This document shows positions 1 to 64,000 of a stretch of DNA of 64,000 nucleotides, one piece after another. The notes under the pieces were generated by a model that saw nothing but the letters and a program-made list of their open reading frames with translations, was not told the DNA's origin and made no database searches. Within the stretch, counting starts at the first letter, position 1. Each line of letters begins with the position of its first letter. This DNA comes from Draconibacterium mangrovi (GTDB lineage: Bacteria; Bacteroidota; Bacteroidia; Bacteroidales; Prolixibacteraceae). The stretch covers positions 1,302,001 through 1,366,000 of the forward strand of contig NZ_JAAAGB010000001.1 in the NCBI RefSeq assembly GCF_010586825.1, in the 5' to 3' direction. A program made the position numbers and the translations under genes.

Positions 1-2
1 AC

Positions 3-1190
3 ACCTGGGGATGGAAAAAAATTGCAGCCGACCAGGGCGATGACGTTCCTGAAAAAGTTTGGCAGGCTTATGTTGATATTTTCCATAAAACCTTGCCCGA
101 CGTGGTGAATGAATTCGATCCTTCGCGCAGCTATTGGGGATCAAGTCCGTCATCTGGTCTTGGCGTACAAGCCGATCTTGTTAATGGCGACGAACACTAC
201 TGGGGCGTTTGGTGGGCCAAAGAACCGTTTAGCACTTATGCCACTCACCTGGCGCGTTTTATGAGCGAATACGGATTCCAGAGTTTCCCTGAAATGGCGT
301 CGGTACGTAAATATGCCGAGCCTGAAGATTACGATATCTACTCGGAAGTGATGGAGTCGCACCAGCGCTCATCGATTGGTAACGGAACCATCGAATATTA
401 CATGCTTCAGGAATACAAAAAACCAAAAGATTTTGAGTCGTTCCTGTATGTAAACCACGTGCTGCAAGCTGATGGAATTAAATTCGGATTGGAAGGACAC
501 CGTCGTGCCATGCCGTTTTGTATGGGAAGTTTGTACTGGCAGATCAACGATGTTTGGCCCGTGGCTTCGTGGAGTTCAACCGATTACTATCAAAAATGGA
601 AAGCACTGCAATACTACGTTAAAAAAGGATTTAGCCAGGTTTTGGTTAGCCCGTACGAAGAAGGAATTAAGTTTAAAGTGGGTATTGTTAACGACCGACT
701 GGAGCCAATTCAAGCCGAGCTTCGTATGCAAATGGTTGATTTTGATGGCAAAGTGATTTGGGAAGAAGCTCACCTGGTTGATATTCCTGCCAACTCGAGC
801 GACGACTATTTCGATGTAAACAAAAACGAGTGGCGTTACCAATACAGAAGAAATCTGAAAAACGTTGTATTCACCACCGAACTGGTTGAAAATGGTAATG
901 TTCTTTCGAAAAACTACTACTACTTCCTGCCATTTAAAAACCTTAGCGTTAAAGCACCACAGGTTGAATATGCAATAACAAAAGCCGATAACGGTTTTGA
1001 CATTGCGCTAAGAACCGACAAACTGGCGAAAAACCTGTTCCTGGAAATTGGCGACGAAGAAGGTTTCTTCTCCGACAATTACTTTGATTTACTGCCAAAC
1101 GATAAGGTATCGATCCACTTAAAAACCGATATTTCGGAAGAAAAGCTAAACGAAGTACTTACCATTCGTACTTTGGATGATGCTTTTTAA
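3..1190 (+). CDS. GH2 beta-mannosidase, C-terminal part (5' end outside window)
   Basis: The reading frame is already open at base 3, so the gene starts upstream of the window; 395 residues are visible. The motif SEYGFQSFPE (bases 264-293) matches the nucleophile region of family 2 beta-mannosidases, and the Glu encoded at 267-269 is the expected nucleophile. The aromatic-rich stretches WGVWWAKEPF and YWQINDVWP are typical of the barrel and its exit in this family. The last ~200 residues look like the beta-sandwich domains that close GH2 mannosidases. It would remove terminal beta-mannose from manno-oligosaccharides. Its signal peptide, if any, cannot be seen. The gene ends before a perfect 22-bp hairpin that may serve as its transcript end. 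Confidence 0.85.
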   Translation, partial: TWGWKKIAADQGDDVPEKVWQAYVDIFHKTLPDVVNEFDPSRSYWGSSPSSGLGVQADLVNGDEHYWGVWWAKEPFSTYATHLARFMSEYGFQSFPEMASVRKYAEPEDYDIYSEVMESHQRSSIGNGTIEYYMLQEYKKPKDFESFLYVNHVLQADGIKFGLEGHRRAMPFCMGSLYWQINDVWPVASWSSTDYYQKWKALQYYVKKGFSQVLVSPYEEGIKFKVGIVNDRLEPIQAELRMQMVDFDGKVIWEEAHLVDIPANSSDDYFDVNKNEWRYQYRRNLKNVVFTTELVENGNVLSKNYYYFLPFKNLSVKAPQVEYAITKADNGFDIALRTDKLAKNLFLEIGDEEGFFSDNYFDLLPNDKVSIHLKTDISEEKLNEVLTIRTLDDAF

Positions 1191-1195
1191 TCGAT

Positions 1196-1260
1196 AGTCA
1201 TGTTGAGCGTAGTCGAAGAATCTTAACATACGAGATGTTTCGACTACGCTCAACATGACT
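1196..1260. repeat. Perfect 22-bp inverted repeat (hairpin)
   Basis: Arms 1196-1217 and 1239-1260 are exact reverse complements around a 21-nt spacer. The arm contains TGTTGAGCGTAGTCGAA, which resembles dispersed intergenic repeats of Bacteroidota as I remember them. It lies 5 bp after the GH2 stop codon. It has no long T-run, so it is better called a repeat than a standard intrinsic terminator. Confidence 0.8.
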
Positions 1261-1373
1261 CCTCGTTAATAAACATTTCGGTTTGCTATACCCAATGTTG
1301 ACATCCCGCTGTTTAAAACAAATCCTCCCGCACATTTTTATTCCCTTTCAATTTCCCGACCTTTAAGCTCAAT

Positions 1374-1901
1374 ATGAACTTATTTATTGTACTCTTTTAT
1401 AGCATTCTGTCTATTTTCGTTGGCAAACCGGCCGAAAAAACCGAGGTGTACCTTGAAAAAGGAGGGCAACTGATCGCATTTCAGGCCACCGGCGAAAAAG
1501 GGAAAGTGAGCTTTAAACACCTCGACGAAGGCAGCTACAAACTACTTTTGGTTTTCCCGCAACAGGACGGAAAATACATAAAGGAAAAGCCCAAACACGA
1601 AACCATGACCAAAGCCACTTACAACCCGAAAAACAAAACTTACTATTACCAGGGAACTGAAGGTTTTTTCGCCATAAAATTCAGAGATCTTTCAAAGATT
1701 AAAAGCCAGAATTTTTCAGCGATATATCGGGAAGAGCAAGATGGAGAAGATACATTTAACGCAATTGCTGAATTTGGAATTCACAAGGCCGGAGGATCGA
1801 TAGTAATTTTTGTAGAAGCTATTACTGCTGCACAATTCAAAAAAGCCTCTGATAAAATTGGACAGGATATTTCTACTCAGTCCATTCGGGGGATAAAATA
1901 G
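1374..1901 (+). CDS. Small secreted protein with beta-sandwich-like N-terminus
   Basis: 175 residues. The first ~16 residues form a hydrophobic signal-like segment (MNLFIVLFYSILSIFVG). Residues ~25-60 (a VYLEKGGQLIAFQATGEKGK-like run, then SFKHLDEGSYKLLL) have the spacing of carboxypeptidase-regulatory/SpaA-like beta-sandwich modules, which decorate surface or periplasmic proteins. The rest is polar and not recognised. No catalytic motif is visible. It stands alone between the GH2 gene and a bidirectional hairpin. The start ATG at 1374 is the first in frame and precedes the signal segment directly. Function unknown. Confidence 0.6.
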   Translation: MNLFIVLFYSILSIFVGKPAEKTEVYLEKGGQLIAFQATGEKGKVSFKHLDEGSYKLLLVFPQQDGKYIKEKPKHETMTKATYNPKNKTYYYQGTEGFFAIKFRDLSKIKSQNFSAIYREEQDGEDTFNAIAEFGIHKAGGSIVIFVEAITAAQFKKASDKIGQDISTQSIRGIK

Positions 1902-1911
1902 TTTTAAAGGA

Positions 1912-1955
1912 TTCAGCGGGTGAGTTTAAAACGTAGATTTAACTCACCCGCTGAA
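1912..1955. terminator. Bidirectional hairpin terminator
   Basis: The 19-nt arm starting at 1912 (TTCAGCGGGTGAGTTTAAA) pairs with TTTAACTCACCCGCTGAA across a 7-nt loop. It lies between the convergent stop codons of the secreted protein (1901) and kbl (1965), so it can end both transcripts. Confidence 0.8.
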
Positions 1956-1964
1956 TTTCATTAT

Positions 1965-3152
1965 TTAAATAATACCCAATTCTTTTCCAACCTTGGTGAA
2001 AGCATCAACAGCCCTGTCGATTTCCTCGAACGAGTGAGCAGCCGAAAGCTGAACCCGAATCCTTGCTTTTCCACGAGGAACTACAGGGAAACAGAATCCG
2101 ATAACATAAACGCCTTCTTTTAAGAGTTCATCGGCAAATTTTATGGCCAGTGGTTCATCGTAAACCATCACCGGAACAATAGCGGTATCGCCTTTCACCA
2201 AATCAAAACCGGCAGCTTCCATTTTCGTTCTGAAACGATCGGCATTTGCCATTGTTTTGGCTGGCAGATCAGCTCCACCCGAAAGCATTTCGATAACCTT
2301 CATAGTTGCTCCAACTGTTGCCGGTGCCAAGGTATTCGAGAACAAATACGGACGCGAACGTTGACGCAACATGTCGATGATCTCACGGCGACCTGATGTA
2401 CAACCTCCGTTACCACCACCCATGGCCTTTCCGAAAGTGGTTGTTATAATATCGATCTCGCCAAGTAAATCGTAATGTTCGGCAGTACCACGTCCGGTTT
2501 TTCCGATGTAGCCAGTTGCATGCGAATCGTCGACCATTACTAATGCATCGTATTTTTTGGCCAGCTTAACAATGTCGGGTAAGTTGGCAATATCTCCATC
2601 CATCGAGAAAACACCATCGGTAACTATTAAACGGTATTTCGCGCCCGATGCATCTTTTAAACACTGCTCCAGCTCTTCCATATCAGAGTGTTTGTAACGA
2701 AAACGTTGCGCTTTACACAAACGCACCCCGTCGATAATCGAAGCATGGTTTAACTCATCCGAAATAATCGCCGAATCAGCACCTAAAAGTGGCTCAAAAA
2801 CGCCGCCGTTGGCATCAAAACAGGCACAGTATAAAATCGTGTCTTCAGTTCCCAAAAACTCAGAAACTTTTTCTTCCAACTGTTTATGAATGGATTGTGT
2901 TCCGCAAATAAAACGCACTGAAGAAAGTCCGAATCCCCAGTCGTTCATTATATCCTGCGCTGCTTTAACCACCTCCGAATTGTTGGCCAGCCCCAGGTAA
3001 TTGTTGGCACAAAAATTCAGTACCGTCTCTCCGGTCGACACTGCAATTTCAGAGCTTTGCGAAGTGGTAATAATCCGTTCGCTTTTATATAATCCCTGCT
3101 CTTTTAATTCTTCGAGCGTGTTTCTTAGGTCGTTCTTAATTTTTCCGTACAT
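1965..3152 (-). CDS. kbl: 2-amino-3-ketobutyrate CoA ligase (glycine C-acetyltransferase)
   Basis: 395 residues, the usual length of Kbl. This PLP enzyme of the alpha-oxoamine synthase family converts 2-amino-3-ketobutyrate and CoA to glycine and acetyl-CoA in threonine breakdown. Visible motifs are the PLP-binding Asp-His region MVDDSHATGYIGKTGRG and the Schiff-base lysine in TTFGKAMGGGNGG. The C-terminal RIRVQLSAAHSFEEIDRAV is also typical. The start MYGKIKNDL fits family starts. The usual partner, threonine dehydrogenase, is not adjacent. A weak -7 like box (TTACTTTG, 3188-3181) lies ~30 bp upstream. AONS/BioF is the main alternative family member, but the N-terminal and central motifs fit Kbl better. 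Confidence 0.93.
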   Translation of the reverse strand: MYGKIKNDLRNTLEELKEQGLYKSERIITTSQSSEIAVSTGETVLNFCANNYLGLANNSEVVKAAQDIMNDWGFGLSSVRFICGTQSIHKQLEEKVSEFLGTEDTILYCACFDANGGVFEPLLGADSAIISDELNHASIIDGVRLCKAQRFRYKHSDMEELEQCLKDASGAKYRLIVTDGVFSMDGDIANLPDIVKLAKKYDALVMVDDSHATGYIGKTGRGTAEHYDLLGEIDIITTTFGKAMGGGNGGCTSGRREIIDMLRQRSRPYLFSNTLAPATVGATMKVIEMLSGGADLPAKTMANADRFRTKMEAAGFDLVKGDTAIVPVMVYDEPLAIKFADELLKEGVYVIGFCFPVVPRGKARIRVQLSAAHSFEEIDRAVDAFTKVGKELGII

Positions 3153-3326
3153 GATTTCAATTGTTTGTTAAACCAGTACACAAAGTAATGGAAAGCAATA
3201 GTATTAAACATTGATAAAAGGCAGAAATTTCAAGTTGACAGTTATCAGTCTCAGTTTGCAGTATTCGTTCAAAGTTACATCAATAAAACTGCTAACTGCC
3301 ACTGCTAACTGATCACTATTTTCTTC

Positions 3327-3334
3327 TATCTTTG
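3327..3334 (+). promoter_or_regulatory. Promoter -7 box of gltX
   Basis: TATCTTTG matches the Bacteroidota -7 consensus TAnnTTTG exactly. It lies 21 bp before the ATG at 3356, implying a leader of about 14 nt. It also argues against the upstream in-frame TTG (3332), which would sit inside the promoter. Confidence 0.75.
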
Positions 3335-3355
3335 CGCCAAATTAAAGAAAGAACA

Positions 3356-4882
3356 ATGAGCGAAAGAAAAGTACGGGTACGATTTGCCCCAAGTCCAACC
3401 GGGCCGTTGCATATGGGCGGTGTTCGAACAGCCTTATTTAATTACCTGTTTGCAAAGAAACACGGTGGCGAATTTATACTCCGAATTGAAGATACCGACC
3501 AAACCCGTTTTGTTCCGGGTGCCGAAGATTATATTATTGAAAGCTTGAACTGGTGCGGATTAACGCCGATTGAAGGTCCGGGAATTGGGGGCGATTTTGG
3601 GCCATACCGTCAGAGTGAACGGAAAGAGTTGTATAAAAAATATGCCGATCAGCTGGTAGAAAGTGGCTGGGCGTATTATGCTTTTGATACTCCTGAAGAA
3701 ATTGATGCTTTACGCCAAGCCGCGGAAGCCAACAAGGAAACTTTCTCGTACGGAATTGCCACGCGCGACAAGCTGAACAACTCGCTCAAATTATCGGAAG
3801 AAGAAGTTCAACAAAAAATAGCAGCAGGCAAAGCTTATGTTATTCGTTTTAAAATGCCTGCAGATACCGACGTTTCAGAGGACGATCTGATTCGTGGCAA
3901 TGTAACGTTTAACACCACAAAAAGTCTCGACGACAAGGTGCTTTTTAAATCGGATGGCATGCCAACCTACCACCTTGCCAATGTAGTTGACGATCATTTG
4001 ATGGAGATTTCGCACGTTATTCGTGGCGAAGAATGGTTGCCATCGATGCCGCTGCACGTTTTGTTATACAAAGCATTGGGCTGGGAGGCTACCAAACCTC
4101 GATTTGCACATCTTCCGTTGATTTTAAAACCTGTCGGAAAAGGCAAACTAAGCAAACGCGATGGCGACAAGCTGGGATTCCCCGTATTTCCATTGTTGTG
4201 GACTGATCCGAAAACAGGTGATGTTTCTCGTGGTTACCGCGAAGATGGCTATTTCCCTGAGGCGTTCATTAACCTGCTGGCATTATTGGGCTGGAATCCG
4301 GGAACCGAGCAGGAATTCTTCTCGTTGGAAGAGCTTGGAGAAATCTTCAGCTTAGAGCGCGTAGTGAAATCGGGATCACGTTTCGATCCGGAAAAAGCCA
4401 AGTGGTTCAACAAACATTATTTCCAGGAAAAATCGGTTGAGGAACTTTCAGAGTTATTCAAACCCGTACTTGAAGAAAAAGGAGTAGAAGCATCGGATGA
4501 AAAAGTAAATGCAGTAGTTGCCGAGATAAAAGAGCGCTGCGAATTTGTTTCCGAATTGTGGGATCAGAGCAGTTACTTTTTTGTGGCTCCTACCGAGTAC
4601 GACGAAAAAACAGTAAAAAAACGCTGGAAAGAAAATACATCCGGCCAGTTAGCTGAAATAGTAAACGTTTTTGAAACGGTTGAAAACTGGAAAGCCGATG
4701 CCATAAAAGAAGTTTTCTCGGCTTTTATGACTGAAAAAGAATGGGGATTTGGAGCCATAATGAATCCGCTTCGACTGGCGCTTGTTGGCGGAAATATGGG
4801 CCCCGACTTGTTTGTAATTTGCGAGCTGCTGGGTAAAGAAGAAAGCATTGCACGCATTAAGACAGCAATCGAAAAGATATAA
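3356..4882 (+). CDS. gltX: Glutamyl-tRNA synthetase
   Basis: 508 residues from ATG 3356. Class I aminoacyl-tRNA synthetase that charges tRNA-Glu with glutamate. The N-terminus has [13 protein letters not shown], with the HIGH-like signature at residues 19-22. The KMSKS-like loop [12 protein letters not shown] and the [10 protein letters not shown] motif are also present, and the all-helical anticodon-binding domain fills the last ~180 residues. Length agrees with bacterial GltX. The start is fixed by the promoter -7 box upstream. It is followed by a strong hairpin terminator and appears to be a single-gene unit. Confidence 0.96.
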
Positions 4883-4902
4883 TTGACACCACTTTATACC
4901 AT

Positions 4903-4936
4903 AAAAAAACCGGCTTGAATCAAGCCGGTTTTTTTG
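4903..4936. terminator. Bidirectional intrinsic terminator
   Basis: The stem AAACCGGCTTG / CAAGCCGGTTT has a short loop and T-runs on both strands. It serves gltX (stop 4882) on plus and the 10963-4957 operon on minus. Confidence 0.9.
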
Positions 4937-4956
4937 TAATCAGATCTCACTCTACA

Positions 4957-5202
4957 TTACTTTTTCTTTTTCTTCATAAAAAAGAAAACAGCTGCCGCGA
5001 TAACTACAACTGCAACAACAATAATTATTACAGTAGTATTCGATCCTGAAGCTTGTTCTGCACCAGCCAACTGCACTTCTTCCAAATACGAACTGTCCTG
5101 AGCACCCAAATTATCAATGTATGTTCCCTGGTCTTGCGCCATTAGCAACATGGTTGGTAAACTCATAATAAACAATCCGATCATTGCAATCACTCTCTTC
5201 AT
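4957..5202 (-). CDS. Small membrane protein with signal segment and lysine tail
   Basis: 81 residues. A signal peptide-like start (MKRVIAMIGLFIMSLPTMLLMAQ) is followed by ~30 polar, acidic residues. One transmembrane helix (TVIIIVVAVVVIAAAVFFF) and five lysines end the protein, giving the topology outside-in with a positively charged cytoplasmic tail. No known domain is recognised. It begins 23 bp after the stop of the GT-C-like gene and ends at the operon terminator, so it is probably the last gene of that unit. Similar mini-proteins occur as accessory membrane subunits, but no role can be assigned here. Confidence 0.65.
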   Translation of the reverse strand: MKRVIAMIGLFIMSLPTMLLMAQDQGTYIDNLGAQDSSYLEEVQLAGAEQASGSNTTVIIIVVAVVVIAAAVFFFMKKKKK

Positions 5203-5225
5203 TTCTCTAAATTTTAATATTTGTA

Positions 5226-7169
5226 TTACTTATTTAATTTCTCTTTCACTCTCTTCAATAGTGGTGCCGCATTTTTGTAGCGCGGATTCACTGCTATTAG
5301 CTCTTCCAAAACCGCATAACTTTCGTCAAACTTTCCCTGATCGAATAATTTTTGCGCCTCGAGCAGATACAACGGTTCGTAGTAAGGATGTATTGTCCTG
5401 CCTTTTTCCAATAATTGGTCAAGCTCAGCATACTTGCGTTGCGCCAGTTTCAAATTCGCCAAATTTACAAACATCCAAACATTATTGGGGTCTGTTTCCA
5501 GTTCCTTATTTAATAATACCTCGGCTTCGTCCCATTTCCGGTGTTTCAAAAGGTCGATTCCTTTAAAATCATCCTTCGATTGCCTTTCCAAAAGTACCAC
5601 CAGCGGATTGCCTTTGTGGTAGAAAGTCTTTACAATCCGCGTCGATTGCCAGGTGTCATTCTTCAGCAAATACGGATGAATATAATTAACCCCAAACAAT
5701 GCATAATCCCAATCTACCGAACTGCGTTCGAGGTAACGTGTGTATTGAAAATCGATGTTGGGTAACTTTTCGAAATAATTGGGCAACTGGCAATTCATCG
5801 CTACTGTGGCTTCTTTTTCACCAATTTCGGAGATCAAATAATCAGTCGCTTCCTTCATCCCGTGGAAATAATAGTCGTATTCGTAATTACTCCAAGCCGT
5901 TTTATTTCCTCCTGAAATGGCGTTGAAATAGATATAATCTGCCGGAAAAGTTTTCGCCTGGTGTTGAAAAGGCAAAATCATCAACACAAAAAACAGCGCG
6001 ATAGCCGGAATTTTCACCTTCTTGCTAATGTCAGATTTTATGAACTGAAACACTCCACTAACGGCCAAAATAACCATCACCGGAACCACAAATAACATTT
6101 GCCGCATACCGCTGTACAAGTTCGATCCGATAACAATTACATACACCACCGGGAAAAGCAGCGTAAAAAAGACGAACAACTCTATACTGAGTTGTTCGCT
6201 TAACGGTTTAGAAAACTTATAGGTTAAAAAGGCTATGAAGTATAGAGCCCCGAGCAAGATAAACTCGGGTGTTGCTATTAAAATCCATTTTATCAGGTAA
6301 TGCCATGGCAGCGATGAACTCCAGATTACCTCGCCTTCGAACAACTGTTTGATGCTGATTTTGTAGTGCTCCATTACCGATAAACTTTCGAACGGATGGC
6401 GCACAACGTCCTGCAAGGAATAGGGCCAGAATAATAGTCCGAGGAAATAACCTGCAAATACTATTACCAGCCACTGGCCCATTAACCTTACAAAACAAGA
6501 TTTAGTTGAAACGATATATTTAAGTAAAAAAGGCTTCGAAAGAACGATAACCACAATTCCCAATCCGAGGTAGGCAAAAAGAATTAACCCGCCAATCCGC
6601 ACCGAACAGGTAAAAGCGATGGCCAGTCCAAGACCGGTCACGGTTTTCCAGCTCACTTTCGGAAATTGTTTTAAGTATTTTATTATGAAGTAAATGCCTG
6701 CCATATAACCGGCTGCAAACGGAACATCTTTTAAGTTGCCAAATGCCTGACCAAACAAACGTGGCGTGAGCATCAGCGATAAAACTACGGTTGCTGCCAC
6801 CCAGTATGAATTGCTTATTTCTTTTCCCAATAAACCGGCAAAAAGCAGTAGAAGGAAGAAAAATACAGCTCCCGTAAAATGTCGAGTCAGAAATTCATTT
6901 TCGATGGAGAATACACGGTTGATCAGTGCAGTGAGGTTATCAACCGACTGACCGTAATATTTCAGGTTGTCAACAGGAGTATCAAGGCACGATGCATCTT
7001 CGCCACCGGTGTAATACCAGTTTACCACCCGTTTGGCGTGCGGGTAATGCAACATTTCATCGACATTAACAGCCGCCTTTGGCGCTAACGACAGCAAGAT
7101 CGCAGCAGCAACAAACAAGCTGATGCAAAACACATTGCGTGCAGTTAATATGTCGGTTAATTTATTCAT
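5226..7169 (-). CDS. Multi-pass GT-C-like glycosyltransferase with C-terminal TPRs
   Basis: 647 residues. About ten hydrophobic helices span residues 15-400. The first periplasmic loop carries NVDEMLHYPHAKRVV, where the acidic pair is in the position used by GT39/ArnT-type polyprenyl-phosphate-sugar transferases. The last ~110 residues (from about 535) form TPR-like helical pairs, for example RKWDEAEVLLNKELETDPNN. By family, it would move a sugar from a lipid-phosphate donor to an acceptor on the outer face of the inner membrane. Its start overlaps the end of the GT2 gene by 8 bp, and GT2/GT-C pairs typically make and use the lipid-linked sugar. The acceptor is unknown. The exact GT family is uncertain. 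Confidence 0.7.
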   Translation of the reverse strand: MNKLTDILTARNVFCISLFVAAAILLSLAPKAAVNVDEMLHYPHAKRVVNWYYTGGEDASCLDTPVDNLKYYGQSVDNLTALINRVFSIENEFLTRHFTGAVFFFLLLLFAGLLGKEISNSYWVAATVVLSLMLTPRLFGQAFGNLKDVPFAAGYMAGIYFIIKYLKQFPKVSWKTVTGLGLAIAFTCSVRIGGLILFAYLGLGIVVIVLSKPFLLKYIVSTKSCFVRLMGQWLVIVFAGYFLGLLFWPYSLQDVVRHPFESLSVMEHYKISIKQLFEGEVIWSSSLPWHYLIKWILIATPEFILLGALYFIAFLTYKFSKPLSEQLSIELFVFFTLLFPVVYVIVIGSNLYSGMRQMLFVVPVMVILAVSGVFQFIKSDISKKVKIPAIALFFVLMILPFQHQAKTFPADYIYFNAISGGNKTAWSNYEYDYYFHGMKEATDYLISEIGEKEATVAMNCQLPNYFEKLPNIDFQYTRYLERSSVDWDYALFGVNYIHPYLLKNDTWQSTRIVKTFYHKGNPLVVLLERQSKDDFKGIDLLKHRKWDEAEVLLNKELETDPNNVWMFVNLANLKLAQRKYAELDQLLEKGRTIHPYYEPLYLLEAQKLFDQGKFDESYAVLEELIAVNPRYKNAAPLLKRVKEKLNK

Positions 7170-8079
7170 AAACCTCTTTTACCAGGTAAACCGGGCGCTT
7201 TTGCACCTCTTTGTAAATGCGGTAAATGTATTCGCCAATAAGGCCCAAAAAAGTAAGCTGCACCGAGCCAAAAAAACTGATGACCAAAAAGGTTGATGAC
7301 CAACCGGTTGGTGCGAAATGTGCCAACTTTGAGATCAAGGTATAAACAATGGCCAGCAGAAAAACTACCACGCCCAGCAAGCCCAAATACAAACACAGTT
7401 TTATGGGCCACTTCGAGAACGAATAAATGGCATCGGCAGCCAAAGCAAACAATTTTTTACTGGTCATTTTAGCAATGCCTTCGGCTCTATCCGGACGATC
7501 GTAAACAATTGTATCGTGCTGAAAACCGATAAAATTGCGGATGCCCGGGAAATAACGGTTCTGCTCGGTAAATTTTAATATGGCCGAAACAGCCCGGCGG
7601 CTCATAATACAAAAGTTACCCGCCTGTTCCAGCTGCTGTTCTTCCGAAATATTCCGGAAAATTTTATGAAATACATTGATGTAAAAGCGCTTGCTGAACT
7701 TTTCGCCACGCTCCGAACGCACAGCCGAAACCACATCGCCTTTGGTGGCACTTACTTTTTCGAAAAGCTCTTTTATCAGCTCCGGCGGATCCTGCATATC
7801 ACCATCCATCACTACTACATACTCGCCTTTAGTGTATTCCAAACCGGCAGCAATGGCGGCCTGCAATCCAAAATTCCGTGATAACGATATTACTTTTAAC
7901 TCCGGCTTCCTCGATTTCATTTCAAGAAGCTGTTGAAGCGTATCGTCGGCACTTCCGTCGTCAACACACACCACTTCGAAAGCTTCACCCAAAGTCATCA
8001 GGTTATGGTGCACTTCGTTTATCAGCAGCGATAAAACGTCGCTTTCGTTAAATAATGGTATAACAACGGATAGTTTCAT
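7162..8079 (-). CDS. GT2 polyprenyl-phosphate glycosyltransferase (GtrB/DPM-like)
   Basis: 305 residues. The N-terminal GT-A fold shows SVVIPLFNESDVL, the VVCVDDGSADDT nucleotide-binding Asp pair, and VVMDGDMQDPPE with the DxD-like motif. Two transmembrane helices near residues 230-290 match the GtrB/DPM1 architecture. Such enzymes transfer glucose or mannose from a nucleotide sugar to undecaprenyl phosphate on the cytoplasmic side. The downstream overlapping GT-C-like gene is the natural user of the product. Eight bp separate it from the upstream Gfo/Idh gene, supporting one transcript. The sugar cannot be told from sequence. Confidence 0.88.
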   Translation of the reverse strand: MKLSVVIPLFNESDVLSLLINEVHHNLMTLGEAFEVVCVDDGSADDTLQQLLEMKSRKPELKVISLSRNFGLQAAIAAGLEYTKGEYVVVMDGDMQDPPELIKELFEKVSATKGDVVSAVRSERGEKFSKRFYINVFHKIFRNISEEQQLEQAGNFCIMSRRAVSAILKFTEQNRYFPGIRNFIGFQHDTIVYDRPDRAEGIAKMTSKKLFALAADAIYSFSKWPIKLCLYLGLLGVVVFLLAIVYTLISKLAHFAPTGWSSTFLVISFFGSVQLTFLGLIGEYIYRIYKEVQKRPVYLVKEVYE

Positions 8080-8087
8080 GGTATGCT

Positions 8088-9428
8088 TTATGCTTTATGT
8101 TGAGTCCCTTGCAGCGGTACCGGGAATTCCATATCAACCGACCCCATTTCGTACTTATCCGGCCCCAGCTTTTCGTTCGAAGTCATCATTTCTTCCCAGG
8201 TTACTTTTTGCCCGGTGTAAGCAGCTGTTCGTCCCATAACCGCTGTTAATGTAGACTCAGCAGTACGGAATGCCTCTACCACCGGCTTGTTTGTACGGAT
8301 AGAAGTTACCAGGTGAATATGCTCCTGTACGTATGGAGAAACCGCCACAACTCCGGTAGAACGGCCATCCTTATTTTTTGGATATTCGTAAGTCCATTTC
8401 ACCGAACCATCGTGGTTGAAGACCGTGTTTTTACAGTTGGTGTAACCTTCGGTTCCCATAATCACCTCGCCAAGTTGGTTTGCACAACCATCAATCTGAC
8501 GTGAAAAACTGTGTGATGAAATACCATTTCCAAAGTCAAAATCAATGCTAAAGAAATCGTACTGGTCACCTGTTAATCTACGATGACGTCCGCCAAATCC
8601 GATAGCTGATTCGGGAGTTTTTCCCATAAACCAGTTTACAATATCGATGTTGTGTACGTGCGTATCCAGAATATGATCGCCACCCAACCAACAGAAGCTG
8701 TTCCAGTTACGTAGCATGTATTCCATATCGCTCCAACCTTCTTCGCGGGTACGGAACCAAACGTGCGACTGCAACCAATAGGCTTTGGCAGACACCAAAT
8801 CGCCGATAGCTCCTGATGCCACCTGGCGGTAAGTTTCCAGGTAATCGCGGCTGTGGCGACGTTGTGTTCCGGTAATTACCGACAAACCCATGCTCTCGGC
8901 TTTTTTAGAAGTGGCCATTATCTGGCGCGCTCCAACCGGATCAACACAAACAGGTTTTTCCAGAAATACATGTTTTTTTGCCTGCACCGCAGCATCAAAA
9001 TGCATTGGGCGAAAATGCGGAGGTGTAGCCAAAATTACCACATCCAAATCCACATCCAGCAAACTTTTATAAGCATCGAATCCCCAAAAACAATTGGCTT
9101 CCGGCACTTCAACGCGTTGTTTTAACAATTTATCGCGGCAATCCCAAACCTTATCTTCAAAAACATCGGCAAGTGCTACCAGATGTAAACCGTGCCCTGC
9201 TGCCAAAAAGTTCAATGCAGCGCCGGTTCCCCTGTTTCCACAGCCTACCAATCCTACTTTCAGGTCCTTACCATCGGGAGCCTGATCAAGTAACGGGGGA
9301 AATTCATAATCAACCTCTTTTGTTGTTTTTTTACAAGAACTCAGTGCATTTAAACCAATTACTCCGGCAGCACCGATTAATGCTGATTTCTCCAGAAAAT
9401 TCCTGCGTGATAGTTGATCTTTACTCAT
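8088..9428 (-). CDS. Tat-exported Gfo/Idh/MocA family oxidoreductase
   Basis: 446 residues. The N-terminus has a twin-arginine signal (SRRNFLEKSALIGAAG) followed by a possible lipobox, ALSSC. The Rossmann fold begins at LKVGLVGCGNRGTGA, a GxGxxG NAD(P)-binding motif, and the EKP motif (FLEKPVCVDP) carries the usual catalytic-region Lys. Tat export fits proteins folded with a tightly bound cofactor. Such enzymes oxidise or reduce sugar hydroxyls, often acting on glycosides at C3. It follows the cytochrome-SUMF1 gene by 11 bp, so an electron link to that tetraheme protein is an attractive but unproven idea. Substrate unknown. Confidence 0.85.
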   Translation of the reverse strand: MSKDQLSRRNFLEKSALIGAAGVIGLNALSSCKKTTKEVDYEFPPLLDQAPDGKDLKVGLVGCGNRGTGAALNFLAAGHGLHLVALADVFEDKVWDCRDKLLKQRVEVPEANCFWGFDAYKSLLDVDLDVVILATPPHFRPMHFDAAVQAKKHVFLEKPVCVDPVGARQIMATSKKAESMGLSVITGTQRRHSRDYLETYRQVASGAIGDLVSAKAYWLQSHVWFRTREEGWSDMEYMLRNWNSFCWLGGDHILDTHVHNIDIVNWFMGKTPESAIGFGGRHRRLTGDQYDFFSIDFDFGNGISSHSFSRQIDGCANQLGEVIMGTEGYTNCKNTVFNHDGSVKWTYEYPKNKDGRSTGVVAVSPYVQEHIHLVTSIRTNKPVVEAFRTAESTLTAVMGRTAAYTGQKVTWEEMMTSNEKLGPDKYEMGSVDMEFPVPLQGTQHKA

Positions 9429-9439
9429 TATATTTTGTT

Positions 9440-10963
9440 TTAATTTTTTTCTGTTGTAAACATTTCTTCATTGAACTCGCAAACCACTCTGAAACCAACA
9501 CTTTTGGTATCAGAATACCACCAAATACTTTTTGGAATTTGTGGATCGGTTACTAACCAGGCGTCGGTTTGGGTGAAATCGCGGGCAGCCACACGCAAGT
9601 CTTTTGGCGAGTTGCGGAATGAACCTCCACGAACCACATGTTCCATTCCTGTTCGTGGGCCTCTCGGATTTTTCACTACTCCTTTTGGGTATTTACCATA
9701 TACCTGCGGATCGTAATAATCGAGGCAAAATTCAGCCACATTACCCAACATATTTTTTAACCCAAAAGGATTGGCCTCAACGGCATCGGGCTGCTGAGTT
9801 TTATTCGGACTGTTTAATTGCGATATAACATACTGGTTGATCACTTCTTTATTGCTGCCAAATAATCTTTTGATAAATCCATCGGCTTCAAAATCTTTAG
9901 GCGATCCCTCGAAGAAATAAGGCATCTGTGTTCCTCCACGTGCTGCGTATTCCCACTCTGCTTCTGTTGGCAGACGATATTTTCTACCTGTTTCCTGAGT
10001 CAGCCACCTACAATAAGTTTCGGCAGCATGATGACTCATAGTGATGGCCGGACGTGTTCCTTTTCCCCATCCTTGGTCAGGTGCACCCCAAGGCGGTGTT
10101 GCACCTGAAACGCCATCGGTTTCTTCATCAATTTCTACAGCTTCTTTTCTTCCCTGCGAGCCGGTAGCGGTAAAGAAGGCCAGGTATTCATTCCACGAAA
10201 CTTCAATTTCTGCCATCCAGAAATTACTCACTTCCACATCGCGAACCGGACCTTCATCTCTTTCGCGGTAAGGTTCATCAGCCGTGCTTCCCATTTTAAA
10301 CTGGCCACCGGGAATGGCAACCATTTTAAACGATACCGCTGTTCCCGGTAATTGTTCCTCAAATGTTTCAAAAGCGTTTACTTTTGCAGGCTCAGTATAG
10401 ATTTCTGTCGGATCTACCGTTTCTTCCAATCCAGCCAGCAAGTTAGTTTCGCCGCGGTAATGACCAACATCATGGTGGCACTGCATACATGAGTTATTCT
10501 CCGGATCGCGAATATATTTTATATGTTGCAGGGAGCCCTGCTCATTCAGTGTTGATGGAAACATATTAGTATGACATTTCAAACACCCATCTTCGTAAAC
10601 AAAATGTTTTGAAGATTCAACCGATCGTTTAGCTGCCCAATCAATCTCTTCCGGGTCCAAAGTCAGGTAAGCGTATAAATCATGAAATCCGTGATAAGCT
10701 TTTCGGGTTATAAAACGTGTGGTTTGATCTTCAGGTGGTAAATGACAATCAACACAATTGATAGAAACACCACTGGAGGTATTATGATGAACGGATAGTT
10801 TCCAGCTTGTTTCAGCATGTTCGTGAACATGACATGAATTACAAAAATCGTTTGTTGAAGTATAATCTACTGTCTTATTAAATAACAGCAAAAAGAGTAT
10901 AACACTCAGTCCTCCCGCAATAAACAGCATGTAGTGTTTGCGTTTAATCGTCTTATCAGTCAT
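9440..10963 (-). CDS. NapC/NirT-like tetraheme cytochrome fused to a SUMF1/FGE-like domain
   Basis: 507 residues. One N-terminal membrane anchor (residues ~11-28) precedes four CxxCH heme sites at 41-45, 70-74, 127-131 and 159-163, like NapC/NrfH-type membrane quinol dehydrogenases. From ~213 a formylglycine-generating-enzyme/SUMF1 domain follows (MVAIPGGQFKMGS, then RLPTEAEWEYAARGG, GNVAEFCLDYYD and VGFRVVCEF). The paired active-site cysteines of true FGE, expected just after the RGGSF motif, are absent (RGGSFRNSPKDLRVAARD), so sulfatase activation is unlikely and a binding or structural role fits better. It would sit on the periplasmic side of the inner membrane. It heads the five-gene run to 4957. 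Confidence 0.85.
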   Translation of the reverse strand: MTDKTIKRKHYMLFIAGGLSVILFLLLFNKTVDYTSTNDFCNSCHVHEHAETSWKLSVHHNTSSGVSINCVDCHLPPEDQTTRFITRKAYHGFHDLYAYLTLDPEEIDWAAKRSVESSKHFVYEDGCLKCHTNMFPSTLNEQGSLQHIKYIRDPENNSCMQCHHDVGHYRGETNLLAGLEETVDPTEIYTEPAKVNAFETFEEQLPGTAVSFKMVAIPGGQFKMGSTADEPYRERDEGPVRDVEVSNFWMAEIEVSWNEYLAFFTATGSQGRKEAVEIDEETDGVSGATPPWGAPDQGWGKGTRPAITMSHHAAETYCRWLTQETGRKYRLPTEAEWEYAARGGTQMPYFFEGSPKDFEADGFIKRLFGSNKEVINQYVISQLNSPNKTQQPDAVEANPFGLKNMLGNVAEFCLDYYDPQVYGKYPKGVVKNPRGPRTGMEHVVRGGSFRNSPKDLRVAARDFTQTDAWLVTDPQIPKSIWWYSDTKSVGFRVVCEFNEEMFTTEKN

Positions 10964-11208
10964 TCGTCGTCAATTTGGACGGCAATAATACGCGCGCACA
11001 ATTAGTTGCTTCTTAATATTTGTGCTAAATGTGTCTTAGCGACGTCTTAATTTCATCTTAATTTATTTTGTAACATATTGATTAAAAAGTATTTTGTAAA
11101 ATATAATTTTTAATTAAAAAATATAATTTTACGCATATTTTAATATATTTGGGCTGAAAATAATATCAAATTAAGGACATTATCATACCAGCCAGAAGAA
11201 AATATAAG
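10964..11208. other. AT-rich divergent intergenic region
   Basis: 245 bp between the starts of the cytochrome-SUMF1 operon (minus) and the SARP-like regulator (plus). The right half is very AT-rich, with tracts of AAAATATAATTTT type. A good plus-strand -7 box (11144-11151) is present; no clear TAnnTTTG was found for the minus strand. The shared region makes control of the operon by the regulator plausible, but this is inference. Confidence 0.5.
11144..11151 (+). promoter_or_regulatory. Promoter -7 box of the SARP-like regulator gene
   Basis: TATATTTG fits TAnnTTTG and stands 57 bp before the ATG at 11209, giving a leader of about 50 nt. Confidence 0.6.
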
Positions 11209-13719
11209 ATGCCATATTGGATTAAATTGAAGCTATTCTTATTGCTTTATGCCGGAGTTGCCTTTTGTTTGCCTGGCAAAGCCAATGATTTTGCCGACAA
11301 CTCCTTTTTGATAGGGCAGTTAACACCAGCCGAATACCAAAACAACCGACTTTTCGACTTTATAAAAGTAAACAACTGGACAGGAATAGAACTGGCTGTC
11401 AATTCAGATAAAAATGGAATCAGTTTACAAAACAGTGTTGTTCCATTTTCAGATATTCTGGAAAAAATAGAATTGTTACTGGAAGAGGAAGAATCAAAGG
11501 TCATTCCTGTTTTTATCAATTTTTCGGGGAATGTTCATGTGCTCGATTCAGTAATTAATGTGAGTAGCCTATCCGATCAGATATTTTATTTACCACAGGG
11601 CGAACGATGGCCATCGATAGAATATTTGGTACAGGCCAACCGCAGAGTGATTTTTTTTGTTGACGGAGACATAGAAAACGAAAGCCGGATTTTGCATAAA
11701 ACATCCAATTATGCGCTTGAGATTGGAGCCAGTCAAATCACACCAAACTCTGCTATCCTAAAACGGGAATCGAACATCAATAAAGAGCTTTTCAAAATCA
11801 GTAATTTCGATCGTTTACCAACCGGTGTCTCGACATCACAGGTAAACCGAAACCTGTTTCCTGAGTACATTAACTTTTTACTCGAAAGCTGGACAAAATA
11901 CGGTAAGAAACCTAATTTCCTTTTTGTTGAAAGAAGCATCTACAATTTTGGATTTATCATTGAACAACTGAATTCTTTTGAAGCAGTAAAAGGGCAGGTA
12001 CGAACAGTTGGAAAAAACTTTGATCGCGTTTTCTGGAAAAATGCTGAAACGTTGATTACCGGCGGGAAATTCAGTTTTCCCATTCGTGGTGGCGAAGAAA
12101 TGATATTAACGCCGTTTGTTCCGGGTTTTAGTTTAACACCTTCGCAACTTACCATCACTGCCGAAATGCTAAAACCCGAACAATATTCAATACTGGCAAC
12201 TCCGCTAGATCTTAACCGGGGTTTAATGGCCAGTTTTCATTTCGAGAACGAACTGGCGGACGTGGTGAACCTCGAACGTACTTTTGACGGAAACGGCTTT
12301 ACCTTTAGTCAGGACATTGACCGTGGAAACGTACTTCGTTTGCCAGAAAATGCCAACGTTAACCTTGGTCATCCCGAGCTGTATGGACTGCCTAACAGTA
12401 GTTTTACAATTAGCTGTTTTGTAAAATTTATTGACATTCTGGAATTCGGAGATAATGCAATTCTCGGAAATGACGAAACAGGATACAGAAGAGGACTTCA
12501 CCTGGTATTGCGCTCGGGGCATCCGTATTTCGGACTTTGGGCCAACGATTTTATGTCGGACGAACTGCTGGAAACCAACAAATGGTACCACCTCACCTGG
12601 CGCTATATTTTGGAAACAGGACAACAAGCGATTTTTGTTAACGGTCAGTATGTTGGTGGTTCAGACGGCCATCCACCCTATTCAGGCACCAATGATATTT
12701 TTATTGGGAGTGCCCTTTCCGGCGGAGCCAGTCTTAGAGGATATATCGACAACCTGTACATTTGGAACCGCCCACTGGGTAACGAAGAAATTAACCGGCT
12801 GGCACTCGACGAAGAGATCACTTACCAAACGACAGAAGCCCCGGCCACGCTACTGTCTACCAAAACAATTGTTGCAATTCTGGGATCCATCGCTTTTGTT
12901 TTCCTGGTGTTGATTTTTGTTCTGCTACGGAAAATGAATGCACGAAAACATTCGATATTAATCAACAAACCTGAAACGCCAACAAAAAATCAGATTCAGC
13001 TTTTTGGAGAATTCAAGGCAATTAATAACAAAAACGAAGATGTTACCGATCTATTCACTCCCAAAGTGCGCGAGCTGTTCATTTTTACACTCATCCATAG
13101 TATGAAGAATGGAATTGGAGCGCCTATTCCTGATGTTAACGAAACGCTGTGGTACGGAATTGAAGACAAAAAAGTGGCCAACAACCGCGCTGTTACACTC
13201 AACAAATTGCGCAAAATTCTGGCACATTTCAAAAAGGTTGAAATTACCTCTCAGAATGGTTATTTGCATTTAAATCTTTCGGAAGACTTTTTTTGCGACT
13301 ACGTGGAGGCTTTTCAACTTTGTAAAATTCCGGAAGGAATGTCGCGGCAACAGTTGCAGTTGTTTTTCCATCTGGTAAAAAAAGGCCGGCTTTTAAAAGG
13401 AGTGGACTGGTTATGGCTTGATGAAGTGAGAGGATTTACCGGGAACCAGGTAATTGACAACCTGTTAAAACTGGCTTCGGATTATAAAAAGGAGAACAAA
13501 ACTAAAGAAGTTGAAAAGGTATCACAGCGAATTTTGGATTACGACGACCTGAACGAAGAAGCGCTATACCTGCAAATATGGGCCTTACAAAAAGCAAATA
13601 ACTCGCATTTGGCGAAGTTCAATTTCGAGTCGTTCCGTTCAAAATATGAAAAAGCAATGGGTGAATCCTATGCTTTAAGCTTTAAAGAATTCACCCATCA
13701 TTACGCCGATCAATTATAA
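11209..13719 (+). CDS. Membrane-tethered SARP-type regulator with PI-PLC-like and LamG ectodomain
   Basis: 836 residues. A signal peptide (1-25) leads into a PI-PLC-X-like region (~26-225): DNSFLIGQ and WTGIELAVN align with the family's HNSYL and GIELDVW blocks, but the catalytic His and Asp are replaced by Asp and Ala. A LamG/concanavalin-like domain spans ~339-535 (ENELADV to IDNLYIWNRPLGNEEI). One transmembrane helix lies at ~551-573. The cytoplasmic part has an OmpR-like winged helix (~596-700: LFTPKVRELFIFTLI, VTLNKLRKILAHF) and a BTAD-like helical domain (~700-836: GRLLKGVDWLWLDEV, RILDYDDLNEEALYLQ), together the SARP architecture. I infer a one-component receptor-regulator that senses a ligand outside and binds DNA inside. 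It ends 9 bp from convergent tnaA. Confidence 0.75.
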   Translation: MPYWIKLKLFLLLYAGVAFCLPGKANDFADNSFLIGQLTPAEYQNNRLFDFIKVNNWTGIELAVNSDKNGISLQNSVVPFSDILEKIELLLEEEESKVIPVFINFSGNVHVLDSVINVSSLSDQIFYLPQGERWPSIEYLVQANRRVIFFVDGDIENESRILHKTSNYALEIGASQITPNSAILKRESNINKELFKISNFDRLPTGVSTSQVNRNLFPEYINFLLESWTKYGKKPNFLFVERSIYNFGFIIEQLNSFEAVKGQVRTVGKNFDRVFWKNAETLITGGKFSFPIRGGEEMILTPFVPGFSLTPSQLTITAEMLKPEQYSILATPLDLNRGLMASFHFENELADVVNLERTFDGNGFTFSQDIDRGNVLRLPENANVNLGHPELYGLPNSSFTISCFVKFIDILEFGDNAILGNDETGYRRGLHLVLRSGHPYFGLWANDFMSDELLETNKWYHLTWRYILETGQQAIFVNGQYVGGSDGHPPYSGTNDIFIGSALSGGASLRGYIDNLYIWNRPLGNEEINRLALDEEITYQTTEAPATLLSTKTIVAILGSIAFVFLVLIFVLLRKMNARKHSILINKPETPTKNQIQLFGEFKAINNKNEDVTDLFTPKVRELFIFTLIHSMKNGIGAPIPDVNETLWYGIEDKKVANNRAVTLNKLRKILAHFKKVEITSQNGYLHLNLSEDFFCDYVEAFQLCKIPEGMSRQQLQLFFHLVKKGRLLKGVDWLWLDEVRGFTGNQVIDNLLKLASDYKKENKTKEVEKVSQRILDYDDLNEEALYLQIWALQKANNSHLAKFNFESFRSKYEKAMGESYALSFKEFTHHYADQL

Positions 13720-13728
13720 TAAACCGGC

Positions 13729-15123
13729 TTATTTCTTACGCACTTTTTCGGCATGTTCCAATTCCACAGAAAAGTGGCGCATTATTGGCGCTTCCTTTTT
13801 AATGCGGTAACCGTGATCAATCTCTTCACGACGATCGAAGATATTTTTTAACGCTACCGCAACTACATCCATGTGATTATTGGTGTAAGTACGGCGCGGA
13901 ATTGCCAAACGCAGCATTTCCAGTTTTGGATAGCGGTTTTCGCGCGTTTTTGGGTCACGGTCTGCCAGCAATGTTCCTACTTCTACGCCTCGAACACCTG
14001 CCTCAATATACAACTCAATTGCCAGTGTTTGTGCGATATATTCTTCTTTCGGAACATGTCCCAAAAATTTCTTCGCATCAACAAAAACAGCATGACCGCC
14101 AATAGGTTTCTGCACCGGAATTCCCCATTCGATTAAACGGTTTCCTAAATAGGCCACCTGCTGAATCCGGTTTTCCAAATAATATCCGGTTGTAACCTCA
14201 TCCAGACCAACGGCAAGTGCATTCATATCTCGTCCGGCCATTCCGCCATAGGTGTTAAAACCTTCAAACATGATATTAAAAACCGAAGCCTGTTTTAACA
14301 GTTCTTCGTCTTTCATGGCAATAAATCCGCCAATATTTACAATGCCGTCTTTTTTACTGCTCATGGTCATAGCATCAGCGTACGAAAACATTTCAGACAC
14401 AATTTCTTTGATCGTGCTGTTGCGGTATTCATCTTCGCGTTGCTGAATAAACCAGGCATTTTCGGCAAAACGCGCAGAATCGAACACCACTTTTATTCCG
14501 TATTTTTTCGACAAGGCATGCACATCTCGCAGATTTTGCATAGATACCGGCTGCCCACCTGAAGTGTTGCAGGTTAGCGTTACAATAACCATCGGAATTT
14601 GCTCCGCCGAATGTGTTGAATACACGGCCTCCAGCTTCTCCAAATCGATATTACCCTTAAACGGATGCAACGATTCAGTATCAAAAGCCTCGTCGATTGT
14701 ACAATCAACCGCCGATGCTTTCCGGTATTCAATATGACCTTTTGTGGTATCAAAATGACTGTTCCCAGGCACCACATCATCTTCTTTTACCAGCACCGAA
14801 AACAAAACATTTTCGGCAGCGCGCCCCTGGTGAGTTGGCAAAAAGTAATCAAAACCCAGGATACTTTTTATTGCATCTTTTAAATGATAATACGACGATG
14901 ATCCCGCGTAACTTTCATCGCCCGTCATAATTGCAGCCCACTGATTTTGGCTCATGGAGCCCGTTCCGCTGTCGGTCAGCAAATCAATAAAAACCTGCTC
15001 GCTTCTTAAATTAAAAAGGTTGTAATTCGCTTTTTTTATCCACTCTTCACGCTGTTCACGCGTACTTTTATAGATGGGTTCCACCATCTTAATTTTATAT
15101 GATTCTGCAAATGGTAATTCCAT
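13729..15123 (-). CDS. tnaA: Tryptophanase
   Basis: 464 residues. PLP beta-eliminating lyase that splits tryptophan to indole, pyruvate and ammonia. Family marks are FIDLLTDSGTGSMSQNQWAA, GDESYAGS, PTHQGRAAE, FDSARFAENAWFIQQRE, the PLP lysine in MSSKKDGIVNIGG and the IPRRTYTNNHMD end motif. Tyrosine phenol-lyase is the close alternative, but SARFAENA and ADRDPKT match tryptophanase. Indole output would be a signal. The putative promoter (15391-15384) lies ~260 bp upstream, leaving a long leader that contains a repeat hairpin. It converges on the SARP-like gene with only 9 bp between stops. Confidence 0.88.
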   Translation of the reverse strand: MELPFAESYKIKMVEPIYKSTREQREEWIKKANYNLFNLRSEQVFIDLLTDSGTGSMSQNQWAAIMTGDESYAGSSSYYHLKDAIKSILGFDYFLPTHQGRAAENVLFSVLVKEDDVVPGNSHFDTTKGHIEYRKASAVDCTIDEAFDTESLHPFKGNIDLEKLEAVYSTHSAEQIPMVIVTLTCNTSGGQPVSMQNLRDVHALSKKYGIKVVFDSARFAENAWFIQQREDEYRNSTIKEIVSEMFSYADAMTMSSKKDGIVNIGGFIAMKDEELLKQASVFNIMFEGFNTYGGMAGRDMNALAVGLDEVTTGYYLENRIQQVAYLGNRLIEWGIPVQKPIGGHAVFVDAKKFLGHVPKEEYIAQTLAIELYIEAGVRGVEVGTLLADRDPKTRENRYPKLEMLRLAIPRRTYTNNHMDVVAVALKNIFDRREEIDHGYRIKKEAPIMRHFSVELEHAEKVRKK

Positions 15124-15202
15124 AATTCTTTTTTTGATGGACAGATTTTCATTTTAATACTCAAGGAAAAATCTATCCGAAATAATACTGAAATGATATA
15201 GG

Positions 15203-15266
15203 ACGTCATTCCGAACTTGATTCGGAATCTCATCTTAAAGATGCTGAAACAAGTTCAGCATGACGT
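15203..15266. repeat. Imperfect long inverted repeat in the tnaA leader
   Basis: Outer arms ACGTCATTCCGAACTTG (from 15203) and CAAGTTCAGCATGACGT (to 15266) pair with few mismatches, and an inner ATCTCATCTT/AAGATG stem continues inward. The core TCATTCCGAACTTGATTCGG resembles a dispersed intergenic repeat seen in many Bacteroidota, from memory. It lies within the predicted 5' leader of tnaA. Confidence 0.7.
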
Positions 15267-15383
15267 AAACAAAGAATTACAGAATCGCGTAAGCGTCCCT
15301 GTTTTTGATATTCAGGAAACTTCGGTTGTGGAGGTAGATAGCCATTAAAAATTTAATCATGACCTTGTGATTTTTCTACACTA

Positions 15384-15391
15384 CAAATTTA
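15384..15391 (-). promoter_or_regulatory. Putative -7 box for tnaA
   Basis: On the minus strand the box reads TAAATTTG, fitting TAnnTTTG. The 15124-15500 gap (377 bp) otherwise holds the repeat at 15203-15266 and the HAD promoter on plus; no gene was recognised in it. Confidence 0.5.
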
Positions 15392-15466
15392 ATGCGCTTG
15401 AACCGATTTGCAACACGATAAATATCAGTTTTAACCAATTTTAAATCCTTGTCTGTAATAAATGCC

Positions 15467-15474
15467 TAATTTTG
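15467..15474 (+). promoter_or_regulatory. Promoter -7 box of the HAD gene
   Basis: TAATTTTG fits TAnnTTTG. It overlaps an in-frame ATG at 15462, so the true start must be the later ATG at 15501, leaving a leader of about 20 nt. Confidence 0.65.
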
Positions 15475-15500
15475 CGGCAAATAAGAAAAAGAAATTGAAA

Positions 15501-16268
15501 ATGGGAGACTTAGCATTTGAAGCAGTTATTTTCGACATGGACGGTGTGATAACCAAAACCGCCATCACGCACGCCGCAGCATGGAAGAAAATGTTCGACG
15601 AATACCTGCAAAAACACGCTGAAGAAACAGGGGAAACTTTTAAAGAATTTACACAAAGTGATTACCTGGCTTTTGTTGATGGGAAACCACGTTACAAAGG
15701 TGTAGCGTCGTTTCTGGAGTCGCGAAATATCAGCATTGAATTTGGCGATCCTTCTGACGCACCCGGTATAGAAACAGTTTGTGGATTGGGGAACCGAAAA
15801 AACGAAGCTTTTAACGAAGTAATTGCACGAGATGGCATTGAGGTATACAAATCGACAGCACAAATGCTAAACGACCTGAAAGAAGCGGGTATAAAACTGG
15901 GTGTTGCATCATCGAGTAAAAACTGTGCACCGGTTTTGGAAGCTGTTGACATGTTAAAGATGTTTGGCGCCCGTGTTGACGGTGTTGTTTCGGCAGAGTT
16001 GGGATTACACGGCAAACCGGAACCCGATATTTTTACCGCAGCCTGCGATATGCTGAAATCGACTCCGGCAAAAGCTATTGTTGTTGAAGATGCTGTTTCG
16101 GGAGTTCAGGCCGGAGCAAAAGGACAATTTGGCTTAACACTTGGTATCGCCCGCGAAGACAACGAGAAGGAACTGGCCGAAAGCGGTGCCGATTTTGTGG
16201 TTACCGATCTTGAAGAAGTTGGCGGAATTTCAGGTTTAAACGAACTGTTTCTAAAGAATAAAAAATAA
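15501..16268 (+). CDS. HAD hydrolase, beta-phosphoglucomutase-like
   Basis: 255 residues from ATG 15501. The DxD catalytic loop is FDMDGVITKTAITHAAAW, in which the first Asp is the nucleophile and the second the general acid. The long alpha-helical cap is typical of subfamily I beta-phosphoglucomutases. The third and fourth HAD motifs appear as LHGKPEPDIF and VVEDAVSGVQAGAK. Such enzymes interconvert beta-glucose-1-phosphate and glucose-6-phosphate, which would suit the GH65 phosphorylase at 58.4-60.7 kb, although the two genes are 42 kb apart. Other HAD phosphatase roles remain possible. It is a single-gene unit closed by a shared hairpin. Confidence 0.8.
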   Translation: MGDLAFEAVIFDMDGVITKTAITHAAAWKKMFDEYLQKHAEETGETFKEFTQSDYLAFVDGKPRYKGVASFLESRNISIEFGDPSDAPGIETVCGLGNRKNEAFNEVIARDGIEVYKSTAQMLNDLKEAGIKLGVASSSKNCAPVLEAVDMLKMFGARVDGVVSAELGLHGKPEPDIFTAACDMLKSTPAKAIVVEDAVSGVQAGAKGQFGLTLGIAREDNEKELAESGADFVVTDLEEVGGISGLNELFLKNKK

Positions 16269-16274
16269 TAGCGG

Positions 16275-16312
16275 AAGGTCAAACTGCCGGAGCATACTGG
16301 TGGTTTGACCTT
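16275..16312. terminator. Convergent hairpin terminator
   Basis: AAGGTCAAACTGCC (16275-16288) pairs with GGTGGTTTGACCTT (16299-16312) with two mismatches. It lies between the HAD stop and the folK stop on the opposite strand, touching the latter. Confidence 0.7.
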
Positions 16313-16694
16313 ACTCTTTTGTTACTCCACCCAGCTCCTGCACACTTTTACGCAAAAAGTCGCGCGTATAATAATCTTCATCCACAACCTCGCCGTTCCA
16401 CACCGCAATATCCAAATCGATACAACGTGGTCCGAATTTAGGCCCCGTTCGGTCGCGACCCATCCGGTCTTCAATTTGTTTGAGTAACTTTTTCAGCGAC
16501 GACTTGTCTAAATCTGTGCTGATTTTTACTGCCCCGTTGGTAAAATCGGGTTGGTCTTCAATTCCAATTGGTTTGGTTTTAATCATAGAAGAAACCTCAA
16601 GTACCGCCACCTCTCGTTCCAGTATTTCAAGCATTTTGGCAATATTCTCATCTGCATTAATGTTCGAGCCGATGCCGATAATTACCGTGTTCAT
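16311..16694 (-). CDS. folK: Dihydropteridine pyrophosphokinase (HPPK)
   Basis: 127 residues, slightly short for HPPK (~150). It transfers pyrophosphate from ATP to 6-hydroxymethyl-dihydropterin in folate synthesis. The start VIIGIGSNINADENI and the signature RTGPKFGPRCIDLDIAVW are diagnostic, with the catalytic Asp pair in DLDI. Its start overlaps folB by 4 bp, so the two are translationally coupled. It is the last gene of the SDR-folB-folK unit. Confidence 0.92.
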   Translation of the reverse strand: MNTVIIGIGSNINADENIAKMLEILEREVAVLEVSSMIKTKPIGIEDQPDFTNGAVKISTDLDKSSLKKLLKQIEDRMGRDRTGPKFGPRCIDLDIAVWNGEVVDEDYYTRDFLRKSVQELGGVTKE

Positions 16695-17044
16695 CGCCTG
16701 GCCTCCATTTCCATCGATACCGATTCGGCAAAACGCAAGGCATGTGGTTTATCCACTTCAACGCGGGCCCACTTTACTTTTTCGTCTTCCATTATTGTAT
16801 CTAGAATACGCTTGGTGAGCACTTCCAGCAATTTGAAACGCCCCTCCTGAACGAGAGTAATTATTTTTTTGGTGATTACTTTATAGTTGAAAATGTCTTC
16901 GGGTTCGTCCGATTCCAAAGCTGATTCCGGAATATCAGTTTCAATCTCAAGATTGATTACCACATCTTGTTTATTCACCAATTCATCAGGATTAAATCCG
17001 ATGTAGGTTCTGATTAGCAGATCTTTTACGCGTATTTTAGCCAT
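16691..17044 (-). CDS. folB: Dihydroneopterin aldolase
   Basis: 117 residues, the normal FolB size. It cleaves dihydroneopterin to 6-hydroxymethyl-dihydropterin and glycolaldehyde, the step before FolK. Typical features are the start IRVKDLLIRTYIGFNPDELVNKQ, the DVVINLEIETDIP strand and the C-terminal KPHALRFAESVS. It sits 2 bp after the SDR gene and overlaps folK by 4 bp, forming a pterin operon. Confidence 0.93.
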   Translation of the reverse strand: MAKIRVKDLLIRTYIGFNPDELVNKQDVVINLEIETDIPESALESDEPEDIFNYKVITKKIITLVQEGRFKLLEVLTKRILDTIMEDEKVKWARVEVDKPHALRFAESVSMEMEARR

Positions 17045-17046
17045 AT

Positions 17047-17775
17047 TTAAAGGTTTTTTCCAAGGTTTTCGCCACCATCGGCAAACAGCAATTGCCCGGT
17101 AAGGTGATCATTTTCCAAAATATAATCCAAACTTTTCAAAATCGGTTCCACTCCTCCCGGTTTTTTCATCGGGATGCCCTGTGCCAGCTTATCCAGGTAA
17201 TCTTCATCCTCGTCTTCCGGAGGCAAGGTAACACCCGGTGCAATGGCATTAACTCTAATATCGGGAGCAAATTCCAAAGCCGCCATCTTTGTGAGCTCCC
17301 AAAGTGCTTTTTTTGAAATGGAATAAGCCGCAAAATTGGAAACATTTGATGTTATTCGTGTGTCAACAAAATTAATGATGTTGCCTGATTTGAAATAATT
17401 GGCGAAGTCGCGGATAAGGAAAAACGGAGCTTTTAGGTTGACATCCATCTGCGAATCAAAAAGCTCAACTGAGGTGCCTTTCAGGTAGCCACGATCGAAT
17501 ACAGAAGCATTATTTACCAACAGATCAACTTTAATGTTTCGGGCAGCCAGTTTGGGTATCAATGCAACTACCTTATCTGTTTCCGCAAGGTTGGCTTGCT
17601 CTGCCCGGAATTCCTGATCAGGATATTTTTTCTTAAGTTCTTCAACCAGCTCATTGGCCTCTTTTGCCGAAGAATTATAATGTACCACAACATTCCATCC
17701 TTTTTCGGCCAAGTGTTCTGTTAACGATCGCCCGATACGTTTTGATGCTCCGGTTATTAATGCTGTTCGAATCAT
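17047..17775 (-). CDS. Short-chain dehydrogenase, pteridine reductase/FolM-like
   Basis: 242 residues. The cofactor loop TGASKRIGRSL has the Arg-Ile-Gly variant of PTR1/FolM pteridine reductases rather than the common GxG form. The catalytic YxxxK is in FAAYSISKKALWELTK, NNAS is present, and the end has LLFADGGENLG. Clustering with folB and folK (2-bp gap) supports reduction of dihydropterins such as dihydromonapterin or dihydrofolate. A general SDR acting on another substrate cannot be excluded. It is the first gene of the operon. Confidence 0.75.
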   Translation of the reverse strand: MIRTALITGASKRIGRSLTEHLAEKGWNVVVHYNSSAKEANELVEELKKKYPDQEFRAEQANLAETDKVVALIPKLAARNIKVDLLVNNASVFDRGYLKGTSVELFDSQMDVNLKAPFFLIRDFANYFKSGNIINFVDTRITSNVSNFAAYSISKKALWELTKMAALEFAPDIRVNAIAPGVTLPPEDEDEDYLDKLAQGIPMKKPGGVEPILKSLDYILENDHLTGQLLFADGGENLGKNL

Positions 17776-17831
17776 TCTGAAAAGTTAGTTATTTTTTCTA
17801 ATAAGAACAGGATGACCAGACTTATGTTCAC

Positions 17832-17859
17832 AAAAAAAGGCCCGCATAACGGACCTTTT
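17832..17859 (-). terminator. Intrinsic terminator after ribE
   Basis: On the minus strand AAAAGGTCCG and CGGGCCTTTTTTT form a stem (one mismatch) around TTATG, followed by a T-run. It is ~20 bp beyond the ribE stop. Confidence 0.85.
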
Positions 17860-17880
17860 CAAAAACACTAAATGGTTTTT

Positions 17881-18492
17881 CTATTTGCTGTACGAATTTA
17901 ATTTACTCAGGTATTTCCCGATAATATCAAACTCAAGATTGATAACCGATCCGACTTCAAATGTGTGGAAATTGGTAACTTCCTGCGTAAAAGGGATGAT
18001 AGCCACCTGGAAAGAATTGTCTTTTGAGTTAACTACGGTAAGGCTTACACCATTAACTGTTACCGATCCTTTTTCAACGGTCATATAACCTTGTTTGGCT
18101 TTATCTACGTCGAACTCGTATTCGAAAGTGTAATACCAGCTTCCATCGGCCTCTTCAATTTTTACACACTCTGCTGTTTGGTCAACGTGCCCCTGAACAA
18201 TATGGCCATCCAAACGGCCATTCATCATCATGCTGCGTTCCAGGTTCACTTTCGAACCTACTTCGAGCAAGCCAAGATTCGACTTAATAAGCGTTTCTTT
18301 AATCGCAGTAACTTTGTATTTCTTTTCGGCTTTATCTACCCAAACAACGGTTAAACACACACCGTTGTGCGATAAACTCTGGTCAACTTTCAGCTCGTCG
18401 GCAAACGAACAGGTCAGGGTAAAATGTACATTCTCCTGATCTTTCTCCACGGCTACTACAGTTCCGTATTCTTCTACAATTCCTGAAAACAT
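17881..18492 (-). CDS. ribE: Riboflavin synthase
   Basis: 203 residues from ATG 18492. It joins two 6,7-dimethyl-8-ribityllumazines to make riboflavin. Two lumazine-binding repeats are clear: MFSGIVEEYGTVV...SHNGVCLTVVWVD, then MMNGRLDGHIVQGHVDQTA...TVNGVSLTVVNS. The start MFSGIVEE is the family N-terminus; an earlier in-frame ATG at 18552 would add 20 polar residues and is less likely. It begins ~80 bp after cysS (22 bp if the upper start is used), so co-transcription with cysS is likely. Confidence 0.93.
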   Translation of the reverse strand: MFSGIVEEYGTVVAVEKDQENVHFTLTCSFADELKVDQSLSHNGVCLTVVWVDKAEKKYKVTAIKETLIKSNLGLLEVGSKVNLERSMMMNGRLDGHIVQGHVDQTAECVKIEEADGSWYYTFEYEFDVDKAKQGYMTVEKGSVTVNGVSLTVVNSKDNSFQVAIIPFTQEVTNFHTFEVGSVINLEFDIIGKYLSKLNSYSK

Positions 18493-18574
18493 AGCTTTAT
18501 ATTTTGATTTGCGAATTTCGATTAACGACTTTTGTTTTTCTTCATCAGTCATTAATCAACTCACCATTCTACAA

Positions 18575-20047
18575 TTATTTTACACTCCACTCAACACCGT
18601 CTTTGGTGTCTTTCAACTCAATGCCAATCGCATTTAACTCATCACGAATTTTATCGGCAGTTCCCCAGTCTTTATTGGCTTTAGCGTCTTTTCTCAAGTT
18701 AATGAGTAACTCAACAGCTCCTCCCAAAACTTCGTTGCTACTGCTGCCTGCTTCGCCTTCTTCTTTTAATCCGAGCACATCAAAAACCACCGCGTTGTAA
18801 AAGGCTTTCAAATCCTCCAAATCAGCTGCTGAAATTTTCTCGGTTCCGGCTTTTATCGAGTTGATTATTTTAACGCCATCAAAAAGGTGAGCAATGGCAA
18901 TCGGGCTGTTCAAATCGTCGCTTAGCGCCGCAAAACATTTCTCTTTTAAGGATGTAATATCAACTGTTGATGCTTCAGATGCAGCTAATTCGCCCAATGT
19001 TTTTAAGGCAGACATCAAACGCTCCAAACCTTTTTCAGAGGCTTGTAAAGCTTCATTCGAGAAATCGATGGTGCTGCGATAATGCGCCTGCAAAATAAAG
19101 AAGCGGATGGTCATTGGCGAATAAGCCTGCACCAGAATTTCGTGCGAGCCGGTAAACAACTCATCCAGGGTGATAAAGTTACCCAGCGAACGCGCCATTT
19201 TCTGCCCGTTAATGGTGATCATGTTATTGTGCATCCAGTAACGCACTGATTCCGTTCCGCGACAAGCTGTATTTTGTGCAATCTCACATTCGTGATGCGG
19301 GAATGTTAAATCCATTCCTCCACCGTGAATATCAAACTGCTCGCCTAAATATTTTGTACTCATTGCTGAACACTCGAGGTGCCAGCCCGGAAAACCATCA
19401 CTCCAGCGTGAAGGCCAGCGCATAATATGCTCAGGCGCCGCTTTCTTCCACAAAGCAAAATCAAAGGAGTTTTTCTTTTCATCCTGCCCGTCTAATTTGC
19501 GGGTGTTGGTTTTTATATCATCCAGATTACGGCCGGAAAGTTTTCCGTATTTGTAATCGTTGTTGTATTTCTCTACATCAAAATAAACCGATCCGTTTGC
19601 TTCGTAAGCGTATCCGTTTTTCAGAATACCTTCTATCACCTGAATTTGCTCGATGATATGACCCGACGCACGCGGCTCGATGCTCGGCGGTGTAACGTTC
19701 AGATCGTCCATGTTACGATGGAAAGTATTCATGTATTTCTGAACCACCTCCATTGGCTCCAACTGCTCAAGACGCGCCTTTTTGGCAATGCGGTCTTCAC
19801 CAACGCCTTCCACCTCGTCCTCAAGGTGACCAACATCGGTAATATTGCGCACGTAACGAACTTTGTTTCCGAGGAAAGTAAGGTAACGATACAACAAATC
19901 AAAAGTTATAAACGGGCGTGCGTGCCCAAGGTGCGAGTTGCTGTAAACCGTTGGCCCGCATACGTACAAACCAACACGACCTTCAACAAGTGGCTTAAAC
20001 ACTTCCTTTTTTCTGCTCAGCGTATTATAAATATAAAGTTGATTCAT
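18575..20047 (-). CDS. cysS: Cysteinyl-tRNA synthetase
   Basis: 490 residues from ATG 20047. Class I synthetase that charges tRNA-Cys. The HIGH region is [17 protein letters not shown], with the zinc ligands at that Cys and at [11 protein letters not shown] and HHECEIAQ. The KMSKS loop appears as KMARSLGNF. Start candidates at 20062 and 20080 add a few residues; the chosen start gives [15 protein letters not shown], close to family starts. It is followed by ribE. The promoter box lies ~120 bp upstream and the leader holds a small open frame. Confidence 0.95.
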
Positions 20048-20051
20048 ATGA

Positions 20052-20138
20052 TTAAAATTGTCCATTTTCAGCGGTATCATATGTAACTCGTTGTTTAATG
20101 ACTTCCATTAATTCCATGTAGTTATTAGCTCGTTTCAT
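20052..20138 (-). CDS. Possible 28-residue upstream ORF in the cysS leader
   Basis: An ATG at 20138 opens a 28-codon frame ([20 protein letters not shown], then DTAENGQF) ending in TAA at 20054-20052, 4 nt before the chosen cysS ATG. It lies wholly inside the predicted leader. The spacing would allow translational coupling. No Cys codons are present, so it is not a classic attenuator. It may be a chance ORF. Confidence 0.25.
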
Positions 20139-20164
20139 AATATTTCTGAAATCGTATGATTTTG

Positions 20165-20172
20165 CAAAGGTA
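20165..20172 (-). promoter_or_regulatory. Promoter -7 box of cysS-ribE
   Basis: On the minus strand the box reads TACCTTTG, fitting TAnnTTTG. The predicted start site near 20158 leaves a ~110-nt leader before cysS. Confidence 0.65.
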
Positions 20173-20253
20173 TAACAAAATGAGTGATTTTCTGACTGTT
20201 AGCCAGTCCCACTGCAGAAAGGTAAATCGTAATTAACCTGAGGTTCTGAATGC

Positions 20254-20910
20254 CTAAGCAGTTTGCTCTACTTCCGCCTCTTCACCATCGCTTTTGCTTT
20301 CTTCCAGTTTGTTAAAATACTTGCGATAGAAAAGTAAAATTGAAAAGATTCCTACGGTAATGGCCGAATCGGCAACATTAAAAACCGGTCGGAAAAAGAT
20401 AAACGGATTTCCACCAATTCTTGGTATCCACTCTGGGTAACGACCTTCAAGTAGCGGGAAATAGAACATGTCGACCACTCTTCCGTGCAGGAAGCTGGAG
20501 TAACCACCTTCAGCAGGAAATAATGTTGCCACCTGCCCGTAGCTGTGGTTAAATATTATTCCGTAGAATAGGCTGTCGATAATATTTCCGATAGCACCGG
20601 CAAAAATCAGCGCAATACAAGCCACAAAGCCAAAAGGTACTTCTTTTTGTCTGGCCAGTTTAAACAGATACCAACCAATAGCCATTACCGCTACAATACG
20701 AAAAACACTTAAAAATATCTTTCCGTATTCGCCGGCAAACTCAAAACCAAAGGCCATACCGTTATTTTCGACAAAATGAAGGATAAACCAATCTTTAAAC
20801 ACTACAATCTCATCACCGATCGACAGGTTGGTCTTAATCCAGAATTTCAGAACCTGATCGACAATTAGAATGGAGAATATAATTATCAGTGACTTTACGG
20901 AACGCGACAT
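20254..20910 (-). CDS. lspA: Lipoprotein signal peptidase (SPase II)
   Basis: 218 residues. Inner-membrane aspartyl protease that cleaves prolipoproteins before the lipidated Cys. Four transmembrane helices are visible. The catalytic aspartates lie in GNIIDSLFYG and FNVADSAITVG, with the VENNGMAFG motif upstream. The periplasmic loop is longer than in Proteobacteria, as usual in Bacteroidota, and a charged C-terminal tail (SKSDGEEAEVEQ) is present. It would process the many lipoproteins of this window. It follows traR by 85 bp and ends the ileS-traR-lspA group. Confidence 0.95.
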   Translation of the reverse strand: MSRSVKSLIIIFSILIVDQVLKFWIKTNLSIGDEIVVFKDWFILHFVENNGMAFGFEFAGEYGKIFLSVFRIVAVMAIGWYLFKLARQKEVPFGFVACIALIFAGAIGNIIDSLFYGIIFNHSYGQVATLFPAEGGYSSFLHGRVVDMFYFPLLEGRYPEWIPRIGGNPFIFFRPVFNVADSAITVGIFSILLFYRKYFNKLEESKSDGEEAEVEQTA

Positions 20911-20929
20911 ATGCTAACCCTTTATAACA

Positions 20930-20975
20930 GAATTGCTCTTCGAAAATTCTAATCAGTATTTTCGAAGAGCAATTC
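20930..20975. repeat. Perfect 18-bp hairpin between traR-like gene and lspA
   Basis: Arms 20930-20947 and 20958-20975 (GAATTGCTCTTCGAAAAT and its complement) are exact, with a 10-nt loop. No T-run follows on the minus strand, so it is more likely an RNA processing or stability element than a terminator inside this operon. Confidence 0.7.
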
Positions 20976-20995
20976 CAACTCGTTTCTTTTACTTA

Positions 20996-21370
20996 TTATT
21001 TTCCTTGTTTCGCATCAATACTAAGTGTTGCATGAGGAACTGCACGCAATCTTTCTTTAGCTATTAACTTGCCGGTTTCCCGGCAAACGCCATAAGTTTT
21101 ATTTTCGATACGAATAAGAGCAGCTTGTAAGTGCTGAATAAATTTTAACTGACGCTGAGCTAATTTTCCAGCTTCCTCTTTAGAAAGTGTAGCTGCGCCC
21201 TCTTCCAATACTTTAAACGTTGGCGAGGTATCAGAAATATCATTACCATCGCTTTGAGTGATTGAATTCTTGTACATTGTATAATCTTCCTGCGCTTTTT
21301 CAAGCTTATCAAGAATGATTTTTTTGAATTCCATCAACTCTTCATCAGAATATCTGTTTTTGTCTCCCAT
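20996..21370 (-). CDS. TraR/DksA family protein with degenerate zinc finger
   Basis: 124 residues. A coiled-coil N-terminal half (EELMEFKKIILDKLEKAQED and following helices) is followed by the DksA-type end YGVCRETGKLIAKERLRAVP. By family, such proteins bind the secondary channel of RNA polymerase and modulate transcription, often with ppGpp. Only one zinc-ligand Cys remains, and the other positions are Gly, Ala and His-like, so the finger is degenerate. The position between ileS and lspA with gaps of 89 and 85 bp suggests one transcript. The start MGDKNRYSDEEL is the only sensible one. Confidence 0.85.
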   Translation of the reverse strand: MGDKNRYSDEELMEFKKIILDKLEKAQEDYTMYKNSITQSDGNDISDTSPTFKVLEEGAATLSKEEAGKLAQRQLKFIQHLQAALIRIENKTYGVCRETGKLIAKERLRAVPHATLSIDAKQGK

Positions 21371-21459
21371 AATTCGTGGGTTTTAAGTTCCTCTCTTTTT
21401 TCAACAAGGCCCTAAAGTAATAAAAAAGTCCATTATTTGCAGTCCTTGTTAACAAATAT

Positions 21460-24400
21460 TTAGCTAACCTTTTCGATCTTAATTTTAGCTACTACCTCTT
21501 TGTCAATCTCCACCTCGGCGGCCTCTGCCAAATTGGTGCTATCAACCAATTCGAGCACATCGGCAAGAGTTTGTGTACAAATGTATTCTTTGTGGTTTTC
21601 AACCGCCACATTATACTCTTCGTGTTTTGCAATACGCAACTTAATCCGATCGGTTACCTCAAAATCATTATCCTTTCGTAAGTTCTGTATTTTGTTGATA
21701 AATTCACGGGCAATTCCCTCTTGTTTCAGCTCTTCCGACACATTGATATCCAAAGCGATAGTCATTTGTCCTTCGGTGGTTACTGTCCATCCCGGAATAT
21801 CTTCGGTTTGAATTTCAACATCATCCAACGACAACATGATCTTCTCCTCTGCCACTGTCAACTCGTATTCGCCGGTACTTTCAAACTCCGAAATTGCATT
21901 CTGGTCCAGCTGGTTTACAGCTCCGGCAATTTGTTTCATCATTTTACCGTATTTCGGGCCGAGTGCTTTAAAGTTCGGTTTGATCTTCTTTTTGATCACA
22001 CCGGCAGTGTCGGTTAAGAACTCAACTTCTTTAACGTTTACTTCTGCCAGAATAATATTTGAAACGGCTTCGAATTGCTCTTTAAAGTGCGGATTTAATA
22101 CCGGCACCATAATTTTAGCGAGCGGCTGGCGTACTTTCAGTTTTTCTTTTCGGCGCAATGCCAAAATCATAGAAGAAGCTTTCTGCGCAATGCCCATCTT
22201 TTCTTCCAGATCTTTGTCAATCAACTCCTCGGCATAAGCAGGGAAATCAACCAGGTGCACGCTCTGGTCATCAGCTTTTCCTGTAGCTTTATTTAAATCG
22301 TTGTACAGCAAGTCGGCGTAAAACGGCGCGATTGGCGACATTAATTTAGCCACAACTTCCAAACAAGTATAAAGCGTTTGATAAGCCGAAATTTTGTCGG
22401 TAGAATATTCGCCACCCCAGTAACGTTTACGACTTAAACGCACAAACCAGTTACTCAGGTTTTCACTTACAAACTCCGAAATGGCACGGCCGGCGCGTGT
22501 TGGCTCGTAGTTTTCGTAGCTGTCGCCCACTTCTTTAATCAGCGAGTTCAACAACGAAATAATCCAGCGATCGATCTCCGGACGCTCTTCTACAGGAATT
22601 TCTTCTTCTGCATATTTAAAGCCGTCGACATTGGCATACAATGCAAAGAAATTGTAGGTATTATAAAGTGTTCCAAAGAACTTACGTTTTACTTCTTCAA
22701 CACCTTCGATATCAAATTTCAGGTTATCCCACGGCTGCGCATTGGTAATCATGTACCAACGCAACGGATCGGAACCGTATTTATCGATGGTTTCAAACGG
22801 ATCGACAGCATTACCCAGACGTTTCGACATTTTCACGCCGTTTTTGTCCAATACCAGTCCGTTTGAGATAATATTCTTGAACGCTACCGATTCATCGATC
22901 ATTGTTGCAATGGCATGCAATGTAAAAAACCATCCACGTGTTTGGTCAACCCCCTCAGCAATAAAATCGGCCGGGAATACATCTTTAAAATTCTCTTTCC
23001 ACTCGAAAGGATAATGGCGCTGTGCAAATGGCATCGCACCCGAATCAAACCAAACATCGATAAGGTCGGATTCGCGCTCCATTTTCTGTCCTGATGGTGA
23101 AACCAAAATGATATTATCGACATGCGATTTATGCAGGTCGATCTTTTCGTAGTTGGTTTTATCGTAATCGCCAACTTTAAATTCGGCAAATGGATTTTCC
23201 GCCATAAATCCGGCAGCAACCGCTTTATCGATCTCCGCCATCAGTTCTTCCATCGAACCGATACAGATTTCTTCCGAGCCATCTTCTGTTCTCCAGATTG
23301 GCAGCGGTGTTCCCCAGAAACGCGAGCGGCTAAGGTTCCAGTCAACCAGGTTTTCAAGCCAGTTTCCAAAACGTCCTGTTCCGGTCGACTTTGGTTTCCA
23401 GTTAATGGTGTTGTTCAGCTCCACCATTTTGTCTTTCACCGCGGTTGATTTTATAAACCACGAATCGAGCGGGTAATACAATACCGGCTTGTCAGTTCTC
23501 CAGCAGTGCGGATAACTGTGAACATGCTTCTCAATTTTGAATGCCTTGTTCTGCTGTTTCAGCATTACCGAAATATCGATATCAACAGTTGAAGCATCGT
23601 CTTCCAGTTTGTCGTCGTATTCGTTTTTCACCGAACGGCCGGCAAACTCGTGATAGGTTTCGGTATTTACATACTTTTCAACAAACTCCGGGTCCAAATC
23701 TATAGTGGGGTAAAAACGTCCTTTCCGGTCTACCAAAGCCTGACGTTTTCCTTCGGTATCAATTACGATCAGCGGCGAAATTCCGTGTTGTTTTGCTACC
23801 CGGTCGTCATCGGCACCAAAAGTTGGAGCAATGTGTACGATTCCGGTACCATCTTCAATAGTTACAAAGTCGCCGGTAATTATTTCAAAAGCTTTGCCTT
23901 CAGGTTTCACCCAGTCGATCAGCTGTTCGTACTGAACACCTTTTAACTGCTCGCCGGTATACTCGGCCATTACTTTGTAAGGAATATTTTTATCGCCCGG
24001 TTTGTAATCTTCCAGTGCCAACTCTGCATTTTTCGAGCTGAAATAAACCGGGAAAAGGTCTTTCGCCAGAATCAAAGTTACAGGATCGCCGGTGTACGGA
24101 TTAAACGAACGAACTTTTACATATTTAATGTTCGGCCCCACGCACAGTGCCGTGTTCGATGGTAATGTCCATGGAGTTGTCGTCCAGGCGAGGAAATAAA
24201 GATCGGTTTCCACTCCTTCGAAAAGGAACTCCGACCTTTCGTTTCTTAAAGCTTTAAACTGGGCAATAGCTGTTGTATCTTTTACATCGCGGTAACATCC
24301 CGGCTGGTTTAGCTCGTGCGAGCTCAATCCAGTTCCGGCTGCAGGCGAGTAGGGCTGAATGGTGTAACCTTTGTACAACAAGCCTTTGTTATAAATTTGT

Positions 24401-24897
24401 TTCAGCAACCACCAAACCGACTCAATATACTGGTTTTCGTAGGTAATATACGGATCGTCCATATTCACCCAGTATCCCATTTTGCGGGTCAGTTCCTCCC
24501 ACTCGCGGGTATATTTCATCACCTCTTTGCGGCAGGCATTGCTGTATTCTTCAACGGTAATTTTCTTACCTATATCGTCTTTTGTAATGTTCAGCGCTTT
24601 TTCAACGCTCAGTTCTACTGGCAAACCATGCGTGTCCCACCCGGCTTTACGGTGCACACGGAAACCTTTCATGGTTTTGTAGCGGCAAAAAATATCTTTT
24701 ATGGCACGCGCCATCACGTGGTGAATACCCGGCATTCCGTTGGCCGATGGCGGTCCTTCGTAAAATACAAATGTTTCGTGCCCTTCGCGGGTTGAAATAC
24801 TTTTATGAAAGGTATCATCATTCTCCCAACGCGTAAGCACATCCTTGTTTATCTGTGCTAAATCTAACTGCTTATATTCCTGAAATTTATTACTCAT
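21460..24897 (-). CDS. ileS: Isoleucyl-tRNA synthetase
   Basis: 1145 residues, the long eukaryote-like IleS form common in Bacteroidota. Class I synthetase with editing domain. The HIGH-like motif is in SANGMPGIHHVMARAIKD, followed by the WDTHGLPVEL block, and the KMSKS loop is GVKMSKRLGNAVDPFE. The C-terminal ~200 residues follow the DUF5915-like arrangement, without a clear terminal zinc knuckle. IleS of this type often resists mupirocin (family knowledge, not tested here). It is the first gene of ileS-traR-lspA. Confidence 0.96.
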   Translation of the reverse strand: MSNKFQEYKQLDLAQINKDVLTRWENDDTFHKSISTREGHETFVFYEGPPSANGMPGIHHVMARAIKDIFCRYKTMKGFRVHRKAGWDTHGLPVELSVEKALNITKDDIGKKITVEEYSNACRKEVMKYTREWEELTRKMGYWVNMDDPYITYENQYIESVWWLLKQIYNKGLLYKGYTIQPYSPAAGTGLSSHELNQPGCYRDVKDTTAIAQFKALRNERSEFLFEGVETDLYFLAWTTTPWTLPSNTALCVGPNIKYVKVRSFNPYTGDPVTLILAKDLFPVYFSSKNAELALEDYKPGDKNIPYKVMAEYTGEQLKGVQYEQLIDWVKPEGKAFEIITGDFVTIEDGTGIVHIAPTFGADDDRVAKQHGISPLIVIDTEGKRQALVDRKGRFYPTIDLDPEFVEKYVNTETYHEFAGRSVKNEYDDKLEDDASTVDIDISVMLKQQNKAFKIEKHVHSYPHCWRTDKPVLYYPLDSWFIKSTAVKDKMVELNNTINWKPKSTGTGRFGNWLENLVDWNLSRSRFWGTPLPIWRTEDGSEEICIGSMEELMAEIDKAVAAGFMAENPFAEFKVGDYDKTNYEKIDLHKSHVDNIILVSPSGQKMERESDLIDVWFDSGAMPFAQRHYPFEWKENFKDVFPADFIAEGVDQTRGWFFTLHAIATMIDESVAFKNIISNGLVLDKNGVKMSKRLGNAVDPFETIDKYGSDPLRWYMITNAQPWDNLKFDIEGVEEVKRKFFGTLYNTYNFFALYANVDGFKYAEEEIPVEERPEIDRWIISLLNSLIKEVGDSYENYEPTRAGRAISEFVSENLSNWFVRLSRKRYWGGEYSTDKISAYQTLYTCLEVVAKLMSPIAPFYADLLYNDLNKATGKADDQSVHLVDFPAYAEELIDKDLEEKMGIAQKASSMILALRRKEKLKVRQPLAKIMVPVLNPHFKEQFEAVSNIILAEVNVKEVEFLTDTAGVIKKKIKPNFKALGPKYGKMMKQIAGAVNQLDQNAISEFESTGEYELTVAEEKIMLSLDDVEIQTEDIPGWTVTTEGQMTIALDINVSEELKQEGIAREFINKIQNLRKDNDFEVTDRIKLRIAKHEEYNVAVENHKEYICTQTLADVLELVDSTNLAEAAEVEIDKEVVAKIKIEKVS

Positions 24898-24934
24898 AAG
24901 AATACCTTATAATCCACTGATTTTAAAAAACATG

Positions 24935-24942
24935 CAAATATA
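24935..24942 (-). promoter_or_regulatory. Promoter -7 box of the ileS operon
   Basis: On the minus strand the box is TATATTTG, an exact TAnnTTTG match, giving a leader of about 30 nt before ATG 24897. Confidence 0.7.
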
Positions 24943-25076
24943 GAAAAATTTTGATGGGTGGCGAGGATGAAACAGGCCTTAATTAAAACGGACTAATAAG
25001 CTTATTACAAATAATTTACATTGCAGCACAAAGCATTACAGGGTTGTTTGCACAGCACTGTAATTAACTGACTAAT

Positions 25077-25280
25077 AGTGTCCTGTTACATCCTGAGCCG
25101 TCCTGTTAGTTTTTATGGCGTCCTGTATCATTTTTATTGCTTCCTGTTAACTTTTTGGCTTCCCTGTTGGATTTTGGGGCGTCCTGTTACCCTTTTGCCT
25201 CATCCTGTTAAGTTTTTGGGCGTCCTGTTAAACAGGATTCAGGGATTTTGTAACAGGATGGGGGAAATGGTTACAGGGAA
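25077..25280. repeat. Array of CCTGT boxes with 20-21 bp period and phased T-tracts
   Basis: Eight direct CCTGT boxes start at 25082, 25102, 25122, 25143, 25163, 25183, 25204 and 25224. Three inverted copies (ACAGG) follow at 25232, 25253 and 25273, with the same spacing. The unit is roughly CGTCCTGTTAnnTTTTTGG, and the T-tracts recur in phase. The switch from direct to inverted units falls at the palindrome CCTGTTAAACAGG (25224-25236). The 24898-25536 gap (639 bp) has no recognised gene. The period equals two helical turns, so all boxes face one side of the DNA. Function unknown; see findings. Confidence 0.85.
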
Positions 25281-25312
25281 TCCTAATTCTCTCACAAAAC
25301 CAGACAACAGAA

Positions 25313-25346
25313 AAAGCCGCTTTACCGGGAAAGATAAAGCGGCTTT
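25313..25346. terminator. Strong hairpin beside the array
   Basis: AAAGCCGCTTTA (25313-25324) and TAAAGCGGCTTT (25335-25346) form a perfect 12-bp stem with a 10-nt loop. On the minus strand the stem ends in a short T-run, so it may terminate the CBM48 transcript ~190 nt after its stop and insulate the array. Confidence 0.6.
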
Positions 25347-25536
25347 GCGGAATACCTTTTTGGAAACCCGGATCAGACAGTCCGGACTAATTATTTTGTC
25401 AATCTGCAGTGACGCTAACCTTGCCGCTTTGCATCCCTTTGGGAAATCGGGCGTAACAAAACAACACTCTTAGTTCTGCGATAACGATCGTTTCGTCTGG
25501 CTACAGATCCCTTTGTTTTTAATTTCTTGATTGCTA

Positions 25537-25851
25537 TTAATTCAGGTCGAGTACCGAATTAAATTCGCCTTCAACAATACCGGTGGGAGCAGTACTGTCG
25601 GCTTCGCTTTCGTTTTCCCAAACCGAATTGTCGATTAAATATTTAAACTGGTAGGTTTTACCGGTTTCCAGATTCAGCGTTTGTGTAAAATCACCGCTTT
25701 TCAGTTTTTTCATTGGCTCAACACTTTCGTTCCAGCCGTTAAATTCACCCACAATTTTAATTGTATCTGCATCCGGAGCTTCTTCTTTTGCTACTCTAAA
25801 AGATACTTTACACTCAGGTTTACTTTTTAAATATTGTTTTTTTATACTCAT
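25537..25851 (-). CDS. Stand-alone CBM48/AMPK-type glycogen-binding domain protein
   Basis: 104 residues. The protein is essentially one early-set beta-sandwich: CKVSFRVAKEEAPDADTIKI, then VGEFNGWNESVEPMKK and YQFKYLIDNSVWENE. The FNGW block and the following K/FKYxxD strand are the alpha-glucan contact features of CBM48/AMPK1 domains. No signal peptide and no catalytic domain are present, so it should be cytoplasmic. By family it may bind glycogen or malto-oligosaccharides and regulate or scaffold other enzymes. It stands alone with a ~200-nt leader. Confidence 0.85.
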   Translation of the reverse strand: MSIKKQYLKSKPECKVSFRVAKEEAPDADTIKIVGEFNGWNESVEPMKKLKSGDFTQTLNLETGKTYQFKYLIDNSVWENESEADSTAPTGIVEGEFNSVLDLN

Positions 25852-26252
25852 AATTCAAAGTTTTTTGTGAAACAGAACAGTTCCCGGCCTTGATTTTCAG
25901 AGAATGCTTTATGAATTGGCATCCGGCGCCTGATGTTAACTCAACAGCCTTCTTTCAATCACCGATCCGGCACGCTCTCCTGAATCGTTCTTGTTTTCAA
26001 TCTTAAAATTTGTTTTAGTACGAAGTTGGTTTGGAAATGATGTTCTATCAATTTGTTAATCAAATGTATGGCATTAACATTAATTATTAATCAACCAGCA
26101 AAAAGAATATTCTGATATTTAACACTTAAATAAAATTAAAATTTTTTAGCATCTTATTGTATTTCAGACGTTTTAGACCATGCCCCAACACCATCCTCCT
26201 TGCCCCGAACAGACACACACGACTGATTTTAAGCAATTTAATCAAACGAATG
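25852..26252. other. Intergenic leader region of the CBM48 gene
   Basis: 401 bp without a recognised gene. It contains the minus-strand -7 box at 26068-26061 and a ~200-nt predicted leader for the CBM48 gene. The part next to the BtpA-like stop is AT-rich and featureless to my reading. Confidence 0.4.
26061..26068 (-). promoter_or_regulatory. Putative -7 box of the CBM48 gene
   Basis: TACATTTG on the minus strand fits TAnnTTTG; the start site near 26055 implies an unusually long leader to ATG 25851. Confidence 0.5.
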
Positions 26253-27047
26253 TCAATAATTGTTTCGAAGATGATTCACCCGGCTCATAAACGACTGAAC
26301 CCTTTCCAATTCCACTTCATTTTGCCAGTTGCCATCGTACTTAAATGATGATCCCACAATAAAGGCATCGGCATACGGCCAGAAACCGGCAATATTACTC
26401 TCTGTGATTCCGGAGCCAATCAGCACCGGAAGCCTAACCGCCTCAACTACAGCTTGCACATCCTTTATCGAGGCTTCTTCGCCCGTTGCATTTCCGGTAA
26501 CAATAACACCGTCGGCTAAAAAGAACCCGGCAGCTTTCGCCATATCACAAATTGAAACATCGGCTGAAATGGCATGCGATGAGTGTTTCTTTTTAATATC
26601 AGTCCAGATTTTTATGTCGTCGGCACCGATTTGTTTCCGGTAGCGCAGAAGTTCGGCCGCATCGCTGTTCATCATTCCCTCATCGGCCAAATGCCCAAAT
26701 ACAAATCCTTCGGCCCGGATAAAATCGAAACCTGCAGCATAGGCCACAGCCAGCGCCTGTTTGTTGGCTCCGGCCAAAATCTGTATTCCCAGAGGATGTG
26801 AAACCTCATGCCTCAGTTTTGTTGCGATGGCGGTCATTGCAGCCACAATTTCGGGCCCAACTTTACGGTTCAGATAAGGCCGGTCGTGCATGTTCTCGAT
26901 CATTATTGCATCAACCCCACCTTGCTCGAGCTTTTGTGCGTCGCTGATAGCGGCTTTAATAATTTCCGGTATGGAAAGGCGGTTTTTCGGAGTGCCAGGC
27001 AAGGCGCTTACATGCACCATCCCGATTATTGATTTGTTGAGTTCCAC
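26253..27047 (-). CDS. BtpA/SgcQ family TIM-barrel protein
   Basis: 264 residues. The N-terminus IIGMVHVSALPGTP, the block DAIMIENMHDRPY and the end LIGSGITESNIAGFWPYADA are hallmarks of the BtpA/SgcQ family. Members include BtpA, needed for photosystem I stability in cyanobacteria, and SgcQ of a sugar locus in E. coli; the reaction is unknown, though phosphate-binding barrel geometry suggests a nucleoside or sugar-phosphate ligand. No neighbour on the same strand is close enough to define an operon. Confidence 0.85.
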   Translation of the reverse strand: MELNKSIIGMVHVSALPGTPKNRLSIPEIIKAAISDAQKLEQGGVDAIMIENMHDRPYLNRKVGPEIVAAMTAIATKLRHEVSHPLGIQILAGANKQALAVAYAAGFDFIRAEGFVFGHLADEGMMNSDAAELLRYRKQIGADDIKIWTDIKKKHSSHAISADVSICDMAKAAGFFLADGVIVTGNATGEEASIKDVQAVVEAVRLPVLIGSGITESNIAGFWPYADAFIVGSSFKYDGNWQNEVELERVQSFMSRVNHLRNNY

Positions 27048-27184
27048 GCTTTATTATTTTGTTTCCTTAAAGTTAACTGAATTGAGGGAATTTCTGCCGA
27101 TCACCAAAAACAATTCACTTATCGTTTTGATTGCCACTGATTTTGTACATTTACATCCTGTAACCTAAGTCAAAAAAACAAAAG

Positions 27185-27889
27185 ATGAAAAATAGTTCCC
27201 TTTTGCTCGTTTGCTATGCACTAATATTCCTGTCATGTTCAACGGAGAAAAGCGAAAACACCTTAACAAAACAAGAAATTGAGGACGGCTGGGAATTGCT
27301 GTTCGATGGCAAAACCACCAATAACTGGAAAACCTTTAACGGAGGCGCAGTTACCGGATGGAAGGTAATTAACGGCGAATTGCACAATTCAGGCGTTGGG
27401 GCGGATCATGGCGGCGACATTATAACAAAAAAACAGTACACCAATTTTGAATTGTACCTGGAGTGGAAAGTATCACCTGAAAGTAACTCGGGTGTTTTTT
27501 ACCACGTTCAGGAAGGACTTACAGACGTCATTTACGAATCGGGCCCGGAATACCAGTTGATTGACGACAAAGGGTGGCCAACCGAACTGGAAGGCTGGCA
27601 GCATTCAGGCGCCAATTACGGTATGAATCCACCTCAAAATGCAAAGGTAAAACCGGTTGACGAGTGGAACATAACGCGAATAATTGTTAAAGGCCCCCAC
27701 GTTGAGCACTGGCTAAACGGCACCAAAGTAGTGGAATATGAACTCTGGACCGACCAATGGCTGCAAAATAAAGCTGCAAGCAAGTGGGCTGAAGTTCCGG
27801 ACTATGGGATGGCAAAATCGGGGCATATCGGACTGCAGGATCATGGCGGACTAACCATGTTCCGGAATATTAAGATCAGGGAATTGTAG
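27185..27889 (+). CDS. DUF1080 lipoprotein (3-keto-disaccharide hydrolase-like)
   Basis: 234 residues. A lipoprotein signal ends at LIFLSCS. The DUF1080 concanavalin-like fold begins at DGWELLFDGKTTNNWKTFNG and continues through WKVINGELHNSG, SNSGVFYHVQEG and ending GHIGLQDHGGLTMFRNIKI. Members of this family have been characterised as 3-keto-glycoside hydrolases that act after Gfo/Idh C3-oxidation. This window has three Gfo/Idh genes, two of them Tat-exported, so a shared keto-glycoside route is plausible, though none is adjacent. Weak -7 like box TACATTTA at 27146-27153. Confidence 0.85.
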   Translation: MKNSSLLLVCYALIFLSCSTEKSENTLTKQEIEDGWELLFDGKTTNNWKTFNGGAVTGWKVINGELHNSGVGADHGGDIITKKQYTNFELYLEWKVSPESNSGVFYHVQEGLTDVIYESGPEYQLIDDKGWPTELEGWQHSGANYGMNPPQNAKVKPVDEWNITRIIVKGPHVEHWLNGTKVVEYELWTDQWLQNKAASKWAEVPDYGMAKSGHIGLQDHGGLTMFRNIKIREL

Positions 27890-27936
27890 TTTCATCTTAA
27901 TTGAAGTTTTCAAAAGCTATATTAGATGCATATCAA

Positions 27937-28002
27937 GACCCCACCTAACCTTCCGTCATCTGACGGAGAGGAATTGTCCCCCTTCGGGGGATTTAGGGGG
28001 TC
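27937..28002. repeat. Repeat element copy A (GACCCC...GGGGGTC)
   Basis: 66 bp with inverted ends GACCCCACCTAA and TTTAGGGGGTC. Inside are two short hairpins, CCGTCATCTGACGG and TCCCCCTTCGGGGGA. The same modules recur at 38461-38572 and 38606-38716 beside the DUF559 nuclease gene, so this is a dispersed family. Confidence 0.75.
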
Positions 28003-28082
28003 AAAAAACTAAGATCAAATTTCAACTTGAGCCAACTATTATAAGCCCAATTTTTAGTGACTACAGGTTTCTCAATAAAAAT

Positions 28083-28090
28083 TATCTTTG
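28083..28090 (+). promoter_or_regulatory. Promoter -7 box of the CPBP protease gene
   Basis: TATCTTTG fits TAnnTTTG exactly. It overlaps an upstream in-frame TTG at 28088, which rules that out as the start and points to ATG 28109 (leader ~12 nt). Confidence 0.7.
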
Positions 28091-28108
28091 CCCGAAACAT
28101 TTTTAAAA

Positions 28109-29038
28109 ATGGAATTTACTGCATTCAGAGATCTGAAACCCTTCTCGCAATTGTTTTTTGCCGCATTTGTTGTGGTGGCCAGCATTTTAATCTTCTTTGT
28201 ATTATCGCTTGTTGTGGCCATTCCAATCTGGGGATTCAACACTGTTTTGCACCTTCCGGCAATAAATTCCGAAACGCCACAAAATATTATTAACCTCTAT
28301 AAATTCATCCAGGTTGTACAGGCAATCGGCTTTTTTATCGTCCCTCCGTTTATTTTGGGCTACCTATTTCATGGCAAATCAAACAAATACCTTTATCTCA
28401 ATAAATCATTCAATTCGCAAAGCATAATTCTGGTTGTTGTAATGATGTTTTTTGCCTCTCCGCTTATTAACCTGATCGGGGAATTAAACAGCAACATGAG
28501 TTTCCCCGACTGGTTATCGGGTGTGGAAGAATGGATGCGCAATGCAGAAGAAAATGCTGCTGATATTACCGAAGCCTTTTTAAATGTAAAAACCATTGGC
28601 GGACTTGCTTTCAATGTGTTTATGATTGCTCTGCTACCTGCAGTTGGCGAAGAGCTTTTGTTCCGCGGAGTAGTACAGAACATTTTTAGCAAAATGACGC
28701 GCAGTCACCATTGGGGAATCTGGATTTCAGCCATACTATTCAGCGCTTTGCACATGCAGTTTTATGGTTTTGTACCACGGGTTTTACTTGGTGCTCTGTT
28801 TGGTTATATGCTGGTTTGGAGCGGCTCGATGTGGTTGCCCATTATTGCCCATTTCCTGAATAATGCTATTGCCGTAATTGCCATGTACTTTATAAATAAC
28901 GGGATGATGAATCCACAATATGAAGAAATCGGATCTACCAGCGACAGTTATTACATGGCCGGAATCAGTCTTGCGCTAACATTTGTCTTTCTTCTGATGC
29001 TGAAACGACACAATGCAGGGAAGGAAATTCCTTTATAA
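28109..29038 (+). CDS. CPBP family intramembrane metalloprotease
   Basis: 309 residues from ATG 28109. Eight or so hydrophobic helices. The conserved CPBP/CAAX signatures are VGEELLFRGVVQNIF (EExxxR motif), FSALHMQFYGFVPRVLLG (second motif, His) and IIAHFLNNAIAV (HxxxN). By family it is a Rce1-like glutamic/metal-dependent intramembrane protease; bacterial members act in bacteriocin self-protection or membrane protein processing. The substrate is unknown. Single-gene unit; repeat copy A lies just upstream of its promoter. Confidence 0.9.
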   Translation: MEFTAFRDLKPFSQLFFAAFVVVASILIFFVLSLVVAIPIWGFNTVLHLPAINSETPQNIINLYKFIQVVQAIGFFIVPPFILGYLFHGKSNKYLYLNKSFNSQSIILVVVMMFFASPLINLIGELNSNMSFPDWLSGVEEWMRNAEENAADITEAFLNVKTIGGLAFNVFMIALLPAVGEELLFRGVVQNIFSKMTRSHHWGIWISAILFSALHMQFYGFVPRVLLGALFGYMLVWSGSMWLPIIAHFLNNAIAVIAMYFINNGMMNPQYEEIGSTSDSYYMAGISLALTFVFLLMLKRHNAGKEIPL

Positions 29039-29042
29039 AAAA

Positions 29043-29072
29043 ATCCCGGATCAGTTTTCACCAAGCCGGGAT
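29043..29072 (-). terminator. Intrinsic terminator of the 29836-29099 gene
   Basis: ATCCCGG and CCGGGAT stems; on the minus strand a run of seven Ts follows. It lies between convergent genes 28109-29038 and 29099-29836. Confidence 0.8.
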
Positions 29073-29098
29073 CTAAAATATCAATACAATAATTTTCT

Positions 29099-29836
29099 CT
29101 AAGCAAATTCAAATAAGAGATCGGTCTGCATTTCTTCTGCCGAAAGCTTTTTCTTTTCGTTACGGCGAAATACATAAACAATACCGTATTCCTGCGCCAA
29201 TTGACGTTTTACTTTTGGTGATTCCACCTCAAGACTCTCTTCAATCTCTGTCCACAGTTTGCTTATAAAGTCGTTGGTAATCTTACGCAGTTTCTGCATT
29301 TTATCGAACGAACGCAAGGTATTTCGTTTTAAGGTTTGTTGAAATACCGAAGCATCGTGCAATTCTTCCACCTTAAATTTTACCAGTGCAATTGATGGAT
29401 TATAAATGGCACTCCCACCATTTTGTTTACGCTTTTGTTCGCCTTCCACCATTATTTTGCCCCATTCAATTATATCTTCTTCGGTGTTTAGTGGCGGCAC
29501 CTTTCCTTCAAAAGAAGCCAGGTTTCCGTAATACTTAATTCCGCCGTTTATCTCGCCACGTTCTGATGCAAACTGCAGCACCTGTATAAAATGCGAAACA
29601 TACATTTTAGCGCGATCAAAAGCTTCTTTGTACGCTTTTATATTTTCCGACTGTAGGCGTGTGTCTAATTCGTATTGTTTAAGGTGATTCTCAAAAGTGT
29701 TTTTCACATTCTGAAGTTCTTCAACCGAATGATTCGAGAACGCCAGTTTGTGTTCATTCTTAATCACCTTTGCCAGCGCTGCGTTAAGTGCGCGTATTCT
29801 GGCTTTATCCGTTGTGGGTAAACGTCTGTATGGCAT
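29099..29836 (-). CDS. Conserved-looking protein of unknown function
   Basis: 245 residues, soluble, largely helical and rich in Lys and Glu. Segments such as FENHLKQYELDTRLQSENIK and KMYVSHFIQVLQFASERGEI suggest long helices or a coiled coil. No signal peptide, membrane segment or known catalytic motif is seen. The ATG at 29836 is followed directly by YRRLPTTDKARI, a clean start. It stands alone, with its own terminator. Function not recognised. Confidence 0.7.
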   Translation of the reverse strand: MPYRRLPTTDKARIRALNAALAKVIKNEHKLAFSNHSVEELQNVKNTFENHLKQYELDTRLQSENIKAYKEAFDRAKMYVSHFIQVLQFASERGEINGGIKYYGNLASFEGKVPPLNTEEDIIEWGKIMVEGEQKRKQNGGSAIYNPSIALVKFKVEELHDASVFQQTLKRNTLRSFDKMQKLRKITNDFISKLWTEIEESLEVESPKVKRQLAQEYGIVYVFRRNEKKKLSAEEMQTDLLFEFA

Positions 29837-30077
29837 AATGTTCCTTTGTGTTTATGCGAAGTTATGGATTGTGCATGGAGAATTCATGTGTTCGCCCTTA
29901 CACTTATGCACATCTACTTGTTTATTAGTATGAAAAACAGGAGGCTGCTTTTAACGAATGGCCTTATTTTAATACCTTTCTGTCTCTATATTCGCACGAA
30001 GTTAACAGGGTTAGAAACATGATAAGTAACGTTTATTGAAGCTCAACAATAACAATGAAAGTGAAATTTCTCTTAAC

Positions 30078-30298
30078 TTTTTCCTGCCGGAGGCCTTCAT
30101 CTTTGCCTTAATGCAAAGACGAAGCAGAAAAATCAAGGCTACTATTAACCTTCACCTTACATTTTCATAAAACCTAAGCTCGGACGGGTGATCTCCTCAA
30201 TTCTTCGGAGCTTCCCGCTCTCTCTAAGGTTTTATTTCAATTCCAGGCAAAGATTAATAGAGGCCGTTCCAAAGATGAAACGCCGGCAAAAAAAACTG
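30078..30298. repeat. Nested inverted-repeat element
   Basis: The outer arms (about 30078-30107 and 30266-30298) share TGCCGG and TTCATCTTTG in inverted orientation. An inner perfect stem is ATAAAACCT (30167-30175) with AGGTTTTAT (30227-30235), enclosing a GC-rich core with partial stems CGGG/CCCG and CTCC/GGAG. It lies in the 29837-30560 gap (724 bp), which holds no convincing gene. It resembles a dispersed Bacteroidota repeat or a structured RNA; I cannot tell which. Confidence 0.55.
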
Positions 30299-30397
30299 TT
30301 TGTTTAAAGCTTCGTGTGGGCTCGTCAAAAATCCGTCAGTCGGGCTATCTGGTTACATTAAAAAAATGCAAAGGTTATTTTTTAATCCCGATAAATC

Positions 30398-30433
30398 GGC
30401 AGTTCCTTTTGAACGAATGCAAAAGGAACTGCC
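30398..30433. repeat. Perfect 13-bp hairpin
   Basis: GGCAGTTCCTTTT (30398-30410) and AAAAGGAACTGCC (30421-30433) pair exactly over a 10-nt loop. It is part of the gene-free 29837-30560 stretch, 75 bp from the sdhB terminator. Confidence 0.7.
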
Positions 30434-30507
30434 CGTCTGGCATGAAGACAAAAGCTACAAAAGCAAACTGAAGTTTTCTCGGATGAACCAAGTAATCCCA
30501 AAAAACA

Positions 30508-30538
30508 AAAAGCCTTCCCAGAAACTGAGAAGGCTTTT
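30508..30538 (-). terminator. Intrinsic terminator of the sdh/frd operon
   Basis: AAAAGCCTTC and GAAGGCTTTT form the stem; on the minus strand it is followed by TTTTTGTTTTTT. It lies ~22 bp after the sdhB stop. Confidence 0.85.
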
Positions 30539-30560
30539 CAACTTTATAGCTTGAATTTTC

Positions 30561-31322
30561 TTATTCGCTAATTCTTGCTCTCAGGTATTCGCGGTTCAAA
30601 CGCGCAATGTTTGTAATCGAAATACTTTTCGGACACTCGGCCTCGCAAGCCTGCGTGTTGGTACATCCACCAAAACCAAGTTCATCCATTTTCGATACCA
30701 TGTTCTTAGCACGGCTTGCAGCTTCAACTTTACCTTGTGGCAATTTTGCCAGGTGCGAAACTTTTGCCGAAACAAACAACATAGCCGACGAGTTTTTACA
30801 AGCTGCTACACAAGCACCACAACCAATACATGCTGCTGCATCCATTGACTCTTCAGCGTCATCTTTCGGAATAGGAATTGTATTCGCATCAGGAACACCA
30901 CCGGTATTTACCGATACGAAACCACCAGCCTGAAGAATTTTCTCGAAAGCAGTACGGTCAACCACAAGGTCTTTAATTACCGGGAAAGCACGCGCACGCC
31001 AAGGCTCAATAACAATGGTTTCGCCATCTTTGAACTTACGCATGTGCAACTGGCAGGTAGTAACCTCGGTGTCTGGTCCGTGCGGACGTCCATTGATGTA
31101 AAGACTACAAGTACCGCAGATACCTTCGCGGCAATCGTGGTCGAAAGCAATTGGGTCAATTCCTTCTTCAATGAGCTGGAAATTCAGGATATCCATCATT
31201 TCAAGGAAAGAAGACCCGGTTGAGATATTTTCGATTGTATATGTTTCGAATTTACCTTTTGATTTGGCATTCTTTTGACGCCAAACTTTTATTTTGAGTT
31301 TTTTTAGAATCTTATCAGCCAT
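30561..31322 (-). CDS. sdhB: Succinate dehydrogenase/fumarate reductase iron-sulfur subunit
   Basis: 253 residues. Carries electrons between flavin and membrane quinone. The [2Fe-2S] ligands are in [20 protein letters not shown] with a later Cys in TTCQLH, the [4Fe-4S] site is [11 protein letters not shown], and the third cluster region is [15 protein letters not shown]. Third gene of a C-A-B operon, 37 bp after sdhA. In anaerobic Bacteroidota such B-type complexes usually run as quinol:fumarate reductase, so frdB is an equally fair name. Confidence 0.95.
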
Positions 31323-31359
31323 AATCTTACAGATTTATGATTTATAATTATTCGATCGA

Positions 31360-33300
31360 TTATTTGTAAGAACGCTGCGTAAGCTTCACATTCTCAAATA
31401 CCAAATCTTCTTTATGCATATCCGGCTCAACGCCCTCTCCTTTGTACTCCCAGCACGATACGTAAGTGAATTTTTCGTCGTTACGTTTTGCTTCACCTTC
31501 TTCGGTAGCCGACTCTTCACGGAAGTGTCCACCACACGATTCGTTTCTATCAAGTGCATCGCGAGCCATCAACTCACCAATATCGAAGAAATCGGCAACA
31601 CGACCAGCTTTCTCCAACTCAGGATTAAGGTTATCCAATTCACCAGGAATACGAACGTCTTTCCAGAATTCTTCGCGAATTTCCTTAATCATATCGATCG
31701 CTTTTTGCAAGCCTTCAGCATTACGGGCCATACCAACGTAATCCCACATTACCTGTCCGAGTTTTTTGTGGAAATAATCAACCGGTTTCGAACCTTTAAT
31801 GTTGTATAATTTCTCGATACGATCTTTTACGTCTTTTTCAACTTCAGCAAACTCAGGAGCGTTTGTGTCGGCCATTGGCGTCATAATTTCATCAGCCAGG
31901 TAATCACCAATAGTATATGGCAACACAAAATACCCATCGGCCAACCCTTGCATCAGTGCCGAAGCACCCAGGCGGTTAGCACCGTGATCAGAGAAGTTAG
32001 CTTCACCAATAGAGTACAAACCAGGAACGGTTGTCATCAGGTTGTAATCAACCCAGGTACCACCCATTGAGTAGTGGATAGCCGGGTAAATCATCATTGG
32101 CGCTTTGTAAGGATCAACATCGGTAATCTTTTCGTACATCTGGAAAAGGTTTCCGTAACGTGCTTCAATAACACCTTTACCCAAACGATCGATGGCATAT
32201 TTAAAATCAAGGAAAACTGCTTTACCTTCCGAGTTTACACCAAATCCGGCATCGCAACGTTCTTTTGCAGCACGCGATGCAACGTCGCGAGGTACAAGGT
32301 TACCGTACGAAGGATATCTTCTTTCCAGGTAAAAATCACGATCCTCATCAGCAATATCGTTCGGGTGAAGCTCACCTTTCTGCAATTTTACTGCATCTTC
32401 TTTTTTCTTTGGAACCCAAACACGGCCATCGTTACGCAACGATTCCGACATCAACGTCAGTTTCGATTGCTGATCGCCATGAACAGGAATACAAGTAGGG
32501 TGAATCTGTACAAAACATGGGTTCGACATCAAAGCACCACGTTTGTAACACTGCCAAGCTGCCGATCCGTTACTTCCCATTGCATTAGTCGACAGGAAGA
32601 ATACGTTTCCGTAACCACCGGTAGCTACAACTACTGCATGTGCACCAAAACGTTTAATTTCGCCCGAAACAAGGTCGCGGGCAATAATACCACGAGCTTT
32701 TCCGTCGATTTTAACCAAATCCAACATTTCGTGGCGGTTGTACATTTCAACGGCACCTTTCGAAATCTGGCGGTTTAAGGCCTGGTAAGCACCAATTAAT
32801 AACTGCTGACCGGTTTGCCCACGTGCATAGAACGTACGACTTACCAACACACCTCCAAACGAACGGTTATCTAACAAACCACCGTATTCGCGGCCAAAAG
32901 GTACACCCTGTGCAACACACTGGTCAATAATATTTGGCGAAACTTCGGCCAAACGATAAACGTTAGCTTCGCGTGCACGGTAGTCGCCACCTTTAATTGT
33001 ATCGTAGAACAAACGATAAACCGAGTCGTTATCGTTTTGATAGTTTTTTGCAGCATTAATACCACCCTGTGCAGCAATAGAGTGCGCACGACGCGGGCTG
33101 TCCTGGTAACAAAATGCTTTTACTTTGTATCCTAATTCTGCTAATGAAGCAGCTGCCGAGGCACCACCTAAACCGGTACCTACAACAATAATTTCTAATT
33201 TACGCTTGTTAGCAGGGCTCACTACTTTAATGGCAGCTTTGTGTTTGCTCCACTTCTCTGCCAACGGCCCTTCAGGTATCTTACTATCTAAAATGCTCAT
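31360..33300 (-). CDS. sdhA: Succinate dehydrogenase/fumarate reductase flavoprotein subunit
   Basis: 646 residues. Catalytic subunit holding covalent FAD and the dicarboxylate site. The FAD dinucleotide fold is [20 protein letters not shown], and the flavinylated His is in [17 protein letters not shown]. The active-site region appears as [13 protein letters not shown] and [14 protein letters not shown]. It lies between sdhC (16 bp) and sdhB in the usual Bacteroidota order. The direction of the reaction cannot be told from sequence. Confidence 0.96.
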
Positions 33301-33316
33301 AATTCTTTCCTCTTTT

Positions 33317-34006
33317 TTATTTATACAATCCTAACATGAAATAAAGTGGAATAACGGCGTAACCCACTGCAATAAGAATTGCGTAAATCGTACCAATAAC
33401 TTTCCAGCGCTTTAACCAATGTTTGTTGTTTAAACCTAAGGTTTGGAAAGCCGACCAGAAACCATGCGACAGGTGAAATCCCAGCAAAGCACCACCAAGA
33501 ATGTAGAAAACACCCAGTGCAGCGCTGTTAATAAAGGCAGACGAAACCAAAGCGTACGCATTGTGCATGTGCTCGCCGTTGATGGTTACTTCGGCCAAAA
33601 GCGGATCACCCGTAAACTTCATCTTAACAAAGAAGTTAATGATGTGGATGATAAGGAATACCAAAACCAAACCGCCTAAAACCAGCATGTTACGAGATGC
33701 CCACGAGCTTGCTCCGCTCATGTTCTTTTTTGCATACTTAACCGGGCGTGCTTTCCAGTTTTGATACTCGAGGAAGAATGACCAAACAATGTGAATGATA
33801 AAACCTAATCCGAGGATAGGTTCCATAATCTTAATCAGGGGGTTAGTAGCCATAAAGTGAGCTCCCTGATTAAACAAATCACCGCTGTTGTCAAAAATCA
33901 GTAATAAGTTGAGGCCCAAGTGGACTGCGATAAACACTACCAGGAATAATCCCGACAGACTCATCACAAATTTTCTTCCAATCGAGGCTGTTAAAAATTT
34001 GCTCAT
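33317..34006 (-). CDS. sdhC: Succinate dehydrogenase/fumarate reductase cytochrome b subunit
   Basis: 229 residues with five transmembrane helices, the single-anchor B-type arrangement. Conserved histidines for two hemes b are visible in [29 protein letters not shown] and [11 protein letters not shown]. It anchors the complex and exchanges electrons with menaquinone. First gene of the operon, preceded by a clear promoter. Confidence 0.93.
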
Positions 34007-34449
34007 AATCTATTATTTATTTTTGGTTGATTCTGAATTTTGCTTAAAGCGCCACAAATGTAGACGAACGCAAATATACCAGCAAAAAAGGCAATCTAAA
34101 ATAGCTAATTTAAAATGTTTCTACAAATGATTTAATCTTGGGTTTAAATACAGCGTTTGAATAATGAGATTTTGGAAGTGAGTAAGGAGATAAATCGGAA
34201 GAAAGACAGAAATTTCAATCCCTTTTTTTGGACATGAGTTCAACCATCCAACCTCGATTCCTAATGATGTCTGTTAATTCACGGATTAAGATGCTTTGTA
34301 TCACAGAAATTCCGAAACAAGGTTGGAATGACCTACCCGAAATTTAAGATGCATCCGTATTTATCAGAATGCAAAAAGAGTTCTGTTGTTAACTTGCTAA
34401 CGTCCGTTCATATATCTATATTTAAATCCAACTATCAGATTAAAAAAGT
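34007..34449. other. Divergent intergenic region upstream of sdhC
   Basis: 443 bp between sdhC (minus) and the Zn dehydrogenase (plus). The sdh promoter boxes lie at 34055-34078. The remainder is AT-rich; I see no further gene, repeat or RNA in it. A weak TATATTTA at about 34418 might serve the plus-strand operon. Confidence 0.45.
34055..34078 (-). promoter_or_regulatory. Two candidate -7 boxes of the sdhCAB operon
   Basis: On the minus strand TATATTTG (34078-34071) and TACATTTG (34062-34055) both fit TAnnTTTG, 8 bp apart. Either or both could drive sdhC, whose start is ~50 bp downstream. Confidence 0.65.
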
Positions 34450-35481
34450 ATGAAGGCACTGGTACTCGAAAATTACAATGATTTGGTTTATAAAGAGGTT
34501 GCCGAACCCGTTCCGGCCCCAAATGAAGTACTCGTAAAAGTAAAAGCCTGCGGAATTTGCGGCTCCGATGTTCATGGAATGGACGGTAGCACCGGAAGAA
34601 GAAAACCACCGATTATTATGGGGCACGAAGCTTCGGGAGTTATCACAGCTCTGGGAAGCGAAGTGTCAGGCTGGAATATTGGCGACAGGGTAACCTTCGA
34701 CTCAACGATATATCCTTTAAATGATTGGTACACTTTGAACGGACATTACAATTTAAGCGAGAACAGACAAGTGCTTGGCGTGTCGCCGGGTACATACAAA
34801 AAACACGGTGCTTTTGCCGAATATGTAACGGTGCCGGAGCATATTTTGTACAGACTGCCCGATAATGTTTCGTTTGAGCAGGCAGCCATGGTTGAACCAG
34901 CTGCCGTTGCACTTCATGCCATTAAGCAATCGGGATTACAATTGGGTGAAAGTGCTGCAGTCATCGGTACAGGAATGATCGGTTTGTTCCTTATTCAACT
35001 TTTGTCGCTTTCCAATGCCTCGCCACTTTTTGCTATTGATGTTGAAAGTTCAAAACTGGATATGGCAAAAAAATTTGGCGCTGAAGTCATTCTGAATCAC
35101 AACAAAGATAATCTGATAAAAGAGGTTTTATCCCGAACAAATTCACGCGGAATCGACCATGTTTTCGAAGCTGTTGGTATTGAACCGACCGTTAATAATG
35201 CCATCGAAATTGTGAGAAAGGGAGGAAAAGTGGTGCTGGTTGGAAACCTTTCTGCCAACATCAATTTCCCTCTTCAAAGTGTGGTTACCCGCGAAATAAA
35301 AATATTGGGAAGCTGTGCCATCAGGGGAGAATATGAAACAGTGCTTCAACTTATTGATGCCGGAAAAATCAAGGTGGATGAAATGATCTCGGCTGTTGCT
35401 CCTCTATCAGAGGGCGCCGATTGGTTTAAGCGATTGTACAACAAAGAAGCCGGTTTGAAAAAAGTTATTCTAGTACCATAA
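34450..35481 (+). CDS. Medium-chain zinc-type dehydrogenase lacking the structural zinc cysteines
   Basis: 343 residues. The catalytic zinc site is intact (KACGICGSDVHGMDG, MGHEASGVI), and the NAD fold has VIGTGMIGLFLIQL. In polyol and threonine-type dehydrogenases of this family four cysteines bind a structural zinc before the NLCxNRxVLG motif. Here that lobe reads YPLNDWYTLNGHYNLSENRQ with no Cys, so the structural zinc is lost. It likely oxidises a polyol or sugar-acid hydroxyl. It opens a three-gene unit with a Gfo/Idh oxidoreductase and a GntP permease, which points to sugar-acid or polyol use. Confidence 0.85.
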   Translation: MKALVLENYNDLVYKEVAEPVPAPNEVLVKVKACGICGSDVHGMDGSTGRRKPPIIMGHEASGVITALGSEVSGWNIGDRVTFDSTIYPLNDWYTLNGHYNLSENRQVLGVSPGTYKKHGAFAEYVTVPEHILYRLPDNVSFEQAAMVEPAAVALHAIKQSGLQLGESAAVIGTGMIGLFLIQLLSLSNASPLFAIDVESSKLDMAKKFGAEVILNHNKDNLIKEVLSRTNSRGIDHVFEAVGIEPTVNNAIEIVRKGGKVVLVGNLSANINFPLQSVVTREIKILGSCAIRGEYETVLQLIDAGKIKVDEMISAVAPLSEGADWFKRLYNKEAGLKKVILVP

Positions 35482-35541
35482 AATCCTTCATTCCTTTCCG
35501 AAAATACCTAAATCAAAGTAAACCATAAAACTCAACTTATC

Positions 35542-36669
35542 TTGAAAAAAAATCTGTTCAACATAGCCATTCTGGGTTGCGGAAAAGTAGCTCATCTCCA
35601 TGCCAAAGCCATCCAAAATATTCCCAATGCCCGGTTATCAGGCGTTTGGAGCCGAAACCCGGAAACGGCAAAAAGCTTCGCTTCCAAATACAACATCGAA
35701 GCCTTTACCGATATTTCAAAACTTGTTTCCGATAAGAAAATTGACCTGGTCATCGTTTGCACTCCTCATCCTTTTCACCTCGGACCAACCCTGCAAGCAG
35801 CTGAGGCCGGAGCGAATGTTTTGGTTGAGAAACCGCTGGCATCAACACTTGCTGATTCTGACGAAATTATAAGTGTCTGTAAAAAGAATGGTGTTAAACT
35901 TGGAGTTATCAGTCAGCGACGATGGTACGAACCTGTTAAAAGAATAAAAACCGCAATCGACGATGGTAAAATCGGAAAGCCTGTTTTTGGAACCGTAAAC
36001 ATGCTTGGCTGGCGCGATAAAGCCTATTACGATTCAGACGCCTGGCGGGGAACCTGGAAAATGGAAGGCGGTGGAGTTTTGGTCAACCAGGCTCCGCATC
36101 AACTGGATATTTTGTTGTGGTACATGGGCGAAATTGATGAGGTTTACGGCGTTTCGAAAAACCTGAATCACCCTTACATCGAAGTGGAAGACACGGCGGT
36201 GGCAATTATAAAATTCAAAAATGGCGGGATTGGCAACATTCTCGTTAGTAATTCGACCAAACCCGGGATTTACGGGAAAGTACATGTGCATGGCGACAAT
36301 GGTGCTTCGGTGGGCGTTCAAACAGACGGCGGGGCTATGTTTATTGCCGGAATGTCGGGGATACTGGAACCACCTGTAAACGACATCTGGACTGTTCCCG
36401 GTGAAGAACAATACCTCGATAAATGGAAAAAAGAAGATGCTGCTTTTTTTCAATCCGTCGATCCAACGGTTTATTACATGGAAAAACAAATTGAAGATTT
36501 TTTGGCGGCTCTAAACAATAATACCGATCCCCTGGTAAGCGGAGAAGAAGGAAGAAAAACAGTTGAGCTGTTTACGGCAATTTATCGATCAACTCGCGAC
36601 AACCGGCCGGTAAAATTTCCACTACAACCCGAAACAGGGCGACATGATATGGACGGAAGGCTGCGATAG
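35542..36669 (+). CDS. Gfo/Idh/MocA family oxidoreductase (TTG start)
   Basis: 375 residues starting at TTG 35542; no ATG exists between the upstream stop and the Rossmann motif, which begins at residue 8 (IAILGCGKVAHLH). The EKP motif is VLVEKPLASTLADSD, and a GGVLVNQAPHQLDIL block follows as in sugar and inositol dehydrogenases. No signal peptide, so it is cytoplasmic, unlike the two Tat-exported paralogues of this window. It lies 60 bp after the Zn dehydrogenase and 30 bp before gntP, and probably handles the same imported substrate. Confidence 0.88.
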   Translation: MKKNLFNIAILGCGKVAHLHAKAIQNIPNARLSGVWSRNPETAKSFASKYNIEAFTDISKLVSDKKIDLVIVCTPHPFHLGPTLQAAEAGANVLVEKPLASTLADSDEIISVCKKNGVKLGVISQRRWYEPVKRIKTAIDDGKIGKPVFGTVNMLGWRDKAYYDSDAWRGTWKMEGGGVLVNQAPHQLDILLWYMGEIDEVYGVSKNLNHPYIEVEDTAVAIIKFKNGGIGNILVSNSTKPGIYGKVHVHGDNGASVGVQTDGGAMFIAGMSGILEPPVNDIWTVPGEEQYLDKWKKEDAAFFQSVDPTVYYMEKQIEDFLAALNNNTDPLVSGEEGRKTVELFTAIYRSTRDNRPVKFPLQPETGRHDMDGRLR

Positions 36670-36699
36670 CTGAATTTACACAAACTAAACCTAAAAACG

Positions 36700-38058
36700 A
36701 TGTCAACATTTTTTATCTTTTTCCTGGTCACCTCAGCAGTTGCACTACTGCTTCTTATGGTGCTCAACTTAAAAATCAGTGCATTTATTTCATTACTTAT
36801 CATTTCAATATATGTTGGAATTCTCACCGGAATGCCGCTGAAAGATATTCTTCAGAGCATTCAGGACGGTATGGGAAGCACGCTGGGTTTTGTGGCTACG
36901 GTGGTTGGCCTGGGCGCCATTTTCGGCCAAATGCTTGAAAGTTCGGGAGGTGCCATTTCGCTCGCCCACTCTTTGGTGAAAAAGTTCGGAAAAGAAAAGG
37001 CATCATGGGCGATGGTGATCACCGGATTCATTGTAGCCATTCCGGTTTTTCTCGATGTGGGATTTATCATCCTGGTACCTATTATTTATGCCTTGTCGAA
37101 AGACACCCAAAAGTCGTTGCTTTATTACGGCATCCCGCTTCTAGCTGGACTTGCTGTTACTCATAGCTTTATTCCTCCAACACCTGGCCCGGTTGCTGTT
37201 GCTGATATATTAAATGCCCAGTTGGGTTGGGTTATATTCTTTGGTGTTCTGCTCGGATTTCCAACGGCGGTAATCGCGGGTCCTCTCTGGGGAAAATACA
37301 TTTCAAAGAAAATACACATTTTACCTCCCGCCGAGTTTTTAAATTCTTCCGAAGAAGAAAAAGAAGACAAAAACCTTCCTTCGTTTCGCGTTATAGCACT
37401 AATTATTTCAATACCACTTGTATTAATTTTACTAAATACCTTATCCTCGCTACTTGTTGAAAAAGGAGTGATCGAAAAATCAATGCTGACAGATGGTGTT
37501 GAGTTTATCGGGCATCCGTTTTCGGCGCTGATAATTGCCACTTTAATTGCCATTTATGTTTTGTGTGTAAAAAGAGGAATGTCAAAACAAAAGATTCTCG
37601 ATCTGAGCACCAAGGCACTTGGTCCGGCGGGTATTATTATTTTAATAACCGGCGCAGGAGGCGTACTCAAGCAAATATTGGTTGATTCGGGAATCGGTAA
37701 AATGATGGCCGAATCGATGGCAAATTCCGCACTTCCACCTATTTTACTGGCCTGGATTTTAGCAGCTATTGTACGGGTAACACAAGGCTCAGCAACTGTT
37801 GCCATGATTACCGCAGCGGGGATAATTGCACCAATATTAAGCGAATTCGGGTTAAACGATCCGCAACGTGCACTGGTGGTACTATCTATTGCATCGGGAG
37901 CAACCTTATTATCGCATGTAAACGACAGTGGATTTTGGCTGGTTGGTAAATATTTTGGCATGAACGAAAAACAAACCCTGCAAAGCTGGACGGTTATGGA
38001 ATCGATAATTGCGGTTTGCGGACTGGGTTTTACGATGTTGGCTAGTATGTTTGTTTAA
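36700..38058 (+). CDS. GntP family gluconate-type permease
   Basis: 452 residues, about 12-14 transmembrane helices. Family features include VGLGAIFGQMLESSGGA, FLDVGFIILVPI and the late block IVRVTQGSATVAMITAAGI. GntP members import gluconate and related sugar acids with protons. With the two upstream dehydrogenases it forms a small sugar-acid catabolic unit; no kinase or dehydratase is present in the window, so the pathway must be completed elsewhere. Confidence 0.92.
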   Translation: MSTFFIFFLVTSAVALLLLMVLNLKISAFISLLIISIYVGILTGMPLKDILQSIQDGMGSTLGFVATVVGLGAIFGQMLESSGGAISLAHSLVKKFGKEKASWAMVITGFIVAIPVFLDVGFIILVPIIYALSKDTQKSLLYYGIPLLAGLAVTHSFIPPTPGPVAVADILNAQLGWVIFFGVLLGFPTAVIAGPLWGKYISKKIHILPPAEFLNSSEEEKEDKNLPSFRVIALIISIPLVLILLNTLSSLLVEKGVIEKSMLTDGVEFIGHPFSALIIATLIAIYVLCVKRGMSKQKILDLSTKALGPAGIIILITGAGGVLKQILVDSGIGKMMAESMANSALPPILLAWILAAIVRVTQGSATVAMITAAGIIAPILSEFGLNDPQRALVVLSIASGATLLSHVNDSGFWLVGKYFGMNEKQTLQSWTVMESIIAVCGLGFTMLASMFV

Positions 38059-38070
38059 CTGCAACAGATT

Positions 38071-38499
38071 ATGGATTCAGATAACCCAAACAACAAACCA
38101 CGCTGGCAGACTGCCAACTCTGATTTCTATAAAAAGTATAAAGACGAAAGGGAAAAACTTAAAAATGAAATGACCAAAGCGGAAAATATGCTTTGGAAAA
38201 ATCTACGAAATAAACAACTTGGCGTAAAATTCAGAAGACAACACATCATCGATTTTTACATTCCTGATTTTGTCGCACTTTCCATAAAACTGATCATTGA
38301 GGTGGATGGAAAAATCCATTTGTTCAAAAAAGCAGAAGACAACGAGCGAACCAAAAGGCTTGCTGCAATTGGATACAGAGTTGTACGTTTTACGAATGAA
38401 GAGATTGAAAATGATATTGAAGAAGTAGTTCTCAAGATAAAAAATGAAGTTGACAAATTAAACCCACCCAACCTCCCCGACAGCCGGCGGAAGGAATAA
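38071..38499 (+). CDS. DUF559 (Vsr-like) endonuclease-domain protein
   Basis: 142 residues, starting 12 bp after gntP. The domain runs from AENMLWKNLRNKQLGVKFRR to the end of the nuclease core. PD-(D/E)xK-type residues are visible: Asp in HIIDFYIPDF and the E-x-D pair in LIIEVDGKIHLF, followed by the RLAAIGYRVVRFTNEEI strand. By family it resembles the Vsr mismatch nuclease and transposon-linked nucleases. Its last ~13 codons (NPPNLPDSRRKE) are encoded by repeat copy B, so the gene runs into the repeat. No partner methylase is adjacent. Confidence 0.85.
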   Translation: MDSDNPNNKPRWQTANSDFYKKYKDEREKLKNEMTKAENMLWKNLRNKQLGVKFRRQHIIDFYIPDFVALSIKLIIEVDGKIHLFKKAEDNERTKRLAAIGYRVVRFTNEEIENDIEEVVLKIKNEVDKLNPPNLPDSRRKE

Positions 38500-38572
38500 A
38501 GCCGATGGATTAAAGCTCGGGGCGTAAATTTTTGTAACCGCCCAAAAGTCCCCTTTGGGGATTTAGGGGTCA
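38461..38572. repeat. Repeat element copy B (overlaps DUF559 3' end)
   Basis: It starts with AACCCACCCAACCT, holds an AGCCGGCGGAAGG module and ends CCCCTTTGGGGATTTAGGGG. It shares the ends and hairpin modules of copies A and C. The nuclease stop codon (38497-38499) lies inside it. Confidence 0.7.
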
Positions 38573-38605
38573 GAATGGTTATTGATAAAAACATTCAATT
38601 ACTAC

Positions 38606-38716
38606 ACCCCACCTAACCTTCCGCCATTTGGCGGAGAGGAATCAGGCTGTGGTATAATTTCCAGACCGCCAATTCTATTCACCGGCCAAAAGTCACCTTT
38701 GGGGATTTAGGGGTCA
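38606..38716. repeat. Repeat element copy C
   Basis: CACCCCACCTAACCTTCCGC, a TTCCGCCATTTGGCGGA hairpin, and the end CACCTTTGGGGATTTAGGGG. It lies 33 bp after copy B in the same orientation. It shares CCCCACCTAACCTTCCG with copy A. With copy B it fills most of the gene-free 38500-38790 gap. Confidence 0.7.
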
Positions 38717-38790
38717 TATGAATAATCAAAATTTATTATCATTGCACAACAAATCGCTTTGCGCCTGGCGCCTTGCTCCAAGCTGTTACT

Positions 38791-39243
38791 ATGACTTTTA
38801 AATTCAAACATTTCACCCAACTAACAACATCCGAACTCTATAATATTCTGCAGCTTCGAGCCGAAATTTTTGTGGTTGAGCAGGACTGTGTTTACAACGA
38901 TTTGGATGGGTTAGATAAGGATGCCATCCATCAGTTCATGGAAAAAGACGGGGAAATTGTAGCCTACTCGCGTTTACTAAAACCGGGTACACGTTTTAAC
39001 GATTATTCCATCGGGCGTGTTGTGGTTAAAGAATCGGAGCGCGGATCAGGGCTGGGAATTCAGATGATGGAAGAAGCCAAAACTTATATACTGGAAAACT
39101 GGAAGCCTGATAAAATAAAGATCAGCGCCCAAAAATACCTGCGTAAATTTTACGAAGACCTGGGATTTAAAATCGTAACCGACGAGTACCTTGAAGATGG
39201 TATTCCGCATTACGGAATGTTGTTTGAAAACAAAGTCAACTAA
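38791..39243 (+). CDS. ElaA-like GNAT acetyltransferase
   Basis: 150 residues from ATG 38791. It has the ElaA family start (FKHFTQLTTSELYNILQLRA), then EIFVVEQDCVYNDLDGLD and the acetyl-CoA loop VVVKESERGSGLGIQMMEE. The family consists of soluble N-acetyltransferases with unknown physiological acceptors. An upstream in-frame TTG at 38773 lies close to repeat C and is less likely. It ends 3 bp before the next gene, suggesting one transcript. Confidence 0.88.
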   Translation: MTFKFKHFTQLTTSELYNILQLRAEIFVVEQDCVYNDLDGLDKDAIHQFMEKDGEIVAYSRLLKPGTRFNDYSIGRVVVKESERGSGLGIQMMEEAKTYILENWKPDKIKISAQKYLRKFYEDLGFKIVTDEYLEDGIPHYGMLFENKVN

Positions 39244-39246
39244 CAG

Positions 39247-39981
39247 ATGCAAAAAATTGTAATTCTACTATTTCTTATTCTGGGCAGTCAGGTTTTTGCC
39301 TCCCCGCAGGATAGCCTTGTTGAACGCATTTTTAACGAAATGTACAACCAGCATTATTCCAAAGCAGAAGAAATGCTTCGCACCAACAAAAACCATATCG
39401 ACTCTGTTCTTTTCGCCGTTCTTTCGGTTGACATGAGTTACTGGAAAAATGTTACCGGCACCGACACGCCTGATTACCCGGCTTTTGAAAACGATTTGCA
39501 GCAACTTTCTCCAGGCATTCCTGCATCATCCACACAACAGGCGATTCGGCTGGTTACCTTGTCGTATCAGTTGCGTTACGAACTCAAACGTTTTAAACTG
39601 ATTAAAGCTATTTCAACCCGGCAGGAAACAAAGGCGCTTTTTACCGCGCTGAAACCCAACGAAGCATTACCGCCCGGGCAGCAGGAAATGTACCAGTTGT
39701 ATTCCGCCCTATTTCAGTATTTCGATAATTATCTGAAACCGTTTTTTGCTTCCGACAAAAAAGAAAACTGCAGCGCAGCATTAACAACCATGACCCGCTT
39801 ATACCAATCGGAAAGCCGAATTACAAAAACCCTGGTTGCCTACTTCCTGGGAAAAACATGGCTGAAATACGAGAACAATGCGACAAATGCAGTTGAATAC
39901 TTTCAATGGCTGCACAAAAACTTCCCCGAAAATATAAAGTTTAAAGAGCTGCTGGATGAATGTAATGAGCAGTTGAATTAG
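39247..39981 (+). CDS. Secreted helical-repeat protein, paralogue 1
   Basis: 244 residues. The signal peptide is MQKIVILLFLILGSQVFASP. The rest is helical, with a TPR-like character (RIFNEMYNQHYSKAEEMLRT). A shared block SYQLRYELKRFKLIKAIS and the C-terminal YFQWLHKNFPENIKFKELLD recur in the next gene, so the pair arose by duplication. Periplasmic location is inferred. It follows the GNAT gene by 3 bp. No known function. Confidence 0.75.
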   Translation: MQKIVILLFLILGSQVFASPQDSLVERIFNEMYNQHYSKAEEMLRTNKNHIDSVLFAVLSVDMSYWKNVTGTDTPDYPAFENDLQQLSPGIPASSTQQAIRLVTLSYQLRYELKRFKLIKAISTRQETKALFTALKPNEALPPGQQEMYQLYSALFQYFDNYLKPFFASDKKENCSAALTTMTRLYQSESRITKTLVAYFLGKTWLKYENNATNAVEYFQWLHKNFPENIKFKELLDECNEQLN

Positions 39982-40064
39982 GTTTTCAAACATTTTGCAC
40001 AATTTTCTCTTTCATCCGAAAGTTTTGATCAAAGAAACTTTTTACTTTACACAAAATTTTTGAG

Positions 40065-40808
40065 ATGATTCAAAGGGTATTTTTTTCAATTTTTCTGGTG
40101 TGCTTTAGCCTGTCGACATGGGCAAATGATGCAAATAACGACAGCATTGCCAACCGCATTTTCACCTTAATCTACCAACAAAACCTTACCGAAGCTGAAA
40201 AAACTTACACAATCGGGAAGGACGAGCTGAGCGAATTCTACCGTACTTTTCTGAACCTCGATCTGCACTGGTGGAAATACCGCACCACCTATTCAAAAGA
40301 AAACTCGGAACAGCTTGATGAACTGATCGACGCATCGTTGCTGCCCGAAACCGATACTTACGAGAAAAAGATGCTACAGATTATTGTTCGCTCTTACCAG
40401 CTGCGTTACGAAAAGAAGAAATTCAACATATTTGGCATGCTTTCGGCACGATCGGATATCAGGGATCTGATTGCAGCTATAGAAAAGGAAGACCCGCCTT
40501 TTTCGGGCGACGAACAAAAGCTTTTCGAAAGTTATGTGATCATGTATCAATACATCGAGAACATTAACTTTTTTGCCAACGCCAAAAAATCGGAAGCCCG
40601 CGAAATGAAACTAAAGCGAATGGAAAAATTTGCTTCCGAAGATAATGTGATCTTAAATACAGTGGCCGATTTCTTTTTGGCTCGTATGTACCAGAAAATT
40701 GAGGACAAACCCGAAGTTGGTCTGCAGCATTTTAAAATTCTCACAAAAAAATACCCAACAAACCAAACTTTTGCCGAATATCAGGCCGAGTGTGAAGAAA
40801 AAATCTAA
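40065..40808 (+). CDS. Secreted helical-repeat protein, paralogue 2
   Basis: 247 residues, sister of the preceding protein. The signal peptide is MIQRVFFSIFLVCFSLSTWA. The block SYQLRYEKKKFNIFGMLSAR and the end HFKILTKKYPTNQTFAEYQA align with paralogue 1. Helical, TPR-like, probably periplasmic. Its stop overlaps the convergent zinc-ribbon gene by 4 bp. Function unknown. Confidence 0.75.
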   Translation: MIQRVFFSIFLVCFSLSTWANDANNDSIANRIFTLIYQQNLTEAEKTYTIGKDELSEFYRTFLNLDLHWWKYRTTYSKENSEQLDELIDASLLPETDTYEKKMLQIIVRSYQLRYEKKKFNIFGMLSARSDIRDLIAAIEKEDPPFSGDEQKLFESYVIMYQYIENINFFANAKKSEAREMKLKRMEKFASEDNVILNTVADFFLARMYQKIEDKPEVGLQHFKILTKKYPTNQTFAEYQAECEEKI

Positions 40809-41221
40809 TCCCAAAGTTCGTGCTGTGCGTAATCGCGATGAAAAGTACGCTGCCTGCAACGCGGACAAATTGCCTTTTTCAGCCGATGAATATTGGTAAG
40901 TTTTAGTCGTGAATTACAATCGCGGCACCGGAATTCGCTTTTATGCACCACTGCGTCGTCATCAAAAACAGTCACCTCAATTTTATCATACAAAGTTTTA
41001 CAATGCGGGCATTTATAAACCTGGAAACCGGCTTTTAAATGCATCTTGTCCGAGGCCTGTGCCATCTTCCGGAGCAGATTGTGCGTTTTGTAATGAAATA
41101 TCCGGGTGCGTAGTTTCAGGTAGCTGCTAACCGGCTGCGAGTGAACCAGAAATCCGTGCCCCTGATTAAACCTTTCGGTAAAACCACAATGATCGCAACG
41201 ATATGAATAAGCATGTCCCAT
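40805..41221 (-). CDS. Double zinc-ribbon protein
   Basis: 138 residues. Four CxxC pairs, CDHC (9-12), CPHC, CRDC and CPRC, fit two zinc ribbons separated by a helical insert. No membrane segment or signal is present. The first line (GHAYSYRCDHCGFTERFNQG) resembles small regulatory or assembly zinc-ribbon proteins. It converges on paralogue 2 with a 4-bp overlap of the coding ends. Role unknown. Confidence 0.75.
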   Translation of the reverse strand: MGHAYSYRCDHCGFTERFNQGHGFLVHSQPVSSYLKLRTRIFHYKTHNLLRKMAQASDKMHLKAGFQVYKCPHCKTLYDKIEVTVFDDDAVVHKSEFRCRDCNSRLKLTNIHRLKKAICPRCRQRTFHRDYAQHELWD

Positions 41222-41347
41222 CGTTTAAAATTAAATAATTTCAAATGCCTTTTTGATGTTTTACAGTATAGTTCATAAAAAATTATACTTAGCAGAAACA
41301 TTTTTTAAACTAATCTGTATTAATGACATACATTAAAATATTTAGTC

Positions 41348-41908
41348 ATGAAATTAGTTGTAATTGCAGCACTTTTACTAAGCATATCTATTGGCAGTTT
41401 TTCGCAGGAATTAAATGTTGGCGACAAAGCACCGTCGTTTTCTACCGTGGCCGACGATGGCTCAACATGGAATGTAAACGATTATTTGGGCGACAAATTT
41501 ATTGTGGTTTATTTTTATCCGGCAGCTATGACCGGTGGTTGTACTAAACAAGCCTGTGCCTACCGCGACATGAAAACGCAGATTGATGCAGCCAACGCCG
41601 TTGTAGTTGGAATTAGCGGCGACAATGTTGAGGGGCTAAAACTTTTTAAAAAGGCCAACGACCTTAATTTCCCTTTATTATCGGATGAAAATGGTGAGAT
41701 TGCCAAAAAATTCGGAGTTCCGTTACGCGATGGAGGTACGATTACCCGCGAAATTGATGGCCATAGTTTTGACTTGGTTCGAGGGGCTACAGCATCACGC
41801 TGGACATTCATAATCGACAAAAAAGGAACAATTGTTTATAAGAATACAGAAGTAGATGCAATAAAAGACTCTGCCGAAATTTTAGATTTTATAAAAAACA
41901 ATTCTTAA
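41348..41908 (+). CDS. Secreted Bcp-like peroxiredoxin
   Basis: 186 residues. The signal peptide ends near GSFSQE. The thioredoxin-fold AhpC/TSA domain has the peroxidatic Cys and a second Cys five residues later in YPAAMTGGCTKQACAYRD, the PrxQ/Bcp pattern. It should reduce peroxides in the periplasm. A small secreted protein follows after 36 bp, probably on the same transcript, which ends at the hairpin at 42336. Confidence 0.9.
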   Translation: MKLVVIAALLLSISIGSFSQELNVGDKAPSFSTVADDGSTWNVNDYLGDKFIVVYFYPAAMTGGCTKQACAYRDMKTQIDAANAVVVGISGDNVEGLKLFKKANDLNFPLLSDENGEIAKKFGVPLRDGGTITREIDGHSFDLVRGATASRWTFIIDKKGTIVYKNTEVDAIKDSAEILDFIKNNS

Positions 41909-41944
41909 ATTGCACTGATTTACAAACCCATAACTTAATAGAAG

Positions 41945-42328
41945 ATGAGAAAATTATGTGCACTATTTACACTGGTTTTTGTTTTGTCTCTTGCAACTTC
42001 TTACAGTACATTTGCACAAAAACCAACGATTAACACGGATGTTACCATTACTTTCGGAAACGATGTGATTTCGTTTACGCTGGAATCAGGTGTAGAGATG
42101 ATTAAAATTACTCCTTCGGGCAATTTTACGCGAATCCTAACTTTTCAATTAGATTCGGACGATCCTTTACTTAATTTGGCAATGCCATTCGCCGTCGTAA
42201 AAATATCGCTGAGTGCTGATACCGATGGAGATGGTGATGTTGATCTGATCTTAAAGGATGAACGGGCTGTTATTACACCAAGTGGGGTGGTAAAGCTTGT
42301 TTATCATCTCAATGGTAAAAAGAATTGA
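41945..42328 (+). CDS. Small secreted protein, unknown
   Basis: 127 residues. The signal peptide is MRKLCALFTLVFVLSLATSY and following residues. The mature part is beta-rich with an acidic DTDGDGDVDLI stretch that could bind calcium. No family recognised. It lies 36 bp after the peroxiredoxin gene and directly before the terminator. Confidence 0.65.
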   Translation: MRKLCALFTLVFVLSLATSYSTFAQKPTINTDVTITFGNDVISFTLESGVEMIKITPSGNFTRILTFQLDSDDPLLNLAMPFAVVKISLSADTDGDGDVDLILKDERAVITPSGVVKLVYHLNGKKN

Positions 42329-42335
42329 CTAGAAT

Positions 42336-42364
42336 AAAAAAGGGAGCAAATTTGCTCCCTTTTT
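42336..42364. terminator. Intrinsic terminator
   Basis: AAAAAGGGAGCAAA and TTTGCTCCCTTTTT form a near-perfect palindrome with a T-run, 8 bp after the secreted protein stop. Confidence 0.9.
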
Positions 42365-42387
42365 ATTTTCGTCTGTGTGTTAAAAAT

Positions 42388-42395
42388 TATCTTTG
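42388..42395 (+). promoter_or_regulatory. Promoter -7 box of mfd
   Basis: TATCTTTG fits TAnnTTTG exactly. A TTG inside this box (42393) cannot be the start; the next in-frame TTG at 42411 would lie only ~8-10 nt from the predicted start site, a very short leader. Confidence 0.65.
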
Positions 42396-42410
42396 CCAAA
42401 AATTTATAGT

Positions 42411-45400
42411 TTGGAAACAACCACGTTTCTAAAATATTTCGAGGGGCATAGCGCTATAGCCAAAGTTCTAAAAAAAGCCGCTGCCCCCCCGGGTGAAAAA
42501 ATTCACCTGCATGGGCTTATTGGGTCTGCCAAAACCGTATTACTGGCCAACATCTTTCAGGAAACTCAAAAAAATTGTGTTGTATTGCTTAACGACAGAG
42601 AGGAAGCAGCCTATTTTTTCGACGATCTGAACAACCTGGGATTAGCTGAAAACACGCTGTTTTTGCCCTCGTCGTACAAACGATCGGTGCAATACGATAA
42701 TCCGGAGCAGGAAAACATTGTGCAACGTACCGAGGTTTTGAACCTGCTCTCAGCTGCTGAAAAGCCTTACTTTGTTATTTCGTATCCCGAGGCGATCATC
42801 GAGAAAGTGATCTCTAACGAAAGCCTCGAAAACAATACGCTGCAGGTAAAAAGCGGCGATAAAATCTCTATCGACTTTATCAACGAGTTTTTGTACGAAT
42901 ACGGTTTCGAGCGGGTAGACTTTGTGTATGAACCCGGACAGTTTTCGGTGCGCGGAAGTATTGTCGATATCTTTTCGTTTTCGCACGAAGATCCTTTTCG
43001 CCTCGATTTCTTTGGAGATGAAGTAGATTCTATCCGCAGTTTCGATATCGAAAACCAACTGTCGAAAGAGCGCTTAAGCCACATTACCATTGTTCCGAAT
43101 ATTCAAAACAGCTCGGTTGAAGGCGAGCGGATTTCATTTATCGAGTTTCAGCAAAAAGAAAGCCTGTGGTTTGGTAATAATACTAACCCGTTTGTCGACC
43201 GGATGGCAGAACTGCACCGCCAAACAATTATTGCTCGTGAAGAGGAAGATATTGTTGATCTACTTTTAACTCCTGCCGAATTAGAAAAGCAATTAAAGGC
43301 AAAAACTATTTTTGATTTTGGTAACGACCTGGCTTTTTCTGCCAATGAAAAAATAGAAATTGCCACTTCGAGCCAGCCGGTTTTCAACAAAAATTTTGAA
43401 TTGCTGGTATCGAATCTGACGGATCACCAAAAAAACGGTTACGAGCTGTTTATTCTCTCCAGCCAGGAAAAACAGATAGAGCGACTACAAACGATTTTTA
43501 AAGATACGGGCGTTAAAGTCAGCTTCAATCCGGTGAATTTTGTACTGCACGAAGGTTTTATCGATCACGAACTAAAAGCCTGTTTTTACACCGACCACCA
43601 GATTTTTGAGCGTTACCACCGTTTTAAATTGAAAAACCGAAAAGCGCAACGCGAAGCAATTTCATTAAAAGAACTGAATAAACTGCACCCGGGTGATTAT
43701 GTGGTTCACATCGATCACGGAATTGGGAAATTTGCAGGGTTGGCGCGCACCGAAGTAAACGGAAAAATGCAGGAAGCCATTCGTTTGGTTTATAAAGATA
43801 ACGACTCGCTGCTGGTGAGTATTCACTCGCTGCACCGCATTTCGAAATACAAAGGCAAAGACGGTAGCGAGCCCAAAATTAACAAACTGGGCACCGGTGC
43901 ATGGCAAAAAATGAAAAACCGCACCAAGGCGAAGGTGAAGGATATTGCCAAAGAACTGATTGCCCTGTATGCCCAACGACGTGCTGAGAAAGGTTATGCC
44001 TTTTCGCGCGACTCGTACCTGCAAACCGAGCTGGAAGCATCGTTTATTTACGAAGATACACCCGACCAGGAAAAGTCGACTGCAGCCGTGAAGGAGGACA
44101 TGGAAAAAACCATGCCGATGGACCGACTGGTTTGTGGTGACGTTGGTTTTGGAAAAACGGAAATTGCCATCCGTGCGGCTTTTAAAGCCGTTACCGACAG
44201 CAAACAGGTAGCCGTTTTGGTGCCAACAACCATCCTGGCATTTCAGCATTTTAAAACCTTTACCGAGCGTTTGCAGGATTTCCCGGTAAAAATTGATTAC
44301 GTAAGCCGCCTGAAATCTACCGCCCAGGTAAAAGCTTCATTAAAAGATGTTGCCGACGGAAAAACCGACATAATAATTGGTACGCACCGTTTGGTGAGCA
44401 AAGATGTGAAGTTTAAAGACCTGGGATTGCTGATTATTGATGAAGAGCAGAAATTTGGTGTTTCGGTAAAAGAAAAACTGAAGCAGTTTAAAGTAAATGT
44501 CGATACCCTGACTTTAACAGCAACGCCAATTCCACGTACTTTGCAATTCTCGCTAATGGGTGCCCGCGACTTGTCGATTATACAAACGCCGCCACCCAAC
44601 CGTTACCCCATTGTTACCGAGGTGCACGGTTTTAACGAGCAGATGATAAAAGAAGCCATCCTTTACGAAATAGATCGAAATGGGCAGGTTTTCTTTATTC
44701 ATAACAGAGTTCAGAATATTTATGAGGTTGAAGAAACGATAAAACGTATTGTTCCGGGTGTAAAAACAGTGGTTGGCCACGGGCAAATGGAAGGGCCGAA
44801 GCTGGAAAAAGTGATGCTCGATTTTATGAATGGCAAATTCGATGTGCTGATTGCAACAACAATTATCGAATCGGGGCTTGACATACCGAATGCCAATACG
44901 ATAATAATTAACCACGCGCAGAATTTTGGCTTAAGCGACCTTCACCAGTTGCGCGGCCGTGTTGGCCGCTCGAACAAAAAAGCATTCTGTTACCTGATTG
45001 CACCTCCACTTTCAACGGTTAGTGCCGAAGCGCGCAGGCGTTTACAGGCCATCGAGCAGTTTTCGGAACTGGGCAGCGGTTTTAACATTGCCATGCAAGA
45101 CCTCGATATTCGTGGTGCGGGAAATATGCTGGGCGCCGAACAAAGTGGTTTTATTGCCGACATTGGTTTCGAAACCTACCACCGCATTTTAAACGAAGCC
45201 ATTCAGGAGTTAAAGCACGACGAGTTTAAAGATTTGTTTGCCGAAGAAGACAAGGCGCAATCGCAGGCTTTCCTGAATATTAAATACGTAAACGACTGTA
45301 CCATCGACACCGACATGGAACTGCTTTTCCCGAGCGATTATATTCCGGGAAACTCGGAGCGCATGATGCTGTACCGCGAGCTGGATAATATTGAAAGCAA

Positions 45401-45752
45401 GGAAGCGCTGGACAATTTTACCAAAGGATTGCAAGACCGTTTTGGAGAACTTCCGCGCGAAAGCCGCGAACTGATCGACATTCTGCCGCTGCGTTGGAAA
45501 GCCATCGATTTGAGCATGGAAAGGATCATTCTGAAAAACAAGAAAATGATCTGCTATTTTGTTTCCGATCAGAAGTCGTCGTTCTATCAATCGGGCGATT
45601 TTATTAAAATTGTGCAGTACGTACAAAAAGGAAAATCGAAAGGCCGGATGAAAGAAACAAATGGAAAACTAACACTCAGTTTTTCAAATGTTCCGAATGT
45701 AGAAACGGCTGATTACATACTTCGTGAGATTATTGATGAACTAAAAAGTTGA
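42411..45752 (+). CDS. mfd: Transcription-repair coupling factor
   Basis: 1113 residues from the chosen TTG 42411. Mfd displaces stalled RNA polymerase at DNA lesions and recruits UvrA. The N-terminal UvrB-like part lacks a working Walker motif, and the RID follows at HPGDYVVHIDHGIGKFAGLA. The translocase shows GDVGFGKTEIAIRAAF (motif I), IIDEEQKFG (DExH-like) and TATPIPRTL (motif III), then GRVGRSNKKAF. No in-frame ATG is available near the N-terminus, so a TTG start is needed. Single gene. Confidence 0.95.
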   Translation: METTTFLKYFEGHSAIAKVLKKAAAPPGEKIHLHGLIGSAKTVLLANIFQETQKNCVVLLNDREEAAYFFDDLNNLGLAENTLFLPSSYKRSVQYDNPEQENIVQRTEVLNLLSAAEKPYFVISYPEAIIEKVISNESLENNTLQVKSGDKISIDFINEFLYEYGFERVDFVYEPGQFSVRGSIVDIFSFSHEDPFRLDFFGDEVDSIRSFDIENQLSKERLSHITIVPNIQNSSVEGERISFIEFQQKESLWFGNNTNPFVDRMAELHRQTIIAREEEDIVDLLLTPAELEKQLKAKTIFDFGNDLAFSANEKIEIATSSQPVFNKNFELLVSNLTDHQKNGYELFILSSQEKQIERLQTIFKDTGVKVSFNPVNFVLHEGFIDHELKACFYTDHQIFERYHRFKLKNRKAQREAISLKELNKLHPGDYVVHIDHGIGKFAGLARTEVNGKMQEAIRLVYKDNDSLLVSIHSLHRISKYKGKDGSEPKINKLGTGAWQKMKNRTKAKVKDIAKELIALYAQRRAEKGYAFSRDSYLQTELEASFIYEDTPDQEKSTAAVKEDMEKTMPMDRLVCGDVGFGKTEIAIRAAFKAVTDSKQVAVLVPTTILAFQHFKTFTERLQDFPVKIDYVSRLKSTAQVKASLKDVADGKTDIIIGTHRLVSKDVKFKDLGLLIIDEEQKFGVSVKEKLKQFKVNVDTLTLTATPIPRTLQFSLMGARDLSIIQTPPPNRYPIVTEVHGFNEQMIKEAILYEIDRNGQVFFIHNRVQNIYEVEETIKRIVPGVKTVVGHGQMEGPKLEKVMLDFMNGKFDVLIATTIIESGLDIPNANTIIINHAQNFGLSDLHQLRGRVGRSNKKAFCYLIAPPLSTVSAEARRRLQAIEQFSELGSGFNIAMQDLDIRGAGNMLGAEQSGFIADIGFETYHRILNEAIQELKHDEFKDLFAEEDKAQSQAFLNIKYVNDCTIDTDMELLFPSDYIPGNSERMMLYRELDNIESKEALDNFTKGLQDRFGELPRESRELIDILPLRWKAIDLSMERIILKNKKMICYFVSDQKSSFYQSGDFIKIVQYVQKGKSKGRMKETNGKLTLSFSNVPNVETADYILREIIDELKS

Positions 45753-45934
45753 TCGCCACTTCAAATAAAATGCAATTTATTGGGAAGCTTAACGTTTTCA
45801 ATACACTCAAATTGATGCATTTAGTAGATGTTGTTTAAAAAAAAATCCCGATATTGGCATTTCAAGACAACCAAATCGATAAAAACTACATCAAACAAAT
45901 AATTGAACTCAGCATAACTTTTAAAATTAGAAAT

Positions 45935-46651
45935 ATGGACACAATGATGAAAATTGGAAAAACACTAACGATCTTTTTAATTGTTGCCGGTTTTTTTGCC
46001 TGTAGCGATGATGACAACTCCGTGCCTTTCGAGGTGATTGGCGATGTTTATGTAATTAAACGTACCATTAACGATGAAGTAAAATACGCCAACGCTTATG
46101 TAGCCTGGGGTAACCAGCCAATGAGCCACGCAGAAGTTACAACTCCCACTGCTGCGAATTTTACTCTGGATCCGGCTTCTGAAAATCTAAATACTTACGC
46201 AAAAGAGCCTGCATTGGCCGAATACAGCACCGCTGCCCCTGTTCAGGGCAATTACCAGTTTTTAGTGATAAACGAGGACATTACCCACGAATCTACTGAC
46301 TTGCTTGATTTCGATGATATTGATTTTACACCCATTTCTTCGGCAGATATGGTAAATAACGTTTTAAGCGTACAGTGGGAAACCAATAGCGTTGCAGAAG
46401 GTTATCAAATCAGATTGATTAACCAAAGTGGCGACATCGCTTTCTTTAGCGTAGCCTTACCAGAACAAATGGTTCGTTTAGATATTGGTACAAACGCAGC
46501 TTCAGGCGCGTGGTACGAAACCCCGGAGCCAGGTAATGTTTATACGATAGAATTCCTGACAATTAGATATGAAGATGATGCCACCAGTTTAAATGCGGCT
46601 AAAAACATTCAGGAAGTTGCTGTTACCGAGCAAGAAGTTACATGGCAATAA
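45935..46651 (+). CDS. FN3-like lipoprotein, sister 1
   Basis: 238 residues from ATG 45935. The lipobox is VAGFFAC, followed by acidic SDDDN. The C-terminal half has a fibronectin-III-like strand set (VLSVQWETNSVAEGYQIRLI) and a YTIEFLTIRYEDDAT strand that aligns with the next gene. Equal length and order mark a duplicated pair. Probably outer-membrane or periplasmic; function unknown. ATGs at 45944 and 45947 are also possible starts. Confidence 0.7.
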   Translation: MDTMMKIGKTLTIFLIVAGFFACSDDDNSVPFEVIGDVYVIKRTINDEVKYANAYVAWGNQPMSHAEVTTPTAANFTLDPASENLNTYAKEPALAEYSTAAPVQGNYQFLVINEDITHESTDLLDFDDIDFTPISSADMVNNVLSVQWETNSVAEGYQIRLINQSGDIAFFSVALPEQMVRLDIGTNAASGAWYETPEPGNVYTIEFLTIRYEDDATSLNAAKNIQEVAVTEQEVTWQ

Positions 46652-46671
46652 ACAATTTGCAATAATAAATC

Positions 46672-46700
46672 AACCGTCTGTATTTCAGGCGGTTTTTTTT
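46672..46700 (+). terminator. Intrinsic terminator of lipoprotein 1
   Basis: AACCGTCTG / CAGGCGGTT stem followed by eight Ts. The block TTTCAGGCGGTTTTTTT is repeated after lipoprotein 2, so the duplication included the terminator. Confidence 0.9.
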
Positions 46701-46843
46701 GTGCCTTTTCGTAAGCTCATCGCCGAAATTCATCACAATCGAAAAAAAACAATTTGCCAAGCAACTATTGTTAGCCCAATTGCATCTACCAATAGATAAA
46801 AGAAATCAGAATAACTCAAATTAAATTTTAAAAACAAAGACAA

Positions 46844-47560
46844 ATGATTAACATTCAGAAAATTGGCAAATTAGTTTTACTAGCGTTTATTGTAACCGGG
46901 TTTTGGGCATGTAACGATAATGATCCGGAACCATTTAACTTTGGAGGTGAGGTTGTTACCTTTAAAAGAACAATCGATGGCGAAGAAAAATTTGCGTTAA
47001 GCTATTACGCCTACGCCAACATGAAAATGGATTCGGCCAGCGTTGACTTTCCCGGCGATTCAACGCTTACACTTTCACCGGCAGATGCGCAAAAACTTAC
47101 CTATTCTTATGACGCTTCAACTGAAGACTTTTCCACAACTGCTCCGGCAACAGAAAACTATGATTTTTTGGTATTTAACAACGGTGTAGAATATACAGCC
47201 ACTGAAAATCATATTTTTACAGATGTGGATATCCCTACGATCGATTCAGTTGGTGTAACAACCAGCAGCGAATCGGTTTACGTTGAATGGAGCAACAATG
47301 ATGATGCGCAAGGTTATGCTGTTCAGATTTTAAATGAAGACGATGAAATAGTTTTTAACAGCTACATTCTGGCAGATGATGAGGATAGTTTCACTGCTAA
47401 CCAAAGTACAGGATCATGGGAAACATCATTAACAACCGGCGAAACCTATACTATTGAAGTTCAGGCAATGGTATTTGAAGACGGTGCAACCAATGCTAAT
47501 TTCTTCTATCAGATAGAGACAATTGCAATAGCTTCGGAAGAATTCATCTTTGAAGACTAA
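46844..47560 (+). CDS. FN3-like lipoprotein, sister 2
   Basis: 238 residues, the same length as sister 1. The lipobox is VTGFWAC, then NDNDPE. The FN3-like segment is SSESVYVEWSNNDDAQGYAV, followed by YTIEVQAMVFEDGAT, aligning with the preceding protein. It has its own terminator. Function unknown; divergence between the two is substantial, so the copy is old. Confidence 0.7.
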   Translation: MINIQKIGKLVLLAFIVTGFWACNDNDPEPFNFGGEVVTFKRTIDGEEKFALSYYAYANMKMDSASVDFPGDSTLTLSPADAQKLTYSYDASTEDFSTTAPATENYDFLVFNNGVEYTATENHIFTDVDIPTIDSVGVTTSSESVYVEWSNNDDAQGYAVQILNEDDEIVFNSYILADDEDSFTANQSTGSWETSLTTGETYTIEVQAMVFEDGATNANFFYQIETIAIASEEFIFED

Positions 47561-47577
47561 AAAAAAAAAATCAATAC

Positions 47578-47607
47578 AACCGCTTGTTTTTCAGGCGGTT
47601 TTTTTGT
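47578..47607 (+). terminator. Intrinsic terminator of lipoprotein 2
   Basis: AACCGCTTG pairs with CAGGCGGTT (one G-T pair), followed by seven Ts. It also isolates the downstream blaI-type promoter. Confidence 0.9.
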
Positions 47608-47621
47608 GCTCTTTTTCTAAT

Positions 47622-47691
47622 TACTATTTCTATAGTAGTTTTTCTATTAAAATAGTTTTGTTTCTAAATTTTTAGTACTATGTTTGTAGTA
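47622..47691 (+). promoter_or_regulatory. BlaI-type operator/promoter region with three dyads
   Basis: Three inverted repeats: TACTATTTCTATAGTA (47622-47637, perfect), CTATTAAAATAG (47644-47655) and TACTATGTTTGTAGTA (47676-47691, one mismatch). A -33 TTTG (47657-47660) and -7 TATGTTTG (47679-47686) are 18 bp apart, and the -7 lies inside the third dyad. Repressor binding there would block transcription. The dyads resemble the TACTA-type operators of BlaI/MecI. The first ATG downstream is blaI at 47730. Confidence 0.8.
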
Positions 47692-47729
47692 GAAAATAAC
47701 TTTGTACGAGTATATAATCAATTTAAAGG

Positions 47730-48107
47730 ATGAAAACATTAACAAAAGCGGAAGAACAGGTAATGCATATTCTCTGGAATTTAAAAGAGGGAGTTGTTAA
47801 ACAGGTAGTCGACGAATTTGGCGATGATAAACCAGCCTACACAACTGTGGCAACCGTTTTAAATGTTCTGGAGAAAAAGGGATTTGTTACCCATAAAAAG
47901 ATTGGAAATACGAATCTTTTTTCGCCTGCAGTTAGTAAAACCGACTACACAAAAGTCCAGTTTTCATCTCTACTGAAAAACTACTTCAACGGCTCGTTCC
48001 CGAAAATGGCCACCTTTTTTGCCAAAGAGAACAACCTGGGAATTGAAGAGCTGGAAGAAATGCTAAAGATGACAGAAAACGAATTAAACAAAGAAAAGAA
48101 CGACTAG
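47730..48107 (+). CDS. BlaI/MecI/CopY family repressor
   Basis: 125 residues. The winged helix is KTLTKAEEQVMHILWNLKEG with the wing YTTVATVLNVLEKKGFVTHK, and a helical dimerisation tail follows. In this family the repressor is cut by the partner BlaR1-type protease when a cell-wall or other signal arrives. The stop is 2 bp from the BlaR1-like start, so the two are coupled. The operators at 47622-47691 imply autoregulation. No beta-lactamase gene is nearby, so the target genes are unknown. Confidence 0.92.
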   Translation: MKTLTKAEEQVMHILWNLKEGVVKQVVDEFGDDKPAYTTVATVLNVLEKKGFVTHKKIGNTNLFSPAVSKTDYTKVQFSSLLKNYFNGSFPKMATFFAKENNLGIEELEEMLKMTENELNKEKND

Positions 48108-48109
48108 CC

Positions 48110-49696
48110 ATGGAAACTTCTCTGTTCTATTTATTAAACGCATCGGGAGGAATTGTTCTTTTCTTCCTGGTATACTGGTTGTTTCTTCGCAACGAAACGT
48201 TTCATGCAGCCAACCGCTGGTTTCTGATAGGATCATTGCTTTTGGCCATTCTGCTTCCTTTACTACCGGTTCGTTACGAGGTTTTTATCGAAGCAACTGA
48301 AGGTGCAAAAACCGGCGCGCATACCATTGCCGATACCTTTAAAAATATTCCTGTTTTTAAAGCAACCGAAGAAAGTACCACAATATTTGGCTGGCAACAA
48401 GCAATTCTGTTGATATACCTCACAGGAGCAGCAATTTTTCTGCTTCGTTTGCTTACCCAAACTTTTGTTCTTATTCATTTAATGATAAAATACCGCGTAA
48501 CATCTTTAAACGGCATGCGCGTGGTGGAAAACGAAAAATACGGACTCCCCTTCTCATTTTTCAACGTTGTATTTATAAATCCGAAATTTCATACACAGGA
48601 CGACCTGCCGGAAATTCTGGCTCATGAAAAAGTGCACATTCGTGAGAATCACTGGTTCGACCTGCTTTTTATAGAACTGTTAACAGTCATCTTTTGGTTC
48701 AACCCATTTATTTGGATGTTTGAACGAGCAATTAAACAAAACCATGAGTACCTGGCCGACAAAGGTGTTCTTGCGCAGGGACACACTGTGGGCCGCTACC
48801 AGGCTTTATTAGTAAACCAGCTGATGGGCATGCAAATTATTGGCATCACCAATAACCTGAATTTTGCCCTAAGCACAAATCGATTAAAAATGATGACGAA
48901 AAAGAAAACATCGGCCCGCCGGCTGATACGATTTACCTGGGCACTGCCCGCACTTGCGCTGTTGTTATTCGCTTTTGCCGAACCGGATTACCGGATGCAG
49001 GAGTTAAATGAACCGGAAATAGCCAATCAGCCAACTTCAGTTACTAAAACATTGAAGATTTCAGGTCTGGTAGTTGATGAAAACGACGAACCTTTACCCG
49101 GAACCTCCGTGGTTGTTAAAGGTGGAACAACGGGATGTGTTACCGACTTGCAAGGCCGGTTTACACTCGAAATCCCAGAAAAGACAGCAATCGTGCTTTC
49201 CTTTGTGGGTAAAAAAACCATTGTTGACGATTACATGGGAATTCTGTCGGGGAAAGATGGTGAGGTGTACAAACGCAACTACAAAATGGAGGATGAAATA
49301 ATTGGAATTGGACTTGCCACTGAACTACTTGCTGTGAACAACAATGACAAGATGGCTCCTCCTCCGCCACCTCCTCCGCCACCATCTGACGATGAAATGT
49401 TTTACATTGTTGAAGATATGCCAAGTTATCCGGGAGGATCAGAGGCCTTGAACAACTTTGTTTACAAGATGCAAAACAAATTGGCTTCTGCTAAAAATAT
49501 AAAAGGAAAAGCTAAAGTGTTGTTTACGGTAAATGCTAAAGGCGAAGTAAGCGACATAAAAATTGTTGAGCAAGACAACGACGCTGCAGCAAAAGGAGCA
49601 TACGCCATTGCAAGCCAACTGGAAGACTGGAAACCGGGTAAACAGCGCGGCAAAGCTGTTCCTGTTAAATACATGATGCATGTAGAGTTTAAATAA
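48110..49696 (+). CDS. BlaR1-like M56 metallopeptidase with carboxypeptidase-regulatory and TonB C-terminal domains
   Basis: 528 residues. Transmembrane helices lie in the first ~290. The zinc site is LAHEKVHIRENH (HExxH) with a later HEYLADKGV glutamate region. From ~325 a carboxypeptidase-regulatory-like beta domain (VVDENDEPLPGTSVVVKGG), then a poly-proline linker (nine prolines) and a TonB C-terminal domain ending FTVNAKGEVSDIKIVEQ. The layout is common in Bacteroidota BlaR1. By family, it senses a periplasmic signal and cleaves BlaI. Confidence 0.92.
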   Translation: METSLFYLLNASGGIVLFFLVYWLFLRNETFHAANRWFLIGSLLLAILLPLLPVRYEVFIEATEGAKTGAHTIADTFKNIPVFKATEESTTIFGWQQAILLIYLTGAAIFLLRLLTQTFVLIHLMIKYRVTSLNGMRVVENEKYGLPFSFFNVVFINPKFHTQDDLPEILAHEKVHIRENHWFDLLFIELLTVIFWFNPFIWMFERAIKQNHEYLADKGVLAQGHTVGRYQALLVNQLMGMQIIGITNNLNFALSTNRLKMMTKKKTSARRLIRFTWALPALALLLFAFAEPDYRMQELNEPEIANQPTSVTKTLKISGLVVDENDEPLPGTSVVVKGGTTGCVTDLQGRFTLEIPEKTAIVLSFVGKKTIVDDYMGILSGKDGEVYKRNYKMEDEIIGIGLATELLAVNNNDKMAPPPPPPPPPSDDEMFYIVEDMPSYPGGSEALNNFVYKMQNKLASAKNIKGKAKVLFTVNAKGEVSDIKIVEQDNDAAAKGAYAIASQLEDWKPGKQRGKAVPVKYMMHVEFK

Positions 49697-49722
49697 GAAC
49701 AGAAAACAAGAATAACCATTTT

Positions 49723-49757
49723 GACGCCCGTTGACTTTTGGTCATCGGGTGTTTTTT
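49723..49757 (+). terminator. Intrinsic terminator of blaI-blaR1
   Basis: ACGCCCGTTGAC pairs imperfectly with GTCATCGGGTGT, followed by seven Ts, 26 bp after the blaR1 stop. Confidence 0.8.
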
Positions 49758-49789
49758 TAAACTTGTGCCTATTCACCAAAAACCGAACC

Positions 49790-50359
49790 ATGCAAAAAAA
49801 GTATTTCAGGAGCAATAGCGATTGGGAAAAGTGGCTGGAGCAGAACCACGATAAGGAAAAGGAATTATTTCTGCTTTACTACAAAAAGCACACTGGGAAA
49901 CCGTGCATTTCATACGACGACTCGGTAAAAACTGCACTGTGCTACGGCTGGATCGACGGCTTGATAAACCGTATTGACGATGAATGTTATTCCCGGCGAT
50001 TTACGCCACGAAATGCCAAAAGTATTTGGTCGGAATCAAACAAAAAACGTGTTGCCGAATTGTTGAAAGAAGGAAAAATGAAACCTCAGGGTTTAAAACT
50101 TGTAGAAGCTGCCAAACAAAACGGAAATTGGAAAAAGGGTTATTCTCATCTTAAGATTAGCCATACAATATCTGATGAGTTTAAAACAGCTTTAAACCAA
50201 AATCCTGAAGCTAAAGTATTTTTCGAGTCGCTGGCAACAAACCACAAAAACCAGTTTACCGCCTGGATTAACATGGCTAAACGTGACGAGACAAAAGAAA
50301 AGCGGATTTCGGAATCGATACAACTTTTAAAATCGGGGAAGAAACTTGGTTTAAAGTAA
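49790..50359 (+). CDS. YdeI/OmpD-associated family protein
   Basis: 189 residues from ATG 49790. Family marks are the start NSDWEKWLEQNHDKEKELFL, LCYGWIDGLINRIDD and YSRRFTPRNAKSIWSESNKK, and the later GYSHLKISHTISDEFKTAL. YdeI-like proteins are linked to resistance against antimicrobial peptides or bacteriocins, but the mechanism is unclear. Soluble, no signal. Upstream in-frame codons before ATG 49790 overlap the terminator and are rejected. Single gene. Confidence 0.85.
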   Translation: MQKKYFRSNSDWEKWLEQNHDKEKELFLLYYKKHTGKPCISYDDSVKTALCYGWIDGLINRIDDECYSRRFTPRNAKSIWSESNKKRVAELLKEGKMKPQGLKLVEAAKQNGNWKKGYSHLKISHTISDEFKTALNQNPEAKVFFESLATNHKNQFTAWINMAKRDETKEKRISESIQLLKSGKKLGLK

Positions 50360-50500
50360 ACTCACTGTGGTTTTCCGGTATAACTAGCAACAAAACATTA
50401 ACACCATCCAAGAAAAAAAGAAAGGCGTACATATTAGCATGCACACCCTTCCTCTTGTTACAATATTCTTAGCAGAAATCCTGATAATATTTTAAAAATG

Positions 50501-51370
50501 CTAGGAAATCATTTTATTAAAAATATCCAGTTGCTCTTTCATTGCAGAAATTCGATCCGTCGGAGAAGTGCGGGCTTCCAGCAATATCCATCCATCGTAT
50601 TTCATGCCCACAAATAAATCCATGAGCTGCTGATAAGGGTAGTCGCCTACATTGAGTTCGCGAATGTGCACCGTATGGCCAAAGTATTTTTTCACCGAAT
50701 TAAAGTTGGCTTCCAGTCCCGGCGGAAGTAAATCCTGTTCGTTACAATTCCAGCACATTTTTACGCTTTTTTCAGTCACCTGATCAAAAATAGCTTTCAT
50801 GTTTGGTATTTCCTGCGAAACATTACCATGCACTTCAACGCGAATTACCTGCCCCAAATCTTTAGCAGCTTTACCACACTCGTTTAAAGCAGCTGCAATT
50901 TGCGAAATAGTTTTTTCTCTTGGTACTTCGGTTGGAATGCCGTTTGGTTTCACTTTTACACCGGTGGCACCAATATCGGCACACAATTTCAGGTATTCAA
51001 TGGTATCCTGAATATTCTTTTTTACAAGGTCCTGATCAACGTGGTGATAATCGAAGTTTGCCCCGTAGCCAACACAAGTTACCGGACTGTCGGCAAACCG
51101 TTTTTTAACTTCTAGCCGCTCTTTCTGGCTCAACACTGTTTCTACTCCGTGGGCATGTTCCGTACGAAGTTCGACACCCATAAAACCTGTTTTTTCGCAA
51201 TTCGCAATTAAGGTTGGTAAATCCCAGTCTTTTCCCCACTGGTAGGTTACCAAACCCAGTTTCATTTTCGATTTGCGCAACATGGCCTGAGCCGCCATTG
51301 GATCGACCAAACTCAGTCCGGCGCCGGCAATAAAACTATTCTGTATAAATTTTCTTCGCGATTGATTCAT
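50501..51370 (-). CDS. Tat-exported TIM-barrel sugar isomerase/epimerase-like protein
   Basis: 289 residues. A twin-arginine signal (SRRKFIQNSFIAGAGLSL) is followed by an AP-endonuclease-2/xylose-isomerase-like barrel: LGLVTYQWGKDWDLPTLI, FMGVELRTEHAHG and IRVEVHGNVSQEIPN, then HTVHIRELNVGDYPYQ and DGWILLEARTSP. Metal-binding Glu and His positions are present. Members include epimerases and the 3-keto-glycoside lyases or hydratases that follow C3-oxidation of sugars. It follows the DUF6807 gene by 24 bp and is the last gene of the 53879-50501 unit. Confidence 0.82.
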   Translation of the reverse strand: MNQSRRKFIQNSFIAGAGLSLVDPMAAQAMLRKSKMKLGLVTYQWGKDWDLPTLIANCEKTGFMGVELRTEHAHGVETVLSQKERLEVKKRFADSPVTCVGYGANFDYHHVDQDLVKKNIQDTIEYLKLCADIGATGVKVKPNGIPTEVPREKTISQIAAALNECGKAAKDLGQVIRVEVHGNVSQEIPNMKAIFDQVTEKSVKMCWNCNEQDLLPPGLEANFNSVKKYFGHTVHIRELNVGDYPYQQLMDLFVGMKYDGWILLEARTSPTDRISAMKEQLDIFNKMIS

Positions 51371-51394
51371 TACTTTAATTTTTTAGCATGCCCA

Positions 51395-52438
51395 TTATTT
51401 TCCGGCATATTCATCTGCCAGCTTATTAATTTCATCATCACTTAAATCGGCGGCAGCAACCACCAGCCGGTATTTAAACGTAACCGAGTCGCCTTTTTTC
51501 AGGCTGAAGTTCAATTCTTTTTCGCCATTCGAGAATATTTTCTGTCCCAGCGTATTGGCCGCAAACAAACCATAGTCGCGCGCATGCCAATAGGTAGGGT
51601 ATCCCACATTTTTAGGATGATCGATAATAACCAATGAAACAGGTTCGCCCTTAATTTCGCTCGACAATTTCATCCAGCGACCGCGGGTGCCCCATACATC
51701 TCCGCCTTCAACACCTTCTGCACTTCGGTAATTGCCTTTCACATAGGTGTTGTCCATGTTTTTCACTTCGGTAACTACACCGTGAGAATCCATTAATTTG
51801 GTTGGTTTGTCGCTTGGTAACTCCAGTTCGCGAGCCACACGAATGGCAAACATACCTTCTTTATTGTCGGTAAATTTCACCTCATCGATAAGTGCTTTTA
51901 AAGTGGTTGTGCGGTCGATTATTCGAATGTTTTCTTTTGCCGTAAATGTGAATTCTGTATCGTCGGAAAGCATGGCCGTATTATCAGGAGATTTCCAAAC
52001 CGATTCAGTTTCAAGAACTGCTTTCCCTTTGCCACCTTTGGCTTTTTTTACTGATTGATGGTAAATAACACCATAATCCCCCTTTTTATCAGCAGGAATG
52101 GCTTCTGAATTGTTCCAGAAATCGAGCCCGTTTACATCGCCGTAATTCAACCATATTCCAACATGGTGCGGATGATCTGTCCGATCGCCTTCCTTGTTTA
52201 TCAGAGGGAAACTGCGTGTAAGCATATTTCCGGCAGGCGACATTACAGGCCACAACACCGGTTTCATAATATTGTCAGGATAGATGTATGACGTGAACAA
52301 CTTTCCATCGATGTTTACGTCGATCTTCTTTGCGGCCTCATCAACCTTAATATCAATGATTTGTTGCGAATTACAATTACTAAACAGGAGTAAGGAGCCA
52401 GCTGTAATTGCCATTATCAGTAGCGTTTTAAATTTCAT
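51395..52438 (-). CDS. DUF6807 (PmoA-family) lipoprotein
   Basis: 347 residues. The lipobox is LLLFSNC. The core carries PVMSPAGNMLTRSFPLINKE and DHPHHVGIWLNYGDVNGLDF, characteristic of DUF6807, and ends with TYWHARDYGLFAANTLGQ. The His cluster suggests metal or carbohydrate binding; the family has no established reaction that I know. It lies between a Tat-exported oxidoreductase and a Tat-exported isomerase-like protein, implying periplasmic sugar chemistry. Confidence 0.8.
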   Translation of the reverse strand: MKFKTLLIMAITAGSLLLFSNCNSQQIIDIKVDEAAKKIDVNIDGKLFTSYIYPDNIMKPVLWPVMSPAGNMLTRSFPLINKEGDRTDHPHHVGIWLNYGDVNGLDFWNNSEAIPADKKGDYGVIYHQSVKKAKGGKGKAVLETESVWKSPDNTAMLSDDTEFTFTAKENIRIIDRTTTLKALIDEVKFTDNKEGMFAIRVARELELPSDKPTKLMDSHGVVTEVKNMDNTYVKGNYRSAEGVEGGDVWGTRGRWMKLSSEIKGEPVSLVIIDHPKNVGYPTYWHARDYGLFAANTLGQKIFSNGEKELNFSLKKGDSVTFKYRLVVAAADLSDDEINKLADEYAGK

Positions 52439-52541
52439 AGTTTTGGTATTTATATGGCTGGAAATGCGATGTAACCTCGGTTGGATTACATCGCATTTTG
52501 CTCAAGTTCAATTGATTAATTTAAATATAGAAAGGAGAGTG

Positions 52542-53879
52542 CTACACCATATTTGGAACAACATAACCTTCCCTGTAATTCCGCGTAAGCATTTCATCTG
52601 CTTCCGGATCATTTACAAACTGTTCGGCATGAGGATTAAACGTCAGCACTTTACCCAAACGATAAGCAATGTTACCCAAATGTGCCAACCCGGAAGAGAG
52701 GTGTGCTGTTTCAACCGGTGCATTTAACAGGGTTTTGTCGTGGGCACGAACAGCGTCAATAAAATTAGTAAAGTGTCTGTCGGTACCACCTGCTCCCCTG
52801 TCCATTCCGGTTGCTGCGATACCACCATCGTCGCCTGATTTTCCGGGTTCTCGGTTCTGTCCCAAATACGATTTGTATTTATCGTAACCATCCACTACAA
52901 TAATTCCTTTTTCGCCGTAGAAAATATTACCAACAGTTGCTCCTTCTTCAGTATTGGTACACCAAGGGCGTACCTCAAACTGAATGATCTTTCCTTCATC
53001 AGGATAATGATAAATTGAAGTCAACACTTCAGGTACCTCTTTGCAATCGTCCCAAAGGAATTTTCCCCCCATCGATGTAATTTTTGTAGGCAAACCAACA
53101 TCCAGTCCCCACATACATAAATCGGTTTCGTGAATTCCCTGGTTACCCACATCGCCGTTTCCATAATCCCAGTGCCAATGCCAGTTGTAGTGAACCAGAT
53201 TTTTGGTGAAAGGTCGTTTAGGTGCCGGTCCTGTCCACAGGTCGTAGTCTAAACCATCGGGAACAGCAGAAAATCCCTGGTCGCCAATGTCGCCTCTCCA
53301 ACGGAAAACCAAACCACGCGCCATATAAACACGTCCGATATAACCATCGCGCATTAACTGAATAGCTTCGTTTACGGCCGGCGAACTGCGTAATTGTACG
53401 CCGTGCTGAACAATACGATCGTATTTTTCGGCAGCTTCAACCATTTTGCGGCCTTCCCAAATATTATGCGAACCCGGTTTTTCAACATAACAGTCTTTTC
53501 CGGCTTGGCAGGCCCAAATTACAGACAATGCATGCCAATGGTTTGGCGAGGCAATACTAATCACATCAATGTCTTTGTCGTCCATCACCCTGCGAAGGTC
53601 TTGTTCCAGAGCCACATTGTCTCCATACTTTTCTTTGAATTCTATCTGACGTTCTTTTAAAAGATTCATGTCCGGATCACATAACGTCGTAACCTGAACA
53701 TTGTCTTGCGCCATAAAACCCTGAATGTGACTTTTTCCTCTTCCATTCACCCCCAAAACGGCGGCATTTATACGGTCGTTTGCACCAAATACTTTTGCAG
53801 AAACAATGGTAGGCGCTACAATGGCTACCGTGCTTGCAGCGGCAGTTTTTTTAATAAATGATCTTCTTGATTCTTTCAT
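52542..53879 (-). CDS. Tat-exported Gfo/Idh/MocA family oxidoreductase
   Basis: 445 residues. The Tat signal is SRRSFIKKTAAASTVAIVAP. The nucleotide fold is INAAVLGVNGRGKSHIQGF, with EKPGSHNIWEGRK as the catalytic-region motif and QGIHETDLCMWGLDVGLP later. It belongs to the large secreted subgroup paired with DUF1080, DUF6807 and TIM-barrel proteins. Probably acts on glycosides at C3 with a retained cofactor. First gene of the unit, with the palindrome CGTTAACGTTAACG 38 bp upstream of its start. Confidence 0.88.
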   Translation of the reverse strand: MKESRRSFIKKTAAASTVAIVAPTIVSAKVFGANDRINAAVLGVNGRGKSHIQGFMAQDNVQVTTLCDPDMNLLKERQIEFKEKYGDNVALEQDLRRVMDDKDIDVISIASPNHWHALSVIWACQAGKDCYVEKPGSHNIWEGRKMVEAAEKYDRIVQHGVQLRSSPAVNEAIQLMRDGYIGRVYMARGLVFRWRGDIGDQGFSAVPDGLDYDLWTGPAPKRPFTKNLVHYNWHWHWDYGNGDVGNQGIHETDLCMWGLDVGLPTKITSMGGKFLWDDCKEVPEVLTSIYHYPDEGKIIQFEVRPWCTNTEEGATVGNIFYGEKGIIVVDGYDKYKSYLGQNREPGKSGDDGGIAATGMDRGAGGTDRHFTNFIDAVRAHDKTLLNAPVETAHLSSGLAHLGNIAYRLGKVLTFNPHAEQFVNDPEADEMLTRNYREGYVVPNMV

Positions 53880-53917
53880 TTTATTGGTTTATGTTGGTTT
53901 AATTTGAAAATGAACAC

Positions 53918-53931
53918 CGTTAACGTTAACG
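53918..53931. promoter_or_regulatory. 14-bp palindrome, probable LacI-type operator
   Basis: CGTTAACGTTAACG is its own reverse complement, with the central ACGT typical of LacI-family sites. It lies 38 bp before the oxidoreductase start, close to the expected promoter. The cognate regulator is not in this window. Confidence 0.55.
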
Positions 53932-54183
53932 CAGCTTAAAACTATTAACTTTATTCCAAAGAATTAACAACATTCGTATGCCTTTTAGCATATTATCAAA
54001 ATTCGCTGGCTGTTATAAAAGCAGAAATTCTTTACTGCGCTAAGACTCTGGATCAGCTAAAACTCAATTTGACCTTATTGATATGATCTTTACCTTTTTA
54101 TGAAGTTGAAGTCTTTAGAATGTCGGCTATAAAGTAACTTTTAAATTGCTAATCGTGTGATTTTTAGAACGAATAGAAGATGC

Positions 54184-54220
54184 TAAAAAAACGAAAGGCC
54201 GGTTCAATAACCAGCCCTTT
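54184..54220 (-). terminator. Intrinsic terminator of the GH13/GH65 unit
   Basis: On the minus strand the AAAGGGCTGGTT/AACCGGCCTTT stem is followed by CG and seven Ts, about 195 nt after the GH13 stop. Confidence 0.75.
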
Positions 54221-54414
54221 CTCAATCAACCTAAACCTAAACTAAACCAAAAACCAAACCATCATTTATGGCGTGTAAATCTTCTTGATAAAGATTTGTA
54301 AGAGTAAAACACCAGTTTACTAAAAAGGTTTATCGAATTGTAATTTTTTTTGTTTGAACACCAAAAATATATCGTGGATTGCGCGGATAACCGCAGAAAC
54401 TTGTCTAATCGACT

Positions 54415-56295
54415 TTATTCTGACATATCTGAAAGCACATCCATTTTTAAAATGTACGACTCAAGGCCTGACAATTCCAGTTCTAACTTACCCTTTCCAT
54501 TTTTCACTTCCAGTACAAATTCATTTTCGTTGGCCAGTTGATCAGTTAGTTTGTAGAATCCGTCAGTTAAATGTAAAGCCTTTACGGTTGCTTCATTCAA
54601 TTGAAGTTGAAATTTGTGTGGGTTATCTTCGAAGTTAGTCACCACTATCAAACGATCGTCCCCTTTCCAACGCACAAACGAAAATACTTTGTCGGTGTAT
54701 CCTTCTGTATTTTTCCGATTGTACGAGTGAATTTCTTTGTATTTGCCCATCAAAGCTGCGGAATGAGCGGAGAAACTCAGGAGCGTTTTATAAAATTCGT
54801 TTAATTCTTTTTCTTCCGGTGTTGACTGCCCTCCATCAAATTTTCCGTCGTTCATCCAACGTTGATGTGCCGGTACACCGCAGTAATCAAAAATCGATGT
54901 TCGTGTTTCATCGCCAAATCCCATATCTCCATCGCCGGGTTCACCAACGTTTTGACCGAAATAGATCATGGTTGGCGAAGTGCTCAAACAGGTTGATACC
55001 ACCATTGCCGGTTTTCCTTTTTCGGCACTTCCTGCAAATCCTGCACTGGCAATCCGTTGCTCGTCGTGGTTTTCTAAAAAATGTAACATGTGATGCTCGA
55101 TATCAGCCAAACCATCGTAAATCGCCGGAAGATTATCAGTACTACCTTTTCCTTGCATAATGTGTTTTAAGGTATCGTACAACTCCACTTTATCGTACAA
55201 ATAATCCATTTTCCCTTTGCGGATATAGTCGCGGTAAAGCGCAGGATTATAAACTTCGGCTAGTAGAAAAGCGTCAGGATTTTTCATTTTCAGTGCCGAG
55301 TTCATATAACTCCAGAATTCCACCGGAACCATTTCAGCCATATCGTAACGGAAACCATCCACGCCTTTATCTAACCAGTAGATGGCAATTTCTTTGAATT
55401 TCTTCCACGAATCCGGCACGTCTTTATCCTGCCAGAATTCGAAATGAGCTTCATAATCTTCCCTGTCATAATCTTCGGGAAGCAGATCAAAATCGTAAGT
55501 TCCATCAGGTTTTACACCGTAATTTACTTTTACCGTTTCGTACCAGTCATAAAATCCGGGTTGCGCTAAGCGTGCGCCATTACCGGTCCACTTGGCCGGA
55601 TTTTCATCAAACTTTCCATCCGAAAGCGGGTGATCATCGCCTCCCAAAGGTTGGTAACCGTTCAAAAATTCCGGCACCTGAAAAGCTTCGCCGGGGATGT
55701 AATAAAAGTTGTTGTCGCGTTTGTATTCCACCGAAGTATCGTCGTTTTCACCAAAATCGGAAACTCCTTCGGGTTTCGAAATTGACTGGTAATTCCGGGC
55801 AACATGATTGGGAACAATATCGATAATCACTTTCATGCCGTGTTTGTGAGTTCGTTCGATCAGGGCCTCAAATTCTGCCAATCGGTTTGCCGGATCAATA
55901 GCCAGATCGGGATTTACGTTATAATAATCCTTCACTGCATAAGGCGAACCGGCGCGGCCTTTTACCACATCGGGATCGTCGTTTGAAATGCCATAGGCGG
56001 TATAATCGGTTATTACATCATGGTGCGGAACACCCGTGTACCAAATATGTGTAACCCCCATTGACTTAATTTCTTCCAACGCACGATCCGTAAAATCGTT
56101 GAACTTTCCCACACCATTTTCTTCAATGGTTCCCCACGGTTTATTGGTGGTGTTTGTATTCCCAAACAGACGGGTAAACACCTGGTAAACCACATATTTG
56201 CCTTTTGGCGAATCGGGTTGTGCGGGCTTATGCTTCTGTGTCGGTTGGCAGGCAAAAAGAGCCAGAATAAAAAGAATGGATGCTAGTTGTTTCAT
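54415..56295 (-). CDS. GH13 alpha-amylase-type lipoprotein
   Basis: 626 residues from ATG 56295. The lipobox is LALFACQ, with Cys16. The barrel starts at YVVYQVFTRLFGN. Catalytic blocks: VIIDIVPNHVARN (region I), GVDGFRYDMAEM with the nucleophile Asp (region II), FLLAEVYNP with the acid Glu (region III) and LENHDEQRI (region IV). It is probably surface- or periplasm-anchored and cleaves alpha-1,4-glucans. Upstream in-frame codons to 56376 are not part of a signal peptide and are rejected. Last gene of the maltose unit, 93 bp after the second GH13. Confidence 0.92.
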   Translation of the reverse strand: MKQLASILFILALFACQPTQKHKPAQPDSPKGKYVVYQVFTRLFGNTNTTNKPWGTIEENGVGKFNDFTDRALEEIKSMGVTHIWYTGVPHHDVITDYTAYGISNDDPDVVKGRAGSPYAVKDYYNVNPDLAIDPANRLAEFEALIERTHKHGMKVIIDIVPNHVARNYQSISKPEGVSDFGENDDTSVEYKRDNNFYYIPGEAFQVPEFLNGYQPLGGDDHPLSDGKFDENPAKWTGNGARLAQPGFYDWYETVKVNYGVKPDGTYDFDLLPEDYDREDYEAHFEFWQDKDVPDSWKKFKEIAIYWLDKGVDGFRYDMAEMVPVEFWSYMNSALKMKNPDAFLLAEVYNPALYRDYIRKGKMDYLYDKVELYDTLKHIMQGKGSTDNLPAIYDGLADIEHHMLHFLENHDEQRIASAGFAGSAEKGKPAMVVSTCLSTSPTMIYFGQNVGEPGDGDMGFGDETRTSIFDYCGVPAHQRWMNDGKFDGGQSTPEEKELNEFYKTLLSFSAHSAALMGKYKEIHSYNRKNTEGYTDKVFSFVRWKGDDRLIVVTNFEDNPHKFQLQLNEATVKALHLTDGFYKLTDQLANENEFVLEVKNGKGKLELELSGLESYILKMDVLSDMSE

Positions 56296-56388
56296 GATTG
56301 TACTACTCAGATTACACGGATTTAATCGAGAAACGCAGATATGATCAGAGCTAATCTGTTCAATCTGCGTTCTCATTGTTCAAATTTC

Positions 56389-58227
56389 TTATTTATTCAA
56401 TTCAACTATTATAGCTGATTTTGCAGGAACAGTAACTTCCGAAATATCGGAAATTGTGTTCCCGGAAATAATTTCTTTACCCGACTTATAACCGTCGATC
56501 ACTTCACTAAAACGATCTGTTTTAATGGTTTTTGCTTCGGTGTTTTTATTCAGAATGACCATCACGGCTTCGTTGTCACTATAGCGGAAATAGGTGTAAG
56601 TACCATCCTCAGGAACAAAATGCATCAATTTCCCATCGTGAATTACATCAGCATTTTTACGCCAGTTCTGGATTTTGGAAACATACTGCTGCATATCTTT
56701 TGCGGCATCGCTCAATCCTTCGCCGGTAAAAGCATTTACTTCATCGCCTTCCCAACCCCCGGGATAATCTGCACGAATATCGCCGTGTTCGCTTCCGTCG
56801 TGACGCATTAGAATTTCGGTACCGTAATAAATTTGCGGAATTCCCCGGGTAGTTAAAAAGAACACCACACCCATTTTCAGCAGATCTGCATCTTCACCCA
56901 CCTGCACGTAAAAGCGAGACATATCGTGGTTATCCGGGAAAATGGTCAGATCGTATGGATTTGGATATAAAAAATCGTTGGCCAGTGCATTATAAATCTG
57001 AATCAAGCCAAAGTCAAAACTTTCTTCGTTGCGTAATCCTTCAGCAGCTGCACTCTGCAATGGGAAATCCATCATACTTGGAGCATAATTCTTATAGCCA
57101 TCCTGATTGTATTTTCCTTTTTGCCAGTACGAAACAATAGCCGGATTGGTGGTCCACTCTTCTCCAACCACATTAAAATTCGGATATTCTTCCAACAATT
57201 GTTTTGTCCAGTCGCTCATCATATTCTTGTCGGGATAAGGCCATGTGTCCTGGCGAATTCCTTCCAAGCCAACATATTCAACCCACCAAATACTGTTTTG
57301 AATGAGGTATTTTGCCAGGAACGGATTTTTCTGGTTCATGTCGGGCATAGCACTTACAAACCAACCGTCAACCATTGCTTTTTTATCTGCTTCCGAAGCG
57401 TGAGGATCTTCATTCACCGTGCGGCGGTGGCTGGTAATTTTCATTTCGGGATAATTGTTAATCCAGTCTTTCATTGGCATATCGTGCATCCACCAGTGTT
57501 CCGATCCGCAGTGGTTAAAAATCAAATCCATAATCAGTTTCATGCCACGTTTATCCAGTTCTTCGTTTAGTTCCTGATATTCTTCATTCGATCCATATCT
57601 TCTGTCGACCTGGTAAAAATCGGTACAGGCATAACCGTGATACGACGATTCGGGCATATCGTTTTCCAGCACAGGATTTAACCAAACGGCTGTAAATCCC
57701 ATATCTTGTAAGTAATGCAGCGAATTGATAATCCCGCGAATATCGCCACCGTGGCGGCCATAATTATAATCACGATCAAGACCTTCTTTCATTCCTTCAA
57801 TCTCGTCATTGCTTGTGTCGCCATTTACAAAACGGTCAGGGGTGATCAGGTAAATCACATCCGATGAATTAAAACCTTCGCGTTTTGCGGATCCTTTTTC
57901 ACGATCCCACAATTCGTAGTTGTAGCTGTCTACAACTTTATCGCCTTGTTTAAACTGAATTTCAAAGTCGCCGGGTTTTACATCCTTTGCCAGTTTCAGA
58001 TCGACAAACAGGTAGTTTGGATTTTCCACTTTAGTGGTCGCTTCCAAAGTCACCCCCGGGTAATCGAGCACCACATCGGTTTTTGAAATATTCTCACCGT
58101 ATATTAATAATTGTAAGTCGGGGTTTTTCATTCCGGCCCACCAGTTTGGCGGTTCAACCCGAGCAACTTCCTGCCCAACAACATTCAGGGTAAGCAGGAT
58201 GATAAACAAAGTGATTAGTTTTTTCAT
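56389..58227 (-). CDS. Neopullulanase-like GH13 enzyme (SusA-like)
   Basis: 612 residues from ATG 58227. Signal peptide MKKLITLFIILLTLNVVGQ. An N-terminal beta domain of the cyclomaltodextrinase type (PPNWWAGMKNPDLQLLIYGE) precedes the barrel. Catalytic blocks: LIMDLIFNHCGSEHWW, GIRQDTWPYPD with the nucleophile Asp, VVGEEWTT with the acid Glu and FPDNHDMSR. Such enzymes hydrolyse maltodextrins, cyclodextrins and pullulan in the periplasm, delivering maltose and glucose. It lies between the other GH13 and the GH65 gene, with the 58255-58400 repeat in the upstream gap. Confidence 0.93.
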   Translation of the reverse strand: MKKLITLFIILLTLNVVGQEVARVEPPNWWAGMKNPDLQLLIYGENISKTDVVLDYPGVTLEATTKVENPNYLFVDLKLAKDVKPGDFEIQFKQGDKVVDSYNYELWDREKGSAKREGFNSSDVIYLITPDRFVNGDTSNDEIEGMKEGLDRDYNYGRHGGDIRGIINSLHYLQDMGFTAVWLNPVLENDMPESSYHGYACTDFYQVDRRYGSNEEYQELNEELDKRGMKLIMDLIFNHCGSEHWWMHDMPMKDWINNYPEMKITSHRRTVNEDPHASEADKKAMVDGWFVSAMPDMNQKNPFLAKYLIQNSIWWVEYVGLEGIRQDTWPYPDKNMMSDWTKQLLEEYPNFNVVGEEWTTNPAIVSYWQKGKYNQDGYKNYAPSMMDFPLQSAAAEGLRNEESFDFGLIQIYNALANDFLYPNPYDLTIFPDNHDMSRFYVQVGEDADLLKMGVVFFLTTRGIPQIYYGTEILMRHDGSEHGDIRADYPGGWEGDEVNAFTGEGLSDAAKDMQQYVSKIQNWRKNADVIHDGKLMHFVPEDGTYTYFRYSDNEAVMVILNKNTEAKTIKTDRFSEVIDGYKSGKEIISGNTISDISEVTVPAKSAIIVELNK

Positions 58228-58261
58228 TTTATAGTGTTTTATTCGTTTCAAATTTGCTTTA

Positions 58262-58395
58262 CCCCTTACCCTGTCGGGAGTTCCCCTAAGAAGGGGAACA
58301 AGTATCAAACCAGCTTTTGACTCAATCAAAGCTCCGGCTTTTTTATAACTGTTTTCCCTCGCGAGGGAAAATGTCGACAGACAAAAGGGTAAATT
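58262..58395. repeat. Inverted repeat with hairpin-bearing arms
   Basis: The left arm (TTACCCCTTACCCTGTCGGG region, with TTCCCCTAAGAAGGGGAA) and right arm (TTTTCCCTCGCGAGGGAAAA, ending AAAAGGGTAA) are imperfect inverted copies around ~50 bp. Each arm folds into its own hairpin. It fills the 177-bp gap between GH65 and the neopullulanase. The CCCC/GGGG style recalls the repeat family at 27937 and 38461, but is not the same sequence. Confidence 0.6.
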
Positions 58396-58404
58396 ATCTA
58401 TTTT

Positions 58405-60714
58405 TTACTTCTTAATTTCAAGGGTCGAATTTCCGGCAATTATGTGTTCCGTTCCCCAAACCGTTGCTGCCACAACAACAGCGGAATGATTAATTATAAA
58501 AAACTCCCCATGTTTCATTTTTACCTCGAGGTGCGCACCTCCAAAATCGATTCGGAATCCGTAAGATTTCCACGATTCGGGCAGAAAAGGATTAAATGTA
58601 AGTTTGTTGTTCACCACACGCATTCCTCCAAATGCCATTACAAACGACATCCAGGTTCCACCCATACTGGTAATGTGCAGGCCGTCTTCGGTGTCGTTAT
58701 TGTAGTCATCCAAATCGAGGCGTGATGTGCGCAAATACATTTCGTATGCTTTGTCCTGGTAGCCGATCTTCGCTGCTAAAATTGCGTGAACACATGGAGA
58801 CAACGACGATTCATGTACCGTTAAAGGCTCGTAAAAATCGAAGTGTCGTTTTAGCTCTTCTGTTGTGAAATTCTCCTGAAACAGGTACAAACTCTGTAAA
58901 GTATCGGCCTGCTTGATGTACGGCGCACGCAAAATGCGGTCCCACGACCAGTTTTGGTTAATGGGTAAATCCTCAGCAGGAAGTTCTGCCACCGGAGTCA
59001 AATCCTTATCCAAAAATCCATCCTGTTGCAGATAAATACCACGCTTCTCATCCCTGGCGAAATACATTTTATCAATAATATCCTTCCAGCGCGCAGTTTC
59101 GTTCAACTCGTTGAATTTCCATTTTTTCACCATTTCCTCAAACAGGAAGGGGAATTCCTTTTTCAGGTAGTCGATGGCTTCAAGCGTATATTTTAAAGTC
59201 CACACGGCCAGGTAGCTGGTGTGGAAATTATTGTTTACGTTGTTCTCGTATTCGTTTGGCCCCGTAACGCCCAGCATTACATACTTTTCTTTGTCGGCCG
59301 ACCAGTTTACACGCTGGCTCCAAAAACGACTAATGCCCAGCAACACCTCAAAACCCATCGGGGCAAGGTATTCTTTATCGCCGGTGTAATTTATATAATC
59401 GTAAATAGCGTATGCAATAGCTCCGTTCCGATGAACCTCTTCAAAGGTAATTTCCCACTCGTTGTGGCATTCTTCACCGTTAATAGTTACCATTGGGTAT
59501 AAGGCAGCACCGTTTCTGAAGCCGAGTTTTTCGGCATTCTCGATGGCTTTTTCCAGATGCTTGCGACGGTAAACCAACAGGTTCCGCGAAACTTTTTGAG
59601 GCGCTGTACTCAGGTAAAAAGGCAAACAATAAGCCTCCGTATCCCAATAAGTTACACCGCCATATTTTTCGCCTGTAAATCCTTTTGGCCCAATATTCAA
59701 CCGCTCATCTTCGCCCGAGTAGGTTTGATTGAGCTGAAAAATATTAAAGCGAATTCCTTGCTGGGCCGCAATATCGCCTTCAATTTTTATATCGCTGGTT
59801 GCCCATTTTTGCAGCCAGCGGTTTTTATGACTTTCGAACAGGGCATCGAAACCGGCTTCAACAGCCAAATCCACTGCTTCTTTTGCCTTTTCAGGAAGGG
59901 ATTCCTTTTCATAATCAAGGGAAGAAACAGTAGAAGAGAATTTCTCAACTACTATTTCATCACCCTTCTCTACCGAGACACTTTGAGATGCCTCGACATA
60001 TTTCTCCCTTTCCCCGTTCGTAATATCTGTTTCTACTTTATTTCCGTTTTTTAGTAGTTGAAACCACATCCCGGTACTTACATGAAAACCGGTTTTTAAG
60101 GTTTCAACTGTGAGATAGCCTTCCGGGCCGCCAACAGCACGGGCAACTTCTACCCAGAATTTCTCATCGTAATTCGAGTCTTCGTTTACCACATCGCCAT
60201 CGAGGTATGGCGTAACTTTAATCTCGCCATCAAAGTTCAGCGCTTTTACCGTGTATCGGATAGCACCAATTTCGGTGGCTGCAATACTTACAAAGCGGTG
60301 CGAACAAACCTCCACCTGGTTGCCGTTTTGCAACTCGGCAACAAAACAACGCGTTAACAAACCGTGTTGCATGTCGAGCTCGCGTTTAAACGAAAGTACT
60401 TTTGCCTTTGCCAGATCGAGTTCCTCACCATTTACGGTAACTCCTATTCCAATCCAGTTGGTTGAATTGATAATTTTGGCAAAATACTCCGGATAGCCGT
60501 TTTTCCACCATCCCACGCGGGTTTTGTCGGGGTAATAAATACCGGCAACATATGTTCCGTTCAGCGTGTCGCCTGAATATTTCTCCTCGAAATTGGCGCG
60601 CTGGCCCATTTTTCCGTTTCCTATACTAAAGATACTTTCGGAAATCCGGTTATGTTCGGGAACAAAACCCTCTTCAACTATTTTCCAGTCGTGATGAATG
60701 ATATAATTCTTCAT
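58405..60714 (-). CDS. GH65 maltose phosphorylase
   Basis: 769 residues, the family length. It has the GH65 catalytic-acid block ECHNEWEITFEEVHRNGAIA and VTGPNEYENNVNNNFHTS, which is typical of maltose phosphorylases. No signal peptide. It would split maltose with phosphate into glucose and beta-glucose-1-phosphate in the cytoplasm; the HAD beta-phosphoglucomutase-like protein at 15.5 kb could use the latter. Other GH65 specificities (trehalose or kojibiose) are less likely given the maltose neighbours. 18 bp after the MFS gene. Confidence 0.9.
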   Translation of the reverse strand: MKNYIIHHDWKIVEEGFVPEHNRISESIFSIGNGKMGQRANFEEKYSGDTLNGTYVAGIYYPDKTRVGWWKNGYPEYFAKIINSTNWIGIGVTVNGEELDLAKAKVLSFKRELDMQHGLLTRCFVAELQNGNQVEVCSHRFVSIAATEIGAIRYTVKALNFDGEIKVTPYLDGDVVNEDSNYDEKFWVEVARAVGGPEGYLTVETLKTGFHVSTGMWFQLLKNGNKVETDITNGEREKYVEASQSVSVEKGDEIVVEKFSSTVSSLDYEKESLPEKAKEAVDLAVEAGFDALFESHKNRWLQKWATSDIKIEGDIAAQQGIRFNIFQLNQTYSGEDERLNIGPKGFTGEKYGGVTYWDTEAYCLPFYLSTAPQKVSRNLLVYRRKHLEKAIENAEKLGFRNGAALYPMVTINGEECHNEWEITFEEVHRNGAIAYAIYDYINYTGDKEYLAPMGFEVLLGISRFWSQRVNWSADKEKYVMLGVTGPNEYENNVNNNFHTSYLAVWTLKYTLEAIDYLKKEFPFLFEEMVKKWKFNELNETARWKDIIDKMYFARDEKRGIYLQQDGFLDKDLTPVAELPAEDLPINQNWSWDRILRAPYIKQADTLQSLYLFQENFTTEELKRHFDFYEPLTVHESSLSPCVHAILAAKIGYQDKAYEMYLRTSRLDLDDYNNDTEDGLHITSMGGTWMSFVMAFGGMRVVNNKLTFNPFLPESWKSYGFRIDFGGAHLEVKMKHGEFFIINHSAVVVAATVWGTEHIIAGNSTLEIKK

Positions 60715-60732
60715 CTCAGTGTTTTTAATTTT

Positions 60733-62244
60733 TTAATTTTCTGTTGCAACGTCTTTTACAAAAAGTACCAGCACGGCAGCTACCACCATGGATACTCCTC
60801 CAAAAACAAGTGCAAAAATCGACTCTCCTCCAAACAGATCTTTTACCATGAATCCCAAAATGGTTGCCGCCAGAATTTGCGGTATTACAATAAAGAAGTT
60901 GAAAATTCCCATGTAAATTCCCATTTTGTTCGATGGCAGCGATCCGGTAAGTATGGCATAAGGCATAGATAGTATACTTGCCCAGGCAATACCTACTCCA
61001 ATCATTGGCACAATCAGCCAGTTTGGATCTTTAAAAAGGTAGATAGAGGCCAGGCTCACACCACCAACTATTAAACTAATGAAGTGTGTAAATTTTCGGT
61101 TGGTGTACTTTGCAATTACAGGCAAAGTAAATGCCATTAGCGCGGCAACTCCGTTATAAACACCAAAAAGAATGGTTACCCAGTCGGCGCCGTCGTTGTA
61201 CAATTTTGTGGTTGTATCAGAAGTTCCGTACACATGGCTGGTAATTCCTGCTGTGGCATAAATCCACAAAGCAAACAATCCAACCCAGGTAAAAAACTGC
61301 ACCAGCGCCAGTTGTTTCATGGTAAGCGGCATGCGTAATAAATCGCTGAAAATCTCCACCAGGGCATTCTTATCCTTTTTTTGCGATTTTAGCAAAGCAG
61401 CCGTCATCATCAGTAAAAAGAAAAGGAAAAGAATACCTCCAAGAATGTACAGCTCTTTTTCAAGGTCCATTAGTTGTGTAACTACTACAATCAGCAAACC
61501 CAGCAGCCCCATAATTCCTCCAACTTTGGCGAACCGGCTGCTTTCCACTTCCGCTTCATTCAGCACCTCATCTTTATTGGTTGTTTGTCGTTCACTTTCT
61601 TCAAAGGCTTCCAGCTCTTCGGGTGGGTATTCTTTGGTTGAAAAAATAGTCCACAGAATGGCCAGAAAGAAAACAACACCCCCAATGTAAAACGACCAGC
61701 GCACCGACGCAGGAATAACTCCTTCGGGAGCGGTATTGGGAATATTCAGCCAATTGGTCATTGCGTAAGGAAGCACCGATCCCACAACAGCACCGGTACC
61801 AATAAAAAAGCTTTGCATGGCAAAACCCCGGGTTCGTTGCTCGTTGGGCAGCATATCGCCAACAAAAGCACGAAACGGCTCCATTGAAACATTAATGGAA
61901 GCATCCATTATCCAAAGTGTACCGGCGGCTACCCATAGGGCGGGCGAGTTTGGCATTAATAAAAGGGCAAGGGATGCGAAAATAGCTCCGAACAAAAAGT
62001 AAGGCCGTCTTCGTCCAAGTCGGTTCCAGGTTTTATCGCTCATGTGCCCGATTATTGGCTGAACAATTAACCCGGTAACCGGTGCGGCAATCCACAAAAT
62101 CGGGATGTCCTCAACATTGGCCCCAAGTGTTTCGAAAATACGGCTTACATTGGCATTCTGCAGGGCAAACCCAAACTGGATACCCAGAAAACCAAAACTC
62201 ATATTCCAAATCTGCCAAAAACTTAACGTAGGTTTTTTGCGCAT
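60733..62244 (-). CDS. MFS/GPH-type sugar transporter (probable maltose)
   Basis: 503 residues from ATG 62244, about 12 transmembrane helices. The pattern PTLSFWQIWNMSFGFLGIQF, the IIGHMSDKTWNRLGRRRPY loop and the WIMDASINVSMEPFRAFVG helix match the family linked to maltose phosphorylase loci in Bacteroidota. It would import maltose across the inner membrane. First gene of the operon; a promoter with -33/-7 boxes lies at 62383-62351. An in-frame upstream start to 62286 adds residues that do not suit a transporter start. Confidence 0.88.
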   Translation of the reverse strand: MRKKPTLSFWQIWNMSFGFLGIQFGFALQNANVSRIFETLGANVEDIPILWIAAPVTGLIVQPIIGHMSDKTWNRLGRRRPYFLFGAIFASLALLLMPNSPALWVAAGTLWIMDASINVSMEPFRAFVGDMLPNEQRTRGFAMQSFFIGTGAVVGSVLPYAMTNWLNIPNTAPEGVIPASVRWSFYIGGVVFFLAILWTIFSTKEYPPEELEAFEESERQTTNKDEVLNEAEVESSRFAKVGGIMGLLGLLIVVVTQLMDLEKELYILGGILFLFFLLMMTAALLKSQKKDKNALVEIFSDLLRMPLTMKQLALVQFFTWVGLFALWIYATAGITSHVYGTSDTTTKLYNDGADWVTILFGVYNGVAALMAFTLPVIAKYTNRKFTHFISLIVGGVSLASIYLFKDPNWLIVPMIGVGIAWASILSMPYAILTGSLPSNKMGIYMGIFNFFIVIPQILAATILGFMVKDLFGGESIFALVFGGVSMVVAAVLVLFVKDVATEN

Positions 62245-62350
62245 AATAGTAGTTTTAATTTGTAGCAAAGCTGTATGTATAAACAAGATAATACAGCAAA
62301 AGAACTTTTGCTGCTAAACACGAAGTATGTGAATTGAAAAATTGCCTGCA

Positions 62351-62383
62351 CAAATATAAGTCAGAATCGAAGTAATTTCCAAA
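62351..62383 (-). promoter_or_regulatory. Promoter of the transporter-GH65-GH13 operon
   Basis: On the minus strand a -33 TTTG (62383-62380) and a -7 TATATTTG (62358-62351) are separated by 21 bp. The predicted start site near 62344 is ~100 bp upstream of the MFS start. Confidence 0.7.
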
Positions 62384-62400
62384 CCGTGCACCATGCTAAA

Positions 62401-62421
62401 CCCTGAAAAACAGGGCTTTTT
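62401..62421. terminator. Short hairpin after lacI
   Basis: CCCTG-AAAAA-CAGGG followed by CTTTTT on plus; on the minus strand only a short T-stretch follows. It may end the lacI transcript (stop 62541) weakly. Confidence 0.4.
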
Positions 62422-62439
62422 AGCCAAAAATGATCATTT

Positions 62440-62449
62440 CAAACGTTTG
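62440..62449. promoter_or_regulatory. LacI-family operator upstream of the transporter operon
   Basis: CAAACGTTTG, a perfect palindrome extended to TTCAAACGTTTGCGG. It shares GCAAACGTTTGC with the site before susC. It lies ~100 bp upstream of the predicted start site, a position that suits an activator more than a simple roadblock repressor. Confidence 0.75.
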
Positions 62450-62540
62450 CGGAAAGTGAAAATATATTCTACAACATGTTTTTGTGTAATTGCAGAAATC
62501 GGCCATTAACTACAAAAATCAATGAAATTTGAATGGTATA

Positions 62541-63557
62541 TTATATAATAGAAGAGCCCCGAACAATCAGATCCGCATTCAAGACTTTTGTTTCAGCCGG
62601 ATATTCATCGTCTTCCGAGGTGATGCGTTTTAACAGCATCTGTGTTGCCAGTGTTCCCATTTCGTAACCGTGCTGATCGACTGAAGTAAGCGTAGGGTCG
62701 GTAATTCCTGAAAAGCGGCCATCGGAAAAGCCAACAATTGCAATCTCGTCGGGTATTTTGTAGCCTTTTTTCTGAATGGTTTGCATGGCTCCAATGGCGG
62801 TAAGATCGTTGGTGGCAAACACGCCGTCAAACTTAATCTTTTGGTTTATCAACTTCATTATTGCCATCCGGGCTTTTTCAAACGAGTCGGCTTCCACAAT
62901 CAGGTTTTCGTCGGCCGGAATACCGGCTTCTTTCAACGCTTTTAAGTAACCATCTTTTCGGTTTTGCCCAATCAGCAAAGCCATTGGCCCGCCCAAATGG
63001 GCAATCCGCGTTCTTCCGCTATCTATTAAATGACGGGTTGCCAGGTAAGCGGCATCAAAATCGTCGATAATTACCTGATCGGCAACTATATTCGGCACAA
63101 CGCGATCATAAAATACAATGGGTACTTCGTTATTCTGGAAATTTTCTAAATGTTTATAGTCGGTGGTATGTTTTGAAATAGATACCAAAACACCGTCAAC
63201 ACGGCTCGCCAGCAATGTTTTAGCGTTTGCCACTTCGCGCTCGTAACGCTCGTTGCTCTGGCAAATAATTACGTTAAAACCGGCATCGTAAGCCACATCT
63301 TCGATTCCGCTAATAACTGATGAGAAAAAATAGTGGACAATTTCGGGAATGATAACCCCAATGGTATTACTGCGCCGTTGCTTCAAACTAAGTGCAACAG
63401 CATTGGGCTGGTAATTTAACCTTTCGGCCAGTTCCTGAACCGCCCGTTTTGTTTCTTTGCTGATATCGGGGTGGTCCTTCAACGCACGCGATACCGTAGA
63501 TGCTGAAATATTTAATTCACGAGCCAAGTCTTTTATTGTTACCAGTCCGCTTTTCAT
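62541..63557 (-). CDS. LacI family transcriptional regulator of the maltose locus
   Basis: 338 residues. The N-terminal helix-turn-helix is TIKDLARELNISASTVSRAL with hinge LNYQPNAVALSLKQRRSNTI, and the periplasmic-binding-like sensor domain runs to VRGSSII. The sensor has DGVFATNDLTAIGAMQTIQ and VGFSDGRFSGITDPTLTSVD as usual. Two matching palindromes (62440, 63722) are obvious targets. It separates susC (plus) from the transporter operon (minus), so it can control both. The -7 box of the gene is at 63627-63620. Confidence 0.93.
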   Translation of the reverse strand: MKSGLVTIKDLARELNISASTVSRALKDHPDISKETKRAVQELAERLNYQPNAVALSLKQRRSNTIGVIIPEIVHYFFSSVISGIEDVAYDAGFNVIICQSNERYEREVANAKTLLASRVDGVLVSISKHTTDYKHLENFQNNEVPIVFYDRVVPNIVADQVIIDDFDAAYLATRHLIDSGRTRIAHLGGPMALLIGQNRKDGYLKALKEAGIPADENLIVEADSFEKARMAIMKLINQKIKFDGVFATNDLTAIGAMQTIQKKGYKIPDEIAIVGFSDGRFSGITDPTLTSVDQHGYEMGTLATQMLLKRITSEDDEYPAETKVLNADLIVRGSSII

Positions 63558-63619
63558 ATTCCTCTGACTCCCCTATTGTTGATTATTGATTTTTCCAGTT
63601 CCTTGCTTAAGGCTTTATA

Positions 63620-63627
63620 CAAATGTA
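63620..63627 (-). promoter_or_regulatory. Promoter -7 box of lacI
   Basis: TACATTTG on the minus strand fits TAnnTTTG; start site ~63613, leader ~55 nt. Confidence 0.6.
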
Positions 63628-63721
63628 GCAATTTAGCCCAAATCTTTACATAAATTCGAACTACTAAATAAGCCAACCAGTAACCACCTGTTTTATAACA
63701 TGTTGGGTGCAAACGTCACCG

Positions 63722-63733
63722 CAAACGTTTGCA
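63722..63733. promoter_or_regulatory. LacI-family operator before susC
   Basis: GCAAACGTTTGC is a perfect 12-bp palindrome with central ACGT. The same core stands before the transporter operon. Confidence 0.8.
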
Positions 63734-63905
63734 TAAACCGGTGTGTTAAAAAACGTAATTTTTTCTTAACAATTATTATACATTCGCCTCTGAATTTTAG
63801 TTTTTGTTGAACACAAAGTCTCTGTAACGAATTGATTTATTGCCTATTTAATGAGTTAAAGAGAATTTAACAAACAGGAAGATTCATAAACTAATAACAT
63901 GTAAA

Positions 63906-64000
63906 ATGAGGATTATTCGTAAAAACCTTAAATCAGTCTTGTTTTTGTTTGCCATGCTGAGCTTTAGCCTTGGTTATGCGCAGGTAAAAACAGTTACAGG
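63906..64000 (+). CDS. SusC/RagA-type TonB-dependent receptor, N-terminus only
   Basis: The frame from ATG 63906 gives a signal peptide (RKNLKSVLFLFAMLSFSLGY, then AQ) and the first residues VKTVTG, the usual beginning of the carboxypeptidase-regulatory-like domain of SusC proteins. The gene runs out of the window. Next to the maltose genes and LacI regulator it is the expected maltodextrin importer of the outer membrane. Confidence 0.8.
   Translation, partial: MRIIRKNLKSVLFLFAMLSFSLGYAQVKTVT

Follow-up and report, generated by a model that had tools for sequence, protein, structure and literature searches.

What is the phased run of CCTGT boxes upstream of ileS in Draconibacterium mangrovi, and which protein might read it? 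We analyzed the array within a 64,000-nucleotide stretch of contig NZ_JAAAGB010000001.1 (the window) and followed its boxes, and the genes next to similar arrays, through related genomes.

The array upstream of ileS and its relatives

The initial annotation described eight CCTGT boxes and three inverted ACAGG boxes at 20 or 21 bp, joined at CCTGTTAAACAGG, and exact positions confirmed this layout (Table 1). The CCTGT boxes start at 25082, 25102, 25122, 25143, 25163, 25183, 25204 and 25224 (steps of 20, 20, 21, 20, 20, 21 and 20 bp), and the inverted boxes end at 25236, 25257 and 25277 (steps of 21 and 20 bp). One more ACAGG, which ends at 25042, is not part of the array. The 20/21-bp steps were as annotated, but their mean was 20.3 and not 21. 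A triple-box pattern had 7 matches in the window, every one inside the array, and 0 in 100 dinucleotide shuffles. The autocorrelation that had been proposed as a check was run on the long arm, and its top lags of 61, 20 and 41 (0.66, 0.53 and 0.52) exceeded the 99.9th percentile of shuffles (0.485). The claim that T-tracts recur in phase also held, since the seven T/A-tracts of at least 4 gave R = 0.94 at 10.33 bp, the best among seven trial periods (Rayleigh p = 0.002). The start codon of ileS, a name taken from the initial annotation and the sequence, is 184 bp from the array.

Table 1. Coordinates of the array and neighboring features in the window
Feature	Position	Strand	Basis
Entire helically phased array, solo copy	25082..25277	.	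Box positions, shuffle test
Long arm with T-tracts, seven CCTGT units (20/20/21 bp)	25082..25223	+	Box positions, tract phase
Central dyad CCTGTTAAACAGG	25224..25236	.	CCTGT-NNN-ACAGG form in the remaining CCTGT arrays, a form that the scans required
Short arm, two more inverted units	25237..25277	-	Box positions
Putative terminator-like hairpin of the minus-strand gene, with the array beyond it	25313..25346	-	Inverted repeat and minus-strand T-run
Class I tRNA synthetase gene, read as ileS	21460..24897	-	PF00133, DUF5915
Small AMPK1_CBM protein gene, other flank of the array	25537..25851	-	PF16561, 32.4 bits (cut-off 26.8)

A conserved position upstream of ileS had been suggested as a further check, and the array proved to be kept there. 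Among 30 ileS loci, fetched from the 34 that matched in the genus, 9 had the full array and one (L281) had a remnant. Indels in these arrays were mostly of whole units, with one of 10 bp (L284) and a few of single bases. The difference per pair among the nine arrays was 0.029 in the boxes, 0.165 in the spacers and 0.200 in the left flank (p 3e-6 and 5e-8, respectively), and the 60 bp adjoining ileS were as conserved as the boxes (0.019). When the box mask was shifted circularly, 1 of the 195 shifts matched this result. By these comparisons the window array, a solo copy, appears to be under selection, its boxes more conserved than its spacers. L279 and L285, which lack the CCTGT array, have by eye at the same place upstream of ileS a tandem repeat of 22 bp containing words that resemble CAAGTGAT.

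Two CCTGT arrays besides the window array were present in the window genome, where the triple-box pattern matched 15 times forward and 4 times reverse (0 and 1 in the reversed control). This search gave matches in 20 of 41 genomes, those outside the genus resembling unrelated repeats by eye. A scan of GTDB contigs for the two-armed pattern identified 41 stretches, many of them in Draconibacterium, Maribellus, Mariniphaga, Mangrovibacterium, Sunxiuqinia, Labilibaculum and Ancylomarina. The CCTGT arrays had a common plan of long arm, CCTGT-NNN-ACAGG dyad and short arm, with steps mostly of 20 and 21 bp. The initial annotation held that an array absent or shuffled in close relatives, with none like it elsewhere, would likely be a chance or decayed repeat. 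Arrays were found elsewhere in the genome, in the genus and upstream of ileS, and these other arrays, the box conservation and the shuffle test led us to reject that candidate. Six of the scanned stretches (L062, L063, L069, L074, L076 and L091) looked like chance or other repeats; L069 is an Anaerolineae contig with CCTGTAGCACAGG in a 20-bp tandem array. Another solo array has an ammonium transporter gene on one side and a gene for valyl-tRNA synthetase on the other, and the ileS and valS arrays are in opposite orientation to their neighbor. An intergenic sequence of ~470 bp adjoins the short arm in L117 (6180-6660) and L110 and is absent from the window.

A helical protein family encoded next to the arrays

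In the window genome, a CCTGT array begins 6 bp past the stop codon of a 245-aa ORF (L047). The initial annotation missed this linked protein family and its box code because both are outside the window. An AlphaFold2 model of the linked protein was all-helical (pLDDT 88.7, pTM 0.65), with final helices at residues 220-226 and 229-241. The linked proteins had no match of weight in Pfam, PHROG, PADLOC or PDB, and fold libraries including PDB and viral ones gave none at E up to 0.001. The function-unassigned phrog_18511 was weakly matched by 7 of 30 members; among the anti-phage defense profiles of PADLOC, one of 30 members was weakly similar to Cas12u1 (E 0.028) and the other 29 gave nothing up to E 0.1. 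No catalytic, transposase or Rep family was found among the linked proteins. Of 140 genomes from the family, 49 had homologues, and in a sample of the phylum 1 of 395 did, the window's own; plasmid, phage and viral collections had no match. A description of the system was not found in the literature searched, the scope of which stops short of bioRxiv preprints and most subscription journals. By eye, the 5' leader of several array-linked genes contains a hairpin-like inverted repeat (e.g. L047, 4730-4800).

After exclusion of matches ending before profile position 225, 106 distinct genes were left (L080 and L102 being one gene twice), and 105 of these had at least 250 bp of downstream DNA. A chain of at least five boxes at 20-21 bp was detected downstream of 74 of the 105 genes (shuffles, at most 4) and a chain of at least four downstream of 87, with 31 regions below five boxes. 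Upstream of the same genes there were arrays in 0 of 102 cases, and downstream of other long ORFs in 15 of 257, all 15 in loci fetched for holding arrays. Among the 35 arrays that started at least 60 bp downstream, 19 were separated from the stop codon by a terminator, as called by our simple hairpin-plus-T rule (0.2 expected from shuffles). The mean step in the 74 arrays was 20.67 bp and fell as A/T-tract content rose (rho -0.37, p 0.001), as expected if the boxes must keep to one face. Step length rose with overall A+T (rho +0.28, p 0.017), opposite to the A/T-tract trend, and both traits follow phylogeny.

These features bear on whether an array could act as RNA, with 3' UTR repeats bound by the protein as in a type III toxin-antitoxin system or a guide array. 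The position directly downstream of the gene, with 52 of the 87 arrays starting less than 60 bp past the stop codon, favors such a role, but it is very unlikely given the terminators ahead of the more distant arrays, a spacing that keeps DNA helical phase, and solo arrays in both orientations. Rfam likewise had no match to the window array itself, and only a sub-threshold hit to the neighboring hairpin. The secondary structure of the window array strand had a z of -2.75, which we attribute to the inverted arms. The arrays appear to act as DNA, not RNA.

Solo CCTGT arrays were present, and the matching gene was not found, in genomes G002, G003, G004, G005 and G021; G004 has six arrays, and the linked gene there is a recent-looking truncation. 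With tblastn (E up to 0.01), a remnant gene beside a solo array was detected only at L101 among 35 loci, the window included. Solo arrays without a matching gene count against our reading, and so does G008: there the matching gene is present, yet only 6 of the 9 script-chained boxes of the ileS array are perfect, so that boxes appear to be decaying in this genome despite the gene.

The dispersed copies suggest mobility. The array might be a mobile unit (MITE-like or a transposon end) with the linked protein as transposition factor and solo arrays as non-autonomous copies, a reading that gains from several non-orthologous arrays per genome, including the six in G004, from flanks past the boxes that some paralogous copies have in common, and from gene decay beside arrays. 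It is nevertheless unlikely. The linked proteins lack a catalytic family match, the common flanks vary by pair, neither terminal repeats nor target duplications were seen by eye, and the arrays remain at orthologous sites. Array-less relatives also gave no clean junction that would show the mobile-element remnant suggested earlier: in the 15 of 30 ileS loci aligned for this question there was no clean empty site, since the intergenic DNA of array-less relatives could not be aligned, and a second site (3 fetched loci) was alike.

Box words and protein residues

The box words differed among arrays and included CCTGT/ACAGG, GCAGG, GGAAAG, GTAGGA, GGGAGAAC, GGTGATAA, TGCGAG, CCCGGG, TACTCG and others. 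At our similarity cut the 87 arrays fell into 23 box groups, the largest of them a loose single-linkage chain of 40. Box similarity correlated with protein identity (Mantel 0.38, 0 of 2000 permutations, uncorrected for phylogeny). Of the top 17 specificity columns, 8 lay within residues 230-238, in the C-terminal basic helix, and the partial Mantel value for residues 219-239 was 0.131 (0 of 1000); the strongest partial-Mantel window was 197-210 (0.21), outside the C-terminus. In addition, 23 listed homologues of one clade (L237-L263) end before the C-terminal helix and 22 of them have a box consensus at 20-21 bp, some of it weak (chains of 3-4). The C-terminal helix therefore cannot be the only reader. 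No inverted copies were detected in the arrays of this clade, and several arrays of helix-bearing members are likewise devoid of detected inverted copies.

Residue 235 was compared in members picked for CAGG-like boxes, 35 at first and 32 after L255, L247 and L218 proved otherwise. Asparagine accompanied ACAGG in 16 of 16 cases (15 without a duplicate) and histidine accompanied GCAGG in 9 of 9. Lysine was found in five members (four with G, one mixed), serine in one (A) and arginine in one (G). The mixed array, that of L141 (K235), has 8 A and 5 G boxes, and in the R235 member (L180) the best chain is another word. On a quick tree built without the C-terminus we counted 9 residue changes and 10 box changes. 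Of five independent pairs on starred branches, on average 4.5 changed in the same direction and 0 in the opposite one (sign test, median p 0.0625, with 0.05 out of reach). When the array of the N-type L118 was compared with the homologous ones of the H-type L126, L127, L161 and L170, 11-12 of 12 switch bases differed, against 3-6 of 48 core positions and 60-74 of 156 spacer positions; one of the L118 switch differences was A-to-C and is probably an alignment shift. Compared with the N-type L008, L114 and L088, L118 differed at 0-1 of 12 switch bases. These counts omit L164 and L165, which were aligned. Together, the comparisons indirectly show that box words change along with the protein, in particular with residue 235 in its C-terminal basic helix, and direct recognition of the box by the protein would be the simplest reading of this coevolution.

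Other box types followed the same plan. Of 37 genomes in the genus, 11 had GCGAG arrays, and the control gave 0 matches. Solo GCGAG arrays were present in 10 genomes, 7 of which had the cognate gene by our own assignment of genes and arrays, as against 1 of the 27 genomes without them (Fisher p 9e-5, uncorrected for relatedness). GATAA arrays were gene-linked and solo in G006 and G008, and the GATAA pattern also matched in controls; the window genome has a solo GATAA array, for which no gene was found. By eye, the GATAA-type arrays of L345, L347 and L344, gene-linked and solo alike, have in common a stretch around CTCCGGTGATAACCGACA that is conserved.

The arrays might instead be bound by some other nucleoid protein of wide conservation, the linked gene hitch-hiking. 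It would account for solo arrays in genomes without a matching gene found, and for the large CCTGT arrays of Mangrovibacterium (L082, L084 and L093), where, provided that G514 represents this genome, the only family gene found belongs to another box type. We consider this highly improbable since the boxes follow the linked protein, and 23 box groups among 87 arrays make a single conserved protein an unlikely source.

A putative docking platform and its nearest counterparts

We propose, with a probability of about 75%, that the window array is a solo platform for protein docking on DNA, belonging to a two-part system that pairs an all-helical protein of ~245 aa with an array of boxes 5-8 bp long. 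Cognate recognition, helical phasing and, for the CCTGT type, the dyad are indirectly supported by the sequence comparisons. The behavior of the array, with similar arrays elsewhere in the genome and genus, fits the binding array for an unnamed protein that the initial annotation had suggested. In the proposed mechanism, the C-terminal helix would read one box in the major groove, and subunits would line up next to one another along one face of the DNA, beginning at the dyad. Roughly 8-20 subunits may then form a cooperative, stiff or bent nucleoprotein filament. Such a filament could conceivably serve as a chromosomal scaffold or an insulator between transcription units, and a gene-linked array might perhaps double as a reservoir or feedback sink. 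A broader and doubtful possibility is that one chromosome is organised by several anchor codes without cross-talk, each a set of phased arrays (loop anchors or insulators) with one code word and its own bridging protein of a rapidly diversifying family; in the window genome the orthogonal sets would be CCTGT, GCGAG and GGAAAG. A comparison of 21 pairs within genomes spoke neither for nor against orthogonality. What matters here is that an unnamed protein family is coupled to DNA with a code readable from its sequence, and that the exchange of one residue is predicted to switch specificity (N235 for ACAGG, H235 for GCAGG), a switch that a dozen boxes follow at once. If true, this would offer a naturally occurring experiment on how proteins and DNA coevolve and supply many orthogonal DNA binders; it might also reveal a new way for bacteria to structure their chromosomes.

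Among known systems, ParR-parC centromeres have tandem boxes two helical turns apart that are bound side by side by a small neighbor-encoded protein, with orthogonal specificities; the pSK41 centromere reportedly has 20-bp repeats. The arrays described here similarly have tandem boxes about two helical turns apart beside the gene of the inferred binder. They differ in being chromosomal and dispersed, in having a central dyad, in lying downstream of the gene and in part beyond a terminator, and in that no ParM or ParA was noticed; the linked protein also has no ParR sequence or fold match (E up to 0.001). This layout, like that of centromere arrays bound by ParR or KfrA, would fit a partition site or iteron array from a plasmid-like replicon that is now chromosomal. 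We regard such an origin, which the initial annotation had raised as an iteron-like locus, as quite improbable: there was no plasmid, phage or viral-contig match, no ParA-like gene was noticed by eye beside the inspected arrays, and the CCTGT arrays of two complete genomes are scattered, lying, as fractions of the chromosome measured from dnaA, at 0.43, 0.46 and 0.62 in G008 and at 0.008 in G006, with no clustering seen at origin or terminus. Replication iterons differ further in that the linked protein has no Rep family hit.

StbA of R388 reportedly binds direct repeats. KfrA of RA3 is an alpha-helical, oligomerizing DNA-binding protein tied to plasmid maintenance (PMC7783346), and StbA is a DNA-binding protein tied to plasmid maintenance (PMC3098194). 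Both are plasmid systems, whereas the linked family is unmatched in the plasmid collection. The PQLLE family (NF052641) is likewise from Bacteroidales, and three linked members gave sub-threshold hits to it (18.4, 29.4 and 33.4 bits). These do not reach its curated cut-off of 80 bits, hhalign gave a profile-profile probability of 3.2% (E 0.014), and 20 of 21 PQLLE loci had by eye no such array downstream, L191 not being readable. In L186 (1230-1450), GAAGCA boxes ~20-21 bp apart lie, by eye, upstream of a true PQLLE gene, with a methylase-like ORF on their other side. REP/RAYT and BIME elements are intergenic and dispersed, and a protein family is dedicated to them. The present arrays resemble them in both respects but are not hairpin pairs, and the linked proteins have no transposase family hit. 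By analogy, the system appears to work like a single-protein centromere array, but it lacks hallmarks tested for ParR, for iterons and for the PQLLE family.
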